DNA from: Echinicola jeungdonensis
Lineage (GTDB): Bacteria; Bacteroidota; Bacteroidia; Cytophagales; Cyclobacteriaceae
Assembly (NCBI RefSeq): GCF_030409905.1
Contig: NZ_JAUFQT010000001.1
Span: 3,123,001-3,187,000, forward strand
DNA: 64,000 bases
Direction: 5' to 3'
Within the stretch, counting starts at the first letter, position 1; every line of letters starts with the position of its first letter. Below the pieces are notes generated by a model. It was given only the letters and a program-made list of their open reading frames with translations, had not been told where the DNA came from and did no database searches. Shown one piece after another: positions 1 to 64,000 of the stretch. The position numbers and the translations under genes were made by a program.

Positions 1-1315
1 CGTATACAATCAAAGATTCATTATAACCTCTTATGGGAAGGTTTATTTCCCACTGGTATTCAGGAGACCAATGCCAATACAAAACATCTTGCCCCCCTTG
101 TGTGTACCAATCCCATTCCACTTCATGCCAAAGTTGGGTGATGGTATCTATGATTGCTTTCTCCTCCGGAATGTTTTGATTCAGGTAAGCTTTAACGGAA
201 AGCAGTCCCTGAATCATGAAGGCTGTTTCAACCAAATCACCACCATTATCTCTTTGGCTAAATGGAATGGTTTCCCCTGTATTACCATTCATCCAATGGG
301 GCCATACACCATGGAATCGATCGGCTTGAGCAAGGAAATTGACAATTTTGGTCCACCTTTCCACCGCTTGATTCCTGGTGATAAAGCCTCTTTCTACCCC
401 CACAATCAAAGCCATTACCCCAAAGCCTGATCCTCCAATGGTGACCAAATTGCCTGAAGTATTCCTTTCCCTTGCGAGTCCACTATTTTCATGGGCAAAA
501 TCCCAGAAATAACGGAATGTTTGAGCCTGAACTTTGGTCATCAGTTCCTCTTCTGATATCATTGGGAACTTTGGGGATTCGTCAATTTCAGCATAAAATG
601 ATTCCGTAAACCCTTCAAAAGTTTCGCCATTGATACCTTTTAAAGATTCATCAATTTCAAGGGTGTATTGGGAAAGAAATTGGAGAGCGGTATTACCGGT
701 AATGGTGACCTCCCGGCCGTCATTGGAAAAGGAATATTGCAAATTTGGTGCATTGGGTCCGTTAAGACTTATTGCATTTTGCAGGGATTCCTGATCGATG
801 GGGATTGAAAATTGGACCTTTATGGAAAAGGAAACAGGAACATCAACAATGGTTCCGGTTGGAGTTGAATTACTGTTTTCGATGGTGAATGATCCAACTT
901 GAATTTCCTCAAGGATGGTCTTGAAAAACACCTCTTTTCTTGGAAAGTTAACTCCATTGGCACTTTTTAGAGAATTTGATATTTCTATCCGGTATTGGGT
1001 TCCCCTTTTCAAAACTCCCTGGGAATTGATCACGACAGATCGATTTCCGGATAGGAGGTTGGTGGTAATGTTGACCGGAGTGTTTCCTTCATGCAAGGTG
1101 ATCGCCCCCGCCACATGAGAAGGTGAAACCGGACTTGAAAATGTTAGGGTAATAGATCGGTCTACAGGAATGTTTTCAGTTATAGGAGCATTCAAATTGA
1201 TTGTCAAATCCCCTGCAGAAACCTCCAACAACCCAAAAGATGGATCCCCGTTTTCATCATCATTACATCTGAAAAAAAGGGCAAGGCAGACTAAAAGAAG
1301 CAGAGAATACCGCAT
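1..1315 (-). CDS. Glucoamylase-family (PF10091) lipoprotein, C-terminus outside window
   Basis: Reads from ATG at 1315 down through the window edge without a stop, so at least 438 residues are present and the C-terminus is missing. The N-terminus is a hydrophobic signal followed by CNDDEN, suggesting a surface lipoprotein, although Arg before the Cys is atypical for a lipobox. Two bacterial Ig-like (Big_5-type) segments occupy roughly residues 40-240. The helical catalytic domain then begins near FRYFWDFAHENSG and includes GGSGFGVMAL and GGDLVETAFM, recognised as the PF10091 putative glucoamylase family. That family includes GH144 endo-beta-1,2-glucanases, so beta-1,2-glucan is a possible substrate, but this is inference. 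It is the last readable gene of the SusCD locus and probably its glycoside hydrolase. Confidence 0.82.
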   Translation of the reverse strand, partial: MRYSLLLLVCLALFFRCNDDENGDPSFGLLEVSAGDLTINLNAPITENIPVDRSITLTFSSPVSPSHVAGAITLHEGNTPVNITTNLLSGNRSVVINSQGVLKRGTQYRIEISNSLKSANGVNFPRKEVFFKTILEEIQVGSFTIENSNSTPTGTIVDVPVSFSIKVQFSIPIDQESLQNAISLNGPNAPNLQYSFSNDGREVTITGNTALQFLSQYTLEIDESLKGINGETFEGFTESFYAEIDESPKFPMISEEELMTKVQAQTFRYFWDFAHENSGLARERNTSGNLVTIGGSGFGVMALIVGVERGFITRNQAVERWTKIVNFLAQADRFHGVWPHWMNGNTGETIPFSQRDNGGDLVETAFMIQGLLSVKAYLNQNIPEEKAIIDTITQLWHEVEWDWYTQGGQDVLYWHWSPEYQWEINLPIRGYNESLIVY

Positions 1316-1338
1316 TTTTTACGAGTAAAGTTAAATGA

Positions 1339-1361
1339 GGACCCGGAAATTTTCCGGGTCC
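1339..1361 (-). terminator. Perfect inverted repeat between LamG gene and glucoamylase gene
   Basis: GGACCCGGAAA and its exact complement (11-bp arms) flank a single T. It lies between the stop of the LamG lipoprotein gene and the start of the glucoamylase gene, both on minus. No strong U-run follows on the minus strand, so it may be a weak intercistronic terminator or an mRNA stability element rather than a full stop. Confidence 0.55.
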
Positions 1362-1382
1362 TTTTGGTTATCAACAATAGGC

Positions 1383-2480
1383 TTAAGGTTGTTCGTTTGC
1401 CATGATTTCCTGAATCTCACTTGCTGTAAGGGCTTTATTAAAGATTCGTAATTCATCAATAAAGCTCAAATCAGATAAGTGGTTGAATCCAGTAAACCTC
1501 GGAGCACCTGATGCAATGGAAATAATATCACATTCCGCCCAGCTAATTCCAGGAAAGCTGCCCTGGCTGACCACTTCTCCATTGATGTAAACTGCACATG
1601 CTGCTTCAGAAATGGTAAAAGCCATATGGACCCATCCAGTGTTAGTAGTGGGGTCAATAGATGCTGCAGCACCACCGTCAAACCAATTTTCTCCATCACC
1701 ATTCCCGACATTTAATTTAAAGATCTGATTGGTGGGGCCCCCTTCCCTAAAGAACCTGAATCCTTCAGTTCTATCGTTTTGGGAATTGGGGTTGTCCGGA
1801 TCTGGAGGTCCAATTACTAAAATCCCTGCCCTTGTAGGGTCAGCATTTATTTTATACCAGAATGAAGCACTGATTTCATTATTCAATAACCCTGTAGTGG
1901 GAAGGGTTAGGTAAGATCCAGTTGCACCCGCATAGGCATTTAAGCCTTCGACACTCTCTCCAGCAAACCCTGGGTTACCCACTGTGGTTGCTTCTGTGAT
2001 GCTTACCAATTCCATATAGTCTCCATCAAATGGCATGTAAAATATTTCACCGTCATATTCAGGATTATATGGAGGGACTTTTTCAAAATTAACACTGCTT
2101 GTTGTGGACTTTCCATTGATGTCTGTGGCAACAATGGTAAGTGTGTGTTGACCATTGGTGAGGTTTTCATAAGTAAATTCCTCAATTGCCCTTCTGTAAT
2201 CTATAAAACTATCAAATGTGGCAATTTCACTTCCATCCAAGCTCACGGTTATAGATTGGATTTCTATATCATCTGTTACTTCGAATTGGATGTTGATTGG
2301 GGTCACATCTTCCGTCACCCGTATCATTGTTCCCTCTAATGGGTAGTCGATCATTACTTCCGGGCTTTCTTCATCGGAACCCGGATCAACATGTTGGATA
2401 TCATCAATATATTCATCATCACAGCCAAAGCTTAAAAGGAGCAATGCTGCTATTATCATATTAAAGGTTTTCATCTGCAT
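1383..2480 (-). CDS. LamG-like (concanavalin A fold) domain lipoprotein of the SusCD locus
   Basis: 365 residues. The signal peptide ends in LLLSFGC (Cys20), followed by acidic residues typical of exported Bacteroidota lipoproteins. Residues about 35-135 look like an Ig/PKD-type beta domain. Residues about 150-360 resemble a LamG/Laminin_G_3 jellyroll, with SASFWYKINADP, GWVHMAFTISEAACAVYING and a closing FIDELRIFNKALTASEIQEIM. Such domains bind carbohydrate, so a surface glycan-binding role beside SusD is inferred. No catalytic residues are evident. A second ATG two codons in (2474) is equally likely as start. Same strand and 33 nt after susD, so probably co-transcribed. Confidence 0.82.
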   Translation of the reverse strand: MQMKTFNMIIAALLLLSFGCDDEYIDDIQHVDPGSDEESPEVMIDYPLEGTMIRVTEDVTPINIQFEVTDDIEIQSITVSLDGSEIATFDSFIDYRRAIEEFTYENLTNGQHTLTIVATDINGKSTTSSVNFEKVPPYNPEYDGEIFYMPFDGDYMELVSITEATTVGNPGFAGESVEGLNAYAGATGSYLTLPTTGLLNNEISASFWYKINADPTRAGILVIGPPDPDNPNSQNDRTEGFRFFREGGPTNQIFKLNVGNGDGENWFDGGAAASIDPTTNTGWVHMAFTISEAACAVYINGEVVSQGSFPGISWAECDIISIASGAPRFTGFNHLSDLSFIDELRIFNKALTASEIQEIMANEQP

Positions 2481-2513
2481 AGTATTTTTTTGAATGGTAA
2501 AATCCCTGAGTCA

Positions 2514-4055
2514 TTAGCCTTGGTCGGCTGCTTCTTTTAACTGAGGTAGAATTCCCTGTTGCCCCAAAGGATAAGGGAGAAACCGGTCTTCCGTTGGTTC
2601 GTATTCTCTACCGCCGTAGTTCAATTCTGAAGTCCTACCATAGCGGACAAGGTCATAGAAACGAATACCCCATTCCATGCCAAACTCAGCGAATTTTTCA
2701 TCCAGTACCTGATCTAATGTTACTCCGGTAATATTTCCCAACCCCACCCTGGATCTTACCGCATTGACTGCGTCATCTGCAGACATTGCAGAACTGGTTG
2801 CTCCATTGACCAATGCTTCTGCGTGCATAAGCAGTACTTCTGAATACCTAATGCAAGTGAAATTTTTATTTTCTCCATAGTTAAACCTTCCTTCGGTTAA
2901 TTGCACGGAGGGTAAGTAATGCTTACCGCTCAGGAAATTATACCTGGGATGGTTGTTGAAAATATCCCCGTCGGGTGATTCATTGGAAATCCAATTTGGA
3001 AGGTCAGAATAATTAGGATCGGATTGGATCTCTGAAATTCCATCAGGGGTAAACAATACTGTTGTTTGGAGCCTTTCCCGTTCTCCCCGGTCAAGCATAA
3101 ACTTGATATATTTTACACTGGGTTCCCAGAAGCCCCATCCGGAACTGGCACCTGCTACTGCAGGAGTCCAACTTGATGGGCCGAAAAAGTTCCATAAATA
3201 CCTGTTTACAGTACCTGTAGATGTTCCATAATCTGAATATTGAAGCTCCAAGAGGTTCTCGTCGCTTAATTTTCCTGGAATTTTAAATAATTGGTAATAA
3301 TCAGGTTGCAAGGTGAACAAACCACTGCTAATAATTTGTCCAGTAGCATCAGCCACCTGTTGGTAATTTTGCAGTTCCAGCTGAGCCATTGCTTTTACTG
3401 CCAATGCAGTGGAACGGGTTACGCCTCCGCGTATATCCGAACGCTGATTGGGATGGACACTAGGAAGGGTAGGGATTGCCTCATCCATTTGGTCGGAAAT
3501 GTGTTGCATGACCTCTTCAAAGGTGGATAATTCCACATTAAATAAATGGCTGGGCTCTGAGCTTTCCGGTATAAGAATGCTTCCCCACAATCTGGCAAGC
3601 TGTAAAAGTTCAAACCCCCTCAATACTTTAATTTCAGCAATATATTGTTGGGAATTGGTGGAATTGGCACCTGCTTCCTCGTATTTTTGGATTTCTTCCA
3701 TGGCGCCATGCCAATACAAAATATCGGAATAAAGGTTCAGCCAGGTAGAATTATACATCCAGAAATTTCTGTCATAGCGGAATTCATCAGTTTCAATTAA
3801 AGGAAACTGGTCCCCAGCTGCATTGACGTCATCCCCCCTTACGGAGATAATGGGGAAAGTTTCCCATTGCAGATTATAAAACTGGCCATATGCTCCATAA
3901 AGCATTAGGACCATATCTTCTGACTGGGAATAATCAGTTTCTTGGGCAATGAGTTCATTTTCTAACGGCTCATCCAGCAGGTCATTACAAGACGTGGTGA
4001 AGGTCAGCGCCAATATCATTGCCAAGGCATATATTTTATATATTATATTTTTCAT
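2514..4055 (-). CDS. SusD/RagB family glycan-binding outer-membrane lipoprotein
   Basis: 513 residues, the usual SusD length. The lipobox at TTSC (Cys23) is followed by NDLLDEPLENEL, the typical SusD start, and TPR-like helices with VLRGFELLQLARLWG. A C-terminal RagB/SusD segment contains FGMEWGIRFYDLVRYGR. SusD proteins cap the SusC channel and bind oligosaccharides at the cell surface. The gene ends 34 nt before the LamG gene and begins 19 nt after susC, supporting one operon. Substrate cannot be read from the protein itself; the linked PF10091 hydrolase suggests a beta-glucan. Confidence 0.95.
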   Translation of the reverse strand: MKNIIYKIYALAMILALTFTTSCNDLLDEPLENELIAQETDYSQSEDMVLMLYGAYGQFYNLQWETFPIISVRGDDVNAAGDQFPLIETDEFRYDRNFWMYNSTWLNLYSDILYWHGAMEEIQKYEEAGANSTNSQQYIAEIKVLRGFELLQLARLWGSILIPESSEPSHLFNVELSTFEEVMQHISDQMDEAIPTLPSVHPNQRSDIRGGVTRSTALAVKAMAQLELQNYQQVADATGQIISSGLFTLQPDYYQLFKIPGKLSDENLLELQYSDYGTSTGTVNRYLWNFFGPSSWTPAVAGASSGWGFWEPSVKYIKFMLDRGERERLQTTVLFTPDGISEIQSDPNYSDLPNWISNESPDGDIFNNHPRYNFLSGKHYLPSVQLTEGRFNYGENKNFTCIRYSEVLLMHAEALVNGATSSAMSADDAVNAVRSRVGLGNITGVTLDQVLDEKFAEFGMEWGIRFYDLVRYGRTSELNYGGREYEPTEDRFLPYPLGQQGILPQLKEAADQG

Positions 4056-4074
4056 GGTTTGCTTGGTTTATTAA

Positions 4075-7000
4075 TTAAAATTTGACGTTTAATCCTACAG
4101 TGTACACAGCCGGGATTGGGTAAACCTGTCGGTCTATTCCATTAGCTACTTCTGGATTAAACCCGTTGTAATTAAAAACCGTCAGCGGCCTTTCCGCTGT
4201 TAGGGTGATGCTGGTTGCCGGCATCATCATTCCCATCAATTCTTTGTCAAGCAGGGAGTAAGTCAACCGGACATTTTGTACTCTGAAGTAAGAACCATCT
4301 TCTACGAAATAATCGCTCATATTTTGGTTCCACCCTTTTCTTATTCCAGCAGCAGAAGGGTAACGATTGGAAGTGCCTTCACCTCTCCAGAGGTTTTTGA
4401 CCAGTTCAGCATCAATGTTGGTGTCATTGGTAAAGATGACTTCCCCTCTTTTTCTGTTGAGGATATCATGACCTGATTGGCCTTGAATCAGTGCAGAGAA
4501 ATCCAGGTTTTTGTAAGTAATTCCCAGGTTGACCCCATAGGTGAGGTCAGGTAGGAAAGATCCAAGGATTACCCTGTCTTCATCATTGACCACCATGTCT
4601 CCATTTTGGTCCCTGAAAATGAAATCTCCTGGAACCAGATTGTTGTCATTAATAAATTCCTGGGTATAACCACTGTTATTTATTTGTTCTTCACTTTGGA
4701 ACACACCTACCACCTCGTAGCCAAAAAATGCTTGATAGGGTTCGCCGATGCGAGAAATTTGTCGGAATTCTGCAGATCCTGCACCTAAACCATCCGCACC
4801 CCCTAGGCCTTGAACGGTATTTTTAAGTGTTGCAAAATTTCCTCCGATATAATAGGAGAATTCGTTGGAAACAGCATTTTTCCAGTTTATGGAAACTTCC
4901 AATCCTTGGTTTCTGATTTCCCCGACACTTCTACGTTCCGTAGAACGGAAAACAGGGGGGATGATGCTGACGGAAAGGTTTTCAGTATCTCTGATAAAAT
5001 AATCAGCTTCCAGGGATAAACGGTCTCCGAAAAATCTAGCGTTCAATCCAAAGTTTTTCTCGACGGTTGTTTCCCATTGTTCGATCAGGTCAAATGTTGG
5101 GTTTAATCTTCTACCAATCACCCGGACATCATTGATCGCTGCACTGGTTTCTTCCAGGGTGGGAACTCCCACTGAAGGGCTGATACCGTCATTACCCAGC
5201 TGTCCCCATGAGGCCCTTAATTTTAAAAAGTCTATGCCATCCACTTGGAAGAAATCTTCTTCTGTAATAGCCCACCCAGCAGCAACTGTGGCGAAATTAC
5301 CCCATTTTTTCTGGAATTTATTATTACCATCCCTACGGAAGGTTCCGTACAATAAGTACCTTTCATCAAAATTATATGCGACTCTTCCAAAGAATGATTG
5401 ATAAAAAAGGCGAGAATTAATGGTAGAGCCATTTGAATCTCCAATGGAATTAAGGTCAAAATTTTGGGCATTGGATAGGTACCAGTACTGTTCGTTTTCC
5501 CAAGTTGGATTGGGAGTAATTCCTTCCCCTCTGGCAAATAAAACCTCACTGTATTCACTTCTAAAGGAATGGCCAAGTGTTACTGTTAAGTTATGATCTC
5601 CAAAGAAATTCGAATAAGTGAAGAAGTTGTCCCAAATTTGATCATAGGCACTGAAACTTTGCCTTCTGATAGAAGATTGGGATTCGGTAACCCCATCATT
5701 AAAAGCAAAATTCAAATTTCGGTCATTGATCGTTTCCAATTTGTAGTTGTATGCTGTTCGGAACCGGAGAATATTTGGAATGATTTGAATTTCAGAATGG
5801 AAGTTACCATTGATTTTGGCAATGTTTTTCCTGTTGTCATTATATAAAAGTGGATAAAAGGGGTTTTGACTACCCCTGTAACCAATTTGTTGGGCATTGG
5901 ACAATTGGAAAGGATTAGCAGCCGTATTCGTTTCGTCATAAACAGGAATGATTGGAACGGCAAAATAGCTTCTAAACCAAGCCGCATTTTCTCCCACATA
6001 TTGTCTGGCTACAGAGAAATTAAAATTGCCCCCTACGGTGATCCAATCCCTAATCTCAGTATCCATTTTGGCCCTGATGTTAACCCTTTTATAATTGTTT
6101 CGGGTCTCATTAAGTAAACCTTCTTGGTCGAAATAACTTCCTCCAATAGAGTATTTAGTTTTTTCCGACCCTCCATTAAAGGATAAACTGTGGTTTTGGA
6201 TGGAGGCCGGGCTCATAATTTCTGAATACCAATCGGTATTGACGGCTGGAATATTGGGATCTATCCGGCTACGGCCATAACGTTGCATGGCATTGTTGAC
6301 AAAAGCAATGTCTGCGGCTGAACCAGTTTCGTTCACATATTGAACAAATTGTTGGGTGTTGGCCATTTGCAAAACATTTTGAGGTACCTGGGTACCATAA
6401 TAACCATCATAAACTATTTCTGGTTTCTGCTCGTAATTTCCGGTTTTGGTTTCGATCAGAATCACTCCGTTAGAGGCCCTAACACCATAAATGGCAGCTG
6501 CAGAGGCATCTTTCAATACTGAAATGGTTTCAATGTCATTGGGGTTTAGGAAGTCGATGTTTTCAAAAAACATCCCATCCACTACATACAATGGGGCGGC
6601 ACCTCCTTCAAATGATCCCACACCCCTAACCCGTACTGTTGGGGAGGAGCCTGGAGCACCGCTGCTTACAATTTGCACACCGGCAACTCTACCTTGCAGG
6701 GATTGCATGGCATTGGAAGTTGGAGTTCGGACAATTTCATCCGATTTTATTGTTGTAATAGCAGAAGTCAAATCTTTTTCCCTTTGCGTACCATAACCAA
6801 TGATTACCACTTCCTCCAGTGAACTGATACTTTCCGTTAAGATTACGTTCAGGTTGGTCTGGCCATTTAAAGTTATTTCCTGGCTTTGAAATCCGATAAA
6901 TGAAAAAGTCAAACTTGCATCAGGTGAACTCACTGTAAAGGAGAACTCACCATCCAGATTGGTTACCGTACCATTATTGGTTCCTTTTTCCAAAATGTTT

Positions 7001-7176
7001 ACACCGGGGATCGGTTCCCCATTTGGGTCTGATACCGTTCCCGAGACATTTGTTTGTTGAGCAATTGTGGAGAAGGTAATGGTCAAAAATGCCATTACCA
7101 TTAACATCCATAGCTTTCCTAAATAAGGGATTTTGGGTTTCCATGATTCCTTACTGTTTCGTAAAGAGTTAATCAT
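4075..7176 (-). CDS. SusC/RagA family TonB-linked outer-membrane transporter
   Basis: About 1033 residues from the ATG at 7176; an upstream in-frame ATG at 7236 would add 20 residues ahead of an already adequate signal peptide, so the shorter form is preferred. Order: signal peptide ending FSTIAQQ, carboxypeptidase-regulatory-like beta sandwich (NVSGTVSDPNGEPIPGVN), SusC motif EEVVIIGYGTQREKDLT, plug domain with LYVVDGMFFEN and SVLKDASAAAIYGVRA, then a 22-strand barrel ending in VGLNVKF. It imports oligosaccharides with TonB energy in partnership with SusD directly downstream. Confidence 0.96.
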   Translation of the reverse strand: MINSLRNSKESWKPKIPYLGKLWMLMVMAFLTITFSTIAQQTNVSGTVSDPNGEPIPGVNILEKGTNNGTVTNLDGEFSFTVSSPDASLTFSFIGFQSQEITLNGQTNLNVILTESISSLEEVVIIGYGTQREKDLTSAITTIKSDEIVRTPTSNAMQSLQGRVAGVQIVSSGAPGSSPTVRVRGVGSFEGGAAPLYVVDGMFFENIDFLNPNDIETISVLKDASAAAIYGVRASNGVILIETKTGNYEQKPEIVYDGYYGTQVPQNVLQMANTQQFVQYVNETGSAADIAFVNNAMQRYGRSRIDPNIPAVNTDWYSEIMSPASIQNHSLSFNGGSEKTKYSIGGSYFDQEGLLNETRNNYKRVNIRAKMDTEIRDWITVGGNFNFSVARQYVGENAAWFRSYFAVPIIPVYDETNTAANPFQLSNAQQIGYRGSQNPFYPLLYNDNRKNIAKINGNFHSEIQIIPNILRFRTAYNYKLETINDRNLNFAFNDGVTESQSSIRRQSFSAYDQIWDNFFTYSNFFGDHNLTVTLGHSFRSEYSEVLFARGEGITPNPTWENEQYWYLSNAQNFDLNSIGDSNGSTINSRLFYQSFFGRVAYNFDERYLLYGTFRRDGNNKFQKKWGNFATVAAGWAITEEDFFQVDGIDFLKLRASWGQLGNDGISPSVGVPTLEETSAAINDVRVIGRRLNPTFDLIEQWETTVEKNFGLNARFFGDRLSLEADYFIRDTENLSVSIIPPVFRSTERRSVGEIRNQGLEVSINWKNAVSNEFSYYIGGNFATLKNTVQGLGGADGLGAGSAEFRQISRIGEPYQAFFGYEVVGVFQSEEQINNSGYTQEFINDNNLVPGDFIFRDQNGDMVVNDEDRVILGSFLPDLTYGVNLGITYKNLDFSALIQGQSGHDILNRKRGEVIFTNDTNIDAELVKNLWRGEGTSNRYPSAAGIRKGWNQNMSDYFVEDGSYFRVQNVRLTYSLLDKELMGMMMPATSITLTAERPLTVFNYNGFNPEVANGIDRQVYPIPAVYTVGLNVKF

Positions 7177-7478
7177 AAGAGTTTGGGTTTTGGGTTTTAC
7201 TAATTTAATTCCAAATAAATTTTCAATCGTTTGCAAGAGCGCCCTTTGCGAAATAAAAGGTAGGTTAAAGATTGATAAGCCGGATAAAAATCAAAAAAAA
7301 TAAGGGGGGGTTGGCTTGAAATTATAGAGAATTAGCAACAATAAATATCGGATTAATATCGGTAAAAAACAGCTTTTATGAGGGTTTATAGGAGGTTTAT
7401 TGTTTTGTTATCTCCTTTAAATACTAATTAAGAGGAGATGCATAAATTAATGGAAATGAAAATTTGGTAAAAAAAATA

Positions 7479-9365
7479 TTATTTGGTTTTCACCTTATTG
7501 TCTTCAAGCCAAAGGATGTCCTGCCAATGGGGATTTATCAAGCCTTTTTCCTGAATTAGCTGTTGGATTTTCTTTTTAAAGGTCCAAACGGTATTTCTGC
7601 GTAAATCCAACTGTTCAGAAAGTTGGTCCAGGGTTTGTTTTTCCGAATTGGAAATGGTGGAATAGGCGATATAAAATGCTTTTTCGATGGGGAATTTGAT
7701 GCCATGGAAAACCGTTCCTGCAGTTACTGAATCTATATGGCCACACTTGGAGCATCTTTTTGTAAATAACTTGGGGCCTTTGGAAAATTTGGTGTTGCCG
7801 CAGTGACGACATACAAATCCTTGTCCCCATTTGAATTCCTCCAGGTACCTGAAACAGGCTGCTTGATCCGGAAAAATCTTTTGGATTTCCTCATAGGACA
7901 ATAACTTATTTGTAAGCCTTGCTTGGAAGGATGCTTTGATGCTGCTTTTTAGTTTCCAATTGTCTTTGTCCAGGATGGCGTTGAAGCGTTTGATTTCTTC
8001 ATCTTTTTCCATCAACTGCTCGTTATATTTTTCTAAAAGCTGGTTTTTATCTTTCAATTCCCGGGTTCTTTCTTCCACTTTGAGCTCCAGTTCCTGAGTT
8101 ACCTTTTCTTTAAGGGCATAGTTAATTTCTATTTGTTTGATGGCTCTTTTCATGGCCCTGTCCCGGTTGTTTTTAAGGATCCTGATCCGGTCACCCAATG
8201 CAAAAGTTAATAGTAACATTTCCAACAAAAAAGCAATATGAAGACTATAATAAATCAGGGTCATATGGGGGATAATGGCAGTATTTACCAAAACCTTGAT
8301 TACTACACCAAAAAACAAAACACCGTAAGCAATTACGAAAAATCGGGCTACCTTATAGCCTCTTGACCATATATAGATACTGGCAAAAAAGATAAAGGAA
8401 AAAGGAATGATGTCATAATACCTAATTTCAAATAACTTTGGATCCCAGATTAAGCCTACCAGAAACAGCACTGATTTGATGCCTAAAATGGCTAAAAGAA
8501 ATTGATGGATCTTTGGGGAGCGGTGCTTGATATTTAAAAATCTTATAGAGAACAATATGGCCCAAAGAACAATGGAATAACTGAATATTCCATTGGCAAT
8601 TTGGTTCCAGGAAGGGTGGTTAGGCCATAGGTATTGGAAAGCTATGCCATCCACACACATGGCATAAATCCCCACACTGGCAAGGTAAAAAGTGTAATAT
8701 AGGTATTTGATTTCCCTTACCGCTGTATAAACCAGGAGGTTGTATAATCCGATAATTGCTATCATGCCATAAAAAATACCGTAAACAAAATACTCATTGA
8801 GGGCATAATAGATGAACCGGTTTAAAGAGCGGATGGCAATCCGGATGTCTGCTTTTTGATTTGATCTGATTTTGATGTAATAGTTGTCAATTCCCTCTTC
8901 GTTATTGTTAAGGATCAGTTCAAAGTTTTTATGGGAAAATAACCTGGTTTGGAAAGAATGAGCATCACCAAATTTATACTTTTCATACCCACCAGTTCCA
9001 TCGGGGGCAAATACCTCTATGGAATCTATGGTTTGGTCATAAAATTCCATCAACCATTTTTTATTGCTTTCGGGAGTTTTTTCGATAGATAGCTTAACCC
9101 AATAAGTGTTATGGATATCAAATTTATTCTTTGAAAAGGAAGGCCGTATTTTAAAATTGTCCTGAAAATCAGGGGCTACAACATCCTTAAATTCAAGTGT
9201 GTTTTCCTTGTCCTCAAAAAACTCTAATTGGGAAATTGAAAAAATCCGCTCGTTGAGGTTATCATCGATTTTTAATGTGGAACTTCCGGAAATCCTTTGG
9301 CCAAAAACCGAAATGGGTAGGGTTAGAACCAAAAGGATTAAAGCTTTTAGGAATTTTGGATTCAT
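7479..9365 (-). CDS. 7TM-DISM membrane sensor fused to transposase-type zinc ribbon and HTH
   Basis: 628 residues. Signal peptide (1-22); periplasmic jelly-roll 7TMR-DISMED2-like domain (about 30-180, with NTYWVKLSI and NYYIKIRSNQKADIRIAI); seven membrane helices (about 190-400); cytoplasmic coiled coil (about 400-470). The C-terminus holds a zinc ribbon with Cys519, Cys522, Cys538 and Cys541, then DSVTAGTVFHGIKFPI and a helix-turn-helix near 578-600 (TLDQLSEQLDLRRNTVW). That C-terminus resembles the DNA-binding N-terminus of IS1595-type transposases (Zn_Tnp_IS1595); there is no DDE catalytic domain. No kinase, receiver or cyclase domain is present. It lies upstream of susC on the same strand, so I infer a membrane-bound one-component regulator of this locus that senses glycan outside and contacts DNA inside. 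Confidence 0.88.
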   Translation of the reverse strand: MNPKFLKALILLVLTLPISVFGQRISGSSTLKIDDNLNERIFSISQLEFFEDKENTLEFKDVVAPDFQDNFKIRPSFSKNKFDIHNTYWVKLSIEKTPESNKKWLMEFYDQTIDSIEVFAPDGTGGYEKYKFGDAHSFQTRLFSHKNFELILNNNEEGIDNYYIKIRSNQKADIRIAIRSLNRFIYYALNEYFVYGIFYGMIAIIGLYNLLVYTAVREIKYLYYTFYLASVGIYAMCVDGIAFQYLWPNHPSWNQIANGIFSYSIVLWAILFSIRFLNIKHRSPKIHQFLLAILGIKSVLFLVGLIWDPKLFEIRYYDIIPFSFIFFASIYIWSRGYKVARFFVIAYGVLFFGVVIKVLVNTAIIPHMTLIYYSLHIAFLLEMLLLTFALGDRIRILKNNRDRAMKRAIKQIEINYALKEKVTQELELKVEERTRELKDKNQLLEKYNEQLMEKDEEIKRFNAILDKDNWKLKSSIKASFQARLTNKLLSYEEIQKIFPDQAACFRYLEEFKWGQGFVCRHCGNTKFSKGPKLFTKRCSKCGHIDSVTAGTVFHGIKFPIEKAFYIAYSTISNSEKQTLDQLSEQLDLRRNTVWTFKKKIQQLIQEKGLINPHWQDILWLEDNKVKTK

Positions 9366-9532
9366 TAGTTTAGGGCTTATCTAAAGGTAAATTAAACAAA
9401 AATGCCAAAGCATTCAAATGCTACTTTTTGTTCTAATCCTGAACTTATTGGCTTATGATTAGCAGAATTGCTGGATAATTATGATATTTTGTCTTTGGGA
9501 TTGAAATAAATGGAAATTTTTACCCATAATCT

Positions 9533-10438
9533 ATGAAAATCATTGACCCCAAGGATGTTTCAGTTGCTGAATTTCATGGTTTGATGTTAGGTGCCATAGC
9601 CCCTAGGCCAATTGCTTTTGCAAGTACCATGGACCAGGAGGGTTTGGTAAACCTCAGCCCCTTTAGCTTTTTTAATGCTTTTGGATCCAATCCACCCCTT
9701 TTGATTTTTTCTCCTGCAAGAAGAGTTAGAAATAATACAACGAAGCATAGCCTGGAAAATGTAAAAGAAGTACCCGAAGTGGTGATTAATATTGTTAGTT
9801 ATTCCATGGTTCAACAGATGTCTTTGTCCAGCACAGAATATCCAAAAGGGGTTAATGAATTTGTAAAAGCGGGATTTTCTGAAATGCCATCTCAAATAGT
9901 GAAACCGCCCCGGGTAAAGGAATCCCCTGCTGCTTTTGAATGCAGAGTGAGGGATATAATTTCTTTTGGGAAGGAAGGAGGAGCTGCCAATTTGGTGATT
10001 TGTGAAATTCTGTTGGCTCATTTTAAAGATGAGCTATTTGATGATCAGGGAAAAATTGATCCCCATAAATTGGATGCTGTAGCTAGAATGGGAGGAAATT
10101 GGTATTGCCATGCGCAAGGGCAAGCATTGTTTGAAGTGGAAAAGCCTGTAAAAAATATTGGGATCGGAGTGGACCAAATCCCAGAGCCCATACGCTTTAG
10201 CATGGTGTTGACAGGAAATGATTTGGGGAAACTTGGGAATGTGCCCCAATTACCTTTGAAAGAAGATATTGAAGAATTTGGGAATAGGGATGAAATCAGG
10301 GAAATGAAAGTAAGGTTTCAAAATGATAAGGAGGGGTTGGTAATACATTTGCATCAATATGCACAGGAGTTGCTTCATGAGGGGAAAACCATGGATGCCT
10401 GGAAAGCATTATTACAGACTACCCTTGAAATGGGGTAG
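9533..10438 (+). CDS. Flavin reductase family protein (FMN-binding split barrel)
   Basis: 301 residues. The N-terminal 190 residues match the flavin reductase-like/split-barrel fold: APRPIAFASTMDQEGLVNLSPFSFFNAFGSNPPLLIFSPA is the FMN-contact region, followed by a short-chain reductase-like core with FECRVRDIISFG. About 100 C-terminal residues form the extension seen in Bacteroidota homologues. The family reduces FMN with NAD(P)H or binds FMN as a flavoprotein; the partner or substrate is unknown here. Stands alone, divergent from the sensor gene and convergent with ftsE. Confidence 0.85.
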   Translation: MKIIDPKDVSVAEFHGLMLGAIAPRPIAFASTMDQEGLVNLSPFSFFNAFGSNPPLLIFSPARRVRNNTTKHSLENVKEVPEVVINIVSYSMVQQMSLSSTEYPKGVNEFVKAGFSEMPSQIVKPPRVKESPAAFECRVRDIISFGKEGGAANLVICEILLAHFKDELFDDQGKIDPHKLDAVARMGGNWYCHAQGQALFEVEKPVKNIGIGVDQIPEPIRFSMVLTGNDLGKLGNVPQLPLKEDIEEFGNRDEIREMKVRFQNDKEGLVIHLHQYAQELLHEGKTMDAWKALLQTTLEMG

Positions 10439-10635
10439 TCCCCCGCAGTGTATTTGGATATAATATCCAGTTGCCTATTAGAGCCAGGGAAAAAAAGAAT
10501 AAAGAACGCCGTATCATATTTTTGATTTCCTATTTTCCTTCTGGCCTTAAACATTCGGCATTACACAATTAGCCTATCCCTTGGAAAAAGAGAGGGACAA
10601 CCAGTAAAGATTAAGTTTGGAGTTTTGCAGAATTT

Positions 10636-11346
10636 TCATTCCTTTTTGGCTTCCAATATTTCCGTTTCATTGGAATCCAATACTCTTCCTTTTTCACATT
10701 TCAGAATTCTATAGGGATATTTTCTAAGTAATTCATGGTTATGTGTGGCCATTAAAACAGCTGTTCCCTGTTTGTTGATTTCCTGAAAGAGCTTAAAAAT
10801 CCCATCAGCTACTTCCGGATCAAGGTTTCCGGTGGGCTCATCAGCCAATAAAATAGAAGGCTCATTAAGCAATGCCCGGGCAATAACCACCCTTTGCTGC
10901 TCTCCTCCGGAAAGTTGATGGGGCATTTTGGTAGCTGCTCCCCCTAAACCAACCCGCATTAGCACTTCCACCATTCGGGTTTTCATTTTGGACCTGTCTT
11001 TCCAGCCTGTGGCTTTCATCACAAAATATAGATTTTCAGCTACTGTTCGGTCCGTAAATAGTTGAAAATCCTGAAAGACAATCCCCAATTTTCTTCTTAA
11101 ATAGGGGACTTCCTTAGATTTAATTTCATTAAGGTTATAATTCACCACGGAACCCTGTCCCATTTTAAGGGGTAAATCTGCGTAAAGAGTTTTCAGCAAA
11201 GAGCTTTTACCACTTCCTGTCCGCCCAATAAGAAAAACAAATTCATCCTTGTCAATTTGAAAAGTAACATCTTGAAGGATGGCCGTTATCCCCTGGAAAA
11301 TACAGGCTTTATTTAGGCGGACAACAGGTTCATTGGAAAATTGCAT
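10636..11346 (-). CDS. ftsE: FtsE-type ABC transporter ATP-binding protein
   Basis: 236 residues, a single ABC ATPase domain: Walker [10 protein letters not shown], signature LSGGEQQRV, Walker [10 protein letters not shown]-loop ATHNHEL. Sequence style and size match FtsE, which with FtsX regulates peptidoglycan hydrolases at the division site. No ftsX is adjacent in this window, so FtsE is assigned on sequence, and another export ATPase (LolD/MacB class) is a weaker alternative. It starts 6 nt after a 67-residue ORF on the same strand and is probably translated with it. Confidence 0.8.
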
Positions 11347-11352
11347 ATTCGA

Positions 11353-11556
11353 TTAAAGTTCAAGCTTTTGTAATTTGCCAAATGGCAGTGATTTAATCAG
11401 GTCTTCCATGGCTTCTTCCTTGCCTTCAAGGCCAAATTTTTCCAGGTTTTTAAGCGGCCTGTCAGCACGGAAATAAGCCACCAGGACAAAATTCTCATCC
11501 CGGATTTGGATATAATCTGGGATTTTAGCCTTGCCTTTTACCTTGATGATGTACAT
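11353..11556 (-). CDS. Small conserved-type hypothetical protein upstream of ftsE
   Basis: 67 residues, charged and soluble, with alternating beta-prone segments (MYIIKVKGKAKIPDYIQI, NFVLVAYFRAD) and a helical C-terminus. I do not recognise a family. The stop lies 6 nt before the ftsE start, so the two genes are almost certainly one transcript, and a role connected with FtsE is plausible. Alternatively it is an unrelated small protein that shares a promoter. Confidence 0.7.
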   Translation of the reverse strand: MYIIKVKGKAKIPDYIQIRDENFVLVAYFRADRPLKNLEKFGLEGKEEAMEDLIKSLPFGKLQKLEL

Positions 11557-11755
11557 ATAATTGGAGCAATGTGAATGCGAAATTTAAAAGATAAGGAAAT
11601 GGGAAAAAAGTTTTCTATAAAATAAAACTATTGAGATTTTAGATGGTAGCAATAAGTTATTATTTCGAAATGAAAAAAATAGTAATAACTGATCTCAGAA
11701 TTGGGGAATTGAATTCCACTTTTTTCTAAAGTTCCAGAATGCCTTCCTTAATTAA

Positions 11756-11802
11756 CTAAAAAAATCCACTGACCAATATTCCTAAGGATTAAGTCAGTGG
11801 AT
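11756..11802 (-). terminator. Rho-independent terminator of the aldolase gene
   Basis: ATCCACTGAC and GTCAGTGGAT form a 10-bp stem just after the stop of the aldolase gene. On the minus strand the stem is followed by a run of seven T. Confidence 0.85.
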
Positions 11803-11824
11803 CAAAATGCAAGTTAAATTACAA

Positions 11825-12484
11825 TTATTTTGCTGCTGCACTTGCATGGTCAGCCAAGAATTTAGCCAATCCTGCATCAGTCAATGGGTGATTTAACAAG
11901 CCGGTAATTACTTTTAGAGGACAGGTTACCACATCAGCACCCATTTCGGCACATTTAACCAAGTGCATGGTGTGTCTCAAAGAGGCAGCCAGGACCTGGG
12001 TGTCAAATCCGTAAGTTTGGTAAATATGAACGATTTGTTCAATCAGGTCCAATCCATCAAAGGAGATGTCGTCTAATCTTCCAATGAATGGAGAAAGATA
12101 GGTCGCACCTGCTTTTGCTGCCAAAATAGCTTGGCCTGCAGAAAATACCAGAGTACAGTTGGTACGGATACCTTCACTGCTCAGGTATTTGATTGCTTTC
12201 ACACCCTCCTTGATCATAGGAACTTTGACCACAATTTTATCATCTATTTTGGCAAGTTCTTTACCTTCTTTGATCATTTCATCAAAGTTGGTAGAAATCA
12301 CTTCGGCACTTACTTTGTCATCCACAATGTCGCAAATGGTCTTGTAATGCGCCCTTATATTATCCTCACCAGTGATCCCTTCTTTTGCCATTAGGGAAGG
12401 ATTGGTGGTTACTCCATCCAATACGCCTAAATCATGGGCTTCCTTGATTTCATCAAGATTGGCTGTGTCAATAAAGAATTTCAT
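11825..12484 (-). CDS. fsa: Fructose-6-phosphate aldolase / TalC-type transaldolase
   Basis: 219 residues, the standard length of the small transaldolase group (FSA/TalC). Motifs: [12 protein letters not shown] at the start, [14 protein letters not shown], the Schiff-base lysine Lys87 in VVKVPMI, and FIGRLDD. It may cleave fructose-6-phosphate to dihydroxyacetone and glyceraldehyde-3-phosphate or act as a transaldolase in the pentose phosphate pathway; sequence alone does not separate these. Monocistronic, with its own terminator. A weak minus-strand promoter-like TACCTTTA lies at 12521-12528. Confidence 0.92.
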
Positions 12485-12596
12485 CGTAAAACGGTTTTTG
12501 GTTTGTTAGAATCTTGTTCGTAAAGGTAGTTGATTATTTTTATAATCAGGTAATAAAATAAATGTAATTTTGACAATTAATGAAAAAGTAAAAAAA

Positions 12597-12680
12597 GAAG
12601 CGGCATCGCACCGCTACAACCACTTACCCTTGCTTCCTTCCGGACCTGGGGGATTCAGCGGGAGCTGGTCGTGCCGCTCG
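12597..12680 (-). ncRNA. ffs: Signal recognition particle RNA (small bacterial type)
   Basis: The minus strand carries the universally conserved SRP domain IV core GGTCCGGAAGGAAGCA, with GAGCGGCA at the 5' end pairing to TGCCGCTTC at the 3' end to close one long hairpin of about 84 nt. The RNA binds Ffh and FtsY for co-translational protein targeting. A near-perfect Bacteroidota promoter sits immediately upstream (12685-12715). Confidence 0.93.
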
Positions 12681-12684
12681 GATA

Positions 12685-12715
12685 CAAAGGTAAGCTAAAA
12701 ACTTTCCTTTCCAAA
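12685..12715 (-). promoter_or_regulatory. Primary sigma promoter of SRP RNA
   Basis: On the minus strand TTTG (12712-12715), a 19-nt spacer and TACCTTTG (12685-12692) match the Bacteroidota consensus. The last G lies 5 nt before the predicted RNA 5' end. Confidence 0.8.
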
Positions 12716-12824
12716 AGCCCATTACAAAATAAATGAGTTGAATTTATAACCTGTTAGGAGTCAGGATGAAAAAATGGCAATGTTTTTGTATATTTTCTTA
12801 AGTTGATTAAAAACAACCTTTATT

Positions 12825-13109
12825 ATGAAAAATCTACTGTTAATATTAAGTGTTACCTTGGTTTTGGGGAGTTGTGCGGTTTTCCAATCCAAACCTAAAT
12901 ATGAAATTGGAATGGAGGAAAGGGCCTTTCTTCGTCAAAATAAAAATGCAGTGATCAGTAGTCTTGAGGGAAATTTAAAGACTTACCGGGTTGTCAGGGA
13001 TGACCGGTTTTACCTATTGGCAACCTTTGAGGATGAGGAATTGATCAAATTGGAGGAAAAAGAATTGCCCCATCATTGGCATCAAGGGGAAGAGGATAAT
13101 GATCAATAA
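12825..13109 (+). CDS. Small hypothetical lipoprotein
   Basis: 94 residues. Signal peptide with lipobox VLGSC (Cys17), then a short charged domain with KYEIGMEERAFLRQNKNAV and a strand-rich middle (TYRVVRDDRFYLLATFEDEELI), ending in an acidic tail. Family not recognised; likely anchored to a membrane on the periplasmic face. Convergent with the next small gene, 12 nt away. Confidence 0.7.
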   Translation: MKNLLLILSVTLVLGSCAVFQSKPKYEIGMEERAFLRQNKNAVISSLEGNLKTYRVVRDDRFYLLATFEDEELIKLEEKELPHHWHQGEEDNDQ

Positions 13110-13116
13110 TTCTGAT

Positions 13117-13137
13117 AGGGGTTATTTTACCCCTTTT
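13117..13137. terminator. Short hairpin between convergent small genes
   Basis: AGGGGT and ACCCCT pair around TATTTT, followed by TTTT on plus. It overlaps the stop codon of the minus-strand gene and could terminate the lipoprotein transcript. Confidence 0.5.
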
Positions 13138-13352
13138 AGGAATAAGTTGAACTCCAATGGACTGCAGGGTTCAAATTCATCAACCTTAAGATCATCATAG
13201 ATTTCTTCATCATAATCCATAATCGTTTTTTCGATTTTCCCTGATGGATGTATGATTAATTCGATGCCAGAATAATCTTCAGGGTTGACCTGAACGAGCA
13301 CCTGATAATCATCAAAGGTTCTTTTATAGTATTTTGAAATGCCTTTCTTCAT
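13122..13352 (-). CDS. Small acidic hypothetical protein
   Basis: 76 residues, soluble: a basic start (MKKGISKYYKRTF), a beta-prone core (YQVLVQVNPEDYSGIELIIHPSGKIEKTIMD is split over two strands by eye) and an acidic C-terminal half (EEIYDDLKVDEFEP). No family recognised. A TATCTTTG promoter element at 13373-13380 on minus sits 20 nt upstream, supporting that it is expressed. Confidence 0.6.
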   Translation of the reverse strand: MKKGISKYYKRTFDDYQVLVQVNPEDYSGIELIIHPSGKIEKTIMDYDEEIYDDLKVDEFEPCSPLEFNLFLKGVK

Positions 13353-13372
13353 ATCTAAAACTTTTAAGAAAA

Positions 13373-13380
13373 CAAAGATA
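13373..13380 (-). promoter_or_regulatory. Promoter -7 element for the 76-residue gene
   Basis: TATCTTTG on minus, about 20 nt upstream of the start codon. No clear -33 TTTG was seen. Confidence 0.45.
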
Positions 13381-13553
13381 TAGCAATTTTAACGACTGTC
13401 CAGACTCTTTTTCATTTCTTATCTTACACTCCTAAAAAATACAAACTACTGGTGTTTAATATATTCAGTTGATAATGAGCGGGTTTTTATAAGGAGGAAA
13501 TGAAATGATCAGGATAATTGATATTAAAAGTATTATTTTTTGCAATTAATTAT

Positions 13554-13583
13554 TTTGTAAAATAAAATGGCTTTTTAACTTTG
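13554..13583 (+). promoter_or_regulatory. Promoter of the trp operon
   Basis: TTTG (13554-13557), 18-nt spacer and TAACTTTG (13576-13583), a consensus Bacteroidota promoter. Transcription would start near 13588, about 10 nt before the leader peptide ATG. Confidence 0.8.
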
Positions 13584-13597
13584 CGGGAAATCAAGTT

Positions 13598-13675
13598 ATG
13601 GAAAAGGTAAATACTCAATATTGGTGGTGGCAAAGTGAACTTCTTCAGCGGGAAGATAAGCTAGCTATTGCCTAA
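13598..13675 (+). CDS. trpL: trp operon leader peptide (three consecutive Trp codons)
   Basis: A 25-codon ORF starting ATG at 13598 and ending TAA at 13673-13675. Residues 8-11 are Tyr-Trp-Trp-Trp, the three TGG codons spanning 13622-13630. It begins about 10 nt after the inferred transcription start, is followed 25 nt later by an intrinsic terminator, and precedes trpE. This is the architecture of ribosome-mediated attenuation: scarce tryptophanyl-tRNA stalls the ribosome at the TGG run and prevents terminator formation. No Shine-Dalgarno sequence is visible, which is normal in this phylum. Function is inferred from the arrangement. Confidence 0.85.
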   Translation: MEKVNTQYWWWQSELLQREDKLAIA

Positions 13676-13700
13676 AATTGAGACCAAAATATATTAAATA

Positions 13701-13737
13701 AAAGGCTTGCTGGATTTTCCCGGTAAGCCTTTTTTAT
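13701..13737 (+). terminator. trp attenuator terminator hairpin
   Basis: AGGCTTGCTGG pairs with CCCGGTAAGCCT around an AT-rich loop, followed by a T-run ending before 13740. It lies between the leader peptide and trpE (ATG 13758). A competing pairing of TAGC...GCCT (13662-13673) with AGGC...GCTG (13703-13712) could act as antiterminator. Confidence 0.85.
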
Positions 13738-13757
13738 TTCCAATTTCACCTTAAATC

Positions 13758-15173
13758 ATGGACACAGTGCAAAATTTTAAAATTAAAACCAGGTATAAAA
13801 AGCTTTTGGCTGATACCATTACACCGGTGAGTATCTACCTTCAGATTAGGGACAAATTTAAGAATCCCATTTTGTTGGAAAGTTCTGATTACCACGGGCA
13901 GGATAATAGCTTTTCCTATATTTGTTTTAATCCTTTGGCCACTTTTTCTTTTAATTCTGGCAAGATAAAGGAGAACCTGCCCCTTGACCAGTCACAATCC
14001 TACACGCTTTCTCCAAATGACAAGTTAGTTGATGCTTTAAGGGGATTTTCAGGCCGATTCAAAGAGGAGAAAAATGATTTTAAGTTTATTACCAATGGTC
14101 TTTTCGGTTACATGCAATATGATGCAGTGGCCTATTTTGAGGATATCAAATTGGAAAACACCAAGGAATCTGATGTTCCCCAGGTGCTGTATTCTGTATA
14201 TAAAAATGTAATAGTGGTGGACCATTTCAAAAATGAACTTTACATTTTTGAGCACCATGTGGATGGTCAGGAAGAGGGGAGCAGTATTGATCAAATTGAA
14301 ACCCTCCTAAACAATAAAAATATCCCTAGTTACCAATTCAAATTGGTAGGAGAGGAAACTTCCAATTATACGGATAATGAGTTTTTGGATATTATTCGCC
14401 AAGGAAGGGAACATTGCTTTAGAGGGGATGTTTTCCAAATTGTGCTTTCCCGCTGTTATACCACTGGATTTAAAGGGGATGAATTCAATGTTTATAGGGC
14501 ATTGCGTTCAGTCAATCCTTCGCCTTATTTGTTTTATTTTGACTATGGGTCTTACAAGGTGTTTGGAAGCTCCCCTGAAGCACAAATTGTTGTGAAAAAC
14601 AAAAAGGCCACCATATATCCCATAGCTGGGACCTTTAAAAGAACTGGAAATGATCAAGCGGATGCAGATCTCGCCCGGAAATTATATGATGACCCCAAGG
14701 AAAATTCAGAGCATGTAATGTTGGTGGATTTGGCCAGAAATGATCTGAGCCGATCATCAGAAAAGGTAGAAGTAGAAGTGTTTAAGGAAATCCAGTATTA
14801 TTCCCACGTCATCCACCTGGTGTCCAAGGTGACAGGAATATTACCGGAATCTGCCAACCCATTACAATTGGTGGCTGACACCTTCCCTGCAGGAACGCTT
14901 TCCGGTGCACCCAAATACAGTGCCATGGAGATTATTGATAAACTGGAAAATACTAGCAGAAAGTTCTATGGAGGAGCCATTGGATTCTTGGGATTTGACG
15001 GGGATTTCAACCATGCCATATTGATCCGTTCTTTTGTGTCTGAAAATAACCATCTCAGGCTTCAAGCTGGAGCAGGGGTGGTAGCCAAGTCCTCCATCGA
15101 AAGCGAACTCCAGGAAGTCACCAATAAACTTGAAGCCCTCAGGGTAGCCCTCAAGGCCGCGGAGAACGTTTAA
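13758..15173 (+). CDS. trpE: Anthranilate synthase component I
   Basis: 471 residues. Converts chorismate plus ammonia to anthranilate with TrpG. The LLESS motif at residues 39-43 is the tryptophan feedback-inhibition site. The chorismate-binding domain shows FGSSPEAQIV, YPIAGTFKRTG, DPKENSEHVMLVDLARNDL and FPAGTLSGAPK. It is the first enzyme gene after the attenuator, so it is controlled both by attenuation and probably by end-product inhibition. Unusually, 484 nt without a gene separate it from trpG. Confidence 0.97.
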   Translation: MDTVQNFKIKTRYKKLLADTITPVSIYLQIRDKFKNPILLESSDYHGQDNSFSYICFNPLATFSFNSGKIKENLPLDQSQSYTLSPNDKLVDALRGFSGRFKEEKNDFKFITNGLFGYMQYDAVAYFEDIKLENTKESDVPQVLYSVYKNVIVVDHFKNELYIFEHHVDGQEEGSSIDQIETLLNNKNIPSYQFKLVGEETSNYTDNEFLDIIRQGREHCFRGDVFQIVLSRCYTTGFKGDEFNVYRALRSVNPSPYLFYFDYGSYKVFGSSPEAQIVVKNKKATIYPIAGTFKRTGNDQADADLARKLYDDPKENSEHVMLVDLARNDLSRSSEKVEVEVFKEIQYYSHVIHLVSKVTGILPESANPLQLVADTFPAGTLSGAPKYSAMEIIDKLENTSRKFYGGAIGFLGFDGDFNHAILIRSFVSENNHLRLQAGAGVVAKSSIESELQEVTNKLEALRVALKAAENV

Positions 15174-15657
15174 GGAGTTTTGAAAGGGGGTATATTGAAA
15201 GTGTTGGCAAAATTTACTGTTTTGAGGATTTAAGGTTTTAGCAAGAAACAACTGGTTTTGGGTTGAAATTATATGATTTGTCCAATTTTTACCCTTTAGG
15301 TAGAAATTAAAGAACAAGGGATCAGTTAATAAGGGGAGCAGTTTTAGTTTCCAATAATATTCTAGAAGAGATTGAGTATAACAGTAACAAATATTTTAGG
15401 AAATTCTTCCTATATGCAAGGCTCTGCAGGATATGTACGAAGCCAATTTGCTTAATTTGAAAGGAATGGTGGGTATAATATCCAGAAAATAAAATTCTCA
15501 AAGGTGAATTGCCTTACTATCAGAAAGATTTAAAGCTTTATCAATTACCTGGATAAACTTGAAAATAAAAATAATTGGAGGGGATAATGGGAAAAAGGAA
15601 GTTTTATAACATTAAAACATTTCAACATTTGAACCTTTAAACATCCAAAGGAAAAAA
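15174..15657 (+). other. Long non-coding gap inside the trp operon
   Basis: 484 nt between trpE and trpG. I see no credible gene, terminator or consensus promoter; only short, stop-rich reading frames. The last 50 nt carry an 8-bp tandem repeat, annotated separately. Confidence 0.6.
15609..15648 (+). repeat. Five degenerate 8-bp tandem units before trpG
   Basis: Successive units read ACATTAAA, ACATTTCA, ACATTTGA, ACCTTTAA and ACATCCAA, ending 9 nt before the trpG ATG. The A-rich, unstructured tract could favour ribosome entry; origin unknown. Confidence 0.6.
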
Positions 15658-16224
15658 ATGAAAATATTAGTTCTAGATAATTACGATTCTTTTACATACA
15701 ACCTGGTTTACTTGATCAGGGACCTGGGGTATGGAGATCAAATGGACGTTTTCCGAAATGATAAAATTTCGGTGGAGGCTGTGGCTGAATATGATAAAAT
15801 TTTGCTTTCTCCAGGGCCGGGAGTTCCTGCAGAAGCTGGGATCATGCCAGACCTAATCAAAAAATACGCCAAAGAAAAAGATATTTTGGGGGTTTGTTTG
15901 GGACATCAGGCCATAGGAGAGGCTTTCGGGAGTGGTCTGAATAACCTTACAGAAGTTGTTCATGGGGTTGCGTCTGAGGTTAAAGTTCAGGATGACTTAT
16001 TATTTGAAGGTGTTCCCAAAAAATTCAAAATTGGCCGTTATCATAGTTGGGTAATAGATGAAAGTACACTTTCTAAGGAGTTGGTGATTACTGGAAAAAC
16101 ACCGGATGGTCAAATAATGGCCGTTAGACATGAATCCTTTAAAGTGAGAGGGGTTCAGTTTCACCCAGAAAGTATCCTGACTGAGCATGGGAAACAAATT
16201 ATGTCAAATTGGATAAAGGGCTAA
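15658..16224 (+). CDS. trpG: Anthranilate synthase component II (glutamine amidotransferase)
   Basis: 188 residues, a stand-alone class I amidotransferase. DNYDSFTYNLVY and LSPGPGVP are the TrpG signatures; the nucleophile is Cys80 in GVCLGHQ, with the His-Glu pair in VQFHPES. It supplies ammonia from glutamine to TrpE. PabA-like dual use with a p-aminobenzoate synthase is possible, because no other copy can be assessed from this window. Confidence 0.95.
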   Translation: MKILVLDNYDSFTYNLVYLIRDLGYGDQMDVFRNDKISVEAVAEYDKILLSPGPGVPAEAGIMPDLIKKYAKEKDILGVCLGHQAIGEAFGSGLNNLTEVVHGVASEVKVQDDLLFEGVPKKFKIGRYHSWVIDESTLSKELVITGKTPDGQIMAVRHESFKVRGVQFHPESILTEHGKQIMSNWIKG

Positions 16225-16324
16225 ACCCTTTTATATTGTAGGGGATTTCAACCAAAAATTCAGGAAAAACACCTGATTTCAAATAATCACAGGGATCGAG
16301 GATTCCAGCCAAAAGGAAAATATC

Positions 16325-17335
16325 ATGAAAGATATATTAAATCATCTTATCGAACACCGGACCTTGAGCAAGTCACAAGCCAAGGAGGTACTCAAAAAAA
16401 TTGCCACCAACCAATACAACCAAAGTCAAATTGCTGCTTTTATGACTGTCTATATGATGAGGTGCATTACTGTGGAGGAGTTGGCGGGCTTTAGAGAGGC
16501 CATGTTAGAATTATGCATACCGGTAGAAATCGCCGAATATGATGCTATTGATCTTTGTGGAACCGGAGGAGATGGTAAAGATACTTTCAATATTTCGACA
16601 CTATCTTCCTTTATTGTAGCAGGAGCAGGCCAAAACGTAGCCAAACATGGTAATAATGGGGTTTCATCTATTTGTGGGTCTTCTAATTTGTTAGCGCATT
16701 TTGGGTACCAGTTTTCCAATGACATGGATGAGATAAAGCGGGGATTGGATGAGGCTGGCATCTGTTTTTTGCATGCACCTTTGTTCCATCCAGCCATGAA
16801 AAATGTGGGGCCAATCCGGAAGGAATTGGGGGTAAAAACTTTTTTTAATATGTTAGGGCCCATGGTAAACCCCAGTTTCCCCAAAAAGCAATTGGTGGGG
16901 GTGTTTAGTTTGGAATTGGCCAGATTGTACAGTTACCTTTACCAGAATAACAATGTGAAATTCAGTATCTTGCACTCCCTTGATGGGTATGATGAAATAT
17001 CTCTTACAGGAGAATTCAAATTGATTTCCAATCAAGGGGAAAGGTTGGTATCTCCAGAATCTATTGGACTTAAAGAGGTAAAACCTGATGCCATCCAAGG
17101 AGGTGCTACTATTGAAGAGTCGGCTAAAGTTTTCCAGAATATCCTCAAAGGAAAAGGTACAGAGGCCCAGAATTCAGTAGTTATTGCTAATTCTGCTGCG
17201 GCACTATATACAGCCAATCAAAAATTAAGTTTCCCAGAGGCCATTGACAAGGCAGAAGAGTCCCTAAAAAGTGGTAAAGCACTGAAAGTATTTAATAAGC
17301 TTGTCAATCCCAAAACATCAATTTCGATAGCATAA
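16325..17335 (+). CDS. trpD: Anthranilate phosphoribosyltransferase
   Basis: 336 residues. Transfers phosphoribose from PRPP to anthranilate. Diagnostic motifs: LCGTGGDGKDTFNIST (PRPP and magnesium binding), KHGNNGVSS, and GPMVNP. Stand-alone, not fused to TrpG. Follows trpG by 100 nt and precedes trpC by 9 nt. Confidence 0.97.
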   Translation: MKDILNHLIEHRTLSKSQAKEVLKKIATNQYNQSQIAAFMTVYMMRCITVEELAGFREAMLELCIPVEIAEYDAIDLCGTGGDGKDTFNISTLSSFIVAGAGQNVAKHGNNGVSSICGSSNLLAHFGYQFSNDMDEIKRGLDEAGICFLHAPLFHPAMKNVGPIRKELGVKTFFNMLGPMVNPSFPKKQLVGVFSLELARLYSYLYQNNNVKFSILHSLDGYDEISLTGEFKLISNQGERLVSPESIGLKEVKPDAIQGGATIEESAKVFQNILKGKGTEAQNSVVIANSAAALYTANQKLSFPEAIDKAEESLKSGKALKVFNKLVNPKTSISIA

Positions 17336-17344
17336 TATTGAGTC

Positions 17345-18163
17345 ATGAATATATTAGACAAAATCATTGCCCATAAAAAAGAGGAAGTAGCTGAGAGGAA
17401 ATCCCTAGTACCTGTGAAGTTACTTGAAAAGAGTATTTTCTATGAAAACAGGGTGGTGTCCATGAAAAAGTATGTGACCCGGCCTGATAAGACAGGGATC
17501 ATTGCGGAATTTAAAAGAAAATCTCCTTCCAAAGGATTAATCAATGGAACAGCTTCTGTTGAAAAAACCAGCATTGGTTATATGCAAGCAGGAGCTTCTG
17601 CATTGTCGATTTTGACAGACAAGGAATTTTTCGGTGGATCCAATGATGATTTGACTACTGCCAGAAAATTTAATTTTTGTCCCATCCTGAGAAAGGATTT
17701 TGTGATTGATGAATATCAGATCATTGAAGCCAAATCCATCGGTGCAGATTGTATTCTATTGATTGCTGCGGCCTTGGACCCAAATAGGTTGGAAGAACTT
17801 GCCAAATTTGCGCATACTTTAGGCTTGGAAGTGCTGATGGAAGTTCATGATGAAGAAGAATTGGAACGATCTCTTAACTCCCATTTGGATTTGGTAGGAG
17901 TAAATAATAGGAGTTTAAAATCTTTTGAAGTTTCATTAGAGACTTCTTTGGATTTGGTGAATAAGATCCCTTCAGAATTTGTTAAAATTTCAGAAAGTGG
18001 CATTTCAGATCCCCAGACTTTAGTGGATTTGAAAAGGTCAGGTTTTGATGGATTCTTGATTGGAGAAAATTTCATGAAGTCCATCCGACCACACCAGGCG
18101 GCTTATAATTTTATGAGCAAATACAAGGAGTTAAGCCCTGATTTTGAAAACCTCAACCAATAA
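17345..18163 (+). CDS. trpC: Indole-3-glycerol phosphate synthase
   Basis: 272 residues, a monofunctional TIM barrel. Motifs: IIAEFKRKSPSKG (catalytic Lys and substrate phosphate region), ILRKDFVIDEYQI, VGVNNRSLKSFEV and SESGIS. It closes the indole ring from CdRP. The stop is directly followed by the trpF ATG, so the two are translationally linked. Confidence 0.97.
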   Translation: MNILDKIIAHKKEEVAERKSLVPVKLLEKSIFYENRVVSMKKYVTRPDKTGIIAEFKRKSPSKGLINGTASVEKTSIGYMQAGASALSILTDKEFFGGSNDDLTTARKFNFCPILRKDFVIDEYQIIEAKSIGADCILLIAAALDPNRLEELAKFAHTLGLEVLMEVHDEEELERSLNSHLDLVGVNNRSLKSFEVSLETSLDLVNKIPSEFVKISESGISDPQTLVDLKRSGFDGFLIGENFMKSIRPHQAAYNFMSKYKELSPDFENLNQ

Positions 18164-18164
18164 T

Positions 18165-18794
18165 ATGCAGGTAAAAGTCTGTGGCATGCGGGAACCTGAA
18201 AATATTCAAACATTGATCCGGGAAGTGGGGCCGGATTTAATGGGGATGATATTTTATCCAAAATCTTCCCGTTATGCCGGAGAAAAAGAAGGGCAGGAAT
18301 TTTCTTCCTTTCCGGTTTCCAAAGTGGGAGTATTTGTCAATGCCAGTTTGGAAGAAGTATTGGGTACGGTTAATGATTATGGGCTTTCCTTTGTCCAGTT
18401 ACATGGGGATGAGGATTTGAAATTTGTAAAAAAACTTCATCAGCAATCCGCAGTTAAAATCATCAAAGTATTTAGGGTCGAGGATCAAGTGAACTGGAAA
18501 TCATTGGAACCATTCGAGCCATATATAGAATACTTTCTTTTTGATACCCAAACTAAAATGTATGGGGGATCAGGGAGGAAATTTGATTGGGCCCTGTTGG
18601 AGCAATACCCTCTTAAAAAGCAGTTTCTGCTCAGTGGCGGGATTGATGAAGATAGCGCTTCCATGATACATGCTTTGGCCAATAAGGTTCCCCAATTGGT
18701 GGGAGTAGATATCAATTCAAAATTTGAAGAATCTCCAGGTTTAAAGGATATCGGAAAAATCAGGCGGTTTGTAGAAGCATTAAGAGAAAATTGA
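18165..18794 (+). CDS. trpF: Phosphoribosylanthranilate isomerase
   Basis: 209 residues from the ATG at 18165, one base after the trpC stop. An upstream in-frame codon exists but would overlap trp[10 protein letters not shown] is the family N-terminus and settles the start. Other motifs: [21 protein letters not shown] and the C-terminal [13 protein letters not shown]. Catalyses the Amadori rearrangement of phosphoribosylanthranilate. Confidence 0.96.
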
Positions 18795-18805
18795 AAGATA
18801 ATAAA

Positions 18806-19987
18806 ATGAAAATTGAAGTTGATAAAAAAGGGTTTTATGGCAAATTTGGAGGGGCGTATATCCCGGAAATGCTACAACCCAATATAGAGGAACTCCGGGA
18901 CAATTATGAAAAAATCATGGAGTCCGAGGAGTTCAAAAAAGAATTTCATTCCCTTTTACAGGATTATGTAGGCAGGCCTACTCCCTTGTATTATGCCAAG
19001 AGGATGTCTGAAAAGTATGGGGCAAAGATTTACCTGAAAAGAGAAGATTTATGCCACACGGGAGCCCATAAGATCAACAATACAATTGGTCAGATAATCC
19101 TAGCCAAAAAGCTGGGCAAAAAGCGCATCATTGCTGAAACGGGTGCAGGTCAACACGGGGTGGCTACAGCAACTGTTTGTGCATTAATGGGGATGGATTG
19201 CACCGTATATATGGGAGCCGTTGACATGGAACGGCAAAAACCCAATGTGGAGCGTATGCGCATTTTGGGTGCAGAGGTTGTTCCTGCCAATTCTGGTAGC
19301 AAAACCCTGAAGGATGCTACAAATGAAGCATTGAGACAGTGGATCAGCAACCCTGTAGATACTCATTATATAATCGGGTCGGTAGTTGGCCCTCATCCTT
19401 ATCCTGAAATGGTTGCCCGTTTTCAATCGGTGATCAGTGAAGAGATCAAAAAGCAATTAAAAGAAAAAGAAGGGAAAGAAAATCCTGACTTGGTCATTGC
19501 CTGTGTAGGTGGAGGAAGTAATGCCGCAGGAGCGTTTTACCACTACTATAATGAGGAAAGTGTAAGGCTGATAGCTGTAGAAGCTGCTGGTTTGGGGATT
19601 TCTTCAGGGAAATCAGCTGCCACCACCATTTTGGGTAAACCGGGAGTACTTCATGGCAGCAAAACACTTTTGATGCAAACTGAGGATGGGCAGGTAGTAG
19701 AACCTCATTCCATTTCAGCAGGGCTTGATTATCCAGGCATTGGTCCGGTACATGCACATTTGTTTGATGTGGGAAGAGGAGAATTTTTTGCAGTGAAAGA
19801 TGAAGATGCCATGAAAGCAGGGATAGAACTCAGCCGTTTGGAAGGGATAATTCCCGCCATAGAATCTGCCCATGCCTTGGCAGCAGTGAAGGAGGTGAAA
19901 TTCAAATCATCGGATATAATTGTACTGAATCTTTCAGGTAGAGGAGACAAGGATTTGGAAACATATATCAAATGGGGAGGCTATTAA
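18806..19987 (+). CDS. trpB: Tryptophan synthase beta chain
   Basis: 393 residues from ATG 18806. An in-frame TTG at 18791 overlaps the trpF stop and is less likely. PLP lysine lies in HTGAHKINN; the phosphate loop is [20 protein letters not shown] marks the N-terminus. Condenses indole (channelled from TrpA) with serine. Sequence fits the ordinary TrpB1 type that pairs with TrpA. Confidence 0.97.
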
Positions 19988-20057
19988 GCCAGAGGTGAAA
20001 AAAAAGTTGGTTATCAGTCCAAATGGACTTTAAACTAAAATCAGAATGCTTAAACGT

Positions 20058-20834
20058 ATGAACCGAATCGATCAATTATTTGAAAATAAATCAAAAGACA
20101 TTCTTTCCATCTATTTTACTGCTGGTTTTCCCGAATTAGAAGATACCTTGCCTGTTATGCAATCTATTGAAGAAGCAGGTGCCGATATTATTGAAATTGG
20201 GGTACCCTATTCAGACCCAGTTGCTGATGGCCCCACCATCCAGGAGAGCAATATGGTTGCCCTGAAAAATGGAATGAGCCTAAAAAAGCTGTTTGACCAA
20301 TTGGAGGGGTTTAGGGATAAAATTTCCATCCCTGTGGTATTGATGGGGTACTTAAATCCTATCATGCAATATGGGATAGAGGAATTTTGTAAAAAATGCC
20401 AGGAGGTGGGTGTGGATGGATTGATCTTACCCGATCTTCCCATGCAGCAGTATTTGGATGAGTACAAATCCATATTTGACCATTATAATTTGAGAAATAC
20501 TTTCCTGATTTCACCGCAGACCAGCGAAAAAAGGGTGAAGGAAATAGACCAGTATTCGGATGGATTTATCTATATGGTGTCCTCCCACAGTATCACAGGT
20601 GCAAAATCTGGTATTTCTCCGGAACAGGTAGCATATTTTGAAAGGGTGAAAGCCTTGAATTTGTCCAACCCCCGTCTGATTGGGTTTGGGATTTCTGACA
20701 ACTCTACTTTTGCTAAAGCATCTTCTTATAGCAATGGAGCCATCATTGGAAGTGCTTTTATCAAGGTGCTTCATAATTCCAATGATTTGCAAAAAGACAT
20801 TAAAAACTTTATACAAAGCGTAAAACAAGGTTAA
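20058..20834 (+). CDS. trpA: Tryptophan synthase alpha chain
   Basis: 258 residues from ATG 20058 (MNRIDQLF, the usual start); an ATG four codons earlier at 20046 is also possible. Motifs: YFTAGFPELEDT, the catalytic Glu in DIIEIGVPYSDPVADGP, and PDLPMQQ. Splits indole-3-glycerol phosphate to indole. Ends 3 nt before the DAHP synthase gene. Confidence 0.96.
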   Translation: MNRIDQLFENKSKDILSIYFTAGFPELEDTLPVMQSIEEAGADIIEIGVPYSDPVADGPTIQESNMVALKNGMSLKKLFDQLEGFRDKISIPVVLMGYLNPIMQYGIEEFCKKCQEVGVDGLILPDLPMQQYLDEYKSIFDHYNLRNTFLISPQTSEKRVKEIDQYSDGFIYMVSSHSITGAKSGISPEQVAYFERVKALNLSNPRLIGFGISDNSTFAKASSYSNGAIIGSAFIKVLHNSNDLQKDIKNFIQSVKQG

Positions 20835-20837
20835 GCT

Positions 20838-21857
20838 ATGATCATACAAGTAAAGCCTGATATAACAGAATCCCAAAAAGAAAGTTTGATCAAGGAGATC
20901 AATCAAGTGGGATATAAAATCACCGAAGTTATTACCCAGGAGGGAACTTACTTGGTAGGCACAGGAAAGGCGATTTTTGATATTCGCCGTTTTGGGCACC
21001 ATGAGGGTATTCAAGATATTCATATCGTTTCCGATGATTATAAATTGGTATCCAAAAAATGGAAAGTAAAACATACCTCTATTGACCTTGGCGATGGTGT
21101 TTTTATCAAGGAAGGTGATATGGCGATCATGGCTGGACCCTGCTCCATAGAGTCAGAGGATCAGATTTCCAAAGTGATTGACCATTTGAAGGAAAATGAC
21201 ATTAAAATCATGAGGGGAGGGGCTTATAAACCGAGAAGTAGCCCATATTCTTTCAGGGGATTGGGGATAGATGGCCTAAAATTATGGCATAGTCTTGCCG
21301 AAAAAGCAGGCATTAAAATCATTACAGAAGTAATGCAGGTTTCCCAGATTGAGGAGATGTATGACTATGTGGATGTTTTCCAGGTAGGGGCAAGGAATAC
21401 CCAAAACTTTAACCTCCTGGATGAATTGGGTAAGGTGGATAAGCCTGTCATGATTAAAAGAGGGATTTCAGGAACCATAGAGGAATTGCTTCAGTCTGCT
21501 GAATATGTTTTCTCCGGAGGAAATGAAAAATTGATCTTTTGTGAAAGAGGAATCAGGACCTATGAGAAAGCTACCCGAAATACTTTGGATTTGAATGCAG
21601 TTCCTGTATTGAAGGATAAATCCCACTTACCTGTGGTAGTTGATCCTTCACATGGTATTGGGATTAGAAAATTTGTACATCAAATGGCTCTCGCTGGAGT
21701 AATGGCCGGAGCAGATGGGATCATCTATGAAACTCATGAGGTGCCAGAAAAAGCTTATTCCGATGGTCAGCAAACCCTGGATTTTGCCCAAAGCTCTCAG
21801 TTGGCAAGGCAAATCCGGGAAACTTTTGCTCTGAGAAAATCATTTGAATTGCTTTAA
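20838..21857 (+). CDS. aroF: 3-deoxy-7-phosphoheptulonate (DAHP) synthase, type I-beta
   Basis: 339 residues. An N-terminal ACT-like/ferredoxin-like domain (about 1-75) precedes the TIM barrel, as in the Thermotoga type. Motifs: MAGPCSIES, GGAYKPRSSPYSFRGLG, QVGARNTQNF and DPSHGIG. It makes the first shikimate pathway intermediate from PEP and erythrose-4-phosphate. Being last in the trp operon, it ties chorismate supply to tryptophan demand. The N-terminal domain is the usual allosteric site in this type. Confidence 0.94.
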   Translation: MIIQVKPDITESQKESLIKEINQVGYKITEVITQEGTYLVGTGKAIFDIRRFGHHEGIQDIHIVSDDYKLVSKKWKVKHTSIDLGDGVFIKEGDMAIMAGPCSIESEDQISKVIDHLKENDIKIMRGGAYKPRSSPYSFRGLGIDGLKLWHSLAEKAGIKIITEVMQVSQIEEMYDYVDVFQVGARNTQNFNLLDELGKVDKPVMIKRGISGTIEELLQSAEYVFSGGNEKLIFCERGIRTYEKATRNTLDLNAVPVLKDKSHLPVVVDPSHGIGIRKFVHQMALAGVMAGADGIIYETHEVPEKAYSDGQQTLDFAQSSQLARQIRETFALRKSFELL

Positions 21858-21938
21858 AAGAAAATCTTTTGGAAAGGATTTGAATAATTTCCTTATCAAA
21901 GGCTTTTAATATTAATCCTTGGAGTTAAAGAAAAATCC

Positions 21939-21970
21939 AAACCTGGTTCATTTTTGAGTCAGGTTTTTTT
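21939..21970 (+). terminator. Terminator of the trp operon
   Basis: AAACCTG pairs with CAGGTTT around a partly paired loop, followed by a T-run. Separates the trp-aroF operon from the phenylalanine hydroxylase gene. Confidence 0.8.
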
Positions 21971-22033
21971 ATTGGCCTGAACCAGAAATTGGTTTTGCCG
22001 TAAATGATATTGAAAGCTAACTCCTAAAAAGCC

Positions 22034-22831
22034 ATGAAATATAAGGCAGCAGATTGGGTTTTTAAGGACCCCAGGCTCAAAAAAATGAAGCAGGATTACA
22101 GTGCCTATACTAAGGAGGACTTTCAGGTGTGGAAGATCCTTTTTGAAAGGCAAATTGTCAATCTTCCAGGAGCCGCTTCCAAAGCTTATTTGGATGGGAT
22201 GAAAAAGATTAATTTTTCGTCTGACAGGATTGCCAACTTTGAAGAGGTCAATAAGATTTTGGGGGAAACCACCGGATGGGGAATTCAGGTGGTGCCCGGC
22301 CTGATTGATGATGATTTGTTTTTTGGTTTATTGAGAAACAGAAGATTTCCATCTTCCACATGGCTCAGAAAAATGGAACAACTGGATTACCTGGAAGAAC
22401 CGGACATGTTCCATGATTCCTTTGCCCATATGCCCCTTTTGACCAACCAGCATTATGTCGACTTTTTGGAGGATTTGGGGGGTATTGCCCTGAAACATAT
22501 TGAAGACAAATGGGCTGTTGAAATGTTATCCAGGATTTATTGGTTTACCATTGAATTTGGTTTGATCAGGGAAAATGGTGAACTGAGGATTTATGGGGCA
22601 GGTATTTTAAGTTCTGCAGGGGAATCGAAATTTTGCCTTACCGATGAACCGGCACATATCGACTATGACGTCAGAAAGATTATGCGCATGCCCTATTGGA
22701 AGGATAAATTCCAGGATAAATATTATGTCATAGAAAGCTATGAGCAGTTATACCATTCCATACCAGAAATCGAAAGGGTATTGGAGGAGGAACTGGCAAA
22801 TTCATCTATGGGAAAAGGGAAGGAAAAATAA
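22034..22831 (+). CDS. phhA: Phenylalanine 4-monooxygenase (pterin-dependent)
   Basis: 265 residues, the bacterial single-domain size. The non-haem iron ligands are visible as His127 and His132 in MFHDSFAHMPLL and Glu174 in YWFTIEFGL. It hydroxylates phenylalanine to tyrosine with tetrahydrobiopterin and oxygen. No regulatory ACT domain. Placement after the trp-aroF block suggests tyrosine supply rather than catabolism, but that is inference; no pterin dehydratase gene is in the window. Confidence 0.95.
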   Translation: MKYKAADWVFKDPRLKKMKQDYSAYTKEDFQVWKILFERQIVNLPGAASKAYLDGMKKINFSSDRIANFEEVNKILGETTGWGIQVVPGLIDDDLFFGLLRNRRFPSSTWLRKMEQLDYLEEPDMFHDSFAHMPLLTNQHYVDFLEDLGGIALKHIEDKWAVEMLSRIYWFTIEFGLIRENGELRIYGAGILSSAGESKFCLTDEPAHIDYDVRKIMRMPYWKDKFQDKYYVIESYEQLYHSIPEIERVLEEELANSSMGKGKEK

Positions 22832-22927
22832 CAGGATAAAGTGTTTTTACCTCAACAAAGAAAAAATCCTTCCATGCTATTTACCCAAATCCATGCAAGA
22901 TTACCTTCATAAATAGGGAATATTGAT

Positions 22928-22935
22928 TAATTTTG
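22928..22935 (+). promoter_or_regulatory. Possible -7 element before the his genes
   Basis: TAATTTTG fits TAnnTTTG, 118 nt upstream of hisH; no good -33 box was seen. Confidence 0.3.
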
Positions 22936-23052
22936 ATGAGCAGAATTTTAGACCGTCTGCATAACACGATTTTATGTCAAATTCCCAGGACCATGAACCA
23001 GGACCCCAAAAGGGGAATTTCAAAGGCATGGATTCCTTCGTAAAAAAAATAA

Positions 23053-23637
23053 ATGGAAGTAGCGGTTATCAAATACAATGCTGGAAACGTCCAATCGGTA
23101 TTGTATGCAATGGAAAGGTTAGGAGTCAATGCTACCCTGACAGATGATGTGGAGCAAATAAAAAAAGCCGATAAAGTAATTTTTCCAGGACAAGGAGAGG
23201 CCAAATCGGCCATGAAATATTTAAGGGAAAGAAAGTTGGACCAACTTATCAAAGAGTTAAAACAGCCATTTTTTGGAATTTGTCTGGGGCAACAATTGCT
23301 TTGTGAATATTCTGAAGAAAATGATACCGAATGTCTGGGTATTTTCCCCATTCAGGTCAAAAAATTCCCTCCTTTGGATAAGGTGCCCCATGTAGGCTGG
23401 AACAACCTGGAAAACCTCAGGTCGCCGCTACTGGAGGGGCTGGATGACAGTGCTTATGTTTACTATGTTCATAGTTATTATGCAGAAGTCGATCCAAAAT
23501 ATACCATAGCCAGTACTCATTATTTGGAGGATTTCAGTGCCTTATTGCACAAAGATAATTATTACGCCATGCAGGCTCACCCGGAAAAAAGCAGTGTTTC
23601 GGGAGAAAAAATATTGACCAACTTCTTGAATTTATAA
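23053..23637 (+). CDS. hisH: Imidazole glycerol phosphate synthase subunit HisH
   Basis: 194 residues, class I glutamine amidotransferase. The nucleophile Cys is in FGICLGQQLL and the catalytic His-Glu in AMQAHPEKS; PGQGEAKSAM is the HisH oxyanion-region motif. It feeds ammonia to HisF. First of four close his genes (hisH-A-F-IE); the remaining histidine genes are not in the window. Confidence 0.96.
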   Translation: MEVAVIKYNAGNVQSVLYAMERLGVNATLTDDVEQIKKADKVIFPGQGEAKSAMKYLRERKLDQLIKELKQPFFGICLGQQLLCEYSEENDTECLGIFPIQVKKFPPLDKVPHVGWNNLENLRSPLLEGLDDSAYVYYVHSYYAEVDPKYTIASTHYLEDFSALLHKDNYYAMQAHPEKSSVSGEKILTNFLNL

Positions 23638-23640
23638 TCC

Positions 23641-24357
23641 ATGGAAATCATTCCTGCAATTGACATCATTGGTGGAAAATGTGTACGCCTCACCCAAGGC
23701 GATTACGACCAGAAAAAAGAATATGCAGACAATCCCCTGGAAATTGCCAAGCAATTTGAACAGGCTGGGATCCGTCGTTTGCATTTGGTAGACCTGGATG
23801 GGGCAAAAGCAAAGACCATCGTCAATAAGGCTGTTTTGGAAAACATTACCTCTAATACCAGGTTGAAAGTGGACTTTGGGGGAGGAGTCCAGTCTGATGA
23901 AACCATCCAAATGGCATTTGAAGCAGGAGCTTCCCAGGTGACCGGGGGAAGTATTGCGGTCAAAAATCCCAGGCTCTTTGAAAGTTGGATCAAGGACCAT
24001 GGTCCGGAAAAAATTATCCTTGGCGCAGATGCTAAAAACCGTAAAATCGCAATTAGTGGATGGGAAGAAACCACAGAAGCAGATGTAATCGATTTTATTA
24101 AAAATTATCATGCAAAAGGCATTCGCTATGTAATATGCACTGATGTGGCTAAGGATGGGTTACTGCAGGGGCCTTCCATCGAACTTTATAAAGAGATTCT
24201 CCAAGAAATTCCGGGGATCAAATTGATTGCGAGCGGTGGAGTTTCACAAGTAAAAGATTTAGAAGATCTGGAAAAAGCAGGGGTTTATGGAACGATTTTG
24301 GGTAAGGCGTTTTATGAAGGTAGAGTGACCTTGGAGCAAATGGCTGCTTTTGTATAA
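23641..24357 (+). CDS. hisA: Phosphoribosylformimino-AICAR ribotide isomerase
   Basis: 238 residues, beta-alpha barrel. Starts 3 nt after hisH. Motifs: IPAIDIIGGKCVRLTQGDY with the catalytic Asp, VDFGGGVQ, and ICTDVAKDGLLQGPS with the second catalytic Asp. Performs the Amadori rearrangement in histidine synthesis. Sequence is HisA rather than the bifunctional PriA, because trpF is present separately. Confidence 0.96.
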   Translation: MEIIPAIDIIGGKCVRLTQGDYDQKKEYADNPLEIAKQFEQAGIRRLHLVDLDGAKAKTIVNKAVLENITSNTRLKVDFGGGVQSDETIQMAFEAGASQVTGGSIAVKNPRLFESWIKDHGPEKIILGADAKNRKIAISGWEETTEADVIDFIKNYHAKGIRYVICTDVAKDGLLQGPSIELYKEILQEIPGIKLIASGGVSQVKDLEDLEKAGVYGTILGKAFYEGRVTLEQMAAFV

Positions 24358-24409
24358 AAGATCAATGATTTAAAAAGAGCCAGGGTTATACCTGGTAAAT
24401 GATAAGAAT

Positions 24410-25165
24410 ATGCTGACCAAAAGAATTATCCCTTGTTTGGATATCAAGGAAGGTAGAACAGTAAAAGGTGTTAACTTTGTGGATCTAAGAGATGCCGGGG
24501 ATCCCGTTGAACTGGCAAAGATTTATTCTGATGAAGGGGCAGATGAATTGGTTTTTCTGGATATCACAGCTACGGTTGATAAAAGAAAAACCCTGGTGGA
24601 CCTGGTCACAAGGGTGGCCAAAACCATCAATATCCCTTTTACAGTTGGAGGGGGAATTTCCACGGTTGAGGATGTCAAAGTTTTGCTCAATGCGGGTGCT
24701 GACAAAATCAGTATCAACTCTGCAGCGGTTAAAAGGCCGGAGGTTATCAATGAGATGGCCGCAGAATTTGGTAGTCAATGTATCGTGGTAGCAATAGATA
24801 CCCGGAGCGTGGATGGGGTAGATTTTGTCCATACCCATGGTGGCCGTATGCCTACCCTGATCAAAACCCAGGGATGGGCCAAGGAGGTTGCTGAAAGAGG
24901 AGCAGGGGAAATTCTATTGACTTCCATGGACCATGATGGTACTAAAGCAGGTTTTGCCAATGATCTTACCAGCGAAATTTCTTCTGAACTCAGTATTCCG
25001 GTAATTGCTTCTGGCGGAGCAGGAAATATGATCCATTTCAAGGATGTATTTACAGCCGGAAAGGCGGATGCAGCCTTGGCAGCAAGTATTTTTCACTTCA
25101 AGGAAATAGCGATTCCGGATTTAAAAGGTTATTTGGATAAAGAAGGGGTAAGCACACGAGTTTAA
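24410..25165 (+). CDS. hisF: Imidazole glycerol phosphate synthase subunit HisF
   Basis: 251 residues, the cyclase barrel partner of HisH. Motifs: [39 protein letters not shown] and [13 protein letters not shown], including both catalytic Asp residues. Forms IGP and AICAR, linking histidine and purine metabolism. Confidence 0.97.
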
Positions 25166-25218
25166 AATTTTAATAAATAGTAATCCCCGTGATGAAGGGA
25201 ATTGGATGAAATTAAGGA

Positions 25219-25824
25219 ATGAAAAATTTGAATATTGATTTTGAAAAAGTAAATGGCCTTGTCCCAGCCATCATTCAAGATGCCAACACCAATAAAGTAT
25301 TGATGCTTGGGTATATGAATGAGGAAGCCCTTGAAAAAACCCGAAAAACTGGCAAGGTGACTTTTTATAGCAGAACCAAACAAAGACTTTGGACAAAGGG
25401 AGAGACCTCTGAAAACTTTTTGATGTTAAAAGATATTAAGGTAGACTGTGACCAGGATACACTTTTGGTTTATGTAGAGCCAGTTGGCCCGGTTTGTCAC
25501 AAGGGGACTGACACCTGTTTTGCTGAGGAAAATAAATCCAAAACGGCCTTCATTGACCATTTGCGTGGAATCATCAAGGACAGAAAAAATAATCCATCGG
25601 ACAAATCCTACACTACCTCTCTTTTTGCCAAAGGGATCAATAAGATAGCTCAAAAGGTAGGGGAGGAAGCCGTAGAAATTGTCATTGAGGCAAAAGATGA
25701 AAATAAAGACCTCTTCATGGGTGAGGCTGCTGATTTACTTTTCCATTACTTGGTATTGCTTGAAGCAAAGGGCTATGAATTGGATGAGGTAATGGGTGTG
25801 TTGATCAAAAGACATAATAAATAA
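25219..25824 (+). CDS. hisI: Bifunctional phosphoribosyl-AMP cyclohydrolase / phosphoribosyl-ATP pyrophosphatase
   Basis: 201 residues. The N-terminal PRA-CH (HisI) domain has VLMLGYMNEEAL, SRTKQRLWTKGETSEN and the zinc-binding CHKGTDTCF; the C-terminal PRA-PH (HisE) domain has QKVGEEAVEIVIEA and EAADLLFHYLVLL. The fused HisIE form performs steps two and three of histidine synthesis. Last of the cluster, followed by a strong terminator. Confidence 0.96.
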   Translation: MKNLNIDFEKVNGLVPAIIQDANTNKVLMLGYMNEEALEKTRKTGKVTFYSRTKQRLWTKGETSENFLMLKDIKVDCDQDTLLVYVEPVGPVCHKGTDTCFAEENKSKTAFIDHLRGIIKDRKNNPSDKSYTTSLFAKGINKIAQKVGEEAVEIVIEAKDENKDLFMGEAADLLFHYLVLLEAKGYELDEVMGVLIKRHNK

Positions 25825-25880
25825 TCGAATTAAGTTGCAAGATGGTTTCAATTAACTAGAAATTCCTGTTTCCATCATTC

Positions 25881-25922
25881 AACAATAAAAAGGCCTGTGT
25901 CCAAACAGGCCTTTTTATTGTT
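25881..25922. terminator. Bidirectional terminator between hisIE and S41 protease genes
   Basis: A perfect 18-bp inverted repeat with core AAAAAGGCCTGT / ACAGGCCTTTTT and a 6-nt loop, with T-runs on both strands, placed between convergent genes. Confidence 0.92.
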
Positions 25923-25973
25923 TTTAAAGAAAAACTATTGTGTCTTACCTTCCTATTGGGTTCTAATTATTTT

Positions 25974-27311
25974 TCAATAAACAGGAAACTCTTTTTTTAG
26001 CCCTTCAAAGTCATCAATCATATTCCAGGAAGGGGTAACCACCTTTCTTCTTTCTTCGGCAGGGAAGCTTCCTTGGAGAATATAGTTCAAAGCAGCCTCC
26101 AGTCTAGGCTCTCCTTGCTCTCCCCAGTTTTTGGAAAAGTCATCCCCAATAGAGAAGTCCACTGGGAAACCCTCATAATATTCTGCATTTCCATTGGCAT
26201 TGGCAGTAGCGAAGGTAATAGGAACCAGTTCCAAATCGTTTTCTGCTAGGGTCCGGTAATAGGTAGAAAGCGGAAATGCCCCAACAGGTTTCCCGTAGGT
26301 GTTTTCCCCAATTAGAATTACATCCAGATATGGGGTGAGGCAATTAATCACAAGTTCACTGGAGGAGGCAGACCCTCTGGAAGTGATAAAAATGATTCTT
26401 TCCAGTTCCAGGTTTCCTTTTTTATCAAACGTTTTGGATTCATTGAATTTGGCTTTGTCCACGTTCAACTGATTGGTGTACATGATTTTTCCATCCCCAT
26501 GTGAAGGTACCAGGTAATTTAATATTTGTTCGGCAACAGCTACCGAACCTCCTCCGTTATACCGAAGATCGATTATCAGTTCATCAATGGATTGAGATTC
26601 AAAATATTGGAGGGAATTATCTACTTCGAGGCTTTTAGTAGGGGAAATTCCTGCTGTTGCTTTAAAGCTGTTGTACGCCCAGTACCCCACTTTATTACCG
26701 GATAAATCGATGATGTCCTGGTAAAGCACTGAATTGGACTGGTAGGGTGCTTTTGTGTTATTTCTGGTTGTGGTGCTGCCATCCGGTAATAAAAAGGTGA
26801 AGGAATTACTGATTCCACTTTCCGAAGGGCCCAATTCAAAATTATAGCCTTGTTCGGTTTTGTAGTTGGAAATGGGTTGACCATTGATTTTCAGAATTTC
26901 CCATCCCCGCTGCCAACCATCTTGACCAGCCGGAGAATCTTCGTATACAAAAGTCAAAAATAAATTTTCATTCTCATCCAAGCTCCAACCAAATCCATGC
27001 CCTATATTTTGGCCGGTAAAAGCCCGGGCAAAGGCCTCTTGAGTAGTTATATAAGACCATCTATCCAGAGGTTCATAACGCAACTGGTCCAGGAGTCCTT
27101 CATAATCATCATATAATTCGGGGTTTACAGAAGCAGGTAATCGTTCGTTCCAATAATACCATTCCTTCATGGATTGGTAAATGGTGGATTTGACCTTTTT
27201 TTCTATATGAACAGGGTCTTCTATATCCTCTTGGCAGCCTAAATAAAAAAACAGGGAAGGCAAAAAGACCACTAGGCTTAGAAGTCTGGGAAAATTAATC
27301 TTTATGTCCAT
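25974..27311 (-). CDS. S41 family C-terminal-processing-type protease lipoprotein
   Basis: 445 residues. Lipobox FYLGC (Cys26). An N-terminal helical segment (KEWYYWNERLP), a PDZ-like region (about 110-190, with SPAGQDGWQRGWEILKING) and an S41 catalytic domain. The serine lies in RGSASSSE, the lysine in ENTYGKPVG. DLRYNGGGSVAVAEQIL is the family oxyanion strand. Likely cleaves unknown protein substrates in the periplasm or at the surface. Monocistronic and divergent from the TetR gene. Confidence 0.93.
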   Translation of the reverse strand: MDIKINFPRLLSLVVFLPSLFFYLGCQEDIEDPVHIEKKVKSTIYQSMKEWYYWNERLPASVNPELYDDYEGLLDQLRYEPLDRWSYITTQEAFARAFTGQNIGHGFGWSLDENENLFLTFVYEDSPAGQDGWQRGWEILKINGQPISNYKTEQGYNFELGPSESGISNSFTFLLPDGSTTTRNNTKAPYQSNSVLYQDIIDLSGNKVGYWAYNSFKATAGISPTKSLEVDNSLQYFESQSIDELIIDLRYNGGGSVAVAEQILNYLVPSHGDGKIMYTNQLNVDKAKFNESKTFDKKGNLELERIIFITSRGSASSSELVINCLTPYLDVILIGENTYGKPVGAFPLSTYYRTLAENDLELVPITFATANANGNAEYYEGFPVDFSIGDDFSKNWGEQGEPRLEAALNYILQGSFPAEERRKVVTPSWNMIDDFEGLKKEFPVY

Positions 27312-27369
27312 TAAATTTTCTTGTTTGAAGTAAAGTTAAATATTTTCTAACTGAATTTTTTCAGATAAT

Positions 27370-27418
27370 ACTCTTTCTGATCAAACCTCATGGCCTGGTT
27401 ACTTGTTATAGAAAGAGT
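27370..27418. promoter_or_regulatory. Inverted repeat upstream of TetR-like gene (possible operator)
   Basis: Perfect 9-bp arms ACTCTTTCT (27370-27378) and AGAAAGAGT (27410-27418), with AACC/GGTT nested inside. It ends just before the regulator gene. Wide spacing makes either a long operator pair or an RNA hairpin possible. Confidence 0.35.
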
Positions 27419-27426
27419 AAAACAAA

Positions 27427-28098
27427 ATGACTATGGAAAAAACAGCAGTCAAAAAAACAACAAAGATAGACAAAAGGAAAAAAATTCTTGATGGGTATAA
27501 GCATCATGTATTGGAACATGGGAGAGAACCTGTTTCAGTATTTAAGTTCTCGAAGGATATAAGCATTAAAGAAACAGATTTTTATGCCCATTTTGCTTCC
27601 TTTGGAGCCATTAAAAGTGCCGTATGGCAACAAATTTTTTCGGATACGGTGCATGGAATTGAATCCGACAATGTATACCAGGAATACAATAGCAGGGAAA
27701 AACTATTGGCTTTTTTCTTTACCTGGATCGAGGAACTGAAAAAAAATCGAAGTTATTTGTTAGCCTTATATGAGGATAAAATCGATTTGAAAAACCTTAT
27801 GCCAAAAGAGATGCAGGGGTTCAAAAAGGATTTTAAGGAATTTGTCAATGACATTTTGGATGAAGGTAAGGATCGGGAGGAAATAGTAAAAAGACCCTAT
27901 ATCAGTGAAAGGTACGATGAGGCCCTTTGGCTGGAAGTGATGTTTATTTTCAGATATTGGATTCAGGATGAATCTGAAAGCTTTGAGAAAACCGATGAAG
28001 CCATAGAAAAATCCGTAAACCTTGCCTTTGACCTAATGGGGAAAAGTGCCCTGGATACTTTTGTGGATTTTGCCAAATTCCTTTACCAATCTAAATAG
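27427..28098 (+). CDS. TetR-family transcriptional regulator
   Basis: 223 residues. The N-terminal helix-turn-helix region (about 15-60, KILDGYKHHVLEHGREPVSVFKFSKDIS up to TDFYAHFASFGAIKSAVW, shortened here in parts) matches TetR geometry. The C-terminal helical domain (FFTWIEELKKNRSYLLALY) is the ligand or dimer module. The stop is 5 nt before the ABC1 kinase gene, so the pair form one operon and the regulator probably responds to the kinase pathway. A basic N-terminal tail of about 14 residues precedes the HTH. Confidence 0.83.
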   Translation: MTMEKTAVKKTTKIDKRKKILDGYKHHVLEHGREPVSVFKFSKDISIKETDFYAHFASFGAIKSAVWQQIFSDTVHGIESDNVYQEYNSREKLLAFFFTWIEELKKNRSYLLALYEDKIDLKNLMPKEMQGFKKDFKEFVNDILDEGKDREEIVKRPYISERYDEALWLEVMFIFRYWIQDESESFEKTDEAIEKSVNLAFDLMGKSALDTFVDFAKFLYQSK

Positions 28099-28103
28099 AA
28101 TCC

Positions 28104-29423
28104 ATGAGCGAAGAGAAAAATGAGCAGGGAAAAATTCCTGTAGGAAAGGTCCGAAGGGCTGCCAAATTTATTGGTACCGGTGCAAAGGTGGGTACTAATT
28201 ATGTTCGGTACTATGCAAAAAGAATGACCGATCCGGAGTTGGACAGGGAGGAGTTGGACAATGAAAATGCTTCTGATATTTATGCTTCATTAAGCGAGCT
28301 GAAAGGTAGTGCCCTCAAAGTAGCCCAAATGATGTCCATGGACAAAAATATGCTACCCAGAGCTTATCAGGAAAAGTTTGCCATGGCACAATACAGTGCT
28401 CCACCTCTTTCCTATCCTTTGGTAGTAAAAACCTTCCAAAAATATTTTGAAAAAAGGCCAGAGGAAATTTATGATACTTTCACCAGATCCGCAGTCAATG
28501 CTGCTTCAATTGGACAAGTTCATCAGGGTACTTTGGAAGAAAAGTTGTTGGCCATTAAGATCCAATACCCCGGTGTTGCTAATAGTATAGGTTCTGACCT
28601 GCGTTTGGTAAGACCGTTTGCCCTTCGCCTGCTAAATATAAGTGAAAAGGAGCTCAACCATTATATGGAGGAAGTGGAGGAAAGGCTTTTAGAAGAAACT
28701 GACTATAATTTGGAGGTGGAAAGGTCCAGGGAAATTTCTATAGCTTGCCAGCACATTCCCAATCTGGTTTTCCCTAAATATTATGATGAGCTAAGTTGTG
28801 AGAGGGTGATTACCATGGATTGGTTACAGGGAAAGCATATAAAGGAATGGTTAAAGACCTCACCCAATCAGGAGGACAGAAACAGAATAGGACAGGCTTT
28901 ATGGGAGTTTTACCATCATCAGGTTCATAATCTAAAGCAGGTCCATGCAGATCCTCATCCTGGCAATTTTATTATTCAGGAGGATGGGAAGTTGGGCATC
29001 ATTGATTTTGGCTGTGTAAAGGTAATTCCAGAGGATTTCTACTTAGGTTATTTTTCCCTAATCAAGCGGGAACTGATGATCAATGAGGCTGAGTTGAATC
29101 AGATTTTTTATGATCTGGAATTTATTTCGGACAGAGATTCGGATTCGGAGAAAGCTTATTTTAAAAGTTTATTTAGGGAAATGATTTCCCTATTGGGAAG
29201 GCCATTTCATCAGGAAACCTTTGATTTTGCTGATGATGGGTATTTTGACCAAATATTTGCTTTAAGTGAACGGGTAAGCAATGATAAGATGTTTAAAAAA
29301 TCCCGGCAGGCCAGGGGCTCCAAACATGGTTTGTATGTCAATAGGACTTATTTTGGCCTTTATAGCCTTTTGAACCAATTACAGGCAAGGGTGGAGACAA
29401 CCAAACCAGATTGGTTAAAGTAA
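28104..29423 (+). CDS. ABC1/UbiB (AarF) family atypical kinase
   Basis: 439 residues. ABC1 hallmarks: the KxGQ-type extension region in SELKGSALKVAQMMSMD, the alanine-rich loop AASIGQVHQG, nucleotide-binding Lys in LAIKIQYPGV, catalytic loop HADPHPGNFII and metal-binding IIDFGCVKV. The family (UbiB, COQ8) controls isoprenoid-quinone or lipid metabolism by ATPase activity. Respiratory Bacteroidota use menaquinone, so a direct ubiquinone role is unlikely. Co-transcribed with the TetR-like gene. Confidence 0.93.
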   Translation: MSEEKNEQGKIPVGKVRRAAKFIGTGAKVGTNYVRYYAKRMTDPELDREELDNENASDIYASLSELKGSALKVAQMMSMDKNMLPRAYQEKFAMAQYSAPPLSYPLVVKTFQKYFEKRPEEIYDTFTRSAVNAASIGQVHQGTLEEKLLAIKIQYPGVANSIGSDLRLVRPFALRLLNISEKELNHYMEEVEERLLEETDYNLEVERSREISIACQHIPNLVFPKYYDELSCERVITMDWLQGKHIKEWLKTSPNQEDRNRIGQALWEFYHHQVHNLKQVHADPHPGNFIIQEDGKLGIIDFGCVKVIPEDFYLGYFSLIKRELMINEAELNQIFYDLEFISDRDSDSEKAYFKSLFREMISLLGRPFHQETFDFADDGYFDQIFALSERVSNDKMFKKSRQARGSKHGLYVNRTYFGLYSLLNQLQARVETTKPDWLK

Positions 29424-29470
29424 AAAAATAATCCCTTCAAGGTTTAAATAATCTTGAAGGGGTTATTTTT
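29424..29470. terminator. Bidirectional terminator between ABC1 kinase and sugar dehydrogenase
   Basis: AATAATCCCTTCAAG pairs with CTTGAAGGGGTTATT around an AT-rich loop, with T-runs on both sides, between convergent genes. Confidence 0.88.
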
Positions 29471-30683
29471 ATTTCTCATAAGTAATCCGGTAGATACAAT
29501 TTGCATAATCATCAGAAACCAACAAACTCCCATCTGTTAGTTCCTGCACGTCAACAGGCCTTCCCCAAACCTCTTGTGTGGCATCATTCAGCCAACCTGT
29601 TGCAAAAACCGTTTCGGATTCAACATTTCCCTGGTTTAAATTTACCTGGGTTACTTCATAGCCGATTTTTGTACTTCTGTTCCAGGATCCATGTTTTGCA
29701 ATCATAATGGAATTGAGGAAATCTTCCGGAAACATTTTCCCTTCATAAAACCGCATTCCCAAAGGCGCAACATGGGGGCCGAGTTTGGCCTTGGGAGCGA
29801 CATAAGCATCTTGCCCTTGGCCCTTATCTCCAAATTCAGGATCTTTTACATCGCCTGAATGCCAATAAGGGTAGCCAAAATGTTGACCTGTTGAAGTGAC
29901 TTCATTCAGTTCACAATCAGGTTGGTTGTCACCCAAATGATCTCTGCCATTATCGGTGAACCACAAATTTTGATTGGAAGGGTTCCAGTCAAATCCTACT
30001 GAATTCCTCACGCCATGAGCTACAATTTCTGGTTGGATGTTGTTAGTCCCTACATCAATCCTGGTGATGGAGGCAAAGATATCATTTTCCGGATCACAGA
30101 TGTTACAAGGCGCTCCAACGGGTACATATAATTTGCCATCCGGTCCAAAAGCAATAAATTTCCAGCCATGATGGCCCTCCGTAGGATATTGGTCATAAAC
30201 CACCTCAAAAATAGGATTGGCCAGGTTGGCTTTAATATCTTCAAATTTTAATATTCGGCTAATTTCGGCGACATAAAGATCTCCATCTTTGAGGGCAACC
30301 CCATTGGGCATTCTAAGGTCACTGGCAAGTGTGTAGCGAAAATCTGCTTTTCCATCACCCTCAGTATCAATGAGGGCATAAACTTTTCCCTCTTGCCGTG
30401 TGCCCACATAAACGATTCCTTCTTCTGAAATCGTCATGGACCTTGCATTCGGGACATCAGCAGCCCAAACGCTAATTTTGAAATTAGGAGGCAATTGGAT
30501 GTTTTCCAGCTTTACCTCTGCATTAGCGTTGGAAATGTCCACTCTGTTGTTTCCTTCTACTGATTCAATGGTGGGTAGCCCACGATTTTTTTGAGATTGC
30601 CTATCCTCATTTTGGTCAGGGGAGCAGGCCATGATAACCAAAGTCAAGCAAAAGGAACTAAATAGGGATTGATAGGAGTTCAT
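29469..30683 (-). CDS. PQQ-type sugar (sorbosone) dehydrogenase lipoprotein
   Basis: 404 residues. Lipobox VIMAC (Cys20), then a six-bladed beta-propeller of the glucose/sorbosone dehydrogenase family with repeats such as YVGTRQEGKVYAL, MPNGVALKDGDLYVAEIS, GHHGWKFIAFGPDGKLYVPVGAPCN, and WNPSNQNLWFTDNGRDHLGDNQ cut across blades. The family oxidises sugars with PQQ and passes electrons to the respiratory chain. Cofactor use is inferred from family. A minus-strand TATTTTTG at 30711-30718 may be its promoter. Confidence 0.88.
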   Translation of the reverse strand: MNSYQSLFSSFCLTLVIMACSPDQNEDRQSQKNRGLPTIESVEGNNRVDISNANAEVKLENIQLPPNFKISVWAADVPNARSMTISEEGIVYVGTRQEGKVYALIDTEGDGKADFRYTLASDLRMPNGVALKDGDLYVAEISRILKFEDIKANLANPIFEVVYDQYPTEGHHGWKFIAFGPDGKLYVPVGAPCNICDPENDIFASITRIDVGTNNIQPEIVAHGVRNSVGFDWNPSNQNLWFTDNGRDHLGDNQPDCELNEVTSTGQHFGYPYWHSGDVKDPEFGDKGQGQDAYVAPKAKLGPHVAPLGMRFYEGKMFPEDFLNSIMIAKHGSWNRSTKIGYEVTQVNLNQGNVESETVFATGWLNDATQEVWGRPVDVQELTDGSLLVSDDYANCIYRITYEK

Positions 30684-30710
30684 AAGTCAAGTTTCATTTA
30701 ATTCAATAAT

Positions 30711-30718
30711 CAAAAATA
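30711..30718 (-). promoter_or_regulatory. Possible promoter -7 element of the sugar dehydrogenase gene
   Basis: TATTTTTG on minus, 28 nt upstream of the start codon; -33 box unclear. Confidence 0.4.
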
Positions 30719-30748
30719 AGAAATAGAGGAATTTTTCCTGCATTTATA

Positions 30749-30776
30749 TTGATAAACGGGAGATTCCTTATTTTTG
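30749..30776 (+). promoter_or_regulatory. Promoter of the ABC-F gene, predicting a leaderless mRNA
   Basis: TTG (30749-30751), 17-nt spacer, TATTTTTG (30769-30776). With the 5-nt offset seen for SRP RNA the transcript would begin at the ATG itself (30781). Confidence 0.6.
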
Positions 30777-30780
30777 CAGC

Positions 30781-32715
30781 ATGTTATCCATCAATAATTT
30801 ATCCTATCATATTGGAGGAAGGGCATTGTATGAAAATGCTTCCCTTCACATTAAACCAAAAGATAAAATTGGCCTGGTTGGGCAAAATGGGACAGGTAAG
30901 TCCACCCTGCTCAAATTGATCCATGGTGATTACCAGCCCAGCCAAGGAGAAATCCAAAAATCCAAGGATTGCACTCTGGGTTTTTTGAACCAGGATTTGC
31001 TTTCCTACCAATCTGAGGATAGTATCCTGGATGTTGCCTTGGAAGCATTTAAGGAAACCTTGCAACTCCAGGAGCAAATTGACAAGGTGCTCAAACAGAT
31101 GGAGACCGATCATTCAGAAGAAATTATCAACCGCCTTGCCCACCTACAGGAAAGATTTGAAGCTAATGAGGGTTATACCATTAAATCAAAAGCTGAAGAA
31201 GTCCTGGAAGGAATTGGTTTTTCAACCGAAGATCTCAGCAGGCCATTAAAAACATTTTCCGGAGGTTGGAGGATGCGGGTGATGCTTGCCAAGTTGCTTT
31301 TGGAGAAGCCCTCCTTATTGATGTTGGATGAGCCTACCAACCACCTGGACCTACCCTCTATTCAATGGGTGGAAAATTACCTAAAAAATTATGAAGGTGC
31401 AGTAATTGTTGTATCCCACGATCAGATCTTTTTGGATAATTGCATCAGCACAACCGTAGAGGTCTCCAGAAAAACATTGACTGCCTATCCGGGAAATTAC
31501 TCATTCTATAAAAAGGAAAAAGAAGAACGGGAAGAAATCCAACAAAATGCATACGAGAACCAGCAAAAAATGATTAAGGATACGGAACGCTTTATTGAGC
31601 GGTTCCGGGCCAAGGCAACCAAATCCAATCAGGTCCAATCCAGAGTGAAAGCATTGGAGCGAATGGATAGAGTGGATGAGGTGGTAAGTGATGAAGTGGC
31701 GGTCAATTTCAGGTTTAAATTTTCCCGAAAATCTGGTCGGGAAGTAGTTGGACTTGAAGAGGTTTCCAAATCTTACGGAGATATCAAAATTCTTGAAAAC
31801 ACTTCTGTAAGGATTGAAAGGGGAGATAAAATTGCCCTGATCGGTGCCAATGGTAAAGGGAAATCTACTCTATTGAGGATTATTGATGGTTCAGAAAATA
31901 TTCAGGGAGAGAGACATGAAGGATTTAATGTAATTAAGTCCTTTTTTGCCCAGCACCAATTGGAGGCCTTGAATGTAAATAATGAAATCCTCCAGGAAAT
32001 GACCCAGGCAGGAAGTGCAAAAACTGAGACAGAATTAAGAAATGTTTTGGGTTGCTTTTTGTTTTCCAATGATGATGTGTTTAAAAAAATCAAGGTCCTT
32101 TCCGGAGGTGAAAAGTCCAGGGTGGCTTTGGCCAAAACCTTGATATCAGAGGCCAATTTCCTACTTCTGGATGAGCCTACCAACCACCTGGATATGCAAT
32201 CGGTGAATATTTTGATACAAGCTTTGCAGCAATATGAGGGGACATTTATTACTGTTTCCCACGACAGACATTTTATCAAAGGAGTTGCTAACAAAATTTG
32301 GTACATCGAAGATCATCAAATTAAAGAGTATTTGGGATCTTATGAGGAGTATGCTGATTGGAAAACCAGACAGGAAGAAAAGGAAATTAACTCTAGAGCC
32401 ACCTCCTCTCCTGCAAAAAAAGTAAAGGAAAAGAAATCTCAGGTTTCCAGAAATGATACTGAAGTCCAACAGGCCAAAAAAGAGTTGAAAAAACTGCAGA
32501 GGGAAATGGAATTGCTGGAACAAAAAATCATGGACCTTGAAATAGAAAAGGAAGAGCTGGAAGGGAAACTGGCTGATCCAAGCATTTATGAAAATGAGCA
32601 GGAAAGTGCCGGTCTCAATGAAAAATATGCCAAATTGAAAAAAGAAGAAGACTCACTTACCAAATCCTGGGAATCCCTTGGTGAAAAAATTGATGGATTA
32701 CAGGAAATGGTTTAA
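30781..32715 (+). CDS. ABC-F family ribosome-associated ATPase (Uup-like)
   Basis: 644 residues, two ABC domains and no membrane part. First Walker A GQNGTGKSTLL and signature FSGGWRMRV; second Walker A GANGKGKSTLL and signature LSGGEKSRVAL; both sites have DEPTNHLD. Between them lies the P-site tRNA interaction linker. A C-terminal coiled coil (about 555-644, KKELKKLQREMELLEQKI) is typical of Uup, which helps ribosomes or DNA repair. An antibiotic-resistance ABC-F is less likely given length and context. Confidence 0.92.
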   Translation: MLSINNLSYHIGGRALYENASLHIKPKDKIGLVGQNGTGKSTLLKLIHGDYQPSQGEIQKSKDCTLGFLNQDLLSYQSEDSILDVALEAFKETLQLQEQIDKVLKQMETDHSEEIINRLAHLQERFEANEGYTIKSKAEEVLEGIGFSTEDLSRPLKTFSGGWRMRVMLAKLLLEKPSLLMLDEPTNHLDLPSIQWVENYLKNYEGAVIVVSHDQIFLDNCISTTVEVSRKTLTAYPGNYSFYKKEKEEREEIQQNAYENQQKMIKDTERFIERFRAKATKSNQVQSRVKALERMDRVDEVVSDEVAVNFRFKFSRKSGREVVGLEEVSKSYGDIKILENTSVRIERGDKIALIGANGKGKSTLLRIIDGSENIQGERHEGFNVIKSFFAQHQLEALNVNNEILQEMTQAGSAKTETELRNVLGCFLFSNDDVFKKIKVLSGGEKSRVALAKTLISEANFLLLDEPTNHLDMQSVNILIQALQQYEGTFITVSHDRHFIKGVANKIWYIEDHQIKEYLGSYEEYADWKTRQEEKEINSRATSSPAKKVKEKKSQVSRNDTEVQQAKKELKKLQREMELLEQKIMDLEIEKEELEGKLADPSIYENEQESAGLNEKYAKLKKEEDSLTKSWESLGEKIDGLQEMV

Positions 32716-32764
32716 TTGGCAAGTGACACAACAAAGGGAATGTTCTCAATTCCCGGAAATCTTT

Positions 32765-32798
32765 TGGTCCTGATTGCAAATCAGGACCAGCTTTTTTT
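32765..32798 (+). terminator. Terminator of the ABC-F gene
   Basis: TGGTCCTGATT pairs exactly with AATCAGGACCA around GCA, followed by GC and a T-run. Confidence 0.92.
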
Positions 32799-32874
32799 AT
32801 TTAGAGTTTATACATCCTAGCAAGTTTCCACTGCCAGGCCCTTATTTTTTAAATCACAATTGTATTTTTATGGA

Positions 32875-34137
32875 ATGAGAAAATTGTTAACCCTTGCCTT
32901 TCTTGTTTTTTATCAATTTGTCGTCAATGGACAAACGGTGATGCAAAACAAAGTTTTTGAAGAAAACATCCAATCGGTTCAGCTTTATCCTAATACCGGG
33001 GATTTTTCAGACCAATTTAATCCTCCTCTGATACCCTTGGGGGCCACCAATCTTGTTTTAGAATTTGATGACCTGGCATATGAACCTGACCGATATGCTG
33101 CTAAAATGATCCATTGTAATGCAGACTGGACACCTTCAGGATTAAAGCCTGCCGATTATTTGAGTAGATACAATGAGTTTAACCTTAATACTTATGATTA
33201 TTCTATTGATACACGGGTTCCATACATTCATTTCACTTTTCCTGTTCCAAGGGTAAGCCGGTCGGGTAACTATATTCTCCAAGTTTATAGGAAACAAGAT
33301 CAGGAAGATATCATAATTACCCGGAAGTTTATGGTTTATGATCTACAAGTCCAAGTGGGAGCAAAGGTGGTACCTCCCAATCAGACGGAAGATAGAAGGG
33401 AAGGGCAACAAATAGATGTCCAGGTAAATTATTCCAATAAAGCCCTTCAGGACCCCATGAACAATGTGAAGTTGGTGATAAGACAAAACCAATGTTGGGA
33501 TAATGCCAAAGTGGGTATCCAGCCAACTTTTATCAGGGAAAATCAGAAGTTGTTGGAATACCGGTTATTTGATGGGAGCAATGTGTTTTTGGCAGGAAAT
33601 GAATTTCGTTTTGTGGATTTAAGATTTGTGAGGACCACAGGAAGGAATGTGGTAAATATTAAAATGGAGGATGATATTGTTTTTGCTGAAGCAGGCTTGG
33701 ACAGGGACAGGTCTGGGAATGGTTATGTGGAATATTTGGACCTGAATGGCCAATATGCCATTGAAAACCGTGACAGGGCCAATAATGATTTGACCGGGGA
33801 ATATGTATTGATCACTTTTAATTTAGATGCCCCGGAATTGTCCGTTGCTCCTTATGTTTTTGGCGCTTTATCCTATTGGGGGGAAGGAAGCAGGGCTGAA
33901 ATGGAGTTTAACCCAAATACGGCTACCTATCAGGCGACACTATTATTAAAGCAGGGATGGTATGATTATCAATTTGCCCTGAAAACTTCCGAGGGTTGGA
34001 ACACAAAGGAACTGGAGGGTAGCCATTTTCAAACCGAAAATGAATATGATGTCCTGGTTTATTACCGGGAACTCGGCTCCCGATATGATGAATTGATCGG
34101 TTATGCTGCATTGAATGCTAACAAACGAAGATTCTAA
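32875..34137 (+). CDS. Type IX secretion system plug protein (DUF5103)
   Basis: 420 residues from ATG 32875 (MRKLLTLAFL, a clean signal peptide ending VVNGQ); an upstream TTG at 32860 is less likely. The body matches the DUF5103/T9SS plug family: NIQSVQLYPNTGDFSDQFNPP near the start, FPVPRVSRSGNYILQVY and RFVDLRFVRTTG in the middle, and SYWGEGSRAEMEFNPNTATY in the last domain. In the family it plugs the SprA secretion channel from the periplasm. It indicates a T9SS, hence T9SS export and possibly gliding; the other T9SS genes are elsewhere. Confidence 0.9.
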   Translation: MRKLLTLAFLVFYQFVVNGQTVMQNKVFEENIQSVQLYPNTGDFSDQFNPPLIPLGATNLVLEFDDLAYEPDRYAAKMIHCNADWTPSGLKPADYLSRYNEFNLNTYDYSIDTRVPYIHFTFPVPRVSRSGNYILQVYRKQDQEDIIITRKFMVYDLQVQVGAKVVPPNQTEDRREGQQIDVQVNYSNKALQDPMNNVKLVIRQNQCWDNAKVGIQPTFIRENQKLLEYRLFDGSNVFLAGNEFRFVDLRFVRTTGRNVVNIKMEDDIVFAEAGLDRDRSGNGYVEYLDLNGQYAIENRDRANNDLTGEYVLITFNLDAPELSVAPYVFGALSYWGEGSRAEMEFNPNTATYQATLLLKQGWYDYQFALKTSEGWNTKELEGSHFQTENEYDVLVYYRELGSRYDELIGYAALNANKRRF

Positions 34138-34173
34138 AAAAAATCCCGGCTGTATTTTCAGCCGGGATTTTTT
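34136..34173. terminator. Bidirectional terminator between T9SS plug and cas6
   Basis: AAAAAATCCCGGCTG pairs perfectly with CAGCCGGGATTTTTT around TATTTT, with T-runs on both strands. Confidence 0.93.
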
Positions 34174-35090
34174 CAATCTTTTTTTTCATCTTCACTACCA
34201 CTACTTTCCGTGTCAGGACCTTCCCCAGGGCCTTCCCCAGAACCTTCCTCAGGGCTTTGTTCTTGTTGTTTGGGTTTGTAAGGTACAAAACCTTCCCTTT
34301 TAAACTTGTAAGGTTCAGTTCGCTGGCTTGGGCTGTTATTGGCTAAATCCAGCATACCAAATCCTTTGTGGGTAAAGGCACCTAATCCACATTTAAAAAC
34401 AAATTCCTGAACTTCTGGAGCAGCATAAAGGGTAAAGGGAAGTGTATAACCCCTGACCTCATACTTTACATCCATGTCATACACAGAGTAAATTCTTGCG
34501 AATTTCTTTTGCTGTTCCTTGAGCTTATTTACGTAATTCATGTCCGGAACCACCTGGAACTTGTAGAAAGATTCCATTTGCTCCTGTGAGTACCAACCAG
34601 ACTTTTCCATTCGGGTTAATGTTGACTCATACAAAAGATCCGAAAATTCATCCGTGTCCGGATTAATAAACCTTTTGCCTGAATCATCATTAAATGATGG
34701 GGTCAGTAATACCAGGGGAGAGATACAAACAAATTTGTTGGAAGTCTCCAGTTCTGGCTCAGTCTCCATCTCAGTGTACTCGGGAGAGATAATCAAGTTT
34801 CCTAACTCAATTTTAGGCGTTTTAAACACTTGCTCTAGCAAATAATCCAGAAACTCTTCATTGGGTGATGAAAGCACTAGGGTAACTAAGCTTGAGTAAT
34901 AATGTAAGCCACTTCTACTTACTTTTGTTTGGCCTTTCAGGCCAGAGAAGTTGAAGTAATTGTAGTTGAAAAACTCTTCATTTCCTCCCTTTACAATGAG
35001 GCCTTTTAGGAACTGGGCCAAAATGTACTGGTGGTGAAAGGGTAAATAAGCGCCTTTGTTCTTTAACGAAAATATTAATCTTATTCTCAC
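34173..35090 (-). CDS. cas6: Orphan Cas6-family CRISPR RNA endoribonuclease
   Basis: 305 residues; start codon GTG at 35090. The N-terminal RAMP ferredoxin fold begins MRIRLIFSLKNKGAYLPF and holds candidate catalytic His19/His20. The C-terminal glycine-rich loop CGLGAFTHKGFG (residues 234-245) matches the Cas6 signature G-h-G-x5-G-h-G exactly. After residue 249 a 56-residue low-complexity tail rich in Glu, Gly, Pro and Ser follows, unusual for Cas6. No CRISPR array or other cas gene is present in the window. It lies downstream of ychF on the same strand with its own promoter, so an RNA-processing role outside CRISPR, or action on a distant array, is possible. Confidence 0.85.
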   Translation of the reverse strand: MRIRLIFSLKNKGAYLPFHHQYILAQFLKGLIVKGGNEEFFNYNYFNFSGLKGQTKVSRSGLHYYSSLVTLVLSSPNEEFLDYLLEQVFKTPKIELGNLIISPEYTEMETEPELETSNKFVCISPLVLLTPSFNDDSGKRFINPDTDEFSDLLYESTLTRMEKSGWYSQEQMESFYKFQVVPDMNYVNKLKEQQKKFARIYSVYDMDVKYEVRGYTLPFTLYAAPEVQEFVFKCGLGAFTHKGFGMLDLANNSPSQRTEPYKFKREGFVPYKPKQQEQSPEEGSGEGPGEGPDTESSGSEDEKKD

Positions 35091-35129
35091 GGCATTAAAA
35101 ATAAATGTTAAACAATAAATTAATCGGGC

Positions 35130-35150
35130 TTTTTCCTATCCTAGGAAAAG
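35130..35150 (-). promoter_or_regulatory. Hairpin in the cas6 5' untranslated region
   Basis: TTTTCCTA (35131-35138) pairs with TAGGAAAA (35142-35149) around a 3-nt loop, about 40 nt upstream of the GTG start. No U-run follows on minus, so it does not look like a ychF terminator. Candidate cis-regulatory element or Cas6 target. Confidence 0.5.
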
Positions 35151-35166
35151 ACCTTCAGCTTAAGTG

Positions 35167-35174
35167 CAAAACTA
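35167..35174 (-). promoter_or_regulatory. Promoter -7 element of cas6
   Basis: TAGTTTTG followed by C on minus fits TAnnTTTG, in the ychF-cas6 gap. The transcript would begin near 35162; -33 box not clear. Confidence 0.5.
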
Positions 35175-35194
35175 CAATAAATTCTGGAAATATG

Positions 35195-36292
35195 TTAAAC
35201 ATTAAACCTAAAATGCATTATATCACCATCTTCCACCACATAATCTTTGCCCTCAATGGCTATTTTTCCGTTTTCCCTGCATGCAGATTCGGTTTTAAAT
35301 TTCTCATAATCAGATAGTTTTATGACTTCTGATTTGATGAAACCTCTCTCGAAATCAGTATGAATAACCCCAGCTGCGGCAGGTGCTTTCCAGCCTTTTT
35401 TGATGGTCCAAGCCCGTACTTCCTGGGGACCTGCTGTAAAGTAAGTTATCAAATTAAGCAGTTCATACCCAGCTCTGATCATTTTGTTTAGACCACTTTC
35501 TTCCAGTCCGTATTCGGAAAGGAACATTTCCTTTTCTTCTGGATCTTCAAATTCTGCAATTTGGGATTCTATGGCAGCGCATAAAGTGATGACTTCAGCA
35601 TTTTCACTTTTTACATTTTCCCTTAATTGCTCTACATATTCATTACCGGAAATAATGCTGGACTCATCCACGTTGGCCACATATAATACCGGTTTAATGG
35701 TCAGCAGGTGAATATCTCTTATTGCCTCAAGCTCTTCTTCTTCTACATCAATAGCTCTGGCATTTTTTCCTTCTTCCAGACCTGTTTTAAACTTATTCAG
35801 AATTTCCAATTCTTTTTTGGCTTTGCCATCCCCTGACTTGGCAATTTTCTCGATCCGGATAATTTTTTTGTTCACTGACTCCAGGTCCTTCAATTGGAGT
35901 TCTGTATCAATGACTTCCTTGTCAAAGAGTGGATCCACATTACCTGCAACATGGACGACATTATCATCCTCAAAACAACGAATTACATGGACAATAGCAT
36001 CCACTTCCCTGATATTGGCAAGGAACTTATTGCCCAGGCCTTCCCCTTTACTGGCCCCTTTTACCAAACCTGCAATATCCACAAATTCTATGACGGTAGG
36101 CAGTACCTTTTGAGGTTTCACGAGTTCTTCCAGGGTTTTTAGCCTATGGTCCGGAACGGTTACTACCCCTACATTGGGCTCAATGGTACAGAAGGGAAAA
36201 TTAGCCGCCTCTGCTTTTGCGTTGGATAATGCGTTAAATAAAGTTGATTTTCCTACGTTGGGAAGCCCAACAATGCCACACTGTAATGCCAT
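35195..36292 (-). CDS. ychF: Redox-regulated ribosome-binding ATPase YchF
   Basis: 365 residues, the normal YchF/OLA1 length. P-loop GLPNVGKSTLFNALS, switch region FVDIAGLVKGASKGEGLGNKFL is present as DIAGLVKGASKGEG, and NVDE replaces the usual NKxD, explaining the ATP preference. A helical domain is inserted and a C-terminal TGS domain ends in DGDIMHFRFNV. It associates with ribosomes and stress responses. Its start lies 6 nt after the AI-2E permease stop, so they are co-transcribed. Confidence 0.96.
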   Translation of the reverse strand: MALQCGIVGLPNVGKSTLFNALSNAKAEAANFPFCTIEPNVGVVTVPDHRLKTLEELVKPQKVLPTVIEFVDIAGLVKGASKGEGLGNKFLANIREVDAIVHVIRCFEDDNVVHVAGNVDPLFDKEVIDTELQLKDLESVNKKIIRIEKIAKSGDGKAKKELEILNKFKTGLEEGKNARAIDVEEEELEAIRDIHLLTIKPVLYVANVDESSIISGNEYVEQLRENVKSENAEVITLCAAIESQIAEFEDPEEKEMFLSEYGLEESGLNKMIRAGYELLNLITYFTAGPQEVRAWTIKKGWKAPAAAGVIHTDFERGFIKSEVIKLSDYEKFKTESACRENGKIAIEGKDYVVEDGDIMHFRFNV

Positions 36293-36298
36293 TTATTA

Positions 36299-37390
36299 TT
36301 ATGTCTGATTGATTTTAAATATGCGGTATTCTTTATACCCTTTGTAAAATTCCTTTACAGAGACCCTACAAATAGTATATACGGGTATTGCTAAAATCAT
36401 ACCCAGTATCCCGCCCACTTTTGCACCTGCAAAGATAATAACAAAAATTTCAAGTGGATGTGCTTTTACAGATTTAGAAAAAATTAATGGCTGTAAAACA
36501 ATATTATCGGTTAATTGGACGACCGAAAAAACACCCAAAATCTTTAAAATTAAAAATGTGATTTCCTGACTGCCTGCAAAATCCTCCGTGGACAGCCCCA
36601 CCAAAACGCCAAAAGTTGCTCCCAGGATAGGGCCTGCATAAGGGATAAGGTTAGCTACTGCAGCAAATACTGCAATGGTAAGTGCGTAATCCACTCCCAC
36701 AATTTTTAATCCAAGTGAAGCAATGGTGAAGATGGAAGTCATTTGGATTAGCAAGCCGACCAGGTAATTGGATAAAAGTCTTTCCACTTTGTGAAAGGTG
36801 GCCACTGAAAGTTCAAAATATTTATTGGGGACCAAATTGATGAAGTTTCTCCTCAATAGGCCGTTTTCTAGCAAAAGAAAAAAGGTGATAAAAACTACTG
36901 CCAATATGGTAATCAAAAAGGAACTGGTAGTATTGATTAGACCATTTACCAATCCTTGAACATTGATCTCATTCAGACTGAAAAACAAGGCTTCCCTAGC
37001 TTGAGTAAAGAGAAATCCAGGTTCATTTTTAATCAAATTCAAATCAATCAAAATGGATTCTATCTTACTGATAGGCTTTTGGATTTGGTCATAGAGAAAC
37101 TGGATGTCCAAGCCCTGCAGAACTTCGATTTGGGTAATTACCAAGGGGACAAACAATAAGGCTATTAGGAAAAAGATGGCTCCGATAGTGGCAAATGACG
37201 CCAAAATGGCCATCCACCTAGGGATATGCTGGCCAAAGACATGAATGCTGGTTAATTTATTGGTCAAGGGCCTCAAGGCCGCAGACAAAACTAGTGAAAT
37301 AATGAAATAAAAAGCAATATTGGAAAAATACCATCCTATAAATAAGATGGCTGCAACAAATAAAATGACATAAGTAATTAATTTCTGCAT
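36299..37390 (-). CDS. AI-2E/PerM family membrane permease
   Basis: 363 residues from ATG 37390 (MQKLITYVILFVAAILFIGWYF, split by eye into the first helix); a longer ORF begins at 37429 but adds a non-hydrophobic lead inside the upstream hairpin. Seven to eight hydrophobic segments, with the family region GVDYALTIAVFAAVANLIPY and GPILGATFGVLVGLS, and HPLEIFVIIFAGAKVGGILG cut across a loop. The family includes the TqsA autoinducer-2 exporter and sodium/proton antiporters, so substrate is open. Confidence 0.88.
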   Translation of the reverse strand: MQKLITYVILFVAAILFIGWYFSNIAFYFIISLVLSAALRPLTNKLTSIHVFGQHIPRWMAILASFATIGAIFFLIALLFVPLVITQIEVLQGLDIQFLYDQIQKPISKIESILIDLNLIKNEPGFLFTQAREALFFSLNEINVQGLVNGLINTTSSFLITILAVVFITFFLLLENGLLRRNFINLVPNKYFELSVATFHKVERLLSNYLVGLLIQMTSIFTIASLGLKIVGVDYALTIAVFAAVANLIPYAGPILGATFGVLVGLSTEDFAGSQEITFLILKILGVFSVVQLTDNIVLQPLIFSKSVKAHPLEIFVIIFAGAKVGGILGMILAIPVYTICRVSVKEFYKGYKEYRIFKINQT

Positions 37391-37404
37391 AATGTAAAAA
37401 TAAG

Positions 37405-37504
37405 AAAGAGACTGTTCCATTACCACCATGCCCGGGAAAAATGTGCCGGAATCATAAGTTTACGGGATAATTTTCCCGAGGTGGTGAATGGTACAGTCTC
37501 TTTT
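37405..37504 (-). repeat. Large imperfect inverted repeat between DUF3276 and AI-2E permease genes
   Basis: AGAGACTGT and CCATT...ACCACC...CGGGAAAA in the left arm (37407-37440) recur as the reverse complement in the right arm (37471-37504), about 28 pairs around a 30-nt loop. On minus a T-rich stretch follows, so it may terminate the DUF3276 transcript. Confidence 0.75.
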
Positions 37505-37521
37505 GTAGAATGCTTGGGATA

Positions 37522-37863
37522 TTAATCCCACTTCAAATCTTCCCCAAATTTATTGTCAGAATTGCTGGTTTCAGGTTCTGCTTCATATTGGGAAAAATCA
37601 AAGTCTGGCATCAATTCATTTTTGACATGGTCTACAGTATCCTGCAGGGCGTCAACGAATTTAGCAAAATCCTCTTTGTACAGGAAAATCTTATGTTTTT
37701 CATATACAAAATTGTCATCTCTAATTTTACGTTTACTCTCTGTGATGGTAAGGTAGTAATCGTTTGATCTTGTTGACTTGACATCAAAAAAGTAAGTTCT
37801 TTTTCCTGCTTTTACTTTTCTAGAGAAAATCTCCTCTCTGTCGTTTCCTTTATTCTCTTCCAC
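37522..37863 (-). CDS. PUR-alpha-like DNA/RNA-binding protein (DUF3276)
   Basis: 113 residues. The single PUR repeat reads EEIFSRKVKAGKRTYFFDVK, RSNDYYLTITESKR and KIFLYKEDFAKFVDAL, matching the DUF3276 PUR-alpha family of Bacteroidota and spirochaetes. The acidic C-terminus (DFDFSQYEAEPETS) is variable. It is expected to bind single-stranded nucleic acid as a dimer; its physiological target is unknown. Confidence 0.92.
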   Translation of the reverse strand: MEENKGNDREEIFSRKVKAGKRTYFFDVKSTRSNDYYLTITESKRKIRDDNFVYEKHKIFLYKEDFAKFVDALQDTVDHVKNELMPDFDFSQYEAEPETSNSDNKFGEDLKWD

Positions 37864-38027
37864 TGTCCTAATTTTTTATTACTTAATCAAGGATTTAAAT
37901 ACGATTGACAAGTTAAATCAATTCGGGAATTAAATTCAAGGGCTTTGAGAGATTTTTTTTTAAAAGCCCCTATTTTTTTTGGGGAAATAATTGATAACCC
38001 GTTGAATTTCTGAAAAAAATGAAATGA

Positions 38028-38057
38028 AAAAAGAGTGGCGGCCGGCCACTCTTTTTA
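38028..38057 (-). terminator. Terminator of the ferredoxin gene
   Basis: AGAGTGGC pairs with GCCACTCT, GC-rich centre, with T-runs on both strands, just after the ferredoxin stop. Confidence 0.85.
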
Positions 38058-38058
38058 T

Positions 38059-38451
<393 letters not shown>

Positions 38452-38574
38452 TCAATATACCAATACTCTGCTTGTAGTGCTAATTAATTTATAATGAATC
38501 TAGGTTAAACGTCCAAATTTCTCTTTTTGTTTACATTTTGGGTATCTTAGCGCTTTGAATTTAAAATTGGTATT

Positions 38575-39588
38575 ATGACCCTTCACGATAGAATCAATTC
38601 ATTCATTGCTTTAGGAAAACGAATCAAACAATTGACTCCTGAGGAGTTTGACGAATTGGCAAGAAAGGTGGAAAACCATAATAATTGGTTCACCCCAGAC
38701 CAAACCCGATTTGCTCTTAATCATCTTGAGGAAATTTTGCAGGAAAGATCTTTGGTGCAATGGTTAAAGCGGTATCCACTTTCTGATGATATTGACCCAA
38801 AAAAAGTGGGGATTATGATGGCTGGAAATATCCCTGCAGTGGGCTTTCATGACCTTATGACTGTCTTGCTAAGTGGACATGATGCCCATGTCAAACTTAG
38901 TTCTTCTGATAGGGTGTTGATCAAATGGTTGGTCAGGGAATTGATTACTATGAATCCTGCTTTTGCCAATAAGGTGTTTTTTGAGGATTTTCTGAAAAAT
39001 AAAGACGCCTATATTGCCACTGGATCCGATAATTCTGCACGATATTTTGATTACTATTTTGGCAAATACCCAAGCATAATCCGGAAAAACAGGACTTCAG
39101 TGGCTGTATTGGATGGATCGGAAACTAAAAGGGATTTTCAGGATTTAGCAAGGGATGTGTTTCAATATTTTGGGTTGGGCTGTCGTAATGTATCTAAATT
39201 TTATGTCAAAGATCCTGACCAGATCAAAGAGTTTTTGGATGCAATAGAGGGGGTTCAACCTCTGTTAAGCCATCACAAATACCTTAATAATTACGAATAT
39301 AACAAATCCATTTACCTAGTCAATAGGGAAAAACATCTGGACAATGGGTTTTTATTATGCAAGGAAAGTAAAGAGCTTGTTTCACCCATTGCAGTGCTTT
39401 ATTATGAAGTTTACCAGGATGAAGCTTCCTTGAAATCCAAATTGGAAGATAATCGCGATAAGATCCAATGTATGGTGAGCAACGGGGCTTGGCTGAAAGG
39501 AAGTGTTGCCTTTGGACAAGCTCAAAAACCAGGTGTGGAAGATTATGCAGACCATGTTGATACCATGGAATTCTTATTGTCCTTATAA
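38575..39588 (+). CDS. LuxC-type acyl-CoA reductase
   Basis: 337 residues, shorter than LuxC of luminous bacteria (about 480) but matching the Bacteroidota acyl-CoA reductase group. An aldehyde-dehydrogenase-like Rossmann region (KKVGIMMAGNIPAVGFHDLMTVL split) precedes the probable catalytic cysteine in YFGLGCRNVSK and ends with SVAFGQAQKPGVEDYADHVDT in part. It reduces acyl-CoA to aldehyde with NADPH. Product is unknown; it could feed wax or alcohol synthesis. Divergent from the ferredoxin gene. Confidence 0.88.
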   Translation: MTLHDRINSFIALGKRIKQLTPEEFDELARKVENHNNWFTPDQTRFALNHLEEILQERSLVQWLKRYPLSDDIDPKKVGIMMAGNIPAVGFHDLMTVLLSGHDAHVKLSSSDRVLIKWLVRELITMNPAFANKVFFEDFLKNKDAYIATGSDNSARYFDYYFGKYPSIIRKNRTSVAVLDGSETKRDFQDLARDVFQYFGLGCRNVSKFYVKDPDQIKEFLDAIEGVQPLLSHHKYLNNYEYNKSIYLVNREKHLDNGFLLCKESKELVSPIAVLYYEVYQDEASLKSKLEDNRDKIQCMVSNGAWLKGSVAFGQAQKPGVEDYADHVDTMEFLLSL

Positions 39589-40087
39589 AAGGGGCTTACT
39601 CAACCGCGATTTGTCTATTACTCATTTTGGGCATTATTTGAACATGTTGGAAAGTTCAATTGGGTTTTTGGGTGGCTAACCTTTAAAATCGAATATGAAT
39701 TTGATGAAAGGCTATTAGGTCATAAATCGTGGATTTATTATGTTTTTCTCTTATTATCACAGTATTGGATCCCTTCAAGGTAAAAAAAGCCAAGCTTAGA
39801 TTATCTGCTTTTGTCATTTATCATAATGAGAAAATCATCCCCAAACCTGCTTGAGGGCCTCCAGCCACAACGGTACATTCTTTCAGCATTATTTTTTTGC
39901 ATACTTACCTGAGCTACAGGCCATTTTTTGAATAATTGCCATTTGCATTTTAATTTAGTCCACTAAAACAAGAGAGGGTAGTCCAAAAAAGGATGAAGGG
40001 AAAGTTCTTTGTGAACTAGGCATTTTTGAAAATCCATGTAAATTGGAAAAAGAAACTTTTGATTCATTTTAGATCCAATAAAAACTT
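39589..40087. other. Intergenic stretch without visible feature
   Basis: 499 nt between acyl-CoA reductase and AtoE. Only short stop-rich frames on both strands; no repeat, RNA gene or clear terminator seen. Confidence 0.5.
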
Positions 40088-41401
40088 TTGCCTCAACAAA
40101 AGAAAAACATATCCTTTCCATCACCATTCGAGATAGCCATAGGTTTGACGGTTATCAGTATTATTTGGGCTTCTTTTGCAACTCTTGATACTGGGGAAAA
40201 GGTATTGGGAAGAACCTGGGAGGTCCTTGGGTTTTGGAAAGATGGTTTTTGGGGACTTTTGGAATTTACCATGCAAATGGTATTGATCCTGGTTTTAGGC
40301 CATGCTATCGCCATTTCCAAACCTGTTAACCGGATGTTGAACAAAATAGCAAACTTGGCCAAAACAAATACCCAAGCCGTAATGATTACCGGTATTTCAA
40401 CAATGGTGGCTGGTTTTCTAAATTGGGGATTTGGTTTGATCCTGGGAGCCATTTTGGCAAGAAAAATAGGGGAGGAGGCTCACGCAAACCGTAAACCAGT
40501 AAATTACTCCCTGGTAGCTGCTTCTGGATATTTGGGAATGTTAATTTGGCATGGAGGGTTTTCAGGTTCAGCCCCACTAAAAGTTGCCGAACCCCAACAT
40601 TTTTTGATGGACAAAATTGGAATTATTCCAATAGAGGCCACTTTGCTTAGTGGTTTTAATTTAAAGATAAATCTGATCCTTTTTCTTGCAATAGGAGTAA
40701 CTCTATTTGCTCTTTCCAAAGTGCATTTTAAAACAAATTTCCCTCCCGAACTTTCAAAGAAAAATAAAAAAGTTTTCCAAAAGTCAAGTTCCGGGTTTTC
40801 GGGAATTATCGTGGGAGGGATAATGGTGGTTTTGGCTTTATCGGAAATATGGTTCCAAACGGGCCAAGGTTTGGGCTTTGTTCATTTAAACTATATCAAT
40901 TTTTTACTTTTTGGATTGGCATTAGTATTTCACATTAATTTAAGTTCATTTGTTAAGGCTATTAAAAATGCCATTGCAGGAGCAAGTGGAATAATCCTTC
41001 AATTCCCATTTTATGCAGCCATTTTAGGAGTATTAAAAGAATCAGGCTTGTTGGTCCTGGTTGCCGATTTTTTTGTAAAAATCAGCTCCCCAGTCAGTTT
41101 TCCCTTATATGCTTTATTTAGTGCAGGTTTGATCAATTTGTTTGTTCCCTCCGGTGGAGGTCAATGGGCAGTACAAGGGCCTGTGATAATTGAAGCTGCC
41201 CAAAAAATGAATTTATCCATTCCCCAAATGATTATGATAATGGCCTACGGTGATCAATTGACCAATATGCTTCAACCCTTTTGGGCTTTACCCCTGTTGG
41301 CGATTACAGGTGTGGCGCCAAAAGAATTGTTGAAATATACCTTTTATTTTTTTATGGTGGGGGGAATTGTTTTGGGGATTGGGGTGTATTTGGCCTTTTA
41401 A
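40088..41401 (+). CDS. atoE: Short-chain fatty acid transporter (AtoE family)
   Basis: 437 residues, about ten to twelve hydrophobic segments. AtoE-family sequence includes MVAGFLNWGFGLILGA, ASGYLGMLIWHGGFSGSAPL and LFVPSGGGQWAVQGP. The start is a TTG at 40088: two in-frame stops lie just upstream (40070 and 40079) and no ATG fits. It is expected to import short-chain fatty acids such as butyrate or acetoacetate. Monocistronic. Confidence 0.9.
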   Translation: MPQQKKNISFPSPFEIAIGLTVISIIWASFATLDTGEKVLGRTWEVLGFWKDGFWGLLEFTMQMVLILVLGHAIAISKPVNRMLNKIANLAKTNTQAVMITGISTMVAGFLNWGFGLILGAILARKIGEEAHANRKPVNYSLVAASGYLGMLIWHGGFSGSAPLKVAEPQHFLMDKIGIIPIEATLLSGFNLKINLILFLAIGVTLFALSKVHFKTNFPPELSKKNKKVFQKSSSGFSGIIVGGIMVVLALSEIWFQTGQGLGFVHLNYINFLLFGLALVFHINLSSFVKAIKNAIAGASGIILQFPFYAAILGVLKESGLLVLVADFFVKISSPVSFPLYALFSAGLINLFVPSGGGQWAVQGPVIIEAAQKMNLSIPQMIMIMAYGDQLTNMLQPFWALPLLAITGVAPKELLKYTFYFFMVGGIVLGIGVYLAF

Positions 41402-41511
41402 AAAGAGGTGATTTAGAAAAAACAAGTTGAAAAAGCAGCAATAAGTTATTTTAAACCCTTATAAATAAGTAATAATACTTAGTGCGGGCTTCTATTTTTC
41501 GGCTAAAACCG

Positions 41512-41519
41512 TATCTTTG
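41512..41519 (+). promoter_or_regulatory. Promoter -7 element of the aconitase gene
   Basis: TATCTTTG followed by C, 49 nt upstream of the ATG, predicting a leader of about 44 nt. -33 box is poor. Confidence 0.5.
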
Positions 41520-41567
41520 CCAACGATTTAAATGAAATCAAGTTATCACTAAAATAATTCATTTCAA

Positions 41568-43832
41568 ATGGCATTTGATATAGAAATGATCAAGGCAGTG
41601 TATGCGAAGTATCCTGAGCGTATCGCGGCTGCCAGGAAGGTAGTGGGAAAACCGCTTACTTTAGCAGAGAAAATACTTTACGCTCACTTGTGGGATGGAG
41701 ATGCTTCACAAAGCTTTGATAGAGGAAAATCATATGTGGATTTTGCTCCTGATAGAGTTGCCATGCAAGATGCAACAGCTCAAATGGCCCTTTTGCAGTT
41801 CATGCAAGCTGGCAAGGAAAAAGTAGCAGTACCTTCAACTGCCCACTGTGACCACCTTATCTTGGCACAAAACGGGGCAAAAGAAGATTTGAAAAGCTCT
41901 CTTTCTGCCAGTGGTGAAGTATTTAACTTTTTGGAGTCTGTATCTAATAAATATGGAATAGGATTCTGGAAACCAGGTGCAGGGATTATCCACCAAGTGG
42001 TTTTGGAAAACTATGCATTCCCAGGTGGAATGATGATCGGTACTGACTCCCATACTGTAAATGCCGGAGGTCTTGGTATGGTTGCTATTGGTGTTGGGGG
42101 TGCAGATGCCGTTGACGTGATGGCAGGAATGCCTTGGGAACTTAAATTTCCTAAATTAATTGGAGTGAAGTTGACCGGTAAAATGAACGGTTGGACTTCA
42201 GCAAAAGATGTGATTTTGAAAGTGGCCGGTATCCTTACCGTAAAAGGAGGAACTGGTTGCATTGTTGAATATTTCGGAGAGGGTGCCAAGTCCCTTTCTG
42301 CTACCGGTAAAGGTACCATTTGTAATATGGGTGCTGAAATCGGGGCTACCACTTCTACATTTGGTTATGATGAGTCCATGGAGCGTTACCTGAGATCAAC
42401 CGACCGTTCTGATGTAGCTGACTTGGCTAATGAAGTGAAAGAACACTTGACCGGAGATGAGGAAGTTTATTCCAACCCTGAAAAATACTTTGACCAGGTA
42501 ATTGAAATTGACCTTTCTACCCTAGAGCCACATATCAATGGACCTTTCACCCCAGATAGAGCTACTCCTGTTTCTCAGATCAGAGAAGAAGCTGAGAAAA
42601 ATGGTTGGCCTACTAAAGTAGAATGGGGATTGATTGGTTCTTGTACCAACTCTTCTTATGAAGATTTATCTAGAGCTTCCTCCATTGCTCAACAAGCAGT
42701 TGATAAGAATTTGAAGACCAAGGCAGAATTTGGCATCAACCCAGGATCAGAACAAGTAAGGTTTACCGCGGAAAGAGATGGATTGCTGAAGATATTTGAA
42801 GATTTGGATGCCACTATCTTTACCAATGCTTGTGGACCTTGTATTGGTCAATGGGCAAGAACCGGCGCTGACAAACAAGAGAAAAATACCATTGTTCACT
42901 CTTTCAACAGAAACTTCTCTAAGCGTGCAGATGGCAACCCTAATACGCATGCTTTTGTAACTTCTCCGGAGATGGTTGCTGCAATTGCTATTTCCGGTGA
43001 TTTAGGGTTCAATCCGCTTACTGATACCCTTAAAAATGCTGATGGGGAAGAAGTAAAGCTTGATCCACCAAAAGGGAAAGAACTTCCAGAAAAAGGTTTT
43101 GCAGTTGAAGATAATGGATACCAGGCACCTGCAGAAGACGGAAGCGGGGTAGAAGTAGTAGTAAAATCTGATTCCAAGCGTTTGCAATTACTTGAGCCTT
43201 TCCAACCTTGGGATGGTCAAAATATTACCGGTGCTAAGCTATTGATTAAAGCTTATGGTAAATGTACCACTGACCACATCTCTATGGCAGGCCCATGGTT
43301 GAGGTTTAGAGGTCACTTGGATAATATTTCCGATAACTGCTTGATTGGTGCGGTGAATGCATTTAACGAAGCCACCAATTCTGTGAAAAGTCAATTGACC
43401 GGTGAATATGGTCCCGTACCTGCTACTCAAAGGGAATATAAAGAAGCAGGTATCCCAACTATAGTAGTAGGTGACCATAACTATGGTGAGGGTTCTTCCA
43501 GAGAACATGCAGCCATGGAGCCAAGACATTTGGGAGTGAAAGCTGTTTTGGTGAAATCTTTTGCCAGGATTCACGAAACCAATTTGAAGAAGCAGGGTAT
43601 GCTTGCCTTGACTTTTGAAAATGAAACTGATTATGACAAAATCCAGGAGGACGATACCATCAACTTCCTTGATTTGGATCAATTTGCTCCTGAGAAACCA
43701 TTGACCTTGGAATTTGTCCATGCTGATGGTTCAAAAGATGTGATTATAGCCAACCATAGTTATAATGAAGCTCAAATTAATTGGTTTAAAGCGGGATCTG
43801 CTTTAAACTTGATTAAAGCTCAGGAGAAATAA
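41568..43832 (+). CDS. acn: Aconitate hydratase, mitochondrial type
   Basis: 754 residues, the length of mitochondrial-type aconitase. Iron-sulfur cysteines lie in [10 protein letters not shown] and ACGPCIGQW. Substrate and swivel-domain motifs include [22 protein letters not shown] and [19 protein letters not shown] split at its centre. It interconverts citrate and isocitrate in the TCA cycle. Monocistronic with its own promoter and terminator. Confidence 0.97.
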
Positions 43833-43856
43833 AATAAAAATAAAATAATTAATTTT

Positions 43857-43889
43857 AAGCCTCTTGGACTTCCCAAGGGGCTTTTTTAA
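43857..43889 (+). terminator. Terminator of the aconitase gene
   Basis: AGCCTCTTGG pairs with CCAAGGGGCT (one G-U), followed by a T-run. Confidence 0.88.
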
Positions 43890-44102
43890 TTTCTTGGTTT
43901 TTATGTTTTCGTCTTTAATTCTCCCTAATTATAATTTATCAGGGTTTATTGGGGTGTTTTTTACCCTGTCCCATTTTTATTTTTTGAAAATGAATAGGTT
44001 TTAAGTGGTTTTAAAATAAAATATCACATATTTAATGATAATAAACAAGAATTTGGTAATTGACGCAACTTTGAGTTATTTTTAGAGGTACGGAATGAAC
44101 TT

Positions 44103-46697
44103 ATGAAAAAAGGGGGAATCAATAATACTTTTAAGAAAATAATCCATCAATCTCCGGAAATGGTGTTTTTGGTGGATAACAGTTCCCCATATTGGATTTT
44201 TTATTCGAACAGGGCTTTTGAAAAACAAATAGGAGAATCATTAAAAGAAAAAAATCTTGCAGGTTTGGGTCTGGATGTTAGTTCTTATCTTTTTAAGGAA
44301 GAGTTGATCATACCATTTAATGAAAAATATTATCTTTTTAAAGTAGAGTTTCCAAATGAAAATTCCGATTACTTTTTATTTTATAATGGTAAGGAAATCG
44401 GTACAAAAGGGGGGGCCGATTATAATGAATCCCAAAAATTCAATAATTCACCAAATGACATTCTAGCCATCGCTACTGATAATTTTTTTACCTGGGTCAA
44501 TGGTAGTGTAAAGAATGTTTTGGGTTATTCCCCGGATGAATTAATAAATGTTGAGTTGGACCACTTTCTCCATCCTGATGAAAGGGAGGCCTTTAAGGAA
44601 AGATTAAAGGAAATTAATTCTTCCGGGCAAGATCAAATTAAAATTGTCCATCGATTTTTGACCAAAAATGGAGATTATTCCTGGGTAGAGTGGCATGTCC
44701 AAGTGGATGAAGAAAAGTACTATTTAATCGGAAGGGATATTAACGAGTTTCAAGAATTGTCCCAGGATTTAAATTTTCAGAATTCCCTGTTTGATAAAAT
44801 ACCTGAAATGGTGGTTTTGGCAGGGCCAACAGGTGATATAATAAAAGCAAATTTGGAAGCGGCTTCTTTTTTTGGGGTAGAGGAGAGTCGATTAGGAGAT
44901 TCTCTTCATGCGGGGTTAACCTCCTTTTTTATGGACAAAAAAGTTTGGCAGGATGCCTTAATAAATTTGGAGGGGACCCCTGATTATAAAATTGAAAAAG
45001 TTCGGCTTCAAAACGAAGGAATTGAAAAATCCTTTGACATTAGCCTAAGGAAAATCCCTATTGAAGATTCTTTCAATATTTTATTGGCTTTTAATGAAAT
45101 TAAGGAAGAAGGAAAAGAGGATGTCCTTCAAAAAAATGTTCAATTTTTGAAGCATCTTACCGACCAGGTTCCCGGACTTTTATTCCAATTGGTGCTTGAT
45201 CAAGAAGGGAAAATGAATTTTCCCTATTTAAACACTGGTTCCTTAAATGTATTTGGAAGTGAAAAAGCTTTTAACGAAAAGGATAACGACTTCAACTATT
45301 TTATTAGCAAAGTGCATCCCAAAGACATTGGGAAAATAGTTTCCTCAACGGTAAATTCTGCCAAAAACCTTGTTCCGTGGAAAAGTCAATTTCGCATTAA
45401 GCTGGGTGAGGGAAAGGGATATCGATGGATGCTGGGCTCTGCAATGCCCACTGAGTTGGACAATGGGGAGGTTCACTGGTATGGATATTTATCTGATATT
45501 GATGAAGTAAAACAGTTTGAAAAGAAACTTAAAAAATCCAAAGAATCAGCAGAGAAGGCAAGTAAGCTTAAGTCCGAATTTATTTCCATGATCAGCCATG
45601 AGATTAGGACTCCCTTGAATGCTATTTCGGGATCTGTGTACTCCCTGTTGAATGAACCGCATTCTCACCCCCAAGAGATGGCTCTGAATACCATCAATTT
45701 TGCAGTGGATAACCTCATCATTATGATCAATGATCTCCTGGATTTCCAGAAAATGGAGGCCAATAAAATGGAACTGGAAAAGCAACCCTTTAATTTGAAA
45801 TTGTTGTTGAATCAGGTGATTAATGGACTGCAATATCAAGCCCAGGAGTCAAAAAACAATTTGCATCTGGTAGTTTCTGACCGATTGGATGTGGAAGTTT
45901 TAGGGGATAAGATCAGGTTGATCCAAGTGATTAATAACTTGGTGACCAATGCCTTGAAATTTACCAATGAGGGTAAAGTGGATGTAACAGCTACCCTGGT
46001 TCAGGAAAATGAGGAGCAAGTAGAAGTTTTCATTGAGGTCAAAGATACAGGAATTGGCATTGCAAAGGAGAATTTTGAAAAGGTATTCAATGATTTTGAC
46101 CAGGTTAATCAAACTTTCAGTAAAAAATACGGTGGAACAGGATTAGGGATGTCCATTACCAAAAAAATCCTGGAAAGAATGGGTAGTGAAATAAAATTGG
46201 AATCCGAGCTTGGAGTGGGGTCCACATTTTATTTTGAGTTGATCCTGGGAAAAGCCCCAGGGAAAGGTCAATTGGTGGACGAAGCGTTGATGCCAGCTCC
46301 TGAAGAAATCCAAACATCCTCTGAAAATGTCCAAGTTTTATTTGCCGAGGATAACGATGTTAATGCTTTGGTTGTAGGAAAAATCATGAAAAGGTGGGGG
46401 TATGATTGTGATCGGGTAAACAATGGCCAGGAAGCAGTAGAAGCGGTGGACAAGAAGAAATATGACCTGATCCTAATGGATATTCAAATGCCCGTAATGG
46501 ATGGGTTTACCGCTTCCGAAATTATTAAGAAAAAACAAGATATTCCTATAATTGCCCTAACGGCTGCTTCAAAAGCAGAGGTGTTGAATAAAATAGAAAA
46601 AAGCGGAATGGAAAGATTTTTATCCAAACCCATTGATGCCGTGGAACTACACCAAAACATCAAAGAATTGGTCAATGGTAAAAGTTATATGTCTTGA
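44103..46697 (+). CDS. PAS-domain hybrid histidine kinase with receiver
   Basis: 864 residues, no membrane segment, so cytoplasmic. Three to four PAS-like domains fill about 1-470 (PDELINVELDHFLHPDERE, LFDKIPEMVVLAGPTGDIIK in parts). The HisKA domain carries His499 in MISHEIRTPLNAISG; HATPase has NNLVTNALKFT, DTGIGI and GTGLGMSI. A receiver follows with phospho-acceptor Asp793 in LILMDIQMPVMDG and the conserved Lys in FLSKPID. No Hpt or output domain, so it must relay onward to partners elsewhere. Overlaps the convergent TPR gene by 13 nt. Confidence 0.94.
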   Translation: MKKGGINNTFKKIIHQSPEMVFLVDNSSPYWIFYSNRAFEKQIGESLKEKNLAGLGLDVSSYLFKEELIIPFNEKYYLFKVEFPNENSDYFLFYNGKEIGTKGGADYNESQKFNNSPNDILAIATDNFFTWVNGSVKNVLGYSPDELINVELDHFLHPDEREAFKERLKEINSSGQDQIKIVHRFLTKNGDYSWVEWHVQVDEEKYYLIGRDINEFQELSQDLNFQNSLFDKIPEMVVLAGPTGDIIKANLEAASFFGVEESRLGDSLHAGLTSFFMDKKVWQDALINLEGTPDYKIEKVRLQNEGIEKSFDISLRKIPIEDSFNILLAFNEIKEEGKEDVLQKNVQFLKHLTDQVPGLLFQLVLDQEGKMNFPYLNTGSLNVFGSEKAFNEKDNDFNYFISKVHPKDIGKIVSSTVNSAKNLVPWKSQFRIKLGEGKGYRWMLGSAMPTELDNGEVHWYGYLSDIDEVKQFEKKLKKSKESAEKASKLKSEFISMISHEIRTPLNAISGSVYSLLNEPHSHPQEMALNTINFAVDNLIIMINDLLDFQKMEANKMELEKQPFNLKLLLNQVINGLQYQAQESKNNLHLVVSDRLDVEVLGDKIRLIQVINNLVTNALKFTNEGKVDVTATLVQENEEQVEVFIEVKDTGIGIAKENFEKVFNDFDQVNQTFSKKYGGTGLGMSITKKILERMGSEIKLESELGVGSTFYFELILGKAPGKGQLVDEALMPAPEEIQTSSENVQVLFAEDNDVNALVVGKIMKRWGYDCDRVNNGQEAVEAVDKKKYDLILMDIQMPVMDGFTASEIIKKKQDIPIIALTAASKAEVLNKIEKSGMERFLSKPIDAVELHQNIKELVNGKSYMS

Positions 46698-47632
46698 GCT
46701 CTATCCAAGTAATCTTTGGTTAAATTGATTGAGCTATCCTTTTGGTAGACCTCCTCCAAATATTCTAATGCCAACTTTTTATCCCCTTTTAGAACATAAT
46801 AAATCCCTTTATTCCTCAAAGCAAAAAGGTTTCTACTGTTTTGTTTTAGGCTTAGATTGATGTCCTCCAGGCCTTTTTCAAGGTTGCCCAAGTACAAATG
46901 ATAAAGACCTCTGTTATTGTAAAAATAGGGATGCCCTGGATCGATTTGAAGGGCCTTTTCTACAAATGCCAATGCCTTTTTATATTCCGCCATTTTAAAT
47001 GCTATCAAAGACCTTAAATTATAAATATTAGCCTCCATAGAGTTGAGCTGTTCAGCCTTTTCAAGGTCTTTTTGGGCAAGGGAAAATTGGTCCAAATAAT
47101 AATGAATGGTAGCCCTATTTACGTATAAATCTACATTTTCAGAATCACGAGAAAGGGCTTCCCCAAATGCATCCAAAGCTTCCGGGTATTTTTTGAGCTT
47201 TTCCAAAGCCAGACCCTGGACAAAATATCCTCTAAAATCCTGGGGCTGTAATTGGATCAATTTTTCGGAATCTCGAATTGCTTTGTAAAATTCTCCATTA
47301 TCTAAATAAGCAAGGCTTCTTTGATAAAATGCCTCCTCATAATTTTCTTTTGATTGGATGGCTTTGGTGAAATCCTGAATTGCCTTGTAATAATCAGTTT
47401 GCCTGTAGTGGGAAATTCCCCGGTTGTAAAATGCAACTGAATATTCCGGGTCTATTTGAAGGGCTTCAGTGTAATATTCGATGGCGCTTTGATAGTCATT
47501 TTCCTTCATCTTATTATTCCCTTTCAATAAAAACCGTCCTTTTTTATCCTCTGGAGAATCGCAAGCAAATAAACCCAGAATCAGAGAGATTAATAAGAAG
47601 ATTGATTTTATATGAATTTTTGCCATCATCAT
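46685..47632 (-). CDS. Tetratricopeptide-repeat lipoprotein
   Basis: 315 residues. Lipobox LGLFAC (Cys24), then at least seven TPR units from about residue 38 (YQSAIEYYTEALQIDPEYSV, YYKAIQDFTKAIQ, YPEALDAFGEALSRD and similar). TPRs are protein-protein scaffolds; the partner is unknown. The start has three Met codons in a row region, so the exact start within 47626-47632 is uncertain. Tail-to-tail with the histidine kinase. Confidence 0.9.
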   Translation of the reverse strand: MMMAKIHIKSIFLLISLILGLFACDSPEDKKGRFLLKGNNKMKENDYQSAIEYYTEALQIDPEYSVAFYNRGISHYRQTDYYKAIQDFTKAIQSKENYEEAFYQRSLAYLDNGEFYKAIRDSEKLIQLQPQDFRGYFVQGLALEKLKKYPEALDAFGEALSRDSENVDLYVNRATIHYYLDQFSLAQKDLEKAEQLNSMEANIYNLRSLIAFKMAEYKKALAFVEKALQIDPGHPYFYNNRGLYHLYLGNLEKGLEDINLSLKQNSRNLFALRNKGIYYVLKGDKKLALEYLEEVYQKDSSINLTKDYLDRAQDI

Positions 47633-47887
47633 TTTTTGTGTGGGAAGGGAAGTGTTTTTTCCTCCTCCTGTTTCTAGAGGGAATTAATTTGGCTACAAAT
47701 TTACGGAAAGATTTTTGTAATATCTTTTTTTGAAACCTATCGAAAAAAAATAGGGTTGAAAGGTCAAAGGCATTGAGTTAATAATATTTTCCTAAAAAGG
47801 AAGAGCCTCAGGAAAATTGGTGACTTTTTCTTTGGATTCCTTATCTTGGGATAAATGAAATCAATTTTATTTTCATTTTCCATTTTA

Positions 47888-47895
47888 TACTTTTG
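47888..47895 (+). promoter_or_regulatory. Promoter -7 element of arsC-like gene
   Basis: TACTTTTG followed by C, 24 nt upstream of the ATG. Confidence 0.45.
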
Positions 47896-47918
47896 CATTC
47901 CTTTAAAAATATAGAAAC

Positions 47919-48272
47919 ATGAGCGATATCAAAATCTTTCACAATCCCCGTTGCAAAAAAAGCAGGGAAACCCTGAAATTGGTAGAAGAAAATGTGAGTA
48001 AAGACCATATTGAAATCGTTAAATATTTGGAGACCCCTCCCAGCGAAGCAGAGTTGAAAAGCATTTTATCGATGCTGGGAATTTCCCCGAATGAATTGGT
48101 AAGAAAGGGAGAAAAAGCGTGGAAGGAGGAATTCAAAGGAAAAGATCTATCAGATGAAGAACTAATTAAGGTGATGGTGAAAAATCCCAAATTAATAGAA
48201 AGACCAATAGTTATCGCCCATGGGAAGGCTGTTTTGGGACGGCCCCCGGAAAATGTTTTGGTTTTGCTATAA
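47919..48272 (+). CDS. arsC: ArsC-family arsenate reductase
   Basis: 117 residues, thioredoxin-fold ArsC of the glutaredoxin-dependent class. Catalytic Cys12 in HNPRCKKSRE; substrate-binding Arg residues appear in LVRKGEKAW, IERPIVI and GRPPENV. No ars repressor or efflux pump is adjacent, so a general YffB/ArsC-like role is as likely as arsenate resistance. 33 nt upstream of the CDF transporter gene, likely co-transcribed. Confidence 0.9.
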   Translation: MSDIKIFHNPRCKKSRETLKLVEENVSKDHIEIVKYLETPPSEAELKSILSMLGISPNELVRKGEKAWKEEFKGKDLSDEELIKVMVKNPKLIERPIVIAHGKAVLGRPPENVLVLL

Positions 48273-48305
48273 ATAAAGTACCATTAAAAAAATACCCTCA
48301 ATACA

Positions 48306-49304
48306 GTGAACAAAGCCAAAAGGCATTGGATAATCGTTTCTTTTGTGGTCAGTATCATATTGCTGATTATTAAGTTTTATTCTTTTCATATTACCGGATC
48401 AAAGGCCATTTTAACCGATGCCTTGGAAAGCATTGTTAATGTGGTGGCATCGGGTTTTGCCTTTTATAGTATATACCTGAGTGCTCAGCCAAGGGACCAG
48501 AACCATCCATATGGCCATGGGAAAATAGAGTTTTTCAGTGCCGGCATCGAAGGTGTTTTGATAATTTTGGCTGGTATTTTTATTATTTACCAGTCTATTA
48601 TAGCCTTGGTTTATCCAGTTGAATTGCAGATGCTTCCATTTGGGATGGTATTAGTTGGAGCATCGGGTTTGGCCAATGGAGTGCTGGGGAAATTACTTGC
48701 CCAAAAGGGGAAAGAATACCACAGCCTTACCCTGGAAGCTGATGGTAAGCACCTGATGACTGATGCAATCAGCAGTTTTGTATTGATATTAGGGGTCGGG
48801 GTAATTTACCTTACAGGATATTATATATTAGACAGTGTTTTTTCCATGATTTTTTCCATGTATATCATTTATAATGGGTATATATTGGTAAGGAGATCGG
48901 TTGCTGGACTAATGGATGAACGCAACCCAGCATCCATGGAATGGGCTGTAAAAGTATTAAACCAGAATAGAAAGAATAACTGGATAGATATCCATAATAT
49001 GAGGGTGCAACAATATGGAGGAGATAAGCATGTAGATCTCCACCTAACCCTTCCGTATTATTTCGAATTGAACCAAGTCCATGATGAAGTTGAAAATGTG
49101 GAAGATGTCCTTGAAGAAAACATGCCGGGCAATGTGGAAGTTTTTGTCCATGCAGATCCTTGTTTACCCGAAAAGTGCTGTCATTATTGCCAAGTCAAAA
49201 ACTGCGCAGTGAGGAAGTATCCGAAAAGCAAAAAGATAATTTGGAATGCCAGCAATATGTCCAAAAATCAAAAGCATTATCATGAACTGAGTGATGCTCT
49301 GTAA
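48306..49304 (+). CDS. Cation diffusion facilitator (CDF) metal exporter
   Basis: 332 residues, GTG start. About six membrane helices; metal-site motifs TDALESIVNVVAS, HPYGHGKIEF and DGKHLMTDAISS. After the cytoplasmic ferredoxin-like domain the protein ends with a cysteine cluster, Cys286, 291, 292, 295 and 300, beginning at His282 (HADPCLPEKCCHYCQ). That cluster is not part of the standard CDF core and may sense or deliver metal. Exports zinc, iron or similar divalent cations by proton antiport. Confidence 0.92.
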   Translation: MNKAKRHWIIVSFVVSIILLIIKFYSFHITGSKAILTDALESIVNVVASGFAFYSIYLSAQPRDQNHPYGHGKIEFFSAGIEGVLIILAGIFIIYQSIIALVYPVELQMLPFGMVLVGASGLANGVLGKLLAQKGKEYHSLTLEADGKHLMTDAISSFVLILGVGVIYLTGYYILDSVFSMIFSMYIIYNGYILVRRSVAGLMDERNPASMEWAVKVLNQNRKNNWIDIHNMRVQQYGGDKHVDLHLTLPYYFELNQVHDEVENVEDVLEENMPGNVEVFVHADPCLPEKCCHYCQVKNCAVRKYPKSKKIIWNASNMSKNQKHYHELSDAL

Positions 49305-49993
49305 AAGGGTAATATTTAATTTTTATTATTCTCAGTGGTTGAACCATTATTTTAATATTGAAAGTAGTTTATTTTTTTTCTGGTCAAGGACTTACTGAAT
49401 CTACGCCAACATTTAGTTAAATATTCAATATTTAAAATAATCTTGATTCGAACATTTTGCTATTGAACTTTCAGAAAATCTGATAGGCTTAAAATATTAT
49501 CGGATTACCCGCAATCTGGTAATTTCAATTTATTTCAACTCCTGGCAAGTTTGGCAAGACATCACAATTCAAAGTTCCCAGGGATTCCACCTCGGACCAT
49601 TTTAGTTGAAACCTTAACAGGCTTCCAACTGTAAATCTTTGAAACACATTAGAATAGGAGATTTAAATCAAATGCTTACTCATTAGTCTTCCGAATGTAG
49701 GTACGAGTTACCCCCGGCCTATTATTGAATTTTTGGTTCCTGGCAAAATTGGGTATACACTTTAAATATTAAATTTTATTTTTTTAAGATTTTTTTTAAA
49801 CTAAATAACTTTATTCCCGCTGTCAAGGTACTGGGTGTTAAAAAATATAGTTTCCAATAATTTGTTTTTTATATACAAAATTATTGGTTTTGATTTATGA
49901 AAATGCTTATAATGTGTTGTTTTTCAGTTGTTTGTAGCCTGGGTTGGATTGGTTTTGTCTTAATTAATATGTAAATTAAACCAAAACAACAAT
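49305..49993. other. AT-rich intergenic stretch, no recognised feature
   Basis: 689 nt with no convincing ORF or RNA gene. Long A/T tracts. It ends at the 29-codon membrane micro-ORF. Confidence 0.5.
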
Positions 49994-50083
49994 ATGATGA
50001 GCGACGAGAGGAGATTTAAAATGTTCCTGGCTGCGTCAGCCGTTGTTTGGTTAGCGATAATTGTGTTAATTATCGTTTTGTAG
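49994..50083 (+). CDS. Candidate 29-residue single-pass membrane micro-protein
   Basis: ATG at 49994 to TAG at 50081-50083. The first 10 residues are charged (MMSDERRFKM); the remaining 19 are an uninterrupted hydrophobic helix (FLAASAVVWLAIIVLIIVL). An inside-positive N-terminus with a C-terminal helix predicts a tail-anchored inner-membrane peptide. It is followed by a good terminator (50159-50200), suggesting a short dedicated transcript in an otherwise empty 960-nt gap. Family unknown; a membrane-active type I toxin-like peptide or a small respiratory subunit are possibilities. Confidence 0.5.
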   Translation: MMSDERRFKMFLAASAVVWLAIIVLIIVL

Positions 50084-50158
50084 TCAGGGTGATTGAAAGT
50101 TGTTATTGTTTCTGTTCACCATACAGGGCTTTTTTTTAAATGGGCTTATTTTTTTGGA

Positions 50159-50200
50159 AAAAAAGGGAAGCGAATTAAATCGCTTCCCTTTTTATTTTTT
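50159..50200 (+). terminator. Rho-independent terminator after the membrane micro-ORF
   Basis: AAGGGAAGCG pairs perfectly with CGCTTCCCTT around AATTAAAT, followed by TTTATTTTTT. Confidence 0.92.
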
Positions 50201-50264
50201 TGAACATAACCATGAAAAATTGGTTTAAATTTTTCATGGCCTATAGGGCCTTTCCCAAAATTTG

Positions 50265-50272
50265 TAGTTTTG
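50265..50272 (+). promoter_or_regulatory. Promoter -7 element of the TonB receptor gene
   Basis: TAGTTTTG, 19 nt before ATG 50291. If correct, it excludes the upstream TTG at 50270 as start. Confidence 0.45.
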
Positions 50273-50290
50273 GTAAACTATTCTGGTAAT

Positions 50291-52675
50291 ATGTTAATTA
50301 TGAAGTTTTGTTTTGATAATAATGGTACCCCTTATTGGTTAAGGAAACTCCTTTTAAGTTTATTTTTTCTTTTTTTCATAATGATAAGTTTTTCACCTAC
50401 AGCTCAATCCAAATTTACCATCAGCGGTACAATTGAAGATGCCACTAACGGTGAAGGGTTAATTGGGGCAAGCGTTTTTATTCAGGAATTACAAAAAGGG
50501 ACAACCAGTAATGTCTATGGATTTTATTCCCTTACAGTCCCTCCTGGAAAATATACAGTTCAGGTAAGTTATATTGGTTATGAGCCATTTACTAAAAAGA
50601 TAGACTTAAATCAGCCACAAACCATGGATGTTTCCCTCCAGCCTGGGGAGGCCACTCTGGATGAAGTAGTAGTCAGTGCCGATCCAGATGATCAAAATGT
50701 CCGTTCCACACAAATGAGTGTCAATAAACTGGATATGGAGGAAGTGGAGGTAATACCAGTTATTTTTGGTGAAAAAGACATCATCAAAACCATTCAGTTG
50801 CTTCCTGGTATAAAATCCAGCGAGGGAGGAGGAGGATTTTTTGTTAGGGGTGGAAGTGCAGGGCAAAACCTAATTTTGTTGGATGAGGCGCCGGTTTACA
50901 ATGCCTCACATCTTTTGGGATTCTTTTCTGTTTTCAATGCAGATGCTATTAAAGATTTGTCTATATATAAGGGACACATTCCTGCAGAATATGGAGGGAG
51001 GGCCTCTTCGGTATTGGATATCAAGATGAAGGAAGGGAACAGTAAAAACTGGGGAGCTCAAGGTGGAATTGGCCTGATTTCCTCCAGACTGACCGTGGAG
51101 GCACCTATTGTAAAGGATAAGGGTTCATTTGTAGTTTCAGGCAGGAGGACCTATGTGGATGTCTTTTTAAAAGCTTCCAGTAATGAGGATGTCAAAAATT
51201 CCATTTTATACTTTTATGATTTGAATGCAAAGGCCAATTACAGATTGGGAGAAAACGACCGCTTGTTTGTTTCCGGTTATTTTGGAAGGGATAATTTTGG
51301 CTATAGTGATGTGTTTGGGTTTGATTGGGGAAATTCCACTGCCACTGCCCGCTGGAATCACCTATTCAATGACCGTTTGTTTTTAAACACCACAGCACTT
51401 TTCAGTGACTATAATTATAATGTGGATATTGGTGGAGATGAGGGAGAAAATAATGGCTTTTTGATTACCTCCGCCATTCAGGACATCAGCCTCAAGGAAG
51501 ATTTCGAGTATTATATCAACCCTTCCAATACATTGAAATTTGGGGCAAGTGGGGTTTACCATATTTTTGTCCCTGGGGAAATAAGGACGGATGAAAATGC
51601 AACAGTCAACCCTTTAGAATTGCAGCAAAAATATGCATGGGAGGCTGCTGCCTATGTTTCGGATGATTGGGAAGTTTCCAAAAGTTTTAAAGTCAATGCA
51701 GGCCTTAGGTATTCCTGGTTTGGGCAAGTAGGCCCAGGGGAAGTTTATACTTATGATGAAGTAGGGGATGTTGTCCAAAACGAAAATTTCGGAAAAGGGG
51801 AATTGGTTAAAGCTTACTCAGGCTTTGAGCCAAGGCTGGGTTTAACTTATTTATTGAATGAAAATACTTCCATCAAGGGGTCATTTGGGAGAAACCGGCA
51901 ATACCTTCACTTGGTTTCCAATTCCAATTCAGGGACTCCTATTGATCTTTGGATTCCCAGCAGCAATAATGTTCGGCCACAAATTGCTGACCAATTGGCA
52001 ATAGGGTATTTTAAGAATTTTAATGACAATGCCATTGAGGGGTCCTTAGAGGTTTATTATAAGGATATGAAAAACCAGGTTGATTATAGAACTGGGGCGG
52101 ATTTGATTTTCAATGAAAATGTTGAGTCCCAATTTTTATATGGAAAAGGCTGGAGCTATGGAACAGAGTTTTATTTGAAAAAAAATAAAGGGCCATTAAC
52201 TGGTTGGGTAAGTTATACCTGGTCGAGAAGTAAAAGAAAATTTGATGGAGTGGATCGTGGGGAAATTTATCCTGCAAGTTGGGATAGGCCCCATGATCTT
52301 TCCCTAGTAGGAATTTACAAACTGAGCAAAAAATTAACCCTTTCTGGAACTTTTGTGTACAGAACTGGTGATGCTGTGACTTTTCCGATAGGTAAGTATC
52401 AGGTGGATGGCGAGGTTATCAATCGCTATGGCAAAAGAAACAATGACCGTTTGCCTGATTATCACCGATTGGACCTGGGTGCTACTCTTCAACTGAAAAA
52501 CACCCAAAAATTTGAATCAGACCTTAATATCTCCATTTACAATGTGTACGCCAGGAAAAATGCCTTTACAGTCAATTTCAGGGAAAACAGAACGGACCCA
52601 TCCAAAACAGAAGCAGTAAAGCTTTCCTTGTTCAGTATTTTGCCCTCCATTACTTATAACTTTAGATTTAAATAA
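50291..52675 (+). CDS. TonB-dependent receptor with carboxypeptidase-regulatory-like domain
   Basis: 794 residues from ATG 50291 (alternative ATG 50300). Signal segment ending TAQSK, carboxypeptidase-D regulatory-like domain (FTISGTIEDATNGEGLIGAS), plug with FFVRGGSAGQNLILLDEAPVY cut near its middle, then a 22-strand barrel finishing SITYNFRFK. It differs from SusC in length and lacks a SusD partner; a DUF4249 lipoprotein gene follows 2 nt later, a common Bacteroidota pairing. Substrate unknown. Confidence 0.93.
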   Translation: MLIMKFCFDNNGTPYWLRKLLLSLFFLFFIMISFSPTAQSKFTISGTIEDATNGEGLIGASVFIQELQKGTTSNVYGFYSLTVPPGKYTVQVSYIGYEPFTKKIDLNQPQTMDVSLQPGEATLDEVVVSADPDDQNVRSTQMSVNKLDMEEVEVIPVIFGEKDIIKTIQLLPGIKSSEGGGGFFVRGGSAGQNLILLDEAPVYNASHLLGFFSVFNADAIKDLSIYKGHIPAEYGGRASSVLDIKMKEGNSKNWGAQGGIGLISSRLTVEAPIVKDKGSFVVSGRRTYVDVFLKASSNEDVKNSILYFYDLNAKANYRLGENDRLFVSGYFGRDNFGYSDVFGFDWGNSTATARWNHLFNDRLFLNTTALFSDYNYNVDIGGDEGENNGFLITSAIQDISLKEDFEYYINPSNTLKFGASGVYHIFVPGEIRTDENATVNPLELQQKYAWEAAAYVSDDWEVSKSFKVNAGLRYSWFGQVGPGEVYTYDEVGDVVQNENFGKGELVKAYSGFEPRLGLTYLLNENTSIKGSFGRNRQYLHLVSNSNSGTPIDLWIPSSNNVRPQIADQLAIGYFKNFNDNAIEGSLEVYYKDMKNQVDYRTGADLIFNENVESQFLYGKGWSYGTEFYLKKNKGPLTGWVSYTWSRSKRKFDGVDRGEIYPASWDRPHDLSLVGIYKLSKKLTLSGTFVYRTGDAVTFPIGKYQVDGEVINRYGKRNNDRLPDYHRLDLGATLQLKNTQKFESDLNISIYNVYARKNAFTVNFRENRTDPSKTEAVKLSLFSILPSITYNFRFK

Positions 52676-52677
52676 TC

Positions 52678-53520
52678 ATGTATAGCAAATTTTGGCATAT
52701 TGGCGCTTTGATCTTATCCTTAGCTTTCTTTTCTGCTTGTGAGGAAGTTATTGAATTGGATTTAGATGATGGTGGCCCCATGTTGAACATTGAAGGGGTT
52801 GTGGCAGATCAAACAGGGCCTTACTTGGTGAAAATTTCCAGGTCTGTAGGTTTTTATGAGGATAATGAATTCCCTCCGGTATCCGGGGCATTGGTGACCA
52901 TAAGTGACAATGAGGGCCATAAAGAAACCTTGGAAGAAATAAGCCCCGGGATTTATCAAACCAATACTTTACGGGGAAAACGGGGAAATTCGTATGATCT
53001 GGAAGTGGAATTGGAAGGCAAATCATATCAAGCCTCCAGTCAAATTCCCCCTGAACGAATTCCAATTAAAAATTTAGAATATGGATACCGGAAAGGGTCA
53101 TTTTTTAGTGATGATGGTTACTATGTTACTGCATTTTTTGAAGATCCGGAAGGGTTGGGCAACTATTACCGTTTGGTTTTATTGGTGAACGGGGAGGAAT
53201 ACTTTTTTGAGGTGGATGGAGACATGGTACGGGACAATAATCTATGGCTGTCAGATGATAAATATACCGATGGAAATATTCAGGATTTTGAATTTCCTCA
53301 TACCCTGGAAGAGGGAGATACAGTGGATGTAGCATTATATCATTTGGATCAAACCACCTATGACTATTACAGGACTTTAGAAGAAGTCATAGATGGGGGA
53401 GGAGTTGCTCCTTCCAATCCGCTTTCCAATTTTGGAGATGAAGCTTTGGGGTATTTTGGGGCCTATTCAGTAACTTCCTTAAGGGTAATTATTATTGATC
53501 CCGAAAAGGAGGAGGAATGA
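52678..53520 (+). CDS. DUF4249 domain lipoprotein
   Basis: 280 residues. Lipobox FFSAC (Cys21), then the DUF4249 beginning (EEVIELDLDDGGPMLNIEGV), a beta sandwich with GALVTISDNEGH and SYDLEVELEGKSYQASSQIP split between strands. Function of DUF4249 is unknown; consistent adjacency to a TonB receptor suggests an accessory surface lipoprotein of the same transporter. The gap to the receptor is 2 nt. Confidence 0.92.
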   Translation: MYSKFWHIGALILSLAFFSACEEVIELDLDDGGPMLNIEGVVADQTGPYLVKISRSVGFYEDNEFPPVSGALVTISDNEGHKETLEEISPGIYQTNTLRGKRGNSYDLEVELEGKSYQASSQIPPERIPIKNLEYGYRKGSFFSDDGYYVTAFFEDPEGLGNYYRLVLLVNGEEYFFEVDGDMVRDNNLWLSDDKYTDGNIQDFEFPHTLEEGDTVDVALYHLDQTTYDYYRTLEEVIDGGGVAPSNPLSNFGDEALGYFGAYSVTSLRVIIIDPEKEEE

Positions 53521-53584
53521 CAGGTTTGTAAAAGTGATTTCGTGGCACAAATAAAATAAGTTGCAAGAAAATAGATAAAAGCGC

Positions 53585-53626
53585 AAAAAGGGCTGTTTGA
53601 GTAATTTACTTCCAAACAGCCCTTTT
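53585..53626. terminator. Bidirectional terminator between DUF4249 and M3 peptidase genes
   Basis: AAAAGGGCTGTTTG pairs perfectly with CAAACAGCCCTTTT, between convergent genes. Confidence 0.92.
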
Positions 53627-53665
53627 CAATTTTATTTGAAATGGATCATTTGTTTTTTTTTATAA

Positions 53666-55693
53666 CTATATCAAACCAGCTCTTTTGAGAAGTGCTTCAG
53701 GTTTGGGTTCTCTTCCTCTGAATCTTTTATATAAGATGGATGGGTGCACTCTACCGCCTGCAGAAAGGATATTTTCTTTAAAGGATTGGGCAGTTTCGGG
53801 GTCAAAAATGCCGTTTTCCTGGAAAAGCTCAAAAGCATCTGCATCCAAAACTTCTGCCCACTTGTAACTGTAATATCCAGCCGCATAGCCTCCCTGGAAA
53901 ATATGAGAGAAGGAGGTAGTCATCATGGTTCCTTCCACATTCGGAAGCAAGTCTGCCTCCTTCATTGCTTTCCTTTCAAAATCAAATAAAGAATTTACTT
54001 CAGCAGGGTCAGTGTTGTAATAAGCCATATCCAAAAGTCCAAAGCTAACTTGTCTCAAAGTTTGATAACCTTGGTGGAAATTTGCAGCTTTTTTTATTCT
54101 TAAGATAAGGTCAGCAGGAATTTTTTCCCCGGTTTCATAATGCTGGGCAAAAAGGTCCAAACATTCCTTTTCGTAGCACCAGTTTTCGAAAATTTGGGAA
54201 GGCAATTCCACAAAATCCCAATATACATTGGCACCGGATAGAGATTCATAAGTTCCGTTAGCGAGCATTCCATGCAATGCATGTCCAAATTCATGGAAAA
54301 GGGTGGTAACCTCACTGAAAGTCAATAAGGAAGGTTTTGTTTTGGTGGGCTTGGTAAAGTTGCATACAATGGATACATGAGGCCTTTTGTCCTGGCCACC
54401 TACTTTTTTCTGTCCTTGGTATATGGTCATCCAGGCGCCATTCCTTTTGCCCGCTCTGGGAAAGAAGTCAGCATAAAAGACGGCGAGGTGTTGGCCGGAA
54501 AGGTCTTTGACCTCATAAGCAGTGACCTCTGGATGGTAAACTGGGATGTCCGTATTTTTGATAAATTCCAGGCCGTAAAGTTTAGAGGCTGTTTTGAATA
54601 CCCCCTGAATGGTGTTTTCCAATTCAAAATAGGGCTTGAGTAGTTCATCATCCACTTCAAATTTGGCTTTTTTTAGTTTTTCCCCATAAAAGCTAAAGTC
54701 CCATTTTGCCAGCTTTTCCGGGCCACCCTGTTTTTTGGCAAATTCTGTCAATTCAGACAATTCCTCCTCAGCTTTTGGCTTGGCTTTGATCAATAATTCC
54801 TGTAGGAAGTTTAGTACTTTATCGGCACTTTCAGCCATTCTTTCCTCCAAAACAAAATCAGCAAATTTTTTGTACCCCAATAGGTTGGCCCTTTTGTGCT
54901 TGAGTTCCAGTATCTTTTTGACAATTTCCTGATTGTCCAGGTCGTCACCCTTACAGGACTTGGTGTTAAAGGCTTTGAAAAGTTTTTTCCTTAATTCCCT
55001 GTTTTCCGCATAAGTCATAAATGGAAGGTAGCTGGGGAAGGCAAGGGTAAATACCCAATTCCCATCTTTCCCCTTTTCTGAGGCAGTTTGAGCAGCTGCT
55101 TCAATAACCGCTTCTGGAAGCCCTTTTAGATCTTCTTCATTGTCCACCACCATTTCATATTTATTGGTTTCTGCCAATACATTTTCCCCAAATTGAAGGC
55201 TGTATTGTGCCAGCTCCTTGTCAATTTCCCGCAATTGGAGTTTATCCTCATCAGATAAATTCGCACCATTTCGGACAAAAGCCTTATAAGTTTTTTCCAA
55301 TAGGGTTTGCTGTTCCTCATCTAGAGAAAGGCTGTCCCGCTTTTGAAAAACCGAATTAACTAATTCGAAAAGCTCTTTATCTAACAAAATATCATTGCTG
55401 TGTGCGGTCATCAAGGGTGAAATATCCCTTGCCAGTTTTTGGATTTCATCATTGGTTTCTGCAGAATTGAGGTTGAAAAATATGCTGGCTACTATATTTA
55501 ACCTTTCTCCAGAACGGTCCAGGGCTTCTATAATATTGCTGAAATCTGGTTCCTGAACTTCCTTAATATTTTCAATTTCAGCCCTAGCTTCTGAAATGGC
55601 AGCCTGAACTGCAGGTAAAAAATGTTCGTTTTTTATCTTGTCAAAAGGGGCTGTATGAAAAGGAGTCTCAAATTTTTCCAATAAAGGATTCAT
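53666..55693 (-). CDS. M3-family zinc oligopeptidase (Dcp/OpdA type)
   Basis: 675 residues, full length for oligopeptidase A or dipeptidyl carboxypeptidase. Zinc motif HEFGH at residues 467-471 in TTLFHEFGHALHGM, with the third ligand region following in LPSQIFENW. No signal peptide, so cytoplasmic. Degrades short peptides, probably including cleaved signal peptides. A very good promoter (55751-55779) lies upstream, with a leader of about 53 nt. Confidence 0.95.
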   Translation of the reverse strand: MNPLLEKFETPFHTAPFDKIKNEHFLPAVQAAISEARAEIENIKEVQEPDFSNIIEALDRSGERLNIVASIFFNLNSAETNDEIQKLARDISPLMTAHSNDILLDKELFELVNSVFQKRDSLSLDEEQQTLLEKTYKAFVRNGANLSDEDKLQLREIDKELAQYSLQFGENVLAETNKYEMVVDNEEDLKGLPEAVIEAAAQTASEKGKDGNWVFTLAFPSYLPFMTYAENRELRKKLFKAFNTKSCKGDDLDNQEIVKKILELKHKRANLLGYKKFADFVLEERMAESADKVLNFLQELLIKAKPKAEEELSELTEFAKKQGGPEKLAKWDFSFYGEKLKKAKFEVDDELLKPYFELENTIQGVFKTASKLYGLEFIKNTDIPVYHPEVTAYEVKDLSGQHLAVFYADFFPRAGKRNGAWMTIYQGQKKVGGQDKRPHVSIVCNFTKPTKTKPSLLTFSEVTTLFHEFGHALHGMLANGTYESLSGANVYWDFVELPSQIFENWCYEKECLDLFAQHYETGEKIPADLILRIKKAANFHQGYQTLRQVSFGLLDMAYYNTDPAEVNSLFDFERKAMKEADLLPNVEGTMMTTSFSHIFQGGYAAGYYSYKWAEVLDADAFELFQENGIFDPETAQSFKENILSAGGRVHPSILYKRFRGREPKPEALLKRAGLI

Positions 55694-55750
55694 AAATATT
55701 TTTTTTTCTATGGTTTATCTAAATTATTGGCCTTTATGGCATCAGATAGA

Positions 55751-55779
55751 CAAAGTTAATGATTTGGTGAAAGTGGCAA
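55751..55779 (-). promoter_or_regulatory. Promoter of the M3 peptidase gene
   Basis: On minus: TTG (55777-55779), 18-nt spacer, TAACTTTG (55751-55758). Confidence 0.65.
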
Positions 55780-55990
55780 GCTTCTCAGGAGGATTAAGGT
55801 GATTACCCTTTTGAAATCCACGATTTTAATGGAGGCAGGAAAGAAAAATCGGGATAAAGAAATCCCGAAGAAAATTCCAACTAAAACTATACTTTGAGAT
55901 TCAATAAATGCTGAAAAAAAAGGAATTTTTTGGTTTTTGACTGTATTAATGGTGGTTAATCAATTAAATTTATTAATAAGCAGATCAAAA

Positions 55991-55998
55991 TATATTTG
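55991..55998 (+). promoter_or_regulatory. Promoter-like -7 element at the DinB gene start
   Basis: TATATTTG ends 2 nt before ATG 56001. Using the SRP calibration, transcription would start near 56003, favouring the ATG at 56016 as real start. Confidence 0.4.
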
Positions 55999-56000
55999 AT

Positions 56001-56522
56001 ATGAATGAAAAGTTGATGCCGGAAAGCAATGAATATGGTTCATTTTATGAAACCTATATTTCCTACGTCCGGGGAAAAGATCCGTTGGATTTGATGCTTT
56101 CCCAAATAGGGGTATTGAGAGAATATTTTGTCGGGGTTACAGAGGAAGTGGCCCAGTCAAATTATGATGATGGGAAGTGGAGTTACAAGGAAGTCATTGG
56201 GCATATTAATGACACAGAGAAGATCATGCTTTATCGGGCCTTGTGTATAGCAAGGAATGAAAAAATAAAGCTTCCAGGTTATGAGCAGGAAGAATATGTC
56301 AAGGCAGCCAATTTTAATCAAATTCCTCTTGCCATATTGTTGGATGATTTTGAACAAAGCAGAAAATTGATGGTTCCTTTTTTTAAAAATCTACCTGATG
56401 AGGCTTTGACCAGAATTGGAAATGCCAATGGTTATGATCTTAGTGTCAGGGCTTTGCTGAATATCATCCCAGGGCATTTTGAACATCATATGCGTATTCT
56501 GCACGAAAGGTATGGCAGGTAA
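56001..56522 (+). CDS. DinB/YfiT-family putative metal-dependent protein
   Basis: 173 residues, four-helix bundle. Metal-binding histidines are in YKEVIGHINDTEK and the C-terminal GHFEHHMRIL. In the family these bind a divalent metal and are linked to damage response or bacillithiol-dependent transfer. An in-frame ATG at 56016 (MPESNEYG) may be the true start, because a -7 promoter element abuts 56001. A second DinB-like gene lies at 63243-63806. Confidence 0.88.
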   Translation: MNEKLMPESNEYGSFYETYISYVRGKDPLDLMLSQIGVLREYFVGVTEEVAQSNYDDGKWSYKEVIGHINDTEKIMLYRALCIARNEKIKLPGYEQEEYVKAANFNQIPLAILLDDFEQSRKLMVPFFKNLPDEALTRIGNANGYDLSVRALLNIIPGHFEHHMRILHERYGR

Positions 56523-56665
56523 TAAAAGATTCTAAATGACTTTCTATATGCCAGTAAAATAAAAATAATGTTCACCGTGGACTGTTCAAAATGTCCTCTG
56601 AGCTTTCCTCAATTTGAAACAGAAAGAAACTAAGCTTATTGGTGAACCAAATAACATCAACAACT

Positions 56666-57178
56666 ATGTTTGAATATAATCCCGAAAAGCATTATCCACA
56701 GGAAACAGAAAGCAGGGTGGTGGTAAGGTTTCAAGATTGCGACCCTCTTCAGCACCTGAATAATGCCAAATATTTTGACTATTATTTTAATGCACGGGAA
56801 GATCAGGTCCCCAAGTTATATGGAATTGAAATGATTGACATGATCCGGAAATATCAAGCGGCTTGGGTAGTTTTTAATCACAATATTTCCTATGTCAGGC
56901 CTGCCATGGTAGGAGAGTGGGTAAGAATAATGAGTAGGGTACTCTGGCACAATAACAATACGGTTGTGGTGGAATATTATATGACCGATGATTCAAAGAA
57001 GGAACTAAAAAATGTACTTTGGACTACTTTGCGTTATGTTACCTTAAAGAGTGGAAAGTCTACTGATCACAAAGGGGCCGTGGTGGAGTTTTTGAAAGCC
57101 ACCTCCGGGGATTTTGATATTAAAGGGTGTACCATATCGGAAAGAGTTAAGCAGTTGAAATCTGAATTGTTTAACTGA
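56666..57178 (+). CDS. Acyl-CoA thioesterase (4HBT/YbgC hot-dog fold)
   Basis: 170 residues from ATG 56666; an upstream TTG at 56639 would add 9 residues. The hot-dog signature VVRFQDCDPLQHLNNAKYFD contains the catalytic Asp of the YbgC/4HBT group, shown here shortened as CDPLQHLNNAKY. It hydrolyses acyl-CoA thioesters; specificity unknown. A tail beyond residue 135 is longer than in YbgC. Confidence 0.9.
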   Translation: MFEYNPEKHYPQETESRVVVRFQDCDPLQHLNNAKYFDYYFNAREDQVPKLYGIEMIDMIRKYQAAWVVFNHNISYVRPAMVGEWVRIMSRVLWHNNNTVVVEYYMTDDSKKELKNVLWTTLRYVTLKSGKSTDHKGAVVEFLKATSGDFDIKGCTISERVKQLKSELFN

Positions 57179-57193
57179 ATGTAGATTTGGAAT

Positions 57194-57231
57194 AAAAAAA
57201 GGGCCGCCAAATTTTTTGACTGCCCTTTTTT
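57194..57231. terminator. Bidirectional terminator between thioesterase and coiled-coil genes
   Basis: AAAAAAGGGC and GCCCTTTTTT around a 17-nt loop, between convergent genes. Confidence 0.85.
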
Positions 57232-57239
57232 GGGGAGGA

Positions 57240-58451
57240 CTAATATACCTTATACATTTTATTGGCTGAATTAATGTATTCCAAGGGCTTAAAGGCCTTG
57301 TCAAAGGAGTTTTGAAGACTGATTAACTTGGATTCCAATTCAATGATTCTTGGGCCGATATGTTTGCTTTCCTTATACTTTTTGATCAGTTCATTGTATT
57401 TATTGATATTTTCACTGATTCGGAAAGTGATTCCACCAAATCTAATCTTAAGAGATTGGATTTCCGCCATTTCATTATGAAAGGTGTTTTTCCAGTTTTT
57501 GGGATTTTGGTCCCTTTCTGCCCGTACTTTATTTGATATGGTTTTGGTCAGATCATTGAGGTATTCGTACCGGAGGTTGGCATCATTTTCATCACTGTAC
57601 CTCTTTTCAAATTCCTTTTTGGAGATGCCCAAAATGTCCAGGTTTTTTTTCAAGTTTTGCTCATAGATTCTTTTTAATTCCTCCAGTTCTGTATCTATAG
57701 CTTCCCATTCAGTTTCAATAAGGTTTTTGTCATGGGTGTATTGGCCTAATACGGTCACCAATTCAAACATTTCCTGACTTTGATTCCTCAATTCCCTATG
57801 TCTTCTTCCATTTCCAATATCTTCTATGTAATTGGACATGCCCATAAACAAAGCCTGACTAAAGGTCCCAAAGATCGGTGTTCCTGCAGAAAGATCGCCA
57901 GTTAAGTTAATTAAGTTGGAAACCACACTCAATGCGGGACTGTCCTCCTTGTTTTCTTTTACATAGCTTTGGAAACCTTTGTACCAATCATTAAACCCGG
58001 GGTATTGAGTAGGGTTGCCCACCGAATTAAGGGTTTGGAAAAAATCCCTTGTGGCCCCAAAAAGAATTAATGGCCTCAATTCCCTTTCCATTGATACCAA
58101 GTTGATCATTGCAGATTGGTAATTACCCTGGTATATATTAAGTTCGGCCTCTTTCTCAGCATGTTGAAAGTCCTCGATCAATTTGACACGCTCAATCAAT
58201 TTTTCGATTTTTTGGGTTTCACTACTGGTCTGGTTGAGCGACTTGTCCAGCATTTGGATTTTTTGGTCCAGGTCGTGGAGTTTGGTCCCCAACTGGTTGT
58301 CCAGGGAGTCCGTTTTTAGTTTAATGCTTTTTAAAAGGCTGTTTTTTAAGGCTTGTTCCAGGGAAATGGTCATCGAATCCGTTTGGGCTTGGGCAGACCA
58401 TAGGGCTAAAAAGAAGATTAAAATGGATATTGGGTATATTTTCAGTTTCAT
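57240..58451 (-). CDS. Exported coiled-coil protein of unknown function
   Basis: 403 residues from ATG 58451, where a signal peptide begins (MKLKIYPISILIFFLALW, cleavage near AQAQ); the longer ORF from 58505 lacks a sensible lead. Two heptad-rich regions (about 40-110, KTDSLDNQLGTKLHDLDQKI; and about 250-385) flank a helical centre with DWYKGFQSYVKENKED. No family recognised. Probably periplasmic or surface-exposed. Confidence 0.8.
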   Translation of the reverse strand: MKLKIYPISILIFFLALWSAQAQTDSMTISLEQALKNSLLKSIKLKTDSLDNQLGTKLHDLDQKIQMLDKSLNQTSSETQKIEKLIERVKLIEDFQHAEKEAELNIYQGNYQSAMINLVSMERELRPLILFGATRDFFQTLNSVGNPTQYPGFNDWYKGFQSYVKENKEDSPALSVVSNLINLTGDLSAGTPIFGTFSQALFMGMSNYIEDIGNGRRHRELRNQSQEMFELVTVLGQYTHDKNLIETEWEAIDTELEELKRIYEQNLKKNLDILGISKKEFEKRYSDENDANLRYEYLNDLTKTISNKVRAERDQNPKNWKNTFHNEMAEIQSLKIRFGGITFRISENINKYNELIKKYKESKHIGPRIIELESKLISLQNSFDKAFKPLEYINSANKMYKVY

Positions 58452-58757
58452 ACAATTTAATTTTTCTTGCTCTATACGAAATTTGTGCCATAAATGTAAT
58501 TCCAAAATTTCAGCTATGAAATAAGAGCGATTTCAAAAATTGTAATAGGTGAATTTAAATTCAATGAATAAATGTTTTAATCAATTAGTTATTTGCTTGA
58601 AATAGGTTTGAAAAGCATAAAAATATATATAAAAAGCAAAATAATGCATTGAAATGTGGATTTTTACTATTATATTATTGGAGGTAATAATCCGGTCCCG
58701 GATAAAAATGAATGTTTATTTGGTGCCGGATAGCTTGATCACCCTAAATTAATCCCC

Positions 58758-59915
58758 ATGTTTTTCACCCCCAGGATTATTTTTGACGAGGAGCACCTTT
58801 TGTTTCGTCAGTCGGTAAAAGAGTTTGTAAAAAGGGAAATTACGCCCAATAATGCACAATGGGAGCAGCAAAAGATGGTGTCCAGGGAATCCTGGAAAAA
58901 GTTAGGGGAAAACGGTTTTTTGTGTATGCAGGCACCCGAAAGATACGGTGGGTTGGCATTGGAAGATTTCAGGTTCAATGCCCTATTTATTGAGGAGTTA
59001 GGTCTAAGTGGTTGTTCAGGACCGGCGATTGGGTATCCATTGCATAATGATATTGTATTACCCTATATTCTGCATTATGGTTCCGAGGAGGCAAAAATAA
59101 AATATATCCCCAAAATGGTATCAGGAGATTATATTTCTGCGATTGCAATGACGGAGCCAGGAGCAGGAAGTGATTTGCAAAATATTAAATCCAGAGCTAT
59201 TGACCAGGGAGGATATTATACCCTTAGTGGAACAAAAACTTTTATTACCAATGGCTACCTAAGTGATGTCGTTGTAGTTGCTGCAAAAACTGACCCTAGT
59301 AAAGGAGCTAGGGGGATTAGCTTATTTGTGGTGGATAAGGAAATGCAAGGGTTTACCAAAGGAGTTCCATTTAAAAAAGTCGGCCTGCATGCACAGGATA
59401 CTTGTGAATTGTTTTTCGAGGAAGTCAAAGTTCCCAAAAAAAACTTATTGGGGGAGCCTGGAAGAGGTTTTACCTACCTGATGACTGAGTTGGCTCAGGA
59501 AAGATTGGTAGTAGCCTTGGCCGCTTTGGCATTGGCAGAATTTATGATTAATGAAACCATAAAATATGTGAAACGCCGCCCCGCTTTTGGAAAAACCGTG
59601 GCCGATTTTCAAAACACCAGGTTCAAATTGGCTGAATTGGCTGCTAAAATCGAGCAAGCCAGAATATATTGTGATCAACTGGTAATGCTGCATAATGAGA
59701 AAAAAGTGGACAGTGCCATGGCTTCCGCTGCAAAATATTTAATGACTGAATTACAATGCGAAGTTGCCGATGAATGCGTTCAACTTCATGGGGGCTATGG
59801 ATATATGTGGGATTATCCGGTGGCAAGAGCTTATGCAGATGCCCGGGTGCAAAGGATATATGCAGGAACCAATGAAATTATGAAGGAGCTAATTGCCAGA
59901 AAGATTTTAAAGTAA
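58758..59915 (+). CDS. Acyl-CoA dehydrogenase
   Basis: 385 residues, the normal length. Substrate and FAD motifs: AIAMTEPGAGSDLQNIKS, GTKTFITNGYLSDVVVV split, LHGGYGYMWDYPVARAYAD and AGTNEIMKELIAR. Catalyses the first step of fatty-acid or branched-chain acyl-CoA beta-oxidation. Alone on its transcript, but the next gene is an acyl-CoA ligase, so both may serve fatty-acid breakdown. Sequence favours the long-chain or isovaleryl-like group; exact chain length is not determinable. Confidence 0.94.
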   Translation: MFFTPRIIFDEEHLLFRQSVKEFVKREITPNNAQWEQQKMVSRESWKKLGENGFLCMQAPERYGGLALEDFRFNALFIEELGLSGCSGPAIGYPLHNDIVLPYILHYGSEEAKIKYIPKMVSGDYISAIAMTEPGAGSDLQNIKSRAIDQGGYYTLSGTKTFITNGYLSDVVVVAAKTDPSKGARGISLFVVDKEMQGFTKGVPFKKVGLHAQDTCELFFEEVKVPKKNLLGEPGRGFTYLMTELAQERLVVALAALALAEFMINETIKYVKRRPAFGKTVADFQNTRFKLAELAAKIEQARIYCDQLVMLHNEKKVDSAMASAAKYLMTELQCEVADECVQLHGGYGYMWDYPVARAYADARVQRIYAGTNEIMKELIARKILK

Positions 59916-60279
59916 CTGCTGTTTTATGGTAAAGCAAGACCCAAGTCGTTGGACGGCTGAAATCAGGATTTGAAGGTTTTATTTTTACCCAAAATTTATT
60001 TGAATCAATGCCATATCACCTGTTCAGGGACCGTCCATTTAATGGTTATTATTTCCTTTTAATAAAGCTAAAACTGGGTGGGCCAGGGGCCTAAATAAAG
60101 AGTTGATTTTATTTTGTTAATTCTTCTTTACTGGTATAAGGTTTTTATAATCAATAATTAAGCAGAATTTCTTCTTTCAGGTAAATTTTTTTCTTTTTTT
60201 TAAAATCATAAATAAGCTATATTGATAAGTAAATCAGCGGTTAATATTAACTAATCACCTCATTCAAATTTCATATTTC
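59916..60279. other. Intergenic stretch without visible feature
   Basis: 364 nt between acyl-CoA dehydrogenase and ligase genes. AT-rich; no ORF, RNA gene or clear terminator seen. Confidence 0.5.
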
Positions 60280-61965
60280 ATGCAAGATTTCCCATGGTTC
60301 AAGCATTATCCCAAATCCGTTCCCAAAGAAGTGGATGTCCACGCATATGGCAATATCGTGGACCTATTTGAAGAGTGCATCATTAAATATAAGGATGCCG
60401 TGGCCTATGAATGTATGGGTAAAAAAATGAGTTTTAACCAACTCGATCAATTATCTCAAAATTTTGCAGCCTTTTTACAGGAAGATTTAGGGTTGAAAAA
60501 GGGTGACCGGATAGCAATCCAAATGCCTAATTTACTTCAATATCCAGTGGTGATGTTTGGGGCTTTGAGGGCAGGTTTGATCATCGTCAATACCAACCCC
60601 CTTTATACTTCCAAAGAGATGTTGCATCAGTTTAAGGATGCCAAGATTGAAGCCATTGTAATTTTGGCCAATTTTGCCAGTAAACTAGAGGAAATCCTAC
60701 CGGAACTTGGAGTGAAACATATCATCATTACAGAGATTGGGGATATGTTGGGAGGAATGAAAGGAAGCATTGTGAATTTTGTAGTGAAATACATCAAACA
60801 AATGGTGCCTACATATCATATTAAAAATAAAATGGCCCTGATGGATTGTCTGAAAAAGGGAGTTTCTTCTATTTTTAAACCTGTAGAAATATCTTCTGAG
60901 GATACTGCCTTTTTACAATATACTGGAGGAACCACTGGGATTTCCAAAGGTGCCGAGCTTACCCATGCCAATATTGTGGCCAATATGCAGCAAATTTCTG
61001 CCTGGATGCTTCCCAAACTGAAGGAACGGGAGGAAATGGTTATAACCGCCCTTCCCCTGTATCATATATTTGCTCTTACTGTCAACTGTCTTGCTATGTT
61101 GAAAATTGGGGCGCATAATGTACTTGTTACCAATCCTAGGGATATGAAGGCTTTTTGTAAGGACTTGCGTACCCATCCATTTAGTATTCTTACTGGAGTA
61201 AATACTTTATTCAATGGTTTATTAAACCAAGAATCATTTAGGAATCTTGATTTTAGTGCTTTAAAGATATCTGTGGGAGGAGGAATGGCTGTTCAAAAAT
61301 ATGTGGCCGAAAAGTGGAAAGAAGTAACAGGAACTCCACTGGCAGAAGGATATGGCTTGACGGAGACTTCACCTGTTGTTTCCTGTAACCCTATTGATGG
61401 AAATGAGCGGCTGGGAACTATCGGCTTGCCGCTACCCAATACCGAAATTAAAATTATTGATGATGATGGCAATGCTTTGTCTTTTGGAGAAAAAGGGGAA
61501 CTATGCATCAAAGGGCCCCAAGTGATGAAAGGTTATTGGAAAATGCCGGAAGAAACCGCCAAAGTATTGTCTGAAGATGGTTGGTTAAAAACCGGAGATA
61601 TTGCTGTTTTAAATGAAGATGGCTATTTGAAAATTGTGGATAGGAAAAAAGAGATGATTTTGGTTTCTGGCTTTAATGTATATCCCAATGAAGTGGAGGA
61701 TGCTATTGCCTCTCATGAAAAAGTGGTAGAGGTGGGCGTCATAGGCATACCTGATGAACAAAGCACAGAAAGGGTAATTGCCTATGTAGTTCCAAATGAT
61801 ACCTCTCTTTCAGAGGAGGAAGTAATCCAGCACAGCCGTCAATCCCTGACAAGCTATAAAGTTCCTAAAGAAGTCCATTTTGTTGATGAATTGCCCAAGT
61901 CCAATGTAGGAAAAATCCTCAGAAGGCTAATCAAGGAAAATCACCAGAAAAAAGTATTACCATAA
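60280..61965 (+). CDS. fadD: Long-chain fatty acid-CoA ligase
   Basis: 561 residues, FadD size. Adenylation motifs: YTGGTTGISKGAE (phosphate loop), YGLTETSPVV, GWLKTGDIAV, and the C-terminal Lys in SNVGKILRR. FNVYPNEVED is the FadD-type hinge. It activates fatty acids to CoA thioesters with ATP. Strong terminator follows, shared with convergent bioB. Confidence 0.94.
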   Translation: MQDFPWFKHYPKSVPKEVDVHAYGNIVDLFEECIIKYKDAVAYECMGKKMSFNQLDQLSQNFAAFLQEDLGLKKGDRIAIQMPNLLQYPVVMFGALRAGLIIVNTNPLYTSKEMLHQFKDAKIEAIVILANFASKLEEILPELGVKHIIITEIGDMLGGMKGSIVNFVVKYIKQMVPTYHIKNKMALMDCLKKGVSSIFKPVEISSEDTAFLQYTGGTTGISKGAELTHANIVANMQQISAWMLPKLKEREEMVITALPLYHIFALTVNCLAMLKIGAHNVLVTNPRDMKAFCKDLRTHPFSILTGVNTLFNGLLNQESFRNLDFSALKISVGGGMAVQKYVAEKWKEVTGTPLAEGYGLTETSPVVSCNPIDGNERLGTIGLPLPNTEIKIIDDDGNALSFGEKGELCIKGPQVMKGYWKMPEETAKVLSEDGWLKTGDIAVLNEDGYLKIVDRKKEMILVSGFNVYPNEVEDAIASHEKVVEVGVIGIPDEQSTERVIAYVVPNDTSLSEEEVIQHSRQSLTSYKVPKEVHFVDELPKSNVGKILRRLIKENHQKKVLP

Positions 61966-61998
61966 AAAAAGCGGGTTTATAAACGACCCGCTTTTTTT
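61964..61998. terminator. Bidirectional terminator between fadD and bioB
   Basis: AAAAAAAGCGGGT pairs perfectly with ACCCGCTTTTTTT around a 9-nt loop. Confidence 0.93.
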
Positions 61999-61999
61999 A

Positions 62000-62980
62000 T
62001 TAAAGGCTTACTTCTTTATCTTTAAATGCTTCCCTGGGTTTTAGATTCAGGGTTTGGAAAAGTTGTTTGTCTGAATCTTCTTCCGGATTTGGGGTGGTTA
62101 ATAATTTGTCCCCTGCAAAAATGGAGTTGGCTCCAGCCATAAAGCAAAGGGCTTGTTCCTCTGTGGTCATTCTTACCCTTCCCGCAGAAAGTCTGACCAT
62201 GGCTTTCGGCATGATAATTCTAGCAGTGGCGATCATCCTGACCATTTCCCAAACAGATACTTTTTCCTGTTCCTCCAATGGAGTTCCTTCTACTGGAACC
62301 AGGGCATTTACAGGTACAGACTCTGGATGACTTGGCAAAGTAGCCAAAGTGTGTAACATGCCTACCCGGTCTTCCAGATTTTCCCCCAATCCGATGATTC
62401 CACCCGAGCAAACCGAAATATCAGCTTTCCGGACATTATCCAGGGTGTTTAGCCTATCGTCATAGTTTCGGGTGGTTATGATCTGGTCATAATGTTCCTC
62501 ACTGGTGTCCAGGTTATGGTTATAGGCATAAAGGCCAGCATCTTTAAGCTTTTTGGCCTGTTCTTCAGAAAGCATACCTAAGGTGCAGCACACTTCCATG
62601 CCCATGGTATTTACCCCTTTTACCATTTCCAGAACCTTGTCAAAGTCCCGGTTGTCCCTTACTTCTCTCCAGGCAGCACCCATGCAGAACCTTGTGCTAC
62701 CGGCAGATTTTGCATCAGCAGCTTTCTGCAAAACTTCTTCCACTTCCAATAGTTTGTGGACCTTTACATCAGTATGGTACCTTGCTGCTTGAGGGCAATA
62801 GGCACAATCTTCAGGGCAACCCCCAGTTTTTACTGACAATAGGGTGCAAACTTGTACTTCCTGTGGGTCATTAAACTCCCTATGAACAGTGGCTGCCTTA
62901 TATATTAATTCTAAAATGGGTTGATCAAAAATAGCTTTGATTTCTTCCCTTGTCCAATCGTTTCTAATCTCAGTCATCAA
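62000..62980 (-). CDS. bioB: Biotin synthase
   Basis: 326 residues. Radical SAM cysteines Cys55, Cys59 and Cys62 in [12 protein letters not shown]; other BioB motifs [15 protein letters not shown] and [15 protein letters not shown] [10 protein letters not shown]. Inserts sulfur into dethiobiotin. No other biotin genes are adjacent. The start is Met-Met, so 62977 is equally possible. Confidence 0.97.
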
Positions 62981-63242
62981 AATGGCATTTGGATGGTGAA
63001 TTCAGGGGCTAAAATTATTGATTTTTGTTTAGTATGTAATGATTTTTTCTGCTTTTTCCCTATTCAATTGAGAATGGGTGAGTTAAGCTAACCTGATCCG
63101 GGGTTTGGATTGAGGTGATATTATATAAGAGGGTAATTAATCTCACTTATTAAGCCTTAAACCAGGATGGTCTTAAGGACATGGAATTAACTTGTCTGGG
63201 GCAACAGGCCAGAATAGGATTTTAGGCTAATAATAATCAGAA

Positions 63243-63806
63243 TTATTTTTTTATTTCTTCCAGGAGATGGAAAGCTTGATTGTAATGTCTTTTTTCATGA
63301 CTGATAATGATATTGATTGCCAATTCCAAGGGATAGGCAATTAAACGGTTAGCCGGGGAATGAATCACCTGTTTATTTTCTAGAAATGGCTTAAGTTGAC
63401 CTATCCAACGAGAAAGATTCTTTTGGTGTTTTTCAAACTGGTCTAATAGTTCTTTATTTTCGGGTACTTCATATTTGGATGGGATCCATATGGGAAGGGT
63501 TTTGAATTTTTTGTGGTTTTCCGGGGCAACGGATTTGAGGATCATTTTACCCAGCGCTTTTGTAAGAAAACCAAAATTGCCAATGAATGGCTTGGAATAA
63601 TTTCCCTTTTCCAATTGTCGAAAAATAGGAAAATAGCTTTCGTTTAGGACGATCAAATGTTGGATGTTTTCAGCAATACTCCAGGTTTTTGCATCGGGTT
63701 TCATATGCAGGGTTTCCACATCCAAAGATTGAAAGCTGTCTTTAAACGATGCAGTAATTTCTTGAATATCCTGTTGCCAATTCTTAATGGTGGTATCCAT
63801 GTTCAT
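63243..63806 (-). CDS. DinB-superfamily protein
   Basis: 187 residues, four-helix bundle of the DinB_2 type. The metal-site histidines appear in AENIQHLIVLNESY and ISHEKRHYNQAFHLL. It has the same fold as the gene at 56001 but little similarity along its length. Monocistronic; role unknown. Confidence 0.85.
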   Translation of the reverse strand: MNMDTTIKNWQQDIQEITASFKDSFQSLDVETLHMKPDAKTWSIAENIQHLIVLNESYFPIFRQLEKGNYSKPFIGNFGFLTKALGKMILKSVAPENHKKFKTLPIWIPSKYEVPENKELLDQFEKHQKNLSRWIGQLKPFLENKQVIHSPANRLIAYPLELAINIIISHEKRHYNQAFHLLEEIKK

Positions 63807-63919
63807 ATTAAGGGAAATGTAGCTTTTTTGAATTTAGTAAAAATGTAAAATACTATGACATTAAGCGTCAAAATTCGCTAATATGATTGAAAAAACATGA
63901 ATTTTGGTTGGTGAAAAGC

Positions 63920-63927
63920 TAAATTTG
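63920..63927 (+). promoter_or_regulatory. Possible promoter -7 element of the exonuclease gene
   Basis: TAAATTTG, 14 nt upstream of the ATG at 63941. Confidence 0.4.
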
Positions 63928-63940
63928 TCAATATAAAAAA

Positions 63941-64000
63941 ATGGGTATGTATGCAATCGTTGATATTGAAACCACTGGAGGGTATGGGAGAAGACATCGA
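63941..64000 (+). CDS. DEDDh exonuclease domain protein, 5' end only
   Basis: The first 20 codons (ATG 63941 or 63947) run off the window. YAIVDIETTGG is the Exo I motif of DnaQ-like 3'-5' exonucleases, with both the Asp and Glu metal ligands. Full length and any fused GIY-YIG domain cannot be seen. Confidence 0.85.
   Translation, partial: MGMYAIVDIETTGGYGRRHR

Follow-up and report, generated by a model that had tools for sequence, protein, structure and literature searches.

The window, by which we mean the whole 64,000-nucleotide stretch of Echinicola jeungdonensis DNA analysed here, carries on its minus strand a gene for a protein of 628 residues, P0001, whose frame runs uninterrupted from an ATG at 9365 to a stop at 7479 (Table 1). 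The sequence-only reading had placed this gene directly upstream of susC without giving a strand, and susC is indeed the next gene on the same (minus) strand, after a gap of 242 bp to its listed TTG start or 302 bp to the more likely ATG at 7176. It is followed by susD, a lectin-like gene and a GH144-type gene that runs past the left end of the window; to the left of the window the locus continues with three GH144 genes, two for GH3 enzymes, two for sulfatases, and genes for a GH43 enzyme, an esterase and a phosphoesterase. The GH144 identification is based on the protein of a related locus (L035), to which the window protein is 57% identical and which matches the endo-beta-1,2-glucanase 5gzh (E 4.5e-192). 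According to the accessible text of one study, GH144 loci serve beta-1,2-glucan and marine organisms have sulfatase-bearing versions of them (PMC6499787); the two sulfatases of the present locus (L134) resemble the marine loci as described in that part of the paper. Between the lectin-like and GH144 genes, at 1337-1363, there is also a hairpin of 12 pairs, a possible attenuator or terminator within the operon.

Table 1. Features of the receptor gene, the gap behind it and the adjoining locus (window coordinates)
Feature	Position	Strand	Basis or remark
Receptor-regulator gene P0001, 628 aa	7479..9365	-	DISMED2, 7TM, signalling helix, IS1595 zinc ribbon, HTH
7TMR-DISMED2 sensor domain, aa 46-178	8832..9230	-	Pfam PF07696, 92.2 bits (cut-off 22)
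7TMR-DISM_7TM membrane domain, aa 191-393	8187..8795	-	Pfam PF07695, 158.3 bits (cut-off 29)
Coiled-coil linker, aa ~395-480, ERT at 432-434	7926..8183	-	Sequence; read as signalling helix
IS1595-type Cys4 zinc ribbon, aa 499-543, Cys519/522/538/541	7737..7871	-	Pfam PF12760 Zn_ribbon_IS1595, 36.9 bits (cut-off 25.4)
HTH region like the N-terminal part of IS1595 transposases, aa 557-606	7548..7697	-	NCBIfam NF033547
Operator-like site 1, TTAGTATTTAAAGGAGATAA	7408..7427	-	Top-scoring site of the model trained without the window
Operator-like site 2, CCGATATTAATCCGATATTT	7343..7362	-	Second-best in the leave-out test; 65 bp from site 1, direct orientation
Candidate Bacteroidota -7 promoter element, TACCTTT	7256..7262	-	In the receptor-susC gap
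susC (TonB-dependent receptor)	4075..7236	-	Pfam Plug, CarbopepD_reg_2; likely true start ATG 7176
susD	2514..4055	-	Pfam SusD_RagB
Lectin-like protein, Big_7 and Laminin_G_3	1383..2480	-	Pfam
GH144-type gene	1..1315	-	PF10091 and Big_5; continues past the window's left end; L134:16354-18315

P0001 is a 7TMR-DISM receptor, its DISM_7TM and DISMED2 domains both lying above the Pfam cut-offs, and the DISMED2 domain is presumably periplasmic, outside the membrane. The linker that follows contains the motif KVEERTREL, so that the ERT signature stands between input and output. This signature is described, in the accessible text of the relevant paper, as the mark of the signalling helix (S-helix), which at low frequency links signalling domains to HTH domains (PMC1592074). 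R433 and T434 are invariant in our two alignments (24/24 and 36/36 sequences), with the E varying in some rows, and a looser [ED]R[TS] pattern occurs beyond residue 350 in 99 of 122 long module proteins. The C terminus of P0001 is accounted for by an IS1595 module, and the architecture proposed from the letters alone, a 7TM-DISM half ending in a Cys4 zinc ribbon plus HTH with no DDE, kinase or cyclase domain, is borne out. Cys519/522/538/541 are invariant in the same 24 and 36 aligned sequences, P0001 among them, and the pattern CxxC-x(10-20)-CxxC is kept in all 122 module proteins longer than 400 residues in the loci examined. The HTH is recognised less firmly: the match to NF033547 (IS1595 transposase) covers positions 3-53 of 215 at E 1.3e-4, its 21.9 bits being below the cut-off of 75, and HTH families are prominent among the weak Pfam matches of 10 members. 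Neither the DDE_Tnp_IS1595/ISXO2-like catalytic domain (PF12762) nor a kinase, cyclase, sigma, FecR or receiver domain gave a Pfam match in P0001 at E≤1, which agrees with the earlier view that the protein is distinct from hybrid two-component and ECF/anti-sigma regulators. From the Pfam zinc ribbon and the partial NF033547 match it follows that both DNA-binding parts of a transposase are present and the catalytic part is absent; P0001, having the ribbon and lacking the DDE, is not classed as a transposase. Sequence searches of solved structures returned nothing at E≤0.1 for the whole protein and nothing significant for the module alone (best E 0.18).

IS1595 transposases have in common with P0001 the zinc ribbon PF12760 and the following HTH, and two DDE-bearing proteins (L161 and L169) have similar modules, whereas P0001 is without DDE_Tnp_IS1595 and is fused to a receptor. 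The module appears to be of transposase origin, as had been suggested; the profile matches in Pfam and NCBIfam support this view, as does a tree grouping of moderate strength. The tree comprises 81 modules, with roughly a quarter of the kept loci represented. In it, 66 sensor-fused modules and one stand-alone module of 137 residues group apart from the DDE transposases (support 93/88); it is built on few alignment columns, many of its forks are weak, and it leaves the fork between the stand-alone module and the sensor-fused ones unresolved. The module also occurs on a different sensor: two of the divergent members fetched, L158 (1068 residues, immediately before susC-susD) and L159 (997 residues), carry it on Reg_prop and Y_Y_Y domains with no 7TM receptor. 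Such fusions seem to be rare, since among the best 120 of the 249 matches to the L158 module the query's own entry is the only one to show these domains. This would fit, without proving, one capture of the module followed by an exchange of sensors.

Elsewhere in the Echinicola genome the IS1595-type zinc ribbon is matched ten more times, once in a frame of 82 residues and otherwise in frames of 310; the sole one tested (L005) carries the IS1595 DDE domain. Beside this copy there is an array with a 76-bp period (L005:8-1281, 14 copies found), a period that we presume to be compatible with a CRISPR array of type II-C; over 3.1 kb L005 does not differ from L011. Another genome of the class, G162, has 15 module matches in frames of 296-339 residues, and in the six that were fetched (L043-L048, about 300-330 residues) the DDE positions, judged by eye, seem to hold other residues, L043 giving a DDE match below threshold only; these proteins are possibly a family of inactive, repurposed transposases. 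Finally, two short proteins (L049:1194-1607, 137 residues, and L051:4887-5444, 185 residues) have the zinc ribbon without a Pfam DDE or sensor domain and are candidates for soluble regulators or remnants.

The fusion is a member of a large family and no one-off. A protein search found 1013 relatives of P0001 at E≤1e-3 among 8000 candidates, and the 7TM domain is present in the best 120 of the 1013. A scan of genome contigs gave 197 places, from which we retained the best 80 as a set of loci; every match in this set covers at least residues 39-602 of P0001, which, together with the intact frame, excludes the frameshift or misassembly that the sequence-only reading had named as its possible undoing. 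Absence of the fusion from relatives, a second such condition, is likewise refuted by these searches. A profile of the module built from 10 rows matched 125 of 341 genomes in a sample of the order and 28 of 395 in a sample of the class (both at E≤1e-18), and 36 of 296 in a sample of the phylum (E≤1e-8), nine of these with a match in a frame longer than 600 residues and most of the remaining frames short or transposase-sized. There are up to 13 module matches per genome, and in G401 ten of the matches listed are in frames longer than 600 residues. Within the Echinicola genome a paralogue of P0001 sits inside a xylan-type locus (GH10, GH43, GH115, GH3). Database names for members range from "7TM diverse intracellular signaling domain-containing protein" and "receptor" to "transposase" and "sensor histidine kinase LadS".

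A profile search for proteins of the same domain order beside SusCD had been proposed as a check, and in the retained set 72 of the 80 receptor genes are followed directly by a co-directional susC, as against 7 of 823 other genes. Of the 80 loci, 75 have SusC among the next six same-strand genes, 71 have SusD, 67 have GH144 and 55 have a lectin-like protein, so that the usual context is a GH144 beta-1,2-glucan locus, as in the window; SusC is missing from this range in L067, L085, L087, L093 and L116, of which L116 lies close to a contig end. Many of the loci are orthologues, so the counts do not represent independent cases. Of 45 additional stretches, 42 hold a long module gene, with susC next in 11 of the 42 (6 of 434 for other genes); SusC or SusD occurs anywhere in the fetched stretch for 21 of these members, SusCD or a GH-query match for 31, and neither for 11. 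Members from genomes of family f63 (L146-L155, from G363, G388, G438 and G308) show no SusC or SusD in the 16.5 kb fetched.

The gap between receptor and susC contains two direct repeats of about 20 bp. An unsupervised motif search over 74 such gaps (72 from the retained loci, L041 and the window, many of these promoters being related by descent) gave TGtTtTT.AagcG..AaA, with a log-likelihood of 440 against 112-118 for three shuffled sets that had half as many starts as the real search. Spacing took no part in the training. The two best sites are 63-67 bp apart in 62 of the 74 promoters, whereas 100 shuffles gave this spacing in 2.7 promoters on average and in 8 at most. With the common matrix the window scores weakly and is one of the 12 whose top two sites fall outside this range. 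A model trained on 27 relatives with the window excluded ranked the two window sites first and second, 65 bp apart, with a pair score reached in none of 1000 shuffles. Trained on 28 Cyclobacteriaceae-type promoters, the model predicts pairs at 63-67 bp in 25 of the 44 others, and the reverse gives 10 of 28; an initial cross-validation with fewer starts had given 27 of 44 one way and 0 of 28 the other, the distant promoters having trained to a T-rich motif. A pattern derived from the two window sites has no other exact match in the 4.5-Mb genome, a result that is partly by construction, and single sites with at most one mismatch number 24 (two of them exact) compared with 38 for a reversed control pattern. 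In Bacteroidota the -7 promoter consensus is TAnnTTTG; the candidate -7 element in the gap begins about 80 bp below the end of site 2, and visual inspection showed TACCTTTTC close to susC in several relatives. A motif search downstream of the sites gave no clear candidate for a fixed promoter element, and an RNA family search of the promoter yielded one sub-threshold match, which was discarded. Comparison of the sites with the ends of an element in a relative, G842, and with those of the IS copies in the Echinicola genome produced no convincing match that would speak for a transposon-end origin of the operator.

The eight retained loci in which susC is not next to the receptor had been held out of the training. 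In four of them (L061, L062, L129 and L116) the pair lies directly after the receptor, with scores of 28.6, 23.3, 36.0 and 23.7 respectively, and the adjoining gene is esterase-like in the first three and lectin-like in L116; ahead of the more distant susC the scores are 3.0 (L061), 4.6 (L062) and 0.5 (L129). The pair thus tracks the beginning of whichever operon follows the receptor. It was not found in L067 and L087 (scores 5.6 and -14.2), both of which are without a SusCD locus downstream, and in L085 and L093 the gap is too short to score. As a control we took 20 GH144 regions without a listed module match nearby; eight had no susC in the stretch, one had its susC too near the edge, and the eleven that could be scored all have pair scores below 20 (median -3.1). 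By comparison, 61 of 70 scorable susC genes adjoining a receptor attain 20 (median 27.3), these promoters being the motif's own training set, and none of six other susC genes in the retained loci, one of them L061's own, reaches 20. Typed in ten of the eleven control loci, the gene before susC encodes FecR in two, Reg_prop and/or Y_Y_Y domains in four, and a non-regulator in the other four (FAD oxidoreductase, GH15, DnaB, DUF4249).

Other receptor lineages have pairs of their own. One that accompanies a GH3 locus has candidate sites, TTTTTTTTAAGTGATA-like and 80-81 bp apart, in 7/7 promoters with a 16-bp model and in 5/7 with a 20-bp model; a plain self-comparison flags four of the seven, leaving out L139, L144 and L171. 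In L041 and L164 there are AAGCGTAT-type pairs at 76 and 91 bp. The same plain scan for tandem repeats, tried on 49 loci of which three lacked a long module ORF, flagged eleven regions around the remaining 46. We count six of these as meaningful (L041, L141, L156, L164, L173 and L174) because their repeats fit the motif, and have treated the other five as chance. Nothing was flagged beside the Echinicola paralogue (L034), and the pair at 64-66 bp was found in none of 11 divergent receptor-susC gaps, nor behind the receptor in L039, L040 and L042. These lineage-specific pairs and absences imply that both spacing and sequence differ between lineages.

According to the profile matches and the predicted topology, a single chain of P0001 combines a sensor, membrane segments and a DNA-binding domain, which is the layout of a one-component regulator. 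We consider it likely that P0001 regulates transcription of the adjoining downstream polysaccharide-utilisation locus from the membrane as a single polypeptide, with a domesticated transposase DNA-binding domain as its head. The DISMED2 domain and the 7TM bundle would sense a glycan fragment, presumably a beta-1,2-glucan oligosaccharide; the DISMED2 domain of NicD has been linked to direct carbohydrate binding in the accessible text of PMC8544897. The fragment would alter a dimer formed by the 7TM part and the signalling helix, and the signal would pass along the dimeric helix to the cytoplasmic zinc ribbon-HTH head, an IS1595-family module that has lost its DDE. Two such heads would be placed on the two direct sites of about 20 bp, about 65 bp apart and upstream of the promoter, and the bound head would control, most likely activate, susC, susD and the lectin-like and GH144 genes. 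That each protomer of the dimer holds one site, as a transposase holds the two transposon ends, is a step past the evidence. More tentatively still, one could imagine that in Bacteroidota a transposase DNA-binding domain was captured once as an output domain, became attached to 7TM-DISM and, independently, to Reg_prop/Y_Y_Y sensors, and then multiplied to as many as about ten members per genome, each holding two transposon-end-like sites at a lineage-specific spacing and reusing the two-ended grip of the transposase dimer to loop a promoter; this broader scenario is possible, and we would not put it higher than that.

That the sign of regulation is the opposite, with P0001 repressing the locus until the glycan releases it, is a variant of the activator reading and not exclusive of it. 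The data would allow either sign, but both sites are upstream of the candidate -7 element, a position that would be more usual for activators, and repression seems to us rather unlikely. Another reading would be that some other DNA-binding protein occupies the tandem sites, the receptor being genuine and its tail having turned into a protein-interaction or signalling module. Single sites are not in excess in the Echinicola genome, so that a wider regulon cannot link site and protein. However, the pair accompanies the receptor even when another gene stands between receptor and susC, it is absent from the eleven receptor-less GH144-susC loci, a pair with a different sequence and spacing accompanies a separate receptor lineage, and the Cys4 motif is kept throughout the 122 module proteins; we therefore regard this explanation as improbable. 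As for the module being a functionless transposase remnant fused to a receptor by chance, the ten further zinc-ribbon matches in the same genome and the name "transposase" given to some homologues might invite such a reading. Against it stand the full-length conservation across the retained loci, the linkage to susC and the grouping of sensor-fused modules apart from the sampled DDE transposases, and it is hardly credible.

RetS and LadS are 7TMR-DISM receptors. With such receptors P0001 shares, as the accessible description of NicD (PMC8544897) allows the comparison, the DISMED2 and 7TM_DISM input half and a helical linker; their output is a GGDEF domain or a histidine kinase, whereas that of P0001 is a DNA-binding domain. 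The nearest precedent that we found is in proteobacteria, where ChiS-family DNA-binding domains also occur on 7TMR-DISM receptors (PMC8092284). The layout, 7TMR-DISM plus a C-terminal DNA-binding domain, is common to both; the ChiS-family domain is a cryptic HTH variant from another phylum, and the section of that paper in which it is described mentions neither transposases nor SusCD loci. The layout is thus already known in kind, while the transposase origin, the phylum, the linkage to susC and the tandem sites are different.

The known regulators of polysaccharide-utilisation loci are hybrid two-component systems, ECF sigma/anti-sigma (FecR) pairs and SusR, and it is customary to assign glycan-locus regulators of Bacteroidota to a small number of such classes. 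Like P0001, these are encoded beside susCD, and FecR or Reg_prop/Y_Y_Y genes precede susC in 6 of the 10 typed receptor-less GH144 loci; unlike the hybrid two-component and ECF sigma/FecR regulators, P0001 has no kinase, receiver, sigma factor or FecR domain. No published description of the fusion was found by title or by the start of the abstract in open-licence PubMed Central text; a passage of PMC5342196 proved to deal with a GGDEF receptor and was discounted. Since members carry mixed database names, surveys by name would miss the class. If the role that we propose is correct, P0001 and its relatives would constitute a widespread further class of glycan-locus regulators in Bacteroidota and a clear case of a transposase DNA-binding domain serving as the output of a transmembrane receptor, with a short and testable chain, including predicted binding sites, leading from an outer signal to a promoter.
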